This document shows positions 1-27,737 of a stretch of 27,737 bases of DNA, piece after piece. How positions within the stretch are numbered: the first letter of the stretch is position 1; each line of letters starts with the position of its first letter. This DNA comes from a virus: the IMG/VR virus record IMGVR_UViG_3300032173_000033, positions 1 to 27,737 of that record; one strand, 5' to 3'. The notes under the pieces are model-generated. The model saw nothing but the letters and a program-made list of their open reading frames with translations, did not search any database and had not been told where the DNA came from. The translations under genes and the position numbers were made by a program.

Positions 1-1029
1 GACATCAAATTCGCAGTTCAAAATGTAAATACGTTTTCCATCGGCAGTATTGTCTTTTTGTTTGATTTTAACGTTAGTCATACCAATCTTGATTGGAGTA
101 TCAACAGATGTTGAAACGATTACAGCTTTATCATTAGGAATGATGAGGTTATAATCAGCATCAATAGCTTGAGGAAGTTCGAATGTTGAGTTACCAAATT
201 GTGAACGGATATAACCAGAAGTCATATACTCTTCGCCAAGTTCAAGTCTAAGGTTAGTATCTGTAGGCAAAACTGTGCCGAGAGCGATGCCAGTACCCAT
301 AGTGAGCGTTTGAGCACCACCGTTGTAGGCTTTTACTTTTTGGCAAAGGATACGGAAGTTTTTCTCAACATAAGTATTTTCAATCAATTTGTTGTTGATT
401 GTGTTAGTATCTGCAAAAGCGAGTCCGATTATGTCAATAAGCATTGCAGTTTGAACGCCTTCACTAGCCATAGCGATTTCTCTACCGTAGTCTACACGAC
501 CAGCAGCGATTTGAGCTACGTCAAAACCAAGTGCAACTTCTCTTGGTGTAGGTGAAAGAGTTACTTGTTTTCCGTAATGTCTTTGAAGTTGAGCGTTTGC
601 ACCTCTACCAATTTTTGAAAGAACATATACGTTTTTAGCTCTGATGTCGATGAGAGATGAATCTCCATCAGAAAGGTTTCTAACTTCTGCAAGTCTACCC
701 ATGTAGCCTTCGATGTTTGACTTAGTGAGTGTTCTGTTGATAACTTCTTCAATTACAGCAAAGTGCATTCTGTCAAATGAATCAAAGCTGAAAGCAGTTT
801 CTACATTGATTTTCTCTGGGTCAAGACCTGAGAATTCATAACAGAATTTAACAACACCATCTCTGAATGACTTATTCTTTTCTTCGTATGAACCAGTTGT
901 TGCTACATGTGAGAATGATGCGAATTTCTTTGGGTTAGTTCTATAATTGTGGTGCTGTCTAAGTTCTTCTCCGAGTTTTACAATCGCTTCGAAGTCAGTG
1001 TTGCTTGAAAAGTTTTTAGCGAGGCTCAT
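1..1029 (-). CDS. Major capsid protein, partial (3' end outside window)
   Basis: The gene starts at the ATG at 1029, preceded by GGAGATGAACAT, and runs off the left edge, so about 343 N-terminal residues are visible and the C-terminus is missing. The protein begins MSLAKNFSSNTDFEAIVK and has the mixed helical then beta-rich composition of a tailed-phage capsid subunit, with a stretch near the middle (TLSPTPREVALGFDVAQ) typical of such proteins. The call rests mainly on position: it is the last gene of a terminase, portal, protease/scaffold, decoration series. It would form the HK97-fold shell around the packaged genome. No direct sequence comparison was possible, and a different abundant head protein cannot be excluded. 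Confidence 0.75.
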   Translation of the reverse strand, partial: MSLAKNFSSNTDFEAIVKLGEELRQHHNYRTNPKKFASFSHVATTGSYEEKNKSFRDGVVKFCYEFSGLDPEKINVETAFSFDSFDRMHFAVIEEVINRTLTKSNIEGYMGRLAEVRNLSDGDSSLIDIRAKNVYVLSKIGRGANAQLQRHYGKQVTLSPTPREVALGFDVAQIAAGRVDYGREIAMASEGVQTAMLIDIIGLAFADTNTINNKLIENTYVEKNFRILCQKVKAYNGGAQTLTMGTGIALGTVLPTDTNLRLELGEEYMTSGYIRSQFGNSTFELPQAIDADYNLIIPNDKAVIVSTSVDTPIKIGMTNVKIKQKDNTADGKRIYILNCEFDV

Positions 1030-1056
1030 ATGTTCATCTCCTATTATGTGTTTAAA

Positions 1057-1575
1057 TTATTCAGCCACTACAAGTCTAGCGATTACGCCAGTTACAGGTG
1101 TGAGACCAGCGTAAGAAACGTTTACTGCAAGTTTTTCTACCATGAAAGCATACTTAGCTGTACCAACAGTTGCGGCGGCAGTGAGAGTTGTTGAAGCGGC
1201 AGTTGGGATAAGGAATTGACCTATAACTGGCGTGCCTGTAATAGCACCATCTGAAATTTTGAAACGTCTGCTCTTAACGAGTCTGTAAGCTCTTACAATA
1301 TTGCCCGCTTTGTAAGTGATTTGAGTTGGGTCGGAAACGCCAAGTCTATTACCTTGTGAATCTTCATAAAATTCGTCGCCTACTACCATACAAAGGTAGT
1401 CATCTGTGACTGCGGCTGGTACTGTAGCGGCATAAACATCATTACCTGTTGCTGTGTCGAGAACTGATGCTACAAGGATAGCACCGTCTGAGAGTGTTTG
1501 ACCTGCTGGTACTTTAACTGAAATTACATTGTCTGTGTCAAAATATTGACCTACTGGAATTACGAGGTTAGCCAT
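1057..1575 (-). CDS. Putative head decoration/stabilisation protein
   Basis: A 172-aa protein starting MANLVIPVGQYFDTDNVISV at an ATG preceded by AAAGGAGAATTAATT. It is rich in Ala, Thr, Val and Gly, almost free of Cys, and looks all-beta, with short repeated hydrophobic strands and a C-terminus ending in ARLVVAE. It lies between the protease/scaffold gene and the major capsid gene, the usual place for a lambda gpD-like or capsid-cement protein that binds the outside of the shell after expansion. The function is inferred from position and composition. A minor capsid or head-fibre protein is the main alternative. Confidence 0.55.
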   Translation of the reverse strand: MANLVIPVGQYFDTDNVISVKVPAGQTLSDGAILVASVLDTATGNDVYAATVPAAVTDDYLCMVVGDEFYEDSQGNRLGVSDPTQITYKAGNIVRAYRLVKSRRFKISDGAITGTPVIGQFLIPTAASTTLTAAATVGTAKYAFMVEKLAVNVSYAGLTPVTGVIARLVVAE

Positions 1576-1592
1576 AATTAATTCTCCTTTGT

Positions 1593-3134
1593 TTATCTAC
1601 TAGTATAGTTTTTGACTGCTTCAAGAGCCGACTTTGGTTTATCATCAATTTTCTCAATTACTACGTCATCTGTTTTAGGGATTCCAATTGAGAACACTTT
1701 CTTTTCTTTACCGTCTACGGCTTCTTTAGCTTTTGATTTTCTATATGCCAAAGCATCAACTTTTTCAGCAAATGCTTCGATAGACATTTCTACATCTGAC
1801 TTGAGTGAATCTTTTTCATCATCTGAGAAGAGTGAATATTCTTCTTTTTCAAGAATACTATTGAATTCAAGAACTTTTTTCTCTTTTTTAAGAGCCATCA
1901 ATTCTTCTTTCATAGCAGTGAATTCTTCTTCTGAATATGTCATTTTAGTTCCACATCCAAAATCTTCTTCGCCTTCTTTTTCTTCTGCTTTATCATCAGC
2001 TTCTTCTTGTTTCTTTTCTGAGTCAAGTTCTGGTTCTTCAAGAGCCATTTCAACTTTATCAGTTTCGTCCATACTCATTTCTTCTACAACAGGTTCTTCG
2101 CCCTCAACCAAGTATTGAGTTACAGTAACTACACATTTCTGTGAGTTTGCATCAATCGCATGAGTTGCCATGTCATAAGCGTATCTATAAAGAGTTCCTT
2201 CACGTCTGATATATACATATTGTTCATCAAAATCTTGTAAATAATACCAGTCATTTCCAGCAATATCTTTAAAGTTGGCTTCAAGGCAATCTCTATGTGT
2301 ATTCATGGTCATTGAGAAGTCTTCTGTTTTAGTATCTTCTACTTTTTCAGCTTCATCTACTTTAACATCTTCTTCTTTTTCATCAATCACAAATTTACCC
2401 TCCGTTTCTTTATTAGCGTCTTTTGCTATGTCAACATGAGTTTCCTCATCATTAACAACTTCTTTTACTTTTTTAGGTCTGCCACGTTTCTTAATTTTAT
2501 CACTAGGTTTAACATTTCCATCTTCGTCTTCTGCAAACAATTCTTTCATATGCTTGTAATATTCTTGAATATCACTATCATCATAGATGTCTGATGTTGA
2601 GAATTGGACAAATTTACTGTCCTCGAAGGTCTCAGTTACCCCTTTTGGATTTAGAGCACACAATGCTAAAAATTCCATTTTGTCTACAACTTTATATTCA
2701 CTCTCTAAATCTGAGAACGACAATGAGACTTCCATTGATTGTGTTGAGTTTAGTATAGCTTTAGACTCTGGGAATCTTTTTGTAAATACATAACCTTCCA
2801 TACAAACCCATTTTCTACCATCTTCTCTTTCTTCCCAATATGGTTCTTTGTCATATCTGGTTACGCCATATGCGTATGTCTTACCTGCTTTACGTAGGTC
2901 AAACCCTAGCTTAACAATATCACCCTCATGCCCTGAAATCTGACCATCTGAGAAAAAGTGTGCAACTACTGGAATTCCGACGGCTGTACTAAAAGCATCT
3001 TCAAATACTGACTCTGGAATGTCAATCTTTTTTCTATTCTTATCTGGGTAGGCTACAAAACATTTAAAAGGTAAATTACCATTCAATTCTTCACCAAACT
3101 CAAAATCTGTACTTAAACTAAAATATTCTGACAT
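1593..3134 (-). CDS. Prohead protease / scaffolding fusion protein (XkdF-like)
   Basis: A 513-aa protein starting MSEYFSLSTDF after AAGGAGTAGTGAT. Residues 1-175 look like a prohead protease domain: GIPVVAHFF at 53-61 (H59), a following GHEGD (H69), and STQSMEVSLSF at 130-140 with candidate catalytic serines. From about 200 to 395 the chain is highly acidic and low in complexity, with an AT-hook-like RGRPKK at 217-222. Residues 395-513 form a charged predicted coiled coil typical of phage scaffolds (TYSEEEFTAMKEELMALKKE). Such fusions cleave the scaffold and capsid subunits during head maturation. The position just upstream of the decoration and capsid genes fits. The protease residues are inferred from motif shape only. 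Confidence 0.65.
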   Translation of the reverse strand: MSEYFSLSTDFEFGEELNGNLPFKCFVAYPDKNRKKIDIPESVFEDAFSTAVGIPVVAHFFSDGQISGHEGDIVKLGFDLRKAGKTYAYGVTRYDKEPYWEEREDGRKWVCMEGYVFTKRFPESKAILNSTQSMEVSLSFSDLESEYKVVDKMEFLALCALNPKGVTETFEDSKFVQFSTSDIYDDSDIQEYYKHMKELFAEDEDGNVKPSDKIKKRGRPKKVKEVVNDEETHVDIAKDANKETEGKFVIDEKEEDVKVDEAEKVEDTKTEDFSMTMNTHRDCLEANFKDIAGNDWYYLQDFDEQYVYIRREGTLYRYAYDMATHAIDANSQKCVVTVTQYLVEGEEPVVEEMSMDETDKVEMALEEPELDSEKKQEEADDKAEEKEGEEDFGCGTKMTYSEEEFTAMKEELMALKKEKKVLEFNSILEKEEYSLFSDDEKDSLKSDVEMSIEAFAEKVDALAYRKSKAKEAVDGKEKKVFSIGIPKTDDVVIEKIDDKPKSALEAVKNYTSR

Positions 3135-3167
3135 ATCACTACTCCTTTCTATAGAATTTTAATTCTA

Positions 3168-3341
3168 TTACAAATTAATACTATCTGTCAGCTTAATAGA
3201 ATCGTTATCTGAAAATGTAAACTGAACATTTTGATTCAATGTAAACCAATAGACACCATTTGATTCATATAGAAAGGTGTGACCTTGATTCATAACTTTA
3301 TCGCTATCTTCTTTAGAAAAACACTTAATAAATTGGCTCAT
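3168..3341 (-). CDS. Small protein of unknown function (57 aa)
   Basis: The frame is open further upstream, but the ATG at 3341 (MSQFIKCFSKEDSDKVMNQG) has a good site, GGAGTGATAAT, overlapping the end of the ferritin gene, so I choose that start. The product is small and mildly acidic, with one Cys and a beta-rich C-terminal half (GVYWFTLNQNVQFTFSD). I recognise no family. It starts 4 nt after the ferritin stop codon, so it is probably translated together with ferritin and might belong to the same accessory insertion. Confidence 0.5.
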   Translation of the reverse strand: MSQFIKCFSKEDSDKVMNQGHTFLYESNGVYWFTLNQNVQFTFSDNDSIKLTDSINL

Positions 3342-3345
3342 ATTA

Positions 3346-3834
3346 TCACTCCAATCCATTATCATACAAAATAAGGAGTGGCATATTTTCAGATAATCCG
3401 CTTTCGCAAATTCTGTCATACATAGTCTGAGCTTCATCTTCTTCTTGGCGTTGTTTTGCAACGAAATCAAGTAAGAATGTATAGCTAAGTCTATCTCCAT
3501 CTAATTCAGCTTGTTTGATAAGTGATTCAATTTTAGTGGTTGTATCTTGTTCTCTTTTAAGGTATAATGAAACAAGTTCATTTACAGTAAGTTTTACAAC
3601 ACTAATTGGAGTTACAATTGGCATTTCTACTAATTCATTTCTATCATTCAGATAGTCAAAAATTAATTGTGCATGAGAGTCTTCTTCGTCGTGTTGATGA
3701 CCAAACCATTTTGCCAAACCTTCGAGACCCATAAATTTCAATTTACTTTGTATATTGGAATAAACATAAGCATTTTGCAATTCGTGTGCAATCTGATTAA
3801 TTAACATTTTGTATAAATCATTACTAATTTTCAA
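3346..3834 (-). CDS. Ferritin (iron-storage, ferroxidase-type)
   Basis: The open frame extends into the portal gene, but the credible start is TTG at 3834, preceded by GGTGAAACG, 16 nt after the portal stop. The 162-aa product starts MKISNDLYKMLINQIAHELQ, aligning well with bacterial FtnA (MLSKDIIKLLNEQVNKEM). It is four-helix throughout and carries every FtnA-type ferroxidase ligand at matching spacing: E18 (HEL), E51 and H54 (EEDSHA), E95 (KREQ), Q128 and E131 (KQRQEED). Length is normal for the family (about 165). Ferritins oxidise Fe(II) and store it inside a 24-mer shell. A full-length, apparently active copy between portal and scaffold genes of a phage is unusual. Whether it enters the virion or acts in the infected cell cannot be seen. 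Confidence 0.9.
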   Translation of the reverse strand: MKISNDLYKMLINQIAHELQNAYVYSNIQSKLKFMGLEGLAKWFGHQHDEEDSHAQLIFDYLNDRNELVEMPIVTPISVVKLTVNELVSLYLKREQDTTTKIESLIKQAELDGDRLSYTFLLDFVAKQRQEEDEAQTMYDRICESGLSENMPLLILYDNGLE

Positions 3835-3850
3835 CGTTTCACCAACTTCC

Positions 3851-5359
3851 CTATACGGTATCTCTGGTATTACTACCTGCATCAGATAAAGAACTTTCTG
3901 CTTTAGGTGGAGCACCGTTATTTTTATTCGACATTGTTGCCGCAGTTTGAATAGGCTCTGTATACTTTCTAATATCAGAAGTGTATGAATCGGCAAGCAT
4001 AGCTTCAATTTCGTATGGCTCGTATCCATGCATAGCATACATATATTCAACGGGGCCACCAGATTGAGCGAGTGCCAAACCTTGTTTCTTTTCTTCTTCA
4101 TCAAAATATGAACATCCTGAGAATTTCACTCTAAACGAATATTCACCTTTTAATTGTTTAAGATGAAAGTTTACAAATCTTTCAAATTGGTCATACATAT
4201 GTTTTACAAAGTTAAAGTCTGCTAGGTTGGAATATTTCATTGTGACACCAGATTTAGATTCGCCACCAAATTGATTGCCCGCAACACCCGCTGAACTCCA
4301 GAAGTTTTGCTCACCCATACCAGATATATTATTCTGACTCTGTGCTTGGTCGAAGTTAATTGCTTCTGCTTTCATCATAGTCATAATAGATTTTGTACCC
4401 ATTGGAAGGTTAGCTTGTACCATACTGTTAAAGTCAGCACAAGTTTTGGCATCCATAATTGGTTTACCATCTTTATCTTTTGGGATTTCGAGTGCAATAA
4501 TTTTCCACGTATCAAGTTCAATTTTAGATTTCAAAATATCCTTGTAATGTTGAATTTGCACAGCATCTTTAAATGTACCACTCAACGGAGGACGCATAGT
4601 TGCATTGTAATCTTGGAATTTGAATATTACAGACTTCTCAGGTGGCATAGGCTTCCAAACGTTGATGGCCATATAATCCTTATATTGTGCAATAATATCT
4701 TCCCACCAAAATTGGAATTCTGGTGCATACCAAGCTAATTCATTTGTGTATTTGGCAAAATAAACCAAGTTAAATGCATATGTGTATCCCAAATTTGGGA
4801 CTCTACCTGTGATTTTACAATAATCTCGTGGCATTTCTTGAAGTTCAGTGTAATTATCATCCTCACGCAGATAGTAATAAGCACCACCATCAAGCATAGT
4901 GTGGAACATTACATTTCTGAATTGTTCTATTGGACGAAACTTTTTAAGCCATTCGTTGCTACGAAGCTTGCAATTATCATATGTTTTACGTTTGCCTTTT
5001 TCTTTAGGCGGAATTGACTCTGGAATAAGTTGATATTTAAAGCCAAGAATACTCGCAAAGTGTGAAACTGAGCGGAAGTATTGCATTACCGAACCTTCAA
5101 GGAATTGAGAAACGTCACGTAATTCTTTTTCGAAATATTGAGGTTGCGAAATCCACCTTTTAAGTTGGTCTGCTGTTGGATTTGTAGCTGAGTTGTTAAC
5201 GTCTTTCATCAATTGATTAGCATAGAATGGATTGTAAAATGAATTCATTCGTGATAAATTTTGATGAGTTCTATTTGCAAATTCAGTTATAAATTGCTCG
5301 GATGAGAATTGTTCTGAAAGTGGAGTTTGTGGTTCTGGTGTTTTTTTAGTTCGTGCCAA
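3851..5359 (-). CDS. Portal protein
   Basis: A 502-aa protein whose first codon is TTG at 5359, preceded by AGGTGAAAAT; no better ATG lies nearby. It starts MARTKKTPEPQTPLSEQF. The size, the position directly after the large terminase, and the mixed alpha/beta chain with a long central helix region and a Gln/Asn-rich loop (INFDQAQSQNNISGMGEQN) fit the SPP1-like portal family. The C-terminus is disordered (NGAPPKAESSLSDAGSN). The portal forms the dodecameric ring through which DNA enters the head and to which the terminase docks. Identification is by context and general composition rather than a diagnostic motif. Confidence 0.75.
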   Translation of the reverse strand: MARTKKTPEPQTPLSEQFSSEQFITEFANRTHQNLSRMNSFYNPFYANQLMKDVNNSATNPTADQLKRWISQPQYFEKELRDVSQFLEGSVMQYFRSVSHFASILGFKYQLIPESIPPKEKGKRKTYDNCKLRSNEWLKKFRPIEQFRNVMFHTMLDGGAYYYLREDDNYTELQEMPRDYCKITGRVPNLGYTYAFNLVYFAKYTNELAWYAPEFQFWWEDIIAQYKDYMAINVWKPMPPEKSVIFKFQDYNATMRPPLSGTFKDAVQIQHYKDILKSKIELDTWKIIALEIPKDKDGKPIMDAKTCADFNSMVQANLPMGTKSIMTMMKAEAINFDQAQSQNNISGMGEQNFWSSAGVAGNQFGGESKSGVTMKYSNLADFNFVKHMYDQFERFVNFHLKQLKGEYSFRVKFSGCSYFDEEEKKQGLALAQSGGPVEYMYAMHGYEPYEIEAMLADSYTSDIRKYTEPIQTAATMSNKNNGAPPKAESSLSDAGSNTRDTV

Positions 5360-5389
5360 ATTTTCACCTACTCTCTGTGGGTGGGATTT

Positions 5390-6592
5390 TTATAAATTAA
5401 AGTGGAAGTACAGAGCATAATCATCTTGTGGTGCTTTGTTGAGATTTTTAATATTATATTCTTCTTCTTCCATTATTACAGATAAACCATACGCCAAACT
5501 TGTTGCTCTGTCTCGTTTAGTTCCTTTGTCAATACGTTCATACTTAATATTATTAAACCCAGTTTCAACCTGTTTTATATTTGAAAGTTCTTTTGTCAAT
5601 TCATCTGCCTGTAAATAACAAACATATTCATCAAATGACATTTCTTCATTTTTGTATAATGAATCAACTTCAATTGCAGGTTTCAATATCTTTAAACTAC
5701 CATTCTCGAAACACGATTTCATATAAGTGTACATTGTATTATTTGAATTATTAGTTGCAGTTATACCTCTAATCATTGGAACCGCATCTTTAAGAGACTT
5801 ACTATCTTCGTCATCATCTAATATAAGTGGTGGATATTCTACTGTCTCACCTGTTTTTGGGTCAGTATATTCCCAAGCCTCATAGAATAGTCTTGGTAAG
5901 TGTTCTCCATTACCTCTCATATCAACAACTATTTTAGCTGTGTTAGGGAATCTTGTGTGATATAATTCTCTCAAGAAATCTCTTTGCTTATCCAAGGTAG
6001 TCCCTCTGTGTAATTGTGTGAATACTACTTCCTTAGATATTGTACCATTGGCTCTAATCTTCTTTTTAATAACATGTGTAATTGCGTTATCCGCATCATT
6101 TGCTGTAGATGTTGCAACGTCATGAGTAATTAAATATTCAGACTTAGATTTCTTTGGCTGTTGCAATTCACACTTTTCAAGAGTTCTACATGGATAGGTA
6201 AGTTCATAAGGGTAATAACTATCCCCAGACGAGCCAACAAATACAGCGTCATACTCATACAAAAAAGCCTCTTTGGTCATAGTTGGTTTAGTTCTTTCTT
6301 CTTCTATGTCAGATATGTCAAATATTTTTGCCTGTATACCAACCTTATAATCAAGACAACAAACAAAATAGTTTGCATCAGCACTAACCATTTTATCATA
6401 AAAGTATTTGAATCTTTTATACAAATCAGACGTTTTTAGATATGCAGAAGATATGAATATAACTTTACCTTTCTCATATTCTCCATGGTTTATTGCAGTA
6501 GGTCTTTTAGTTTTTGTCATAGGAATTAATATTTCTTCTATAACTTTGTCGCTTACAAGTCGTGCTTCGTCAATAAGGATGTACAAATTATT
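5390..6592 (-). CDS. terL: Terminase large subunit, exon 2 (Walker B and nuclease domain)
   Basis: This is the second exon of the packaging motor gene, 400 codons plus stop. It opens with Walker B (NNLYILIDEARLV; D and E at about 191-192 of the spliced protein), which alone would make no sense as an N-terminus. The nuclease domain follows, with acidic residues in ITHDVATS, KIVVDMRGNGEH and TKRDRATSLAYGLS, the RNase H-like pattern of TerL nucleases that cut concatemeric DNA. Joined to exon 1 it gives a 583-aa protein, normal for the family. An in-frame GTG lies at 6595, but it has no convincing ribosome binding site, so I read this segment as an exon and not an independent gene. Confidence 0.85.
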   Translation of the reverse strand, partial: NNLYILIDEARLVSDKVIEEILIPMTKTKRPTAINHGEYEKGKVIFISSAYLKTSDLYKRFKYFYDKMVSADANYFVCCLDYKVGIQAKIFDISDIEEERTKPTMTKEAFLYEYDAVFVGSSGDSYYPYELTYPCRTLEKCELQQPKKSKSEYLITHDVATSTANDADNAITHVIKKKIRANGTISKEVVFTQLHRGTTLDKQRDFLRELYHTRFPNTAKIVVDMRGNGEHLPRLFYEAWEYTDPKTGETVEYPPLILDDDEDSKSLKDAVPMIRGITATNNSNNTMYTYMKSCFENGSLKILKPAIEVDSLYKNEEMSFDEYVCYLQADELTKELSNIKQVETGFNNIKYERIDKGTKRDRATSLAYGLSVIMEEEEYNIKNLNKAPQDDYALYFHFNL

Positions 6593-6880
6593 CACACTAA
6601 ATCGCTAATTTAATGTCGTTTCTTTCGAAACTGCTATATGTCTCCATATAGATTAGACTATATCATCATCTTGTATAAACAAGAGACTTGCGTTTCCATC
6701 ACCAATCGCTTGTGATGTACGAGTTTTCACTCTAGTCGTTGAGGGCATGATTAATCATTTCCCTGCTGATTGTCTCTATTCTTGAAATTGTCACACTTTG
6801 GTATTCAAGACTTAACGAGGGTTTCCAGCATATAAGCAAGTTTTTCATATAATATCACTACTATATGCCACTACAATTTA
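6593..6880 (-). ncRNA. Group I self-splicing intron in the large terminase gene
   Basis: This 288-nt segment interrupts the terminase frame and has group I core signatures on the minus strand. P1: exon CCATT pairs with AGTGG, placing a U-G wobble at the 5' splice site after exon CAT. P4-P5-like helix: AGGG at 6764-6761 with CCCT at 6745-6742, enclosing ATGATTAATCAT. P7: GACTA (6737-6733) pairs with TAGTC (6660-6656), in the familiar contexts CAACGACTA and GATATAGTCT. Also present are a GAGT-GAAA-ACTC hairpin, a P8-like TCTTGT/ACAAGA hairpin, and a terminal G (6593) before exon 2. Splicing there joins the two halves in frame. It encodes no endonuclease. Exact ends could move by a few bases. 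Confidence 0.87.
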
Positions 6881-7429
6881 ATGGAATCTCCATGAACGAG
6901 CACTATCTCCGCTTCTACCTAATACAATAGCTCTAATTTCAGAACCATTTCTAAATTCAACTACACAATCCTCAGAGCCAGTTTTTATATTGGTTATTTC
7001 TCTGGCTATTGCAGGATATTTCATCAATTCGCCTTTAACTTTTTGTATAATTACGTTTCTTGCTTGTTGTCCAACTCCAGATGCTATACCACATTTTAAC
7101 CCAGAATACAAAATGCATGATATTATAAAGAACAATCCACACAAAAATGATTTTCCGAGACCACGACAACAAATTAGCATTACCCATTGATTCCTTGCCA
7201 TAGCCCTCAAAATCAATCTTTGGAATAAAAATATCTTTAATCCCAACACTTCTGTTGCAAATTTATCTGGATATTCTCTATAGTAATCTATGAATTTTAC
7301 CCATTCTTCTTGATTCAGATTTTCATTTTTATTCTTTATTGGGTCATAACTATCTGAGCTTGCATAGTCTTCATATGCAAACTCTTTTTCTTTTCTACTT
7401 TTCTTGCTAAAGTTTTTCTGAACAGCCAT
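6881..7429 (-). CDS. terL: Terminase large subunit, exon 1 (ATPase N-terminal half)
   Basis: The first 183 codons of the packaging ATPase start at the ATG at 7429 (MAVQKNFSKKSRKEKEFAYE) after AGGTGGTTAT. Residues 88-94 are the Walker A-type loop (CRGLGKS) that binds ATP, preceded by the Q-motif-like FLFQRLILRAMARNQW. The exon ends in LGRSGDSARSWRFH, the segment that in terminases comes directly before the Walker B strand; Walker B itself is on exon 2, beyond the intron. Read without splicing, a TAA follows after this H, giving a useless fragment. It starts 8 nt after the putative small-subunit gene, so the two are probably co-translated. Confidence 0.88.
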
Positions 7430-7437
7430 ATAACCAC

Positions 7438-8331
7438 CTACAATGATTTGTCTATATTAGAAAATTGCTCTAATAATAAATCAATATCATCCTTCTCGTA
7501 GTTATCACTCTTGAAAATCCATTGTTTATTTTCTACTAGTTCAACTATTTCACTAATACCATTACCAACTACAGATTTACCTCTACCACTTTCGGCAAAC
7601 TGAGCAGATTTACAAAGGTCATCGTAAATACGCTTATATTTTTCATAAGACGTATCACTACCTTCGCCATTTATAATCTTCTCATACTCTTTATCCATGA
7701 TTAAGCTTGCTTTTGCAATTTTCTTAGCATAGTCTATATGGTTGGTGGTTACGATGTTGAAGTCTGATTTTAGGTTTTCCAAATAGTCCTCTAGGTATTT
7801 AACCTCAGATTTACTATAAGTACCCATCCATACTTCGTTATATTTTCTTTTTTCCATCTTTTTATCTTCAACTATAAAAATAGTTTCGTCAATTTCACCT
7901 TGATATTCATCCGAATCTTTATAAGTTAAACCTTGATATTGTGGGAGCGAATTTAATTTTTGTACATACACCTTATAAGTAAGCATTTTGGATTCTACTG
8001 CCACTTCCCATACAGATTCACTCCACCACAGGTTTAACTCTTGACATAATTTATACATAGCTAACTTCTTATTGTCTTTTGTTTCTATACAATATTGCAT
8101 ATACATTTCTTCAATGCACTTTTTACAAATCGGCATAATCCCAGTCGAAGCATATAATCCACTATAGCTTCTATAGAATGAATCAGCACCTTCTGGTTTT
8201 ATTTTATTTTGCTTTTTAAATGTTCCACATCTTACACATTGCATTGTATTCGGTGCAATAATTTCAAAACCTTCTACAATTAGAAAGTTTTTACATTCTG
8301 ATATTTTTTCTAATTTAGTTGGTCTTGCCAT
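7438..8331 (-). CDS. Putative terminase small subunit with N-terminal zinc finger
   Basis: A 297-aa protein starting MARPTKLEKISECKNFLIVE after AGGAGAGAATGAT. Residues 30-75 contain a four-Cys motif (QCVRCG and PICKKC) that probably binds zinc, followed by a mixed helical region and a long charged helical C-terminus. It lies immediately upstream of the large terminase gene, where the DNA-recognition subunit normally sits, and the Zn motif would suit site recognition on phage DNA. I saw no unmistakable TerS helix-turn-helix, so the assignment rests on position, size and the finger. Confidence 0.5.
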   Translation of the reverse strand: MARPTKLEKISECKNFLIVEGFEIIAPNTMQCVRCGTFKKQNKIKPEGADSFYRSYSGLYASTGIMPICKKCIEEMYMQYCIETKDNKKLAMYKLCQELNLWWSESVWEVAVESKMLTYKVYVQKLNSLPQYQGLTYKDSDEYQGEIDETIFIVEDKKMEKRKYNEVWMGTYSKSEVKYLEDYLENLKSDFNIVTTNHIDYAKKIAKASLIMDKEYEKIINGEGSDTSYEKYKRIYDDLCKSAQFAESGRGKSVVGNGISEIVELVENKQWIFKSDNYEKDDIDLLLEQFSNIDKSL

Positions 8332-8332
8332 A

Positions 8333-9445
8333 TCATTCTCTCCTAGTTTGTATAGCTTTTATTTTGTCTAAGTCAATTTCTGAGAAACATTCTGTCCAAC
8401 CACCAAAATACATTGAAGGTTTATATTTATAATCTAAAAATATAGAGTGTAATTCATTTTCAATAAATGTTGCATCATACAAATTGGTATTTATTTTATA
8501 GATTGTGTCATATTCATATGGAAACCTTCCATTAAATCTATCACTTATGTTTTCTTTAACTGTGATTCCTATCTTATAGAATGATTCACTTTCTAATTTA
8601 CACTTAATTGTATATACTATAGCATCAATTTTTGACCATAGTTCTTTATTTCTATCTGCATTTGTTTTATTATATCCACCAACACCACTTTCATTTCCAC
8701 ACTTTTCGCATCCAAAACCATACAGATGATTATCTGGATTCTGCTGAAAATCTCCATGTTTCTTACATGTTATACAAACTTTTCCCTTATTCATATTATA
8801 CACAGTTTTGGAATAGTCGTATAAATCTCCATGAATTTCAACTGCTCTGTTTTTAAAATATTCATTTTTATCTAATGCAGTTACAATTGTAGGAGTTTTG
8901 CCTGATAATAAATTAGATGTTTGTACGCTACACCACCCATATTTATTTCTTACCAGTATATTGTCGTGATATCCGTTATACTTACCATACTCTAATATTT
9001 CGTTGAACAGCTTTGGGTATTTATGTTTTAAAATATTTTTTATATAGTCTATCTTATTAATCGCAGATTTTAAAGATGGTGACATTCCTGCCAATATAGA
9101 TGTGGGTTGAGACTTACAATCTCCAAACTCAGTATAAATCACCATACTGTTTAGCATTCCATTATATTTTCCAAACCCAATAATCTTATCTAATATTTGT
9201 GGATTATGGATTTTTACCATACCAATAAAATACTCATCTTTGTCGATTGCCGAAACTATACTTGGATATTTACCATTCAATAAATTGTCTGGTTTATTTT
9301 TGCAAATTCCATATTTGTCTTTTATAAGAATATACTCTTTTGCTGTTTCATATTCACTTAAAAATTCTAAAGAGTCATACAATTCTGGTTGCTTATCTTT
9401 TAATTCAGATATAAATTCTTCATGTGTTTTTCTTCTACTACTCAT
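8333..9445 (-). CDS. GIY-YIG homing endonuclease with DNA-binding repeats (T5orf172-like)
   Basis: The site AGGAGGTTGT is best spaced for the ATG at 9445 (MSSRRKTHEEF); an ATG one codon earlier is possible. The 370-aa protein has three N-terminal copies of a roughly 60-65 residue unit, of pattern KYGxCxxxxxNLLxGxxP then AxDKxEYF. A zinc-ribbon segment follows (VCITCKKHGDF to GFGCEKCGNE). The C-terminal GIY-YIG-like nuclease core shows VYTIKC, FYKIGIT, ISDRFNGRF, a catalytic-type IENELH and GGWTECF. Such enzymes cut intronless or HEG-free alleles in co-infecting phage. It sits directly upstream of the terminase genes, so the intron-bearing terL or the terS region is a plausible target. That target is inference. 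Confidence 0.75.
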   Translation of the reverse strand: MSSRRKTHEEFISELKDKQPELYDSLEFLSEYETAKEYILIKDKYGICKNKPDNLLNGKYPSIVSAIDKDEYFIGMVKIHNPQILDKIIGFGKYNGMLNSMVIYTEFGDCKSQPTSILAGMSPSLKSAINKIDYIKNILKHKYPKLFNEILEYGKYNGYHDNILVRNKYGWCSVQTSNLLSGKTPTIVTALDKNEYFKNRAVEIHGDLYDYSKTVYNMNKGKVCITCKKHGDFQQNPDNHLYGFGCEKCGNESGVGGYNKTNADRNKELWSKIDAIVYTIKCKLESESFYKIGITVKENISDRFNGRFPYEYDTIYKINTNLYDATFIENELHSIFLDYKYKPSMYFGGWTECFSEIDLDKIKAIQTRRE

Positions 9446-9569
9446 CATACAACCTCCTACAGTCGTACCCTACAATATAAATATACGGAAATGTGTTAGG
9501 ATGCACACTTGTCAACTTGGGTAATTAGTCCAAATCTATCCGCATATAATTAATCTTATTATTTTCTCA

Positions 9570-9643
9570 TTCATACTCATACCACTCCACGCTAAAGAGG
9601 AGAGAGTTCTGTAGCATGAAGCTATGTATAATATGAGCATGAA
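9570..9643 (-). other. Structured intergenic RNA element (multi-stem)
   Basis: On the minus strand TTCATGCTCATA (9643-9632) can pair with TATGAGTATGAA (9581-9570), 12 bp with one G-U, enclosing about 50 nt. That interior holds two further hairpins: TAGC-TTCAT-GCTA and CTCC-TCTTTAGCGT-GGAG. The element lies in the 260-nt gap (9446-9705) between a 63-aa gene and the GIY-YIG gene, after a strong hairpin and about 120 nt before the next start codon. It has no tRNA T-loop. It might be a leader structure, a processing site or a small RNA. Apart from this and the hairpin at 9660-9685 I see nothing in the gap. Confidence 0.4.
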
Positions 9644-9659
9644 TCGGAAAACAATGATT

Positions 9660-9685
9660 AAGTGGGTTGTTAACTCAACCCACTT
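9660..9685 (-). terminator. Probable transcription terminator hairpin
   Basis: A perfect 9-bp stem, AAGTGGGTT with AACCCACTT around an 8-nt loop, lies just after the stop codon of the 63-aa gene. On the minus strand it is followed by AATCATTGTTTT, only a moderate U-tract, so it may be a partial terminator or an RNA-stabilising 3' end. Confidence 0.6.
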
Positions 9686-9705
9686 AAAAGTTTGATTTTA
9701 TTGTG

Positions 9706-9897
9706 TTATGCTTTTACATATCCTCTGGCAATCGCTTCTGCTTCAAAAGCTTTAGCTTCTTGACATTCATCGCAATCACACTCAAATTCAATTACATCAT
9801 CTTCCAACATTTCGTCAAAAGTTTCATCATCTACGATATGGATTTCACCGCACTCACTGCACATTAGAACGTGAATTGTTTCTACAAATTTATACAT
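9706..9897 (-). CDS. Small zinc-ribbon-like acidic protein (63 aa)
   Basis: The frame is open further upstream, but the ATG at 9897 (MYKFVETIHVLMCSECGEIH) follows GGAGAGAAAAT and starts a compact protein. It has a four-Cys pattern (CSEC near residue 13 and CDCDEC near 42-47) that would suit one zinc ion, and a strongly acidic middle (DDETFDEMLEDDVIEFE). The fold suggests a small zinc ribbon, but no function is recognisable. It lies downstream of another small acidic protein and ahead of a hairpin terminator. Confidence 0.6.
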   Translation of the reverse strand: MYKFVETIHVLMCSECGEIHIVDDETFDEMLEDDVIEFECDCDECQEAKAFEAEAIARGYVKA

Positions 9898-9907
9898 ATT
9901 TTCTCTC

Positions 9908-10255
9908 CTACAATTCAATATTATTAGAACTTTGTACTTTAGCAACTTCCAAACTAACTGCATTAGCTTTCTCAGACGCAAGAATTTCTTGCTGACTAAG
10001 CGTCAGTTTACTTGCAAGGCTTGCCTCACAACCCATGTTGATTAGTGTTGAATACATACCTCCAAAATAAGCACCCACAGCTTTACCGTCCAAAGCTTCT
10101 TTAGTTTCAAACAATTCCATTACCAATTCTTCATCAAACTCAACTGGTTCAAAGATAAATTTAATCTCAGAATTATTTTCTTCCGCAGTCATTTCCATAA
10201 GTTCTGCGAGTTGGTCTTCTGTAAGTTCAATTTCTTGCGTAGCATTATCACACAT
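9908..10255 (-). CDS. Acidic protein of unknown function (115 aa)
   Basis: It starts MCDNATQEIELTEDQLAELM at the ATG at 10255, with a well-placed site GAGAGGTATAAAAT. The N-terminal 50 residues are very acidic. The C-terminal half is helical and Ala/Ser-rich (GCEASLASKLTLSQQEILAS). There is a short Gly-rich turn (GAYFGGMYSTLINMG) in the middle. I recognise no family. The gene lies between a ClpP-like protease gene and a zinc-ribbon gene in the same run, so it may be an adaptor or substrate of the protease, but nothing in the sequence shows that. Confidence 0.6.
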   Translation of the reverse strand: MCDNATQEIELTEDQLAELMEMTAEENNSEIKFIFEPVEFDEELVMELFETKEALDGKAVGAYFGGMYSTLINMGCEASLASKLTLSQQEILASEKANAVSLEVAKVQSSNNIEL

Positions 10256-10278
10256 ATTTTATACCTCTCTCCAAGTAT

Positions 10279-10875
10279 TTAAAGCATTTTGTCAACCAAT
10301 CCATATTCTATTGCTTCTTGCGTATTAAGGACGAAATCAAGTCCTTTTTCGACATAATCTTCAATCAATTTCTCAGGAATAATAGTATATTCCATAATCA
10401 GTGATTTCAAAACTTTCCACTCTTTTTCCCACTCTTCATATTCCCTACGTTTATCTCTTACGGTTTTTAAACCGTGTTCCATACAACGTTGGTCGTGAAG
10501 AATTAATTGTGAAAATTCTTGTGCAATTCTTAAATCACAACACATAAAACTGAATAGTGCGGCTGACGCACACATTCCCATTGCGACACCGTGGAATTTA
10601 TATCCTTGACGCTGATATTGCCTAATGGTTGAAATGAGGGACATACATGCAATTAAACTGCCACCCGGACTTTCAAAATAAATCCAAATTGGTTCAGATT
10701 GAATTGGAGCCAAACCCTTTTTTACATCTGATTTTATAATTTGTTCTATATGTCGAATCGTTTTAAAAACCGACTCCGTATAAAATTCTTCCAAAAAGTA
10801 TATCTTACGCTCTTTTAAAGCGTTGAGTCTCATTTGTAGTACAACATTATCTTGAACTTCATATTGTTGTTCCAT
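10279..10875 (-). CDS. ClpP-like serine protease (peptidase S14)
   Basis: A 198-aa protein starting MEQQYEVQDNVVLQMRLNAL after TTGGAGAGAAT. The ClpP fold shows clearly: WIYFESPGGSLIACMSLI at 64-81, the nucleophile S104 in GMCASAA, H127 in LILHDQ, and D180 before FVLNTQEAIEYGLVD near the C-terminus, giving a full catalytic triad. Length matches bacterial ClpP (about 195). Phages use ClpP-fold enzymes as head maturation proteases, but the head cassette here already has its own candidate protease 7 kb away. This one might therefore act on other proteins or replace host ClpP in a Clp complex. Which of these applies is unknown. Confidence 0.85.
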   Translation of the reverse strand: MEQQYEVQDNVVLQMRLNALKERKIYFLEEFYTESVFKTIRHIEQIIKSDVKKGLAPIQSEPIWIYFESPGGSLIACMSLISTIRQYQRQGYKFHGVAMGMCASAALFSFMCCDLRIAQEFSQLILHDQRCMEHGLKTVRDKRREYEEWEKEWKVLKSLIMEYTIIPEKLIEDYVEKGLDFVLNTQEAIEYGLVDKML

Positions 10876-10897
10876 ATTCTCTCCAAGTTGTGTGACT

Positions 10898-12064
10898 TTA
10901 TTGCAAGTTAATATTGAAATCTACTTCATTATCATTTTCAATTACAAGCAATCTTTGACTTGGCTTAGAGAACCACCCATTATTAAATGCATAATCGTCC
11001 ACACCACAAAGACTGCCATTTGTATAAACCTTTGCAAAATGATATTCTTTGTTGTCGCTTTTGTGCCAATGGCCTATGTGTATGTAGTCAACCTTCATTC
11101 CAAGTGGAATAGCTAAGTTTTGTACGATTACATGTGGACTATGAGCTTTCAAATGACCATGTGCAAAGAAATGATTTTTCCCATCAATCTGTACATATCC
11201 AATATTATCATCAATCTTATTACTAATATATTCTATTGAGTTGCCAAGCCTTGCTTTGATATAAAAATCAATAAGTCTAGCAAATGATTCGATTTCGATA
11301 TGCTCTTTATAGTTCATATTTGCCCTTGAGTGGTTGTCTAATGTTGAAATATATTTAATATCCAAACCATAAGATTTAAAATCAAGAATCATATTTGTAA
11401 TAATTTCACTAGCAATCATAATTTGTTGCACAACATCTTCTTCTGACTCAACTCTTGAAGTAGCTCTAAGAACACCCTCAATATGGTCTCCAAGATTTGC
11501 AATATAAAGTGTGCCAACATTCATAGCAATACAATATTTTACAGTTTCTTCAATAAGTTTATTAACCCTAGCTTTTGCAACTTCAATATTATATGTGTTA
11601 AAATAATTATTAACAGTCTTACCAATGTGCCAATCTGAAATTTTTAGAATGGCTTTGTTTTCACCAACAAGTCTAATTTCTCTTTGTGGAATAATAAAAG
11701 CATCCATATCTTCTGCACATTGCTTAATAACTTCGATAATATTTTCGATACGACTTTCTTGACGAATTGCACCACGGTATTCCCTAAGTTTATCCCTAGT
11801 CCTAACCTGTTGTTTATACAACTCGTCCTGCTTCTTCTCGAGTTCATCAATATGTTCAGAAGAATCTACAATTTTATGTTTTACAGAATCAAACATTCTT
11901 TGGAACGCTTGGTATTGCTTACGATATTTACTCTCGGTATATTCTTGATTCAACTCTTTATTCAAACCATCTGCAATTTCTTGCCAAGTTTCTGTTGACT
12001 TCAATGAACACACTCTAAAAATCAATTCTTCATCACTTTCGTTTACAAATCTTTTAATTTCCAT
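10898..12064 (-). CDS. Calcineurin-like metallophosphoesterase (Mre11/SbcD-type fold) with N-terminal HTH
   Basis: The 388-aa product starts MEIKRFVNESDEELIFRVCS after AAGGAGAGAGCGTGGAATT. All metal-binding motifs of the family are present: D144 and H146 (DWHIG), D193 (GDHIEG), N244 and H245 (DNHSR), H302 and H304 (HGH), H332 and H334 (GHWH). Residues 10-60 resemble a DNA-binding helix-turn-helix and 65-110 a coiled coil. Phage members of this kind are usually annotated as DNA repair exonucleases and may process DNA ends. The nuclease activity and substrate are inferred from family membership. The gene lies between a homing endonuclease and the ClpP-like protease. Confidence 0.82.
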   Translation of the reverse strand: MEIKRFVNESDEELIFRVCSLKSTETWQEIADGLNKELNQEYTESKYRKQYQAFQRMFDSVKHKIVDSSEHIDELEKKQDELYKQQVRTRDKLREYRGAIRQESRIENIIEVIKQCAEDMDAFIIPQREIRLVGENKAILKISDWHIGKTVNNYFNTYNIEVAKARVNKLIEETVKYCIAMNVGTLYIANLGDHIEGVLRATSRVESEEDVVQQIMIASEIITNMILDFKSYGLDIKYISTLDNHSRANMNYKEHIEIESFARLIDFYIKARLGNSIEYISNKIDDNIGYVQIDGKNHFFAHGHLKAHSPHVIVQNLAIPLGMKVDYIHIGHWHKSDNKEYHFAKVYTNGSLCGVDDYAFNNGWFSKPSQRLLVIENDNEVDFNINLQ

Positions 12065-12147
12065 AATTCCACGCTCTCTCCTTCGTGTGTTGAGTTATTT
12101 TGTTTGCAATATAATAAAATTATGTTGTATAGACCCAATAATTATTC

Positions 12148-13647
12148 TTAGTTATTGAATTTCCATATAAATCCGCCAGATTTCTTTCTGTTTCCATTAC
12201 AACATGAAGATATATTAGACTTGTTTATATTTGTTTCTAATGAAGCTTCCGTTATAGAATTATAATTATTAACAAATTCACCATTCAAATCTAATTGAAT
12301 TATAGATTTTCCTCTTAACTTACCATTAATTTTCCCATTGTTTGACATTACTTCTTCTATATTATAATACAAATATCCTATTGAATTTCCTTGTTTTAAC
12401 CATTTTATAATTGTACTTCTACATACATCAAACTCAACTGATAAATCTTGCGTATTTTTCATGCCTGCATTATATTTGTTCCAACATAGCACTTTATAAC
12501 TCTCCATAGAAGATGAATAAATTAATTTAAAATCTACTTTGTGTACATCTTTTATATATTTCATAAGAGTGTTTTTGCATTTTTCTTCTAACCAATCGAA
12601 ATCACTCTTTCTACAATCTATTATTTCATATAAATATCCGTTATCAACTGCTATATTATATTTTTCCAAATCGTTACGTTGTTCTTCTTCTAATGACCTA
12701 CCACGACCAGTGTACTTATAGTGTTGTTCACCATGTATTTCAATTATCAAATTAATATTAGGAATGTATATATCATATTTTCTGTTTCCCAAATCGATTA
12801 ATTTGGGTGAATATTCTGCGTTAAATTCAACGTCTACTTCCTTTAATATGTTTTGAACAAATTTTTGTGGTATACTTATCCCATCAGAGCAAACTTTACA
12901 TCCAAATCCATATGAACTTAAATCATTTATTTTCATCTTTTTAATCGTATTGCAATTCGGGCATATTAATTCTACTTTTCTATGAGTTCTTATAGTGTAG
13001 TTATCTGCATCATTTGGATTACCAAAATACTTGACCAAATCAGGTCTAAGCAATGATAACCTATTCTTGTCACACACCACGCTTCCAGAACAGACTGGAC
13101 ATCCATAGCCTTGTTGTAAATTTCCCCAAGAAGCACTCCACTCGTGACCATCTATTATGCATCTACATTTTAAATGTGATAGACTACCATCAAAAGATTC
13201 ACTTATTATGTCTATGTTTGGATTTATATTTTTTAATTTTTCCTTACATATGAAAATATCCATTCTTCTACTTATCCCACAAATCGGACAATTTTTACCT
13301 GATAATAATTCATTATAACTTGATTTAAATAAATAACCATCTATCATACATCTACACTCAAGTTTAGTTTTTGTATTTTTATAATTGCTACTAATTATTT
13401 CTATATTATTCTTTTTCATATTTTCTTTTACTTCTTCAATTGAGTATTTTATATTTCCAGCACACTTAGGGCAACCATATCCATTGGACAAATTAGCCCA
13501 TTTTGCGTTCCACTCGTACCCATCAAGTTCACACTTGCATTTTAAGTATGATGAATTATTAATATATTCATTACTCATTATTATTATGTTTTTGTTTATT
13601 AATTTTAGCCTATCTTTACAAATTTCTAAAGTCAATGCTTTACCCAT
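12148..13647 (-). CDS. EDxHD (Vsr-like) homing endonuclease with zinc repeats and NUMOD1
   Basis: The start chosen is the ATG at 13647 (MGKALTLEICKDRLK) because AGGAGGATTATGCAAA precedes it; the open frame goes further but into a terminator. The 499-aa protein has several N-terminal zinc-ribbon-like modules, each with CxC and later CPxC pairs (for example KCKCELDGYEW with YGCPKC). The nuclease core shows FNAEY, RKYDIYIP and IIEIHGEQHY, matching the E-D-xHD pattern of I-Bth0305I-type, Vsr-fold enzymes. The C-terminus holds an HTH segment (LSVEFDVCRSTIIKWLKQG) and a NUMOD1-like DNA-binding repeat ending KKSGGFIWKF. It is free-standing, between the beta-CASP and phosphoesterase genes, and related to the protein at 21628-22944. 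Confidence 0.85.
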   Translation of the reverse strand: MGKALTLEICKDRLKLINKNIIIMSNEYINNSSYLKCKCELDGYEWNAKWANLSNGYGCPKCAGNIKYSIEEVKENMKKNNIEIISSNYKNTKTKLECRCMIDGYLFKSSYNELLSGKNCPICGISRRMDIFICKEKLKNINPNIDIISESFDGSLSHLKCRCIIDGHEWSASWGNLQQGYGCPVCSGSVVCDKNRLSLLRPDLVKYFGNPNDADNYTIRTHRKVELICPNCNTIKKMKINDLSSYGFGCKVCSDGISIPQKFVQNILKEVDVEFNAEYSPKLIDLGNRKYDIYIPNINLIIEIHGEQHYKYTGRGRSLEEEQRNDLEKYNIAVDNGYLYEIIDCRKSDFDWLEEKCKNTLMKYIKDVHKVDFKLIYSSSMESYKVLCWNKYNAGMKNTQDLSVEFDVCRSTIIKWLKQGNSIGYLYYNIEEVMSNNGKINGKLRGKSIIQLDLNGEFVNNYNSITEASLETNINKSNISSCCNGNRKKSGGFIWKFNN

Positions 13648-13675
13648 TTTGCATAATCCTCCTATATTATAAAAT

Positions 13676-13711
13676 ATAAAAGGAGTGGGCGGAGTTACCC
13701 GCCAAATCTCC
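13676..13711 (-). terminator. Rho-independent terminator after the beta-CASP gene
   Basis: On the minus strand GGAG, then GGCGG-GTAACT-CCGCC, then CTCC form a nested stem followed directly by TTTTATATTTTAT. It begins 6 nt after the stop codon of the metallo-beta-lactamase-fold gene and precedes the homing endonuclease ribosome binding site, so it would separate the two transcripts. Confidence 0.8.
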
Positions 13712-13717
13712 GTATTT

Positions 13718-15148
13718 CTAAATTTCAATAACTAAATCTTTATATGGAACCCAGATTTTAGTCGTTTTATCTTTCTTTCTACATTCTTTTTCTAATAGTT
13801 CTGCAAAATGAATCCTATTAGGGTTTTCCCCATGAACAAGATATATTGATTTTGCATTAATATTACTATAGGCTTCCAATAGTCTATTATGTTGCATGTG
13901 ACTTGAGAAACTATTTAAAACCATTACTTTGGCTTTATTTTGAATTTCTAGTCCGTCAATTTCAATATATTTCTTTTTACCGTCTTTTATTTGAGTAGCC
14001 AATGAGCCTTCATCTGAGAATCCGATAAACATAATCATGGCTCTTGGATTACCAAGTTCTTTAATTAGCCAATTCTTAATTCTACCGTTTTCACAGAACC
14101 CAGAACACGCTATCACTATTTTAGAACCATCATTTCTTGTAGCCATTTCACTATCTTCCCATTCTGATATCAAGTGCAAATTATCCCATTTCAAAATCTT
14201 ATCCCAAATTTCAACATCTTTTTTAGGAATACAATTTCCAAACATTTTTGCAATCTTGACAGCTAAGGGAGAATCGAGTAGAATTGGCACATCAAATTCT
14301 TTATTATCACCATACAACATATATAGTTCATATAGTATTTCAGCAGAACGATTATATGCGAAACTAGGGATTATAAGCGAAGATTTATTACCAATACATG
14401 TTTCCCTTACGGCTACTTGTATCTTCTCTATATCCTTATCTCTAGTCTTCTGATTACATGTTTTAATATTCATTGCATATGTAGACTCAAGTAAACAAAC
14501 ATCTGCACTATCAACTACGTTAAACGGCTCTAGGAATGGTTTATTGATGTCAGTATTTCCATAGTCCCCGCCATAGAGTATTTTCTTTCTATAGTTTGAT
14601 TCTCCATCACAAATAAATATTTCAATTTGTTGCGAATTTGCAACATGGTAAGTCGGAGTATATCTAATTTGTGTATATTCGTTTATCCAAATTTTAGAAA
14701 AACTTTCACATTCAATTATATGTTCCAACATAATATCAATATCATCTTTTGTATATAATGGTTTAACTGGTTTGCCAGTTACTTTTGAAATATACTCAGA
14801 ATCTTTTTGTGTAATTTTCAAACCATCTTCAAATGCAATTTTAAAATACTCTTTACTTCCAATTGGAGCAAACACTTTTGGTCTGCACCCAATATTAAAT
14901 AGATGACACAACTGCCCAAAATGGTCAATATGCCACTCTTGTATTAAAATATTTTCCAATTTCTTAATCTTGAATTTAAAATTTCTACTATTTATTTGGT
15001 ATTGCTTAATTTTATCTTTACATTGATGCATTCCTGCACCTATCATAGTTAATGTATCACGGTATTCCAATAAATACATTGACCCAGTGACCGTTTCACT
15101 CGCTTCTCCAATGAAGGAAATTTTAGCTTTATTCTTACTCTTCGCCAT
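13718..15148 (-). CDS. Beta-CASP metallo-beta-lactamase-fold RNase-like protein
   Basis: The ATG at 15148 (MAKSKNKAKISFIGEASETV) has GGAGCGTGACT before it and is preferred to the longer frame. The 476-aa chain follows the CPSF73/RNase J-like plan: an N-terminal FIGEASETVTGSMYLLE strand; the metal motif EWHIDH at 71-76; H168 (TYHVAN); GGDYG with D195; beta-CASP motif A LLESTY (E221); SFSSHMQH (motif B, H417); and YLVHGE (motif C, H439). Relatives process or degrade RNA. The first His of HxHxDH is Glu71 here, and the usual VDCG strand reads MIGAGM, so the metal site may be altered or reduced. It overlaps the upstream 122-aa gene and ends in a terminator. Confidence 0.85.
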   Translation of the reverse strand: MAKSKNKAKISFIGEASETVTGSMYLLEYRDTLTMIGAGMHQCKDKIKQYQINSRNFKFKIKKLENILIQEWHIDHFGQLCHLFNIGCRPKVFAPIGSKEYFKIAFEDGLKITQKDSEYISKVTGKPVKPLYTKDDIDIMLEHIIECESFSKIWINEYTQIRYTPTYHVANSQQIEIFICDGESNYRKKILYGGDYGNTDINKPFLEPFNVVDSADVCLLESTYAMNIKTCNQKTRDKDIEKIQVAVRETCIGNKSSLIIPSFAYNRSAEILYELYMLYGDNKEFDVPILLDSPLAVKIAKMFGNCIPKKDVEIWDKILKWDNLHLISEWEDSEMATRNDGSKIVIACSGFCENGRIKNWLIKELGNPRAMIMFIGFSDEGSLATQIKDGKKKYIEIDGLEIQNKAKVMVLNSFSSHMQHNRLLEAYSNINAKSIYLVHGENPNRIHFAELLEKECRKKDKTTKIWVPYKDLVIEI

Positions 15149-15503
15149 AGTCACGCTCCAAGTATTCAACATATTCATCTTTTTCATTTATACGCATTTC
15201 TAATACGCAATAATATTTGTACGACAGTGCAAGCTTATTATTTAACATTTCTTTAAGCATCGAGTATTTCAAATTATAATCTTTACACAATTTCCGAAGA
15301 TTAATATTTTGAACACGAATTTCACGCTTGATTTCATTTAAGCTCATTCTATTAACATAATTTACACATGTGCCATTATTCATTTCAAACTCTAAATCAA
15401 TACAACCATTTTTACATGACAGACATTGAAGGTGTTTAGTTTTACCTCTATAGTCTGTGTTTAATGAATTACATTTTTCTGCTAATGGTGATTTATAGCA
15501 CAT
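15135..15503 (-). CDS. Unknown protein with Cys cluster and HTH-like C-terminus (122 aa)
   Basis: It starts MCYKSPLAEKCNSLNTDYRG after AGGAGATGATGACGT. The N-terminal 50 residues contain Cys at 2, 11, 27, 30 and 34 (CLSCKNGC), a likely zinc site. The C-terminal half is helical, with a possible helix-turn-helix (NLRKLCKDYNLKYSMLKEML). It may be a small DNA- or RNA-binding regulator; no family is recognised. Its 3' end overlaps the start of the beta-CASP gene by 14 nt, so the two are probably translationally coupled. Confidence 0.6.
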   Translation of the reverse strand: MCYKSPLAEKCNSLNTDYRGKTKHLQCLSCKNGCIDLEFEMNNGTCVNYVNRMSLNEIKREIRVQNINLRKLCKDYNLKYSMLKEMLNNKLALSYKYYCVLEMRINEKDEYVEYLERDYGEE

Positions 15504-15607
15504 ACGTCATCATCTCCTAATATTTTTCAATTCTGTAATATTTGGATGTATATTTTTATTGCTTTGTGAATTTTGCTCACAGATAATCTCTCCAGTTATC
15601 TCTAAAC

Positions 15608-15650
15608 AAAATAAAACTCCCAACTCAGTCATTACAACCGAGCAAGGAGA
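15608..15650 (-). terminator. Rho-independent terminator
   Basis: On the minus strand CTCC-TTG-CTCGGT pairs with ACTGAG-TTG-GGAG around TGTAATG, followed by TTTTATTTTG. It lies in the 218-nt gap (15504-15721) downstream of the 113-aa gene. The same gap holds another hairpin at 15692-15713 (CCCAC with GTGGG) and AGATAA/TTATCT beyond the terminator; I see nothing else there. Confidence 0.75.
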
Positions 15651-15721
15651 TTATTCAGCCGTCCATTTAAGTATCAGCTCTAATATCATAACCCACCTTA
15701 TATTAATTGTGGGACTTAATC

Positions 15722-16063
15722 TTATTTAATTTGTTCTCCGCGCTCATATATTTTATGATTTCTAATTTCTTCATTTTGGTTTTGTTCCCAAACTGAAATT
15801 ACATTTACGAAATGTTCGCTCGGAATCATTTCATCATAAGGTAAATTATCAAATTCTGGTTTAATCATACCATAGCAAGATGTCATTGTAATCCATTCAT
15901 CTATCCTTTGTGGCAGTCTTGCGATTAGTTCAATAGTGTCTTTAATCAATCTGGTCGTGTCTAATGCAGATTTTTCTTTATCATCTCTAATAAACTTATT
16001 TCTTTTCTCCATTAGCAACTCTAAATCAGCATTCAACATATCTCTAACTTTGCTCATTTCCAT
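15722..16063 (-). CDS. Helical protein of unknown function (113 aa)
   Basis: The start is the ATG at 16063 (MEMSKVRDMLNADLELLMEK), since GTGAGGTATAAA precedes it; the frame extends nine codons further without a binding site. The protein is largely helical and charged, with a short middle segment containing a single Cys (WITMTSCYGMIKPEF), and ends IYERGEQIK. No family is recognised. It is the first gene after the giant non-coding RNA region and is followed by a terminator, so it appears to be expressed on its own short transcript. Confidence 0.6.
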   Translation of the reverse strand: MEMSKVRDMLNADLELLMEKRNKFIRDDKEKSALDTTRLIKDTIELIARLPQRIDEWITMTSCYGMIKPEFDNLPYDEMIPSEHFVNVISVWEQNQNEEIRNHKIYERGEQIK

Positions 16064-16106
16064 TTTATACCTCACGGCGGGAAGACGCAACCTATTATTT
16101 ACTCTT

Positions 16107-16131
16107 TCGAGTTGGAAATTAGTTTATTATA
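16107..16131 (-). promoter_or_regulatory. Possible promoter for the gene at 15722-16063
   Basis: On the minus strand a perfect -10 hexamer TATAAT (16131-16126) lies about 60 nt before the start codon, just downstream of the terminator-like end of the non-coding RNA. The matching -35 region is poor (TATATC at 17-nt spacing), so this is only a candidate. Confidence 0.35.
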
Positions 16132-16155
16132 ATCCGAACTAATTAACAGATATAA

Positions 16156-16225
16156 ATAAAAGTAGTCTGCCACCTATCGCCAGTGTCGGAGACCCTCCAA
16201 CATCAACAAATGCGACAAACTACTT
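16156..16225 (-). terminator. Terminator-like 3' fold of the giant RNA
   Basis: On the minus strand AAGTAGTTTGTC (16225-16214) pairs over 12 positions, with G-U pairs, with GGCAGACTACTT (16171-16160), which runs straight into TTTTATTTATA. The loop carries an inner hairpin TTGGAG-GGT-CTCCGA. The long closing stem plus U-rich tract is the likely 3' end of the RNA, though the loop is larger than in ordinary terminators. Confidence 0.6.
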
Positions 16226-16705
16226 TATCCCCATATACTCGGAAGTGATATGGTTGGTCTGGTAGTCAATTTATTATTACTCCGAATTAACTAACGGAGG
16301 TTCGTAGATGTCCTATTTTACAGATGAACAGGTAAACTAATTGTTGACAATTACCGTCGGTCAACGGGAATTCGTTATCTACTTTACGAACACAGATTTT
16401 AAAAGTAATCTGTTTACACTTCTTGACTATGCACATTATTTTAAATGTACATTAATGCCTACAGACTCTCGGTACAGTAGGTCAATCTGCTGTAAACTTT
16501 GTTCCTTCTCCTCAATTTCCACGAGGGTTCAAATAAATTCGTTCACTTGTATTTCTTTGGTTCTTTTCACAGGTGGGTTAACATTTCCACGTCTCTTATC
16601 CAACTATCCATCATGGCTATTTTTAAGACTCGATTTACAAACTTAGCAAAAGTTATCAAAAATCAAATGTGTAGACTGCCAGTTTCTACTTCTGTGAATT
16701 TTGAG

Positions 16706-16717
16706 TTTAATGTTCTC
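16706..16717. repeat. 12-nt direct repeat, copy 1 (partner at 16926-16937)
   Basis: TTTAATGTTCTC occurs here and at 16926-16937 on the plus strand, one copy on each side of the tRNA-Gln. In the RNA both read GAGAACATTAAA. They may be the same structural motif used twice or the trace of a duplication. Confidence 0.7.
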
Positions 16718-16812
16718 CAACTTTCGTAGACCCATTCGTTCTACCTGAATTATAAGTCACAATTTATGGCTGCGAAACACCTGTAGAAGCTACGCAACTA
16801 CTCTTTTGCTGT

Positions 16813-16887
16813 TGGCTCTCTGCCAAGGGCTTGAACCTCAACTTCCAGAGTCAAATTCTGGGGGTGCTACCATTACACTAATAGAGA
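16813..16887 (-). tRNA. tRNA-Gln (anticodon TTG), embedded in the giant RNA
   Basis: The 75-nt minus-strand sequence folds as a cloverleaf. Acceptor TCTCTAT pairs with GCAGAGA (five Watson-Crick pairs, one A-C mismatch, one G-U). The D arm is GTG-TAATGGTAG-CAC, typical of Gram-positive tRNA-Gln. The anticodon arm is CCAGA-ATTTGAC-TCTGG with TTG at 16854-16852, and the T arm is TGAGG-TTCAAGC-CCTTG. It has G73, usual for glutamine, and an encoded CCA. There is one extra base between D and anticodon stems, and the acceptor mismatch makes it slightly degenerate. It decodes CAA, common in this AT-rich genome. No separate promoter is visible, so it would be cut out of the long RNA or be a structural part of it. 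Confidence 0.78.
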
Positions 16888-16925
16888 AAATAACACGATT
16901 TTAAGTCGGATAATCGTAAACCGCT

Positions 16926-16937
16926 TTTAATGTTCTC
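16926..16937. repeat. 12-nt direct repeat, copy 2 (partner at 16706-16717)
   Basis: The second copy of TTTAATGTTCTC (plus strand), 39 nt upstream of the tRNA-Gln in the direction of transcription. Surrounding bases differ from those of copy 1, so the repeat is short and exact only over the 12 nt. Confidence 0.7.
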
Positions 16938-17657
16938 ATTTTGATTGGTCGAGTAAACCATCCCTTATCTAAAATTACCTCCAATGTTGACACTAGTGGC
17001 GTAAAACTCAAAGGGTTAGTTTTGTTCAATACACATTTTTATTTTCGGATAAATCCTATTCGGAGTGGCAAATGTGCAAACCACTGAAAGAACTCCATGA
17101 ACACTGTGTCCGACTCAGCCTTCACTTCATAGTTCAAAATTTTACTGTACACTAACGTAGTACCTCTCGTTTTAAACCCACACATGTTTGTGCTTTGATA
17201 ACTCAGTAGCTCTGAGAAACTTCACGAAATTTATTAAACGACATTTTCGAAAGCCGTTACTCTCTTCTCATGTGTGGTGCTAAATAACCCAAGTCTAATT
17301 ATTTAGCCGTGTTAATATAAGTCATGCCTATCCTATGGATAAGAGATACTTAATCCCTCTCGCACATCACGTTGTTTACGGAGGACGTAGACTTAACTAC
17401 ACTTATCGAGTCGCACATGGCTTCTACAGGTACTCAATTTGTTTGACTTAATTAGAAGGCTTAATTTATCTCCATACATATACAAATTATTACGAGAATA
17501 ATATGGTAGGAGTTTCATCTTTTATGCCCCACATCTTTAGAAAGTGGTATTGTTTCACAATATTACTCTAATTTTGACTTAATATTATGTCGGGATTCGT
17601 GATAATTCACAACGAGAATTACAGGAATTTTAACCGACTTCTCTCGAATCTTGATTA

Positions 17658-17686
17658 ATTATACTACGAATACTCGCACTCGTCAA
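17658..17686 (-). promoter_or_regulatory. Strong sigma-A-type promoter of the giant RNA
   Basis: On the minus strand TTGACG (17686-17681), a 17-nt spacer and a perfect TATAAT (17663-17658) lie just after the HU stop codon. Transcription should start near 17651, at the beginning of the non-coding region. It is among the best promoters in the window. Confidence 0.87.
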
Positions 17687-17700
17687 GTGTTATATTTGTT

Positions 17701-17991
17701 TTATACCAATTTAGCTTTAAGCTTAGACATCGCGGTAAATTTCACTTTCTTACCCGCAGGCTTAGCTGAGATAGTAATCTTTTCTGTTGTATTCTTAGGG
17801 TTAACACCTTGACGTTCAGCTCTTGCTTTAGTTTCAGAAATTTTAAACTTACCACCGAACATTGGAATTTCTTCACCTGAGATAATTGAGTCTACAATTT
17901 TTGTTTCAAATGCTTCAAACATTGTTTCTGCTTCTTTTTTGCTCACATCGAATGTTTCACTTACCAATAGTACCAATTCTGCTTTAGTCAT
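17701..17991 (-). CDS. HU-family DNA-binding protein
   Basis: A 96-aa protein starting MTKAELVLLVSETFDVSKKE after AAGGAGAGAAAAA. It has the HU/IHF layout: a helical N-terminal dimerisation half, FGGKFKISETKARAERQGVN leading into the DNA-binding arm, a NPKNTTEKITISA segment equivalent to the conserved NPKTGE region, and KKVKFTAMSKLKAKL at the end. Length is typical (about 90). HU-type proteins bend and compact DNA and can help replication, packaging or recombination; phages such as SPO1 carry one (TF1). A phage-specific role here cannot be read from the sequence. It lies directly upstream of the promoter for the giant RNA, with a 123-nt gap on its other side containing only a GTAAGC/GCTTAC hairpin. 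Confidence 0.88.
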   Translation of the reverse strand: MTKAELVLLVSETFDVSKKEAETMFEAFETKIVDSIISGEEIPMFGGKFKISETKARAERQGVNPKNTTEKITISAKPAGKKVKFTAMSKLKAKLV

Positions 17992-18123
17992 TTTTCTCTC
18001 CTTGCCTCAATAGGCGGTTTACGTCATTAGACGGATTTTAGTGTAAGCCTTTGTTTTTATATTAATTTATGCTTACCACCACGGATAAATAAAGAGCTTA
18101 AAATGTCGATATATGTTGAAATT

Positions 18124-18975
18124 TCAATAGTTAATTGATTTTAACCTTTTATTCCGCTTACTTTTATTTACTTGTGATTGTTTTATTTTACTTGCACAAT
18201 CACTACAATATTTAGTACATTTTCTATATTCGCTCAATATCAATTTCCCACAATTACAACATTCTTTATATTGATATCTTTTACCAATGGGTAAATTCAT
18301 ATTCTTTAAATACTCATTTCTAAAATACCCAGTTAGACTTTTATTTATATAGCTCACTGCATAATTATCATCAGTATAACCAATTAATTCCTCGAAGTCG
18401 ATATCATTGTCTGGATTTTCTTCTTCATATATATCAACTGGTTTAAAATTGACTGAAATCCTATCAATATACATATTGACCTTATTCACATATTCATCCC
18501 AAGAAATACTCATCTTCCTATTGTTGGCAAATAACTTAATTCTTTCAGCTTCTTTATAGTTGTCTTCTAATTCCATTTTTATCTTTTCTAAATCTATACT
18601 ACTAAAATCTTTTACAATTTGCATATACAATGATTTTGCATAGTGCAATCTTTTATAATATTCCTTTGTTAAATAACAATCTTTTTCACATACATACGCC
18701 CAAGTATTATTAATATGAATTCTAATATAGTCATAAGAATCCATATTGTCATCACTATACTTACTTTTTACATTAATACATGGTATATTGGAATATTGTA
18801 GAAATATTTGGTACAACTCATCCGAGCCATTAAGTTCTTCAACTCTAGGCTCAAATGAAATTGTATTATACTCCTTTTTGAATCTATATTTGCTATTCCA
18901 TATGTTGTTTTTTACTTCACTTATGTCTTCCAACATACCTGTTGAATAGTCCTCCATTATAAAATTAAGACTCAA
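18124..18975 (-). CDS. Zinc-ribbon protein coupled to the phage RNA polymerase
   Basis: The start is TTG at 18975, inside the end of the polymerase gene, since GGAGGAAAATA places it at perfect spacing; an ATG six codons later has no binding site. The 283-aa protein has an alpha/beta body with a coiled segment (LEKIKMELEDNYKEAERI, about 135-152) and, near residue 240, a zinc ribbon (CCNCGKLILSEYRKC then CSDC) followed by a very basic tail (SKRNKRLKSINY). The ribbon and tail suit nucleic acid binding. Overlap with the polymerase frame suggests fixed stoichiometry, so it might be a polymerase accessory or transcription factor. That is inference; no family is recognised. Confidence 0.65.
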   Translation of the reverse strand: MSLNFIMEDYSTGMLEDISEVKNNIWNSKYRFKKEYNTISFEPRVEELNGSDELYQIFLQYSNIPCINVKSKYSDDNMDSYDYIRIHINNTWAYVCEKDCYLTKEYYKRLHYAKSLYMQIVKDFSSIDLEKIKMELEDNYKEAERIKLFANNRKMSISWDEYVNKVNMYIDRISVNFKPVDIYEEENPDNDIDFEELIGYTDDNYAVSYINKSLTGYFRNEYLKNMNLPIGKRYQYKECCNCGKLILSEYRKCTKYCSDCASKIKQSQVNKSKRNKRLKSINY

Positions 18976-21607
18976 TATTTTCCTCCGCTATTTCTTCAAT
19001 TTTGTAGTATTTTCCAAGGAATTCATATGAATCAAAATCTTCTTTATTACACTCAACAATCCTTATTGGATTTTGGTCAGTTGTATTAGTCTTAATATTC
19101 TCTAACATAACATCCCCATATAGTTCCCAACAAAGTTGTTTGTTAATCTGAGTTCTGTAATTGGATGCGTGTATAAAGTAATTTATAAATACATCTTTAT
19201 CATCCACTACAATTGCATCTGTTGACTTTTTAAACTTTTTAAACAAATATTCTACTTTTTTAGTTCGTGACTCTTGTTCATCTTCTCTAATACATTCTGT
19301 CCACTCTTTTGAAAATTTGTCATTTATCTCTCTACATGTTCTGAATAATGGGTCATTTTTACTAAATGGAATTGAGTGATTATAAAGCAAATCATATGTC
19401 TCATTTTTAATTTTGCTCCATTGAATCTCTTTCCTTTCCCATGTTTCAATATAATCACATAGTTCTTGCATGGGGGTCGGTGAATGGAATGCATTATATT
19501 GTACTTTTTCACCAGTGCCTTTCAACTCTTTATTTTTAGCCTTTCTTTTTTCATATACTTTCATCTTTTTAGGATAATTATGCATGATAAAGTACGGTAG
19601 CTTTTGGAGATTCTTTCTAAGAGACTTGGTTATAACCCATCTTTTACCAGTCTTTATAAAGTCAATTTCTTTACCTTGATAAATTCTGAGAAGGCTTATA
19701 TTCTCGTCATTAATCTTTTTACGTTTTTCGTCTTCCGTGTAGTTATTCAGAATTGATGTAGCTATATTTGTAATCTCACCTATTCTAGAATCCCTACTGT
19801 TTAGTTCATACTCAGTAATATTGTCTATATTATATTCCACTGGAATTGCCGTAGCTTTATCTTCAATGTCTATAATAATAGGTTTTTTTATTTTTGCGTT
19901 GTATATAATTTCATTAGTACACATGAAAGCTACATCGCCATCCGCATCTGCCCCACCTAACTGTGGCATTAGTATATCATTTGCACTAAACATTATTACA
20001 TCTTGCTTACTTAAATTAGGCATATATTCCAGTGCAAATTCTGTTTTATTATTGACTTTTACATTTGAAATCTCAGAACTGCATACGCACGGACTTCTGA
20101 ATAATGTAGCTTTTTCTACAGGGAGTGTTTGAGTGTGAACTTCCCATTCTTTTAGACACCCAAAAACATCTAATCCTCCACAGTATTCTAGATACGCTTT
20201 CATATCCCCACATATTGTGTGATAGAACCCATCTACATAAATTTTCCCGAACTTCATTTGATTTATTGACTTACGGGTTATGTTTCTAAGTGTCTTACTT
20301 ACAATGGGGTCTTTTAGCATTTTTCTATTTATCTTTACTGCTTCAAGATATTTAATATCCTGCTTTGATTTCTCTGTATCATTTATACCCAAGAATTTCA
20401 TAGCATAGAATTCATCACCATGAACGACCTTCTCAAATAAATCCGTGGAGTATTTTGCTAAACCAATCATTTTGCCATTATTCTTGTTATCCAAGATATC
20501 ATAAGTATTATCTTTGCTTTTAAATTTTTCAACATATTTATCATTTATTAAGTCTAGTGTCTGTAGATATTGAAAATTGAATCTTCTATTTAAATCCATG
20601 TTGTCCATATGATGTGAATATTTACTTATCCCTAATTTGTACTCATGTTTATCAAGTTCTTTTAAGTATACGTTCCATGCTTCATCACCATATTCGTCTT
20701 TAAAATACTTATAACCTTTCCACATACTTACATTCCAAAGACAATCTATATTCTCAACTTTGTGGAAATTACCAAACACGTCTTTAATTTCTGTAATGCC
20801 TTTTTCTTTATACCATCTTTTAAAGTCAACTTCTACAGATAACCCTTTCATAAAAGCTAATCGTATTTGATATGCACATGGAGTATAATATTTTTTACCA
20901 ATATATTCATTCCACAGTAACCCAATTTCGGGTGTATGACACGCACATCCATCAAAAGGTGATATTTCTAAATCTTTATATCCTTCTTGAATAGAACGTT
21001 TTTCATATTTTTTTACTTCTCCTGTTTTTTCATCAGTATATTCTTCATCAGAACGCACTACATATCTAATGTATTGATTTGGTATTACTTTAGTGTACTC
21101 GCCAACTATTACAATGTATGGCAGTTTAAATTCATCTATCAATTTGGAAGACGAAAATATAAGATTTCTATAACTTTCGTATTTAGATATTACTATTTTT
21201 TTGGGAGTAAAATCTAAATTACTAATCTGCATTAAATCATGATGTAATTTCTCTTGAATAAACACTGTAATTCCATCTTTTGCCTGAGAGTTAGATTTGC
21301 CAAATCTTAGATATTTTTTACCATTTAAAACAAGTCCATTTTTAAGAATGTCGGTATATAGTTCTTTTTTAGCTTTATCATGTCTTGCTTCAAGGTAAAT
21401 CACTTCCTCAAGAAACTTTGTTTGAAATCCACGAAGCCTTTCAAGTTGGTAGAATGCTTCTGATATGTCTTGTTTAATTTTAAACTGCTCAGTTTGTTTT
21501 TTATTGATTGTCAAGTCACCAATATGCTTATTGCCATTCTCGTCTTTTTTAATGAAGTGTTTTACGTTTATTTTTAACACTTCATACTGTTTTATTGGCT
21601 CAGTCAT
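18965..21607 (-). CDS. Two-barrel RNA polymerase (YonO/QDE-1-like, single subunit)
   Basis: The 880-aa protein starts MTEPIKQYEVLKINVKHFIK after ACGGAGGTAAT. The diagnostic catalytic loop GGADADGD lies at 551-558; its three Asp residues hold the catalytic Mg, as DxDGD does in YonO, eukaryotic RdRPs (QDE-1) and the beta' subunit. Other family landmarks are in order: SPFDGCACHTPEIG at 216-229, AYQIRLAFMKGLSVEVDF at 245-262, GDMKAYLEY at 467-475, and FRSPCVCSSEISNVKV at 503-518, matching the RxPCxxxxDxxxx stretch before the DxDGD barrel. Length is near that of YonO of SPbeta (about 905), a DNA-dependent enzyme. It would let the phage transcribe its own genes. Template type and promoter use cannot be read from sequence. 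A zinc-ribbon gene overlaps its 3' end. Confidence 0.87.
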   Translation of the reverse strand: MTEPIKQYEVLKINVKHFIKKDENGNKHIGDLTINKKQTEQFKIKQDISEAFYQLERLRGFQTKFLEEVIYLEARHDKAKKELYTDILKNGLVLNGKKYLRFGKSNSQAKDGITVFIQEKLHHDLMQISNLDFTPKKIVISKYESYRNLIFSSSKLIDEFKLPYIVIVGEYTKVIPNQYIRYVVRSDEEYTDEKTGEVKKYEKRSIQEGYKDLEISPFDGCACHTPEIGLLWNEYIGKKYYTPCAYQIRLAFMKGLSVEVDFKRWYKEKGITEIKDVFGNFHKVENIDCLWNVSMWKGYKYFKDEYGDEAWNVYLKELDKHEYKLGISKYSHHMDNMDLNRRFNFQYLQTLDLINDKYVEKFKSKDNTYDILDNKNNGKMIGLAKYSTDLFEKVVHGDEFYAMKFLGINDTEKSKQDIKYLEAVKINRKMLKDPIVSKTLRNITRKSINQMKFGKIYVDGFYHTICGDMKAYLEYCGGLDVFGCLKEWEVHTQTLPVEKATLFRSPCVCSSEISNVKVNNKTEFALEYMPNLSKQDVIMFSANDILMPQLGGADADGDVAFMCTNEIIYNAKIKKPIIIDIEDKATAIPVEYNIDNITEYELNSRDSRIGEITNIATSILNNYTEDEKRKKINDENISLLRIYQGKEIDFIKTGKRWVITKSLRKNLQKLPYFIMHNYPKKMKVYEKRKAKNKELKGTGEKVQYNAFHSPTPMQELCDYIETWERKEIQWSKIKNETYDLLYNHSIPFSKNDPLFRTCREINDKFSKEWTECIREDEQESRTKKVEYLFKKFKKSTDAIVVDDKDVFINYFIHASNYRTQINKQLCWELYGDVMLENIKTNTTDQNPIRIVECNKEDFDSYEFLGKYYKIEEIAEENIES

Positions 21608-21627
21608 ATTACCTCCGTCAATTTTAT

Positions 21628-22944
21628 TTATTCATATTTCCAAACAAATCCGCCCGCCGTTGACTTATGTCCTCTTGCACACATAGTAATGTTTGAAGCG
21701 TGTATTCCTACGTCAAGTCCAGCATCTGTTAAAGATTTATATTTTTCTATAAACTTACCGTCAATACTATATTTATATATCTCTTTACATCTATTACTTC
21801 TTTTACCCTTTTTGAATTTATTTGGTTCATATTTACATAAACAAAGCTCTGTACCTTTTATCAAATATCTTCTTATGGTAGCACTTGTTAATTTCAAACT
21901 TTTCCCAATTATTCTTGCGCTATATTCTCCGTTGTTCCACATTTCACAAGCTTTTATTATGTTACTCGTTGTACAGAATAAAAACACATCATCCCATATA
22001 ATATTAGACAAATCGAAATATGTTTCAAAAATTCCTATAAAACTTTCTTTCAACCAATTGTAATTACTATTTCTACAATCTACTATTACATAATTATTTA
22101 TTTGTATACCATTTTTAATTGCGTTTTTATATTTTAAATCATCATTACTCATTTGTTTGCTTAAAGAATGAAAATTGCCTAATATTTCATTATAGTGTTG
22201 CTCGCCATGAGTTTCTATAATCATATTTAAATATGGAATGTAAAAATCATATCTTTTCTTTTGCGACCAATTAAATGATTTTTGTGTTTCAAATTCTACT
22301 CCTAATTGATTTAAAATTGCTATGCAAAATTTCTCTGGTATTGAAATTCCATCCGAACATACTGGACATGCAAATTTATAATATGACAATTTGCTTATCC
22401 TCATTTCCTTTTTTGTATTACAATCTGGGCATCTTAATTGAACTACACTAGAACTACTAAAAGAATAATTATCCGCATCTTTTGGGTTTTCAAAATATTT
22501 AACCAAATCCGGTCTTTGTATAGAAAGTCTATTACCGTCCCATACTTCGTTTATTGAAAATTTATTTTCGGATGCACAGTATTTACATCCATGTCCTGAT
22601 TTAAATTCATTCCAAGTTTTAAAAAATTCACCATGTATATCACATATAAAAATAAGATTTTTGGAATTCCCACCCCAAGATTGTCCTTGTTTTAACATAT
22701 ATTCCAATTTGTTTAATTCTATAAACTTAGATATATTAATTATTGTATCTGGATTACCATTTCCAATTGTGCTTGGAATTTTACCAGCTCTTAATGATGA
22801 AACTGATGGGTATACAATATAACCTTCTGTGTTTAAACATTTAATTTTTTGATTGGCACTGGCGTAGTTCTCCCCATCAAATATTTTATAACCATTTTTA
22901 TTAAATAAACACTCTACATATTCATAATCAAGTTTCTTACTCAA
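21628..22944 (-). CDS. EDxHD (Vsr-like) homing endonuclease, second copy
   Basis: The frame starts at TTG (22944), with AAGGAGATAATTA before it. The 438-aa protein has an N-terminal HTH-like part, one zinc segment (LIFICDIHGEF to GCKYCASENK), then a block shared with the protein at 12148-13647: RPDLVKYFENPKDADNY, a CPDC...CPVCSDG zinc ribbon and SIPEKF. The nuclease core has VEFETQ, KRYDFYIP and IIETHGEQHY, so the E-D-xHD catalytic residues are intact. The C-terminus holds an HTH (ARIIGKSLKLTSATIRRYL) and a NUMOD1-like repeat ending STAGGFVWKYE. It sits 20 nt before the RNA polymerase gene, so that gene is a plausible protected target (inference). Confidence 0.84.
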   Translation of the reverse strand: MSKKLDYEYVECLFNKNGYKIFDGENYASANQKIKCLNTEGYIVYPSVSSLRAGKIPSTIGNGNPDTIINISKFIELNKLEYMLKQGQSWGGNSKNLIFICDIHGEFFKTWNEFKSGHGCKYCASENKFSINEVWDGNRLSIQRPDLVKYFENPKDADNYSFSSSSVVQLRCPDCNTKKEMRISKLSYYKFACPVCSDGISIPEKFCIAILNQLGVEFETQKSFNWSQKKRYDFYIPYLNMIIETHGEQHYNEILGNFHSLSKQMSNDDLKYKNAIKNGIQINNYVIVDCRNSNYNWLKESFIGIFETYFDLSNIIWDDVFLFCTTSNIIKACEMWNNGEYSARIIGKSLKLTSATIRRYLIKGTELCLCKYEPNKFKKGKRSNRCKEIYKYSIDGKFIEKYKSLTDAGLDVGIHASNITMCARGHKSTAGGFVWKYE

Positions 22945-22958
22945 TAATTATCTCCTTT

Positions 22959-23165
22959 TCATTTATTAATTTCCTTCTCAATTCTCTTTCTTAAACTTCT
23001 CATATATTGTATCCTATATCTATTCTCGTAAATCTCATCACTAATAGGCTTTAACTCTTGCATCTTAATATCTAACTCATATTGCAATCTATCATTCAAC
23101 TCATGCAATCTTTTAATTTCACACGTCACTTCTTCAACACTACTAAATTCTCTATCTTTATCCAT
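22959..23165 (-). CDS. Small coiled-coil protein (68 aa)
   Basis: It starts MDKDREFSSVEEVTCEIKRL with GGTGAATA directly before the ATG, overlapping the end of the preceding gene. Nearly the whole protein is a charged predicted coiled coil (IKRLHELNDRLQYELDIKMQ). No family is recognised. It belongs to the run of tiny early-type genes. Confidence 0.6.
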   Translation of the reverse strand: MDKDREFSSVEEVTCEIKRLHELNDRLQYELDIKMQELKPISDEIYENRYRIQYMRSLRKRIEKEINK

Positions 23166-23361
23166 TATTCACCGCATTCCAGTAATGACTCATTTTCTCA
23201 CCATCTCGGCACAAATAACAACTACACCCTTTATCAAAAGTACATCCTGCAATCCATCTACTCACCTGCTTTTCAGCACCATTCATCTCATCATAATTCT
23301 CACTTTCAAATACCAGTCTACCCAATTTTTCTACTCCACTGTTTCTCGCATAATCTGTCAT
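23158..23361 (-). CDS. Small Cys-rich protein (67 aa)
   Basis: It starts MTDYARNSGVEKLGRLVFES after GGGTGAATT. The C-terminal half has four Cys (GCTFDKGCSCYLCRDG, two close pairs) that could bind a metal. No family is recognised. The last 8 nt overlap the next small gene, so translation is probably coupled. It is the first gene after the promoter at 23459-23488. Confidence 0.6.
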   Translation of the reverse strand: MTDYARNSGVEKLGRLVFESENYDEMNGAEKQVSRWIAGCTFDKGCSCYLCRDGEKMSHYWNAVNNG

Positions 23362-23436
23362 AATTCACCCTGTCTATGTAATGTTTCCTTTAAACCTACA
23401 TGACTTCATCCTCTTTAATTTATTTTTAATTTCTAT

Positions 23437-23451
23437 AGTGGCTCAACCACT
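23437..23451. promoter_or_regulatory. Inverted repeat just downstream of the -10 box (possible operator)
   Basis: AGTGG-CTCAA-CCACT is a perfect 5-bp dyad at the expected transcription start region of the promoter at 23459-23488. A repressor bound there would block initiation. It could instead be an RNA hairpin at the 5' end. The half-site GAGTGG or AAGTGG recurs near 25226. Confidence 0.4.
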
Positions 23452-23458
23452 CAAATAC

Positions 23459-23488
23459 ATCATACCATACTGATTTACATTTTGTCAA
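23459..23488 (-). promoter_or_regulatory. Sigma-A-type promoter for the small genes leftwards
   Basis: On the minus strand TTGACA (23488-23483), an 18-nt spacer and TATGAT (23464-23459) precede the gene at 23158-23361 by about 100 nt. The sequence after the -10 box (GTATTTGAGTGG) recurs in near-identical form at 25226-25243. Confidence 0.65.
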
Positions 23489-23496
23489 TAGTTTAA

Positions 23497-23859
23497 CTAA
23501 ATTAATTCTGGATTATCGTGAATATTACCAACGACGTAGCAATTTTCAGCATCATCAAATATGAAACCTTGTTCATGATATGGTGTAAAGCATCCATTTA
23601 TAAATTTTACCACAAAGTCATATCCTTTTGCGTTTCTAATAATATCATTTTCGTAAATTTCTTTCATATCACAGTCTTTCATTTCAATATACTGTTCAAC
23701 TATAAACCTATCTTTATATAAATTTGGATATTTAATTATATCTAAATAAAATTTACTGTCTATTGGTCTACTTCCAGTTTCAACTGATATAAAAATATTC
23801 CCACCGGATAAATACTCATTCCTACATTTATCATATGCTCTAAACTTAATTTCTCTCAT
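23497..23859 (-). CDS. YopX-family protein
   Basis: The start is the ATG at 23859 (MREIKFRAYDKCRNEYLSGG); the in-frame ATG four codons earlier overlaps its ribosome binding site GGAGGTAAAT and is unlikely. The 120-aa protein has the two marks of the YopX family: the N-terminal REIKFRAYDK and the middle QYIEMKDCDMKEIYENDII, equivalent to the usual QyTGLKDknGkeIYEGDI. The family is common in early regions of Firmicutes phages, including SPbeta, with no settled biochemical role. Length is near the family norm. It ends VVGNIHDNPELI, also typical. Confidence 0.82.
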   Translation of the reverse strand: MREIKFRAYDKCRNEYLSGGNIFISVETGSRPIDSKFYLDIIKYPNLYKDRFIVEQYIEMKDCDMKEIYENDIIRNAKGYDFVVKFINGCFTPYHEQGFIFDDAENCYVVGNIHDNPELI

Positions 23860-23965
23860 ATTTACCTCCAATAATAATTTAACTCAAATCAACCCTATTC
23901 CATCTCAAATATATTTTACCAATACCTAATACCATATCTCATATAACTTTCATCTCAGACCCATT

Positions 23966-24430
23966 TTATACACTTTCTTTCTTACTCTGCAACACACTAC
24001 GCAACTCTACACCTTTCAATCTTCTTGATTCTTTTTCATCATCACTCAAAGCATCGAATCGCTCTTGTTTGATTTCCTTATACCTCGGGTGATTTTTAAA
24101 AGACTCAGGCAATCTTTTAGCAGATAGTTCACTGATACAGAAAATATCTTTTAGTTTATCTAAATCTTTCTCGTTGAATACAATATCATATTCACCATCA
24201 TATTCAACTACGTTTACAACCTCAATTCCCAGCGCTTCAATTTCTTTTACCATGTTGCGACCTTTTTGAGAAGAAGCAATATAAGCGACTAGTTTTGATG
24301 AATCTTTACGGTAAACCGAGCCTCCACGATTCCTCTTGTTGCAATTCAAATATGTAAATCCGTTTTTATCATAATCTCCGTTCTGGTCACGCTCTACGAG
24401 AACCGAATATTTACCAATATAATTTCTCAT
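23966..24430 (-). CDS. Unknown basic protein (154 aa)
   Basis: It starts MRNYIGKYSVLVERDQNGDY at an ATG overlapping the stop of the previous small gene (TAATG), with GGAGG five bases upstream. The N-terminus is beta-rich, the middle alternates strand and helix (EIEALGIEVVNVVEYDGEYD), and the C-terminal third is a charged helix (SDDEKESRRLKGVELRSVLQ). No family is recognised. The 106-nt gap after it (23860-23965) carries only a weak -10-like TAAAAT. Confidence 0.6.
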   Translation of the reverse strand: MRNYIGKYSVLVERDQNGDYDKNGFTYLNCNKRNRGGSVYRKDSSKLVAYIASSQKGRNMVKEIEALGIEVVNVVEYDGEYDIVFNEKDLDKLKDIFCISELSAKRLPESFKNHPRYKEIKQERFDALSDDEKESRRLKGVELRSVLQSKKESV

Positions 24431-24591
24431 TAGTCCTCCATCTCATTCACATCAAAATCAATACATTCTACATCTACATCTGTAAATCCACATTTATTTA
24501 AATATTGCTCAAGAATCATTTCAATTCCCTCAACATCATTACACTTACTTCCACTCATATTAATTTTGAAATTATAACTACCTTCCAACAT
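24430..24591 (-). CDS. Small acidic protein (53 aa)
   Basis: I prefer the ATG at 24591 (MLEGSYNFKINMSGSKCNDV) because GGAGAGTAAT precedes it at good spacing; the ATG at 24603 is the alternative. The short acidic chain may form one alpha/beta unit (VEGIEMILEQYLNKCGF, then VDVECIDFDV). No function is recognised. It overlaps its downstream neighbour by the bases of TAATG. Confidence 0.5.
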   Translation of the reverse strand: MLEGSYNFKINMSGSKCNDVEGIEMILEQYLNKCGFTDVDVECIDFDVNEMED

Positions 24592-24592
24592 A

Positions 24593-24844
24593 TTACTCTC
24601 CATTCTCGACAATTTCAAATCGACTTTTATTCATAATTTCCCAACTACCTTTATCCATCCTTACAATATATCCGTCTTCTATTTCATACTCATAATGGTA
24701 AAATCCTTCTATAGTATATATTTTATCTTTTCTAAGAAAGAACAATCCTTTATTTACTCTATCTGGACAATCTTCAATTGCTTTCCCATAAATAGGTGTA
24801 TCATAATAATGTTTACCACGTTCTAACTTTCCCTTTTTACTCAT
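24593..24844 (-). CDS. Small protein of unknown function (83 aa)
   Basis: The start is the ATG at 24844 (MSKKGKLERGKHYYDTPIYG), which overlaps the stop of the 45-aa gene as ATGA, so translation is probably by coupling. The frame is open 16 codons further, but that part lies inside the 45-aa gene in another frame. The protein is beta-rich, with alternating aromatic residues (IYTIEGFYHYEYEIEDGYIV). No family is recognised. Confidence 0.55.
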   Translation of the reverse strand: MSKKGKLERGKHYYDTPIYGKAIEDCPDRVNKGLFFLRKDKIYTIEGFYHYEYEIEDGYIVRMDKGSWEIMNKSRFEIVENGE

Positions 24845-24978
24845 CTTGCAACCACACTCTCTATCAGCTCTGGAAATTTTCTTAAATACCATTCTACAAA
24901 TTGTCCACTACATATCATTTCTTCTCCATCCGAATACGTTAGTGTATATTGGTCACAATCACTCATTTCAATTTCCAT
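24841..24978 (-). CDS. Very small protein (45 aa), between two overlapping genes
   Basis: The ATG at 24978 follows GGAGGACGATA, an excellent ribosome binding site, and the frame reads MEIEMSDCDQYTLTYSDGEE and on to ELIESVVAR before TGA. The start overlaps the end of the 73-aa gene and the stop overlaps the start of the 83-aa gene (ATGA). The tight packing and strong site make it a real gene despite its length. It is acidic at the N-terminus and helical after; no function is recognised. Confidence 0.65.
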   Translation of the reverse strand: MEIEMSDCDQYTLTYSDGEEMICSGQFVEWYLRKFPELIESVVAR

Positions 24979-25189
24979 TATCGTCCTCCATGTTTACAGT
25001 AAGAATATCTTCTAAATAATGCAATTGACCACCTCTTTTATACTCTTCCACCAAGTTAATCACATCTATTACTTTGCTTTCAGAAGTAATCTTACCACAC
25101 ATTATCAGGCTTGTCAATACCATTGATGTCTTTTCATATGACACACAGCTATTTAATTCGTTCAATTCTTTATATAACTCTTTACTCAT
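24968..25189 (-). CDS. Small protein of unknown function (73 aa)
   Basis: It starts MSKELYKELNELNSCVSYEK after AAAAGGAGAATGTGAG. It is mainly helical (KELYKELNEL, then SKVIDVINLVEEYKRGGQLH) with two Cys, and ends in an acidic tail (NMEDDNGN). No family is recognised. It is the first gene of the overlapping small-gene run and lies just past the putative right end of the TnpB element. Confidence 0.6.
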   Translation of the reverse strand: MSKELYKELNELNSCVSYEKTSMVLTSLIMCGKITSESKVIDVINLVEEYKRGGQLHYLEDILTVNMEDDNGN

Positions 25190-25225
25190 CTCACATTCTC
25201 CTTTTAATATTATTAACCTTGCGTA

Positions 25226-25243
25226 CCACTTAAATACATCATG
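25226..25243. repeat. Copy of the promoter-associated motif found at 23447-23464
   Basis: CCACTTAAATACATCATG matches CCACTCAAATACATCATA at 23447-23464 with two differences. In the other copy this is the -10 and start region of a promoter. Here no clear -35 box lies at the right distance, and the TnpB element begins at about that point. Confidence 0.6.
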
Positions 25244-25349
25244 TTAACATTCATAAAGTTAAAAACTTAATGATTTCTGGGAACTCTAAACTAATGTCTA
25301 AATATTAACCAGCTAACCCCATTCGTTACGAACGGTTATTTGTTATTTA
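25244..25349 (-). ncRNA. Candidate TnpB right end / omega-RNA 3' scaffold
   Basis: The 106 nt after the tnpB stop codon are non-coding and hold hairpins on the minus strand: CCGTTCG-TAA-CGAATGG immediately after the gene, then GGGGTTAGCTGGTTAA, and finally AAGTT-TTT-AACTT. In IS200/IS605 elements the guide RNA scaffold covers the tnpB 3' end and the element right end, and the guide lies just beyond. I cannot place the exact boundary, so the guide is not given. Confidence 0.5.
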
Positions 25350-26489
25350 TTAAGATATATTAAGGATTCTTAATCCTTCTTCTCTAATATTATAACTCGC
25401 ATTTAAATCTCTATCAATGGTTAACCCGCAATTATTACACTCGTATATTCTATAGTTAAGATTTTTAGTTTGTATATTCTTTTCTCCACAATTGGAACAT
25501 AATTGACTACTTGGATAGGATTGATTTATCTTTACGATATTCCTGTTGTTCCATACTCCCTTATATTCTAATTGTCTCACAAATTCGTACCAACTTGCAT
25601 CGGATATAGATTTAGCTAATTTGTGATTTTTAACTAAATTAGAACTTTTCAAAGTTTCAAGACAAATTACTTGGTTTTCGTTAATAAGTCTTGTTGATAA
25701 CACTTGTTGAAAATATCTTCTTTGATTATAAATCTTTTCATGTTGTTTAGCTAATTTTAATCTTGCTTTTTCTCTATTGTTAGAGCCTTTCTTCTTCCGT
25801 GAGTGATTACGTTGCAATTTCTTTAACTTTTCTTCTGATTGTCTCAACCATCTTGGATTAGAAATAATCTCATTGTCAGATGTAGTTAAATATTCTTTTA
25901 AACCTAAGTCAATTCCAATGATTGTTCCGGTCGATTCTTTTTCTTGAACAATATCTTCAACACAAACACTTGCATAATATTTATTTGTCCTTGTTTTAGA
26001 TATGGTTACGTTGAATATTTTAGAAATGTTTGATAAATCTCTATCATCTCTAAATTTAATCCATTTTAGTTTTGGTAATTTTATTTTATTGTCTTTTATT
26101 TCGATATTTTTATTTGAAAAAGTTGTTTTGTATGATAATTTTGATTTATGTTTTGATTTAAATTTTGGAAATCCTTTGCTAGCATTTCCATTTTTAACAC
26201 CTTTAAAGAAATTTGAATATGCCGAATCCAAATCTTTTAAAGATGCTTGTAGAGCAAACTTATCAACTTCTTTCAACCAAATATAATCTTCTTCTTTTTT
26301 TAAAATGGTCAGCATTGAAGAACAAATATTGTATGTCAATAATTCTTTTTCTTTTTTATATTTATTAATTCTCTCATTAAGAAAGTAATTGTATACAAAC
26401 CTAGATGAGCCAATAGTCCTATCTATTAATTTAGACTGTGTTTTATTTGGATATATTCTTATTTTATATGCCTTATTGACAATCTTCAC
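25350..26489 (-). CDS. tnpB: RNA-guided nuclease TnpB (IS200/IS605 OrfB)
   Basis: The frame starts with GTG at 26489, with GGGAGGTGG about ten bases before it. The 379-aa protein starts MKIVNKAYKIRIYPNKTQSK, the classic N-terminus of the family. The RuvC-like site is complete: D194 (IGIDLG), E278 (CLETL) and D361 (DRDLNAS). The zinc finger CSNC (331-334) with CNNC (351-354) lies between the last two, as it should. Length is normal (350-420). TnpB uses an omega-RNA made from the element's end to cut DNA next to a short motif, which keeps the element in place; it is the ancestor of Cas12. Nothing looks inactivated. Confidence 0.93.
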   Translation of the reverse strand: MKIVNKAYKIRIYPNKTQSKLIDRTIGSSRFVYNYFLNERINKYKKEKELLTYNICSSMLTILKKEEDYIWLKEVDKFALQASLKDLDSAYSNFFKGVKNGNASKGFPKFKSKHKSKLSYKTTFSNKNIEIKDNKIKLPKLKWIKFRDDRDLSNISKIFNVTISKTRTNKYYASVCVEDIVQEKESTGTIIGIDLGLKEYLTTSDNEIISNPRWLRQSEEKLKKLQRNHSRKKKGSNNREKARLKLAKQHEKIYNQRRYFQQVLSTRLINENQVICLETLKSSNLVKNHKLAKSISDASWYEFVRQLEYKGVWNNRNIVKINQSYPSSQLCSNCGEKNIQTKNLNYRIYECNNCGLTIDRDLNASYNIREEGLRILNIS

Positions 26490-26513
26490 TATTCAAAACC
26501 ACCTCCCATATAT

Positions 26514-26542
26514 AATATATCACACTCAAGTCCAATTGTCAA
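26514..26542 (-). promoter_or_regulatory. Promoter of tnpB
   Basis: On the minus strand a perfect TTGACA (26542-26537), a 17-nt spacer and TATATT (26519-26514) lie about 25 nt before the tnpB start codon. It is divergent from the recombinase promoter 55 nt away. Confidence 0.75.
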
Positions 26543-26597
26543 CACTCAACTCAATTTATTTCCCATTTATTTATTTTAATTATTTTTGGTAAATATC

Positions 26598-26626
26598 TTG
26601 ACATCCTTATTTATATATGATAGAAT
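26598..26626 (+). promoter_or_regulatory. Promoter of the recombinase gene
   Basis: Plus-strand TTGACA (26598-26603), a 17-nt spacer and TAGAAT (26621-26626) lie 30 nt before the start codon, with CAGGAGGGAACACT as ribosome binding site. Confidence 0.8.
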
Positions 26627-26656
26627 AAGCTATCAAGTAAATCAGGAGGGAACACT

Positions 26657-27634
26657 ATGAATACTGCAAAAGTGATTTCGCTACAATCATACACTAAAAC
26701 TAATACACTTGTCAATGAGGTTACACAATTATTTATTTCAGCGTTGTCAGACTCAAATAAAGTCTTGACTAAAACAGGTAGAGATTACACACGACTTGTA
26801 AAGAAAACTTTCGGTGTGTCAGATTTATCACAAATTACCGAGCGTCAAATCAAAGAGTTTAACACACAATCACTTATCAACATTATTAAAGAAATGAATT
26901 CAGCTAACTTGTCAGCGTCCGCAGTTAATTTGTTGAAGTGTGCTGTAAAGAAATATTTTGACGTTGTATTGTATGTGCAATCTGAAAAAGATATTAAAAT
27001 TATCAATGTGAACCCATGTTCGAATATGGTATTATCAGCTTATATTAAAAAGTCTACTAAAAAAGGTGTTAATACTAATACAAAGGAATTAGATTTTTCT
27101 GCACCACAAAATATCATTCACAATATTACAAAATCAGATGAAAATATTTTCACAAAATCACAAGACGTTATGATTATCAAAATTCTCCGCTCGACTGGAC
27201 TTAGAGTTGATGAATTAATTAATCTTAAAATGACAGATATTGTTGAATTCAATAACAACAAGTTAATCATAGTTCAAAATGGTAAAGGGAATAAATCACG
27301 CTTCGTAGATATTTCAGACGAACTTTATTCACAGCTCAAATCATTTGCGGATGAAAACAGAAAATATTCCGAATATCTATTCCTGTCCAAAAATAACAAA
27401 CCAATCAAATCTACCAATACGATTAGAAATATGTTGAAAAGATATGTAGATAATGGCACTATTAAACCACATGATTTCAGAAGAATGTTTGCAAGCACAC
27501 TTTATGACAATGATGTATCACTCACTTATATTGGAGATTTGATGGGTCATTCATGCACCAGAACCACTCAATTGTATATTAATAGAGTCAATGCTATGAA
27601 TAAGAAAATAAATTCAGGTATAGTGCATATTTAG
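26657..27634 (+). CDS. Tyrosine recombinase (phage integrase / XerD-like)
   Basis: A 325-aa protein starting MNTAKVISLQSYTKTNTLVN after AGGAGGGAACACT. Residues 20-100 form the helical core-binding (SAM-like) domain. The catalytic domain follows with the full active site: R183 (STGLRVDELINL), K210 (NGKGNKSR), H272 and R275 (PHDFRRMF), H298 (GDLMGHSC) and the nucleophile Y307 (TTQLYIN). It would catalyse site-specific recombination, either integration or excision of the phage or dimer resolution. It lacks the extra N-terminal arm-binding domain of lambda-type integrases, so a Xer-like role is possible. It is the only complete plus-strand gene and marks a change of module. I did not recognise an attachment site. 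Confidence 0.92.
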   Translation: MNTAKVISLQSYTKTNTLVNEVTQLFISALSDSNKVLTKTGRDYTRLVKKTFGVSDLSQITERQIKEFNTQSLINIIKEMNSANLSASAVNLLKCAVKKYFDVVLYVQSEKDIKIINVNPCSNMVLSAYIKKSTKKGVNTNTKELDFSAPQNIIHNITKSDENIFTKSQDVMIIKILRSTGLRVDELINLKMTDIVEFNNNKLIIVQNGKGNKSRFVDISDELYSQLKSFADENRKYSEYLFLSKNNKPIKSTNTIRNMLKRYVDNGTIKPHDFRRMFASTLYDNDVSLTYIGDLMGHSCTRTTQLYINRVNAMNKKINSGIVHI

Positions 27635-27636
27635 TA

Positions 27637-27665
27637 TTGACTTGTGCATAATTGTGTGATAATAT
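27637..27665 (+). promoter_or_regulatory. Promoter for the next plus-strand gene
   Basis: TTGACT (27637-27642), a 17-nt spacer and TAATAT (27660-27665) begin immediately after the recombinase stop codon and precede the ATG at 27707, so that gene has its own transcript. Confidence 0.65.
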
Positions 27666-27706
27666 TGTGTAGGAAGGTTAAAATTATGTGAGAGGAGGAT
27701 TTGTAA

Positions 27707-27737
27707 ATGAAACATGTGCTATCATTAATCATTCCGA
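27707..27737 (+). CDS. Start of an unknown gene, cut by the window edge
   Basis: After GAGAGGAGGATTTGTAA an ATG opens a frame reading MKHVLSLIIP to the end of the window. The binding site and the promoter upstream make it a likely gene; the ten residues visible are too few to identify it. Confidence 0.55.
   Translation, partial: MKHVLSLIIP

Follow-up and report, generated by a model that had tools for sequence, protein, structure and literature searches.

The described systems closest to this locus include the phage RNAs GOLLD and ROOL, single RNAs that form cages, and the type III toxin–antitoxin systems such as ToxIN, CptIN and AbiF with its RNA. Type III loci run from a promoter through an RNA and a terminator to an RNase gene, and the partner RNA of AbiF has been described in C. 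difficile (PMC12373285). A pseudo-ToxI RNA allows phage phiTE to silence ToxIN (PMC3475682), and phage tRNAs have been proposed as an answer to tRNases, nucleases resembling colicins D and E5 (PMC10264068). The paper that defined the PBECR domains predicted them to be phage RNases and named no RNA partner (PMC5512222). Our literature search yielded no link between a PBECR domain and a partner RNA and no function for the drum or skipping-rope RNAs; it did not cover their original description (Weinberg 2017), which may already mention the neighbours.

The window, the whole 27,737-nucleotide stretch of DNA analysed here, is an incomplete 27.7-kb virus record with phage genes for a portal, a single-chain RNA polymerase of the DxDGD type (Pfam RdRP), HU and a beta-CASP protein. 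About 1.5 kb separates the gene of the HU-like DNA-binding protein upstream (17701–17991, minus strand; PF00216, 2.8e-16) from a 114-amino-acid gene downstream (15722–16066, minus strand), which matches no Pfam family and has a homologue in the related phage contig L004 (L004:2295-2630) with gene order kept. Single-protein searches of viral contigs returned no relatives of the 114-amino-acid protein, HU or the beta-CASP protein, and when the whole stretch was compared directly with phages by BLAST, the tRNA described below was the only match. The longest stop-free run on the minus strand of the stretch is 60 codons, on which ground we rejected a protein-coding reading of that strand. Just upstream of the RNAs, a sigma-70-like promoter site, TTGACG-17-TATAAT, agrees with the consensus at 11 of 12 positions (17658–17686, minus strand). 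An earlier note had proposed a promoter pointing into a frameless region between HU and a small gene, with a terminator-like end; the promoter, the flanks and, on the minus strand, the absence of a frame all hold, whereas our scan of the minus strand gave no intrinsic terminator.

The beta-CASP metallo-beta-lactamase-like RNase (13718–15187, minus strand) has lost its HxHxDH metal motif, reading QEW-HIDHFG where L004 has THFGHLDHQG, and may be inactive or altered. The apparent large terminase is split on the minus strand into Walker-A-like and Walker-B-like parts about 280 nt apart (5390–6595 and 6878–7429); the gap is perhaps an intron, and Rfam at its cut-off reports none between the two parts. 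Two large minus-strand proteins with a treble-clef zinc finger and NUMOD domains (12148–13728 and 21628–22944) resemble homing endonucleases inserted among the phage genes.

Of the 4,227 families in Rfam, exactly three match the stretch, and each does so on the minus strand. Drum RNA (RF02958, 17028–17135) scores 53.4 bits against a cut-off of 43 (E 1.6e-7) and spans the full model, positions 1–112 of 112. A tRNA-Gln with anticodon TTG (UUG) and an encoded CCA lies at 16813–16887; its cloverleaf and anticodon are recognized by ARAGORN and by Rfam (RF00005, 35 bits, over 16816–16887), and its acceptor stem holds one A–C mismatch. Skipping-rope RNA (RF02924, 16565–16699) scores marginally, at 38.1 bits against a cut-off of 36.7, and carries a long insert within a variable arm. 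It nevertheless keeps the outer stem, two inner stems and the loop–loop pseudoknot of its family: in an alignment of 20 members, 15 of its 17 nested pairs and all 5 pseudoknot pairs (UA, GU, GU, CG and AU) are intact. The family as a whole has a covariation score of 0.62, compared with 0.20 when shuffled and no more than 0.14 in slid controls, and the window copy and that of lactococcal phage LW81 share 85% identity over their 3′ halves.

Upstream of drum lies a fourth, undescribed structured RNA of three helices, which we call module B (17178–17308, minus strand), with a homologue at L004:2667-2813. All 24 of its pairs are formed in both sequences, with 6 two-sided compensatory changes and no broken pair, a count of compensatory changes that falls to 0 when the partners are slid by 1–3 columns; the single strands GAGAAGAGAG and TTAATAAA are conserved. 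No Rfam family matches module B, a covariance model run over 392 genomes gave one chance-level match (E 0.05), and two pattern scans gave chance matches and the already known L004 contig, which leaves one homologue among all sequences searched.

The remainder of the array contains weaker candidates. At its 5′ end, a possible H-type pseudoknot, GATTCG..GTCGG..CGAATC-CCGAC (17589–17650, minus strand), was found by eye; it has no homologue and therefore no comparative support. Local folding z-scores are ordinary across the stretch with the exception of a strong fold at the 3′ end (16121–16260, minus strand; z = −4.0), with arms 16226–16216 and 16169–16159, which possibly forms the end structure of the array and likewise has no homologue. 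A candidate second promoter before skipping-rope, TTCGCA-16-TATAAT (16749–16776, minus strand), matches the consensus at 10 of 12 positions; in a region this rich in AT, such sites are expected by chance.

The related contig L004 shows how these parts are arranged elsewhere. Its RNA polymerase is 74% identical to that of the window over the C-terminal part, and gene order is kept, but about 130 bases separate HU from the 114-amino-acid gene, with no insert, and module B follows the 114-amino-acid gene. As module B sits at a different place and the junction between HU and the 114-amino-acid gene can lack an insert, the RNAs are separable units, present in some phages and absent from others. In other relatives, two tRNAs follow soon after HU (L181), or a tRNA-Gln follows soon after the gene next to the RNA polymerase (L002 and L003); this slot is a hot spot for tRNAs and other RNAs in the phage group. 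The RNA polymerase gene of L002 and L003 is itself broken by endonuclease-bearing insertions (L002:2446-4807).

The earlier note was right that this is structured, non-coding, minus-strand RNA beside a tRNA in a phage of Firmicutes type, although it overlooked the tRNA-Gln gene and the two Rfam families within the stretch. Its central proposal, one giant ornate RNA of 1.5 kb forming a new class, gives way to at least four independent RNAs, three of them from known families; its fallback of two RNAs in tandem came near the truth. A single promoter, a single strand, the lack of a confirmed terminator between the parts and some long-range complementarity speak for one molecule. The arms of the long-range helix do exist, as a perfect 12-bp pairing of 17431–17420 with 16790–16779 across 629 nt, but perfect long-range helices of at least 12 bp occur in 7.9% of 1,000 dinucleotide shuffles, and two of at least 11 bp in 3.9%. 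Since the helix is thus within chance, and a second, 11-bp pairing (17346–17336 with 16602–16592) crosses it, it does not argue for a single molecule. Of perfect hairpins, which the earlier note put at ten or more, we count 6 with stems of at least 6 bp, compared with 3.1 ± 1.6 in shuffles. The chance level of the helix, the presence of a tRNA and of independent RNAs from known families within the stretch, and the occurrence of module B alone at a different site in L004 make a giant RNA very unlikely indeed, and the stretch is almost certainly an array of separate RNAs. Membership in GOLLD, ROOL or OLE was rejected, as drum, skipping-rope and the tRNA are the only matches among the 4,227 Rfam models up to E = 5; the earlier note had likewise been unable to match the stretch to GOLLD or ROOL.

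In bacteria, both RNA families sit beside genes for predicted RNases. A small gene lies just upstream of skipping-rope on the same strand at 10 of the 16 top loci, and all 9 of these genes that were tested are PBECR3/PBECR2 in Pfam; downstream of drum there is often a conserved gene, about 210 amino acids long, PBECR4 (Pfam, E 1e-33 to 1e-36), a neighbour that is no part of the Rfam definition of drum. PADLOC and NCBIfam offer no model for these PBECR3 and PBECR4 neighbours. The linkage also appears without selection of loci, when each RNA and each nuclease is searched for in the same 295 genomes of one Clostridia order. Of the 69 skipping-rope RNAs, 28 adjoin PBECR3, and 27 of the 38 PBECR3 matches adjoin skipping-rope, always on the same strand with the RNA downstream and gaps of 72–211 nt. 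Of the 17 drum RNAs, 11 adjoin PBECR4, and 11 of the 44 PBECR4 matches adjoin drum, always on the same strand with the RNA upstream and gaps of 52–72 nt. The cross-pairs, drum with PBECR3 or skipping-rope with PBECR4, number zero in these genomes. Drum and skipping-rope are thus very probably the partner RNAs of PBECR4 and PBECR3, respectively, in bacteria.

Orphan copies are not peculiar to phages, as 33 of the 44 PBECR4 matches and 41 of the 69 skipping-rope RNAs have no partner nearby. Three skipping-rope loci counted as alone (L231, L233 and L229) have a divergent or truncated relative of the nuclease upstream. Elsewhere, a bacterial genome holds three tandem skipping-rope RNAs about 115 nt apart with no nuclease nearby (L223:4856-5181, plus strand), and genome G086 carries a drum without a neighbouring PBECR4 about 1 kb from four bacterial tRNAs (L212:1501-2964, minus strand).

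The drum loci that were examined individually run from a strong promoter through the RNA and a terminator hairpin to the start codon of PBECR4. Across 61 drum copies, some of them without a PBECR4 gene, a strong promoter (at least 10 of 12 matches) lies within 90 nt upstream in 45 (3% in shuffles), and a terminator lies within 75 nt downstream in 52 (6% in shuffles); most sampled drum copies are laid out like type III toxin–antitoxin loci. Skipping-rope has a strong promoter of its own in 15 of 19 copies from bacteria, temperate phages and the Enterocloster phage CB473P3, compared with 5% in shuffles. In the same scan, neither a promoter nor a terminator accompanies the window drum, the LW81 skipping-rope or the drum and skipping-rope of an unrelated phage (L127, below), while the skipping-rope of phage 949 has a terminator only and that of the window a possible promoter.

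Both RNAs recur as orphans in the tRNA arrays of other phages. L127, the 92-kb record of an unrelated phage, came to light in a scan for the drum core pattern. In it, a 12-kb locus contains 13 tRNAs, a drum (4289–4397) and a skipping-rope (6142–6233) that directly follows a tRNA-Leu ending at 6141; neither PBECR3 nor PBECR4 was found in that record. Right after the drum, a second stretch with the drum-like tail GACTAGGCAAAGTACAAGCCGAAAGAAAAACGC is possibly a diverged tandem drum (L127:4398-4530, plus strand). BLAST with skipping-rope found the lactococcal phages 949, LW81, PMBT69 and phiL47, which we take to be virulent, the Enterocloster phages CB473P1-P3 and CB457P2, Dulem virus 33 and streptococcal prophages; Rfam confirms the copies in 949, LW81, CB473P3, Javan308, phiJH1301-1, Javan99 and Dulem virus 33, and the lactococcal phage copies score 76 bits. 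In LW81 the RNA begins 2 nt after a tRNA-Asp, and in 949 it is flanked by tRNA-Asp and tRNA-Pro. This abutment on tRNAs suggests that the ends of array RNAs are cut by tRNA processing. The LW81 array of tRNAs and skipping-rope also includes a tmRNA gene that is absent from its feature table (L253:2645-2994, plus strand). A tblastn search, the less sensitive method, found no PBECR3 in 949, LW81 or the Enterocloster phages. The Streptococcus suis prophage phiJH1301-1, by comparison, has a PBECR3 and skipping-rope pair beside its att site, and further S. suis prophages carry the same PBECR3 gene. In all, at least three unrelated phage lineages have drum, skipping-rope or both in their tRNA arrays.

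Built from a tRNA and from RNA families that are kept beside two RNA-cutting enzymes, the stretch looks like a kit of RNA antidotes to the defence enzymes of bacteria. One promoter would drive at least four structured RNAs, module B, drum, tRNA-Gln and skipping-rope, which probably arise by cleavage of a common transcript, in the manner of tRNAs. Drum and skipping-rope, which stand in the phage record without their partner RNases, would bind and silence the matching RNases of the host or of a resident or rival prophage, the tRNA would replace one that BECR-fold RNases may destroy, and module B would be another antidote. We lean slightly towards the view that this polycistronic array of orphan antitoxin-like RNAs and a tRNA blunts BECR-fold RNases, and give an even chance to the more specific proposal that the phage copies of drum and skipping-rope are decoys for these RNases. 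A broader picture, which we offer tentatively, is that the tRNA arrays of Firmicutes tailed phages are arsenals in which replacement tRNAs stand beside orphan antitoxin RNAs, a set that changes and whose members each target one family of BECR-fold defence RNases, with drum and skipping-rope the antitoxins of PBECR4 and PBECR3, and with module B and perhaps other pieces directed at RNases not yet recognized.

Two other readings compete with the decoy proposal. The RNAs might serve the phage itself by guiding, storing or regulating a BECR-type RNase encoded outside the fragment. Neither PBECR3 nor PBECR4 was found in the window record; because that record is an incomplete fragment of 27.7 kb, a matching nuclease may sit elsewhere in the genome, and temperate phages do carry full pairs of PBECR3 and skipping-rope. 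In those pairs, however, the RNA is adjacent to the nuclease rather than distant from it, and with neither nuclease family found in the 92 kb of L127 and PBECR3 unmatched by tblastn in 949 and LW81, this reading is unlikely. Alternatively, the RNAs could be decaying leftovers of toxin–antitoxin loci in a tRNA-array hot spot, with no present function. The low scores of both window copies (53 and 38 bits), which also count against the decoy proposal, fit such decay, as does the lack of promoters for the window drum and the L127 copies; bacteria, too, hold orphan skipping-rope copies, one of them beside a nuclease remnant (L229). Yet the window skipping-rope has kept its pseudoknot and nearly all of its stem pairs despite sequence change, the lactococcal phage copies score well, and the same RNAs recur in unrelated phage lineages, so that we regard mere leftovers as quite improbable.

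Two RNA families of unknown function thereby each gain a specific, testable partner, and two candidate types of RNA–RNase toxin–antitoxin system emerge whose RNases have the BECR fold, to which colicins D and E5 also belong. The proposed role also suggests why non-coding RNAs sit among phage tRNAs, as tRNA arrays may be counter-defence islands; if so, the unexplained RNAs in these arrays, perhaps even the large ones, could be searched for matching nucleases. The idea is directly testable because the cultured phages 949 and LW81 and the Enterocloster phages carry skipping-rope.

Compared with GOLLD and ROOL, the window shares a large non-coding phage stretch near a tRNA and differs in containing several RNAs, none of which matches either class. 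As members of their families, both window RNAs score above the cut-offs, and skipping-rope differs from a typical copy in its insert; unlike their bacterial counterparts, the two occur together in one phage array without flanking RNase genes. Bacterial drum loci share with type III systems a promoter, a structured RNA, a terminator and an RNase gene, and skipping-rope resembles type III RNAs in having a pseudoknot and in that it may be repeated in tandem. The RNases, however, are of the BECR fold, and skipping-rope follows its RNase gene and has a promoter of its own. The pairing of a structured RNA with an adjacent RNase gene is found in bacteria, whereas the window has RNAs only and lacks the PBECR4 gene that directly follows drum in bacteria. 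As in the pseudo-ToxI of phiTE (PMC3475682), a phage bears a relative of a bacterial candidate antitoxin RNA with the toxin absent, but the window combines several RNAs of unrelated partners with a tRNA, and its decoy role is putative. Like the arrays of Lactococcus phages 949 and LW81, in which tRNAs are interspersed with non-coding RNA including skipping-rope, the window mixes the two kinds of RNA, with a single tRNA and with drum and module B in addition.
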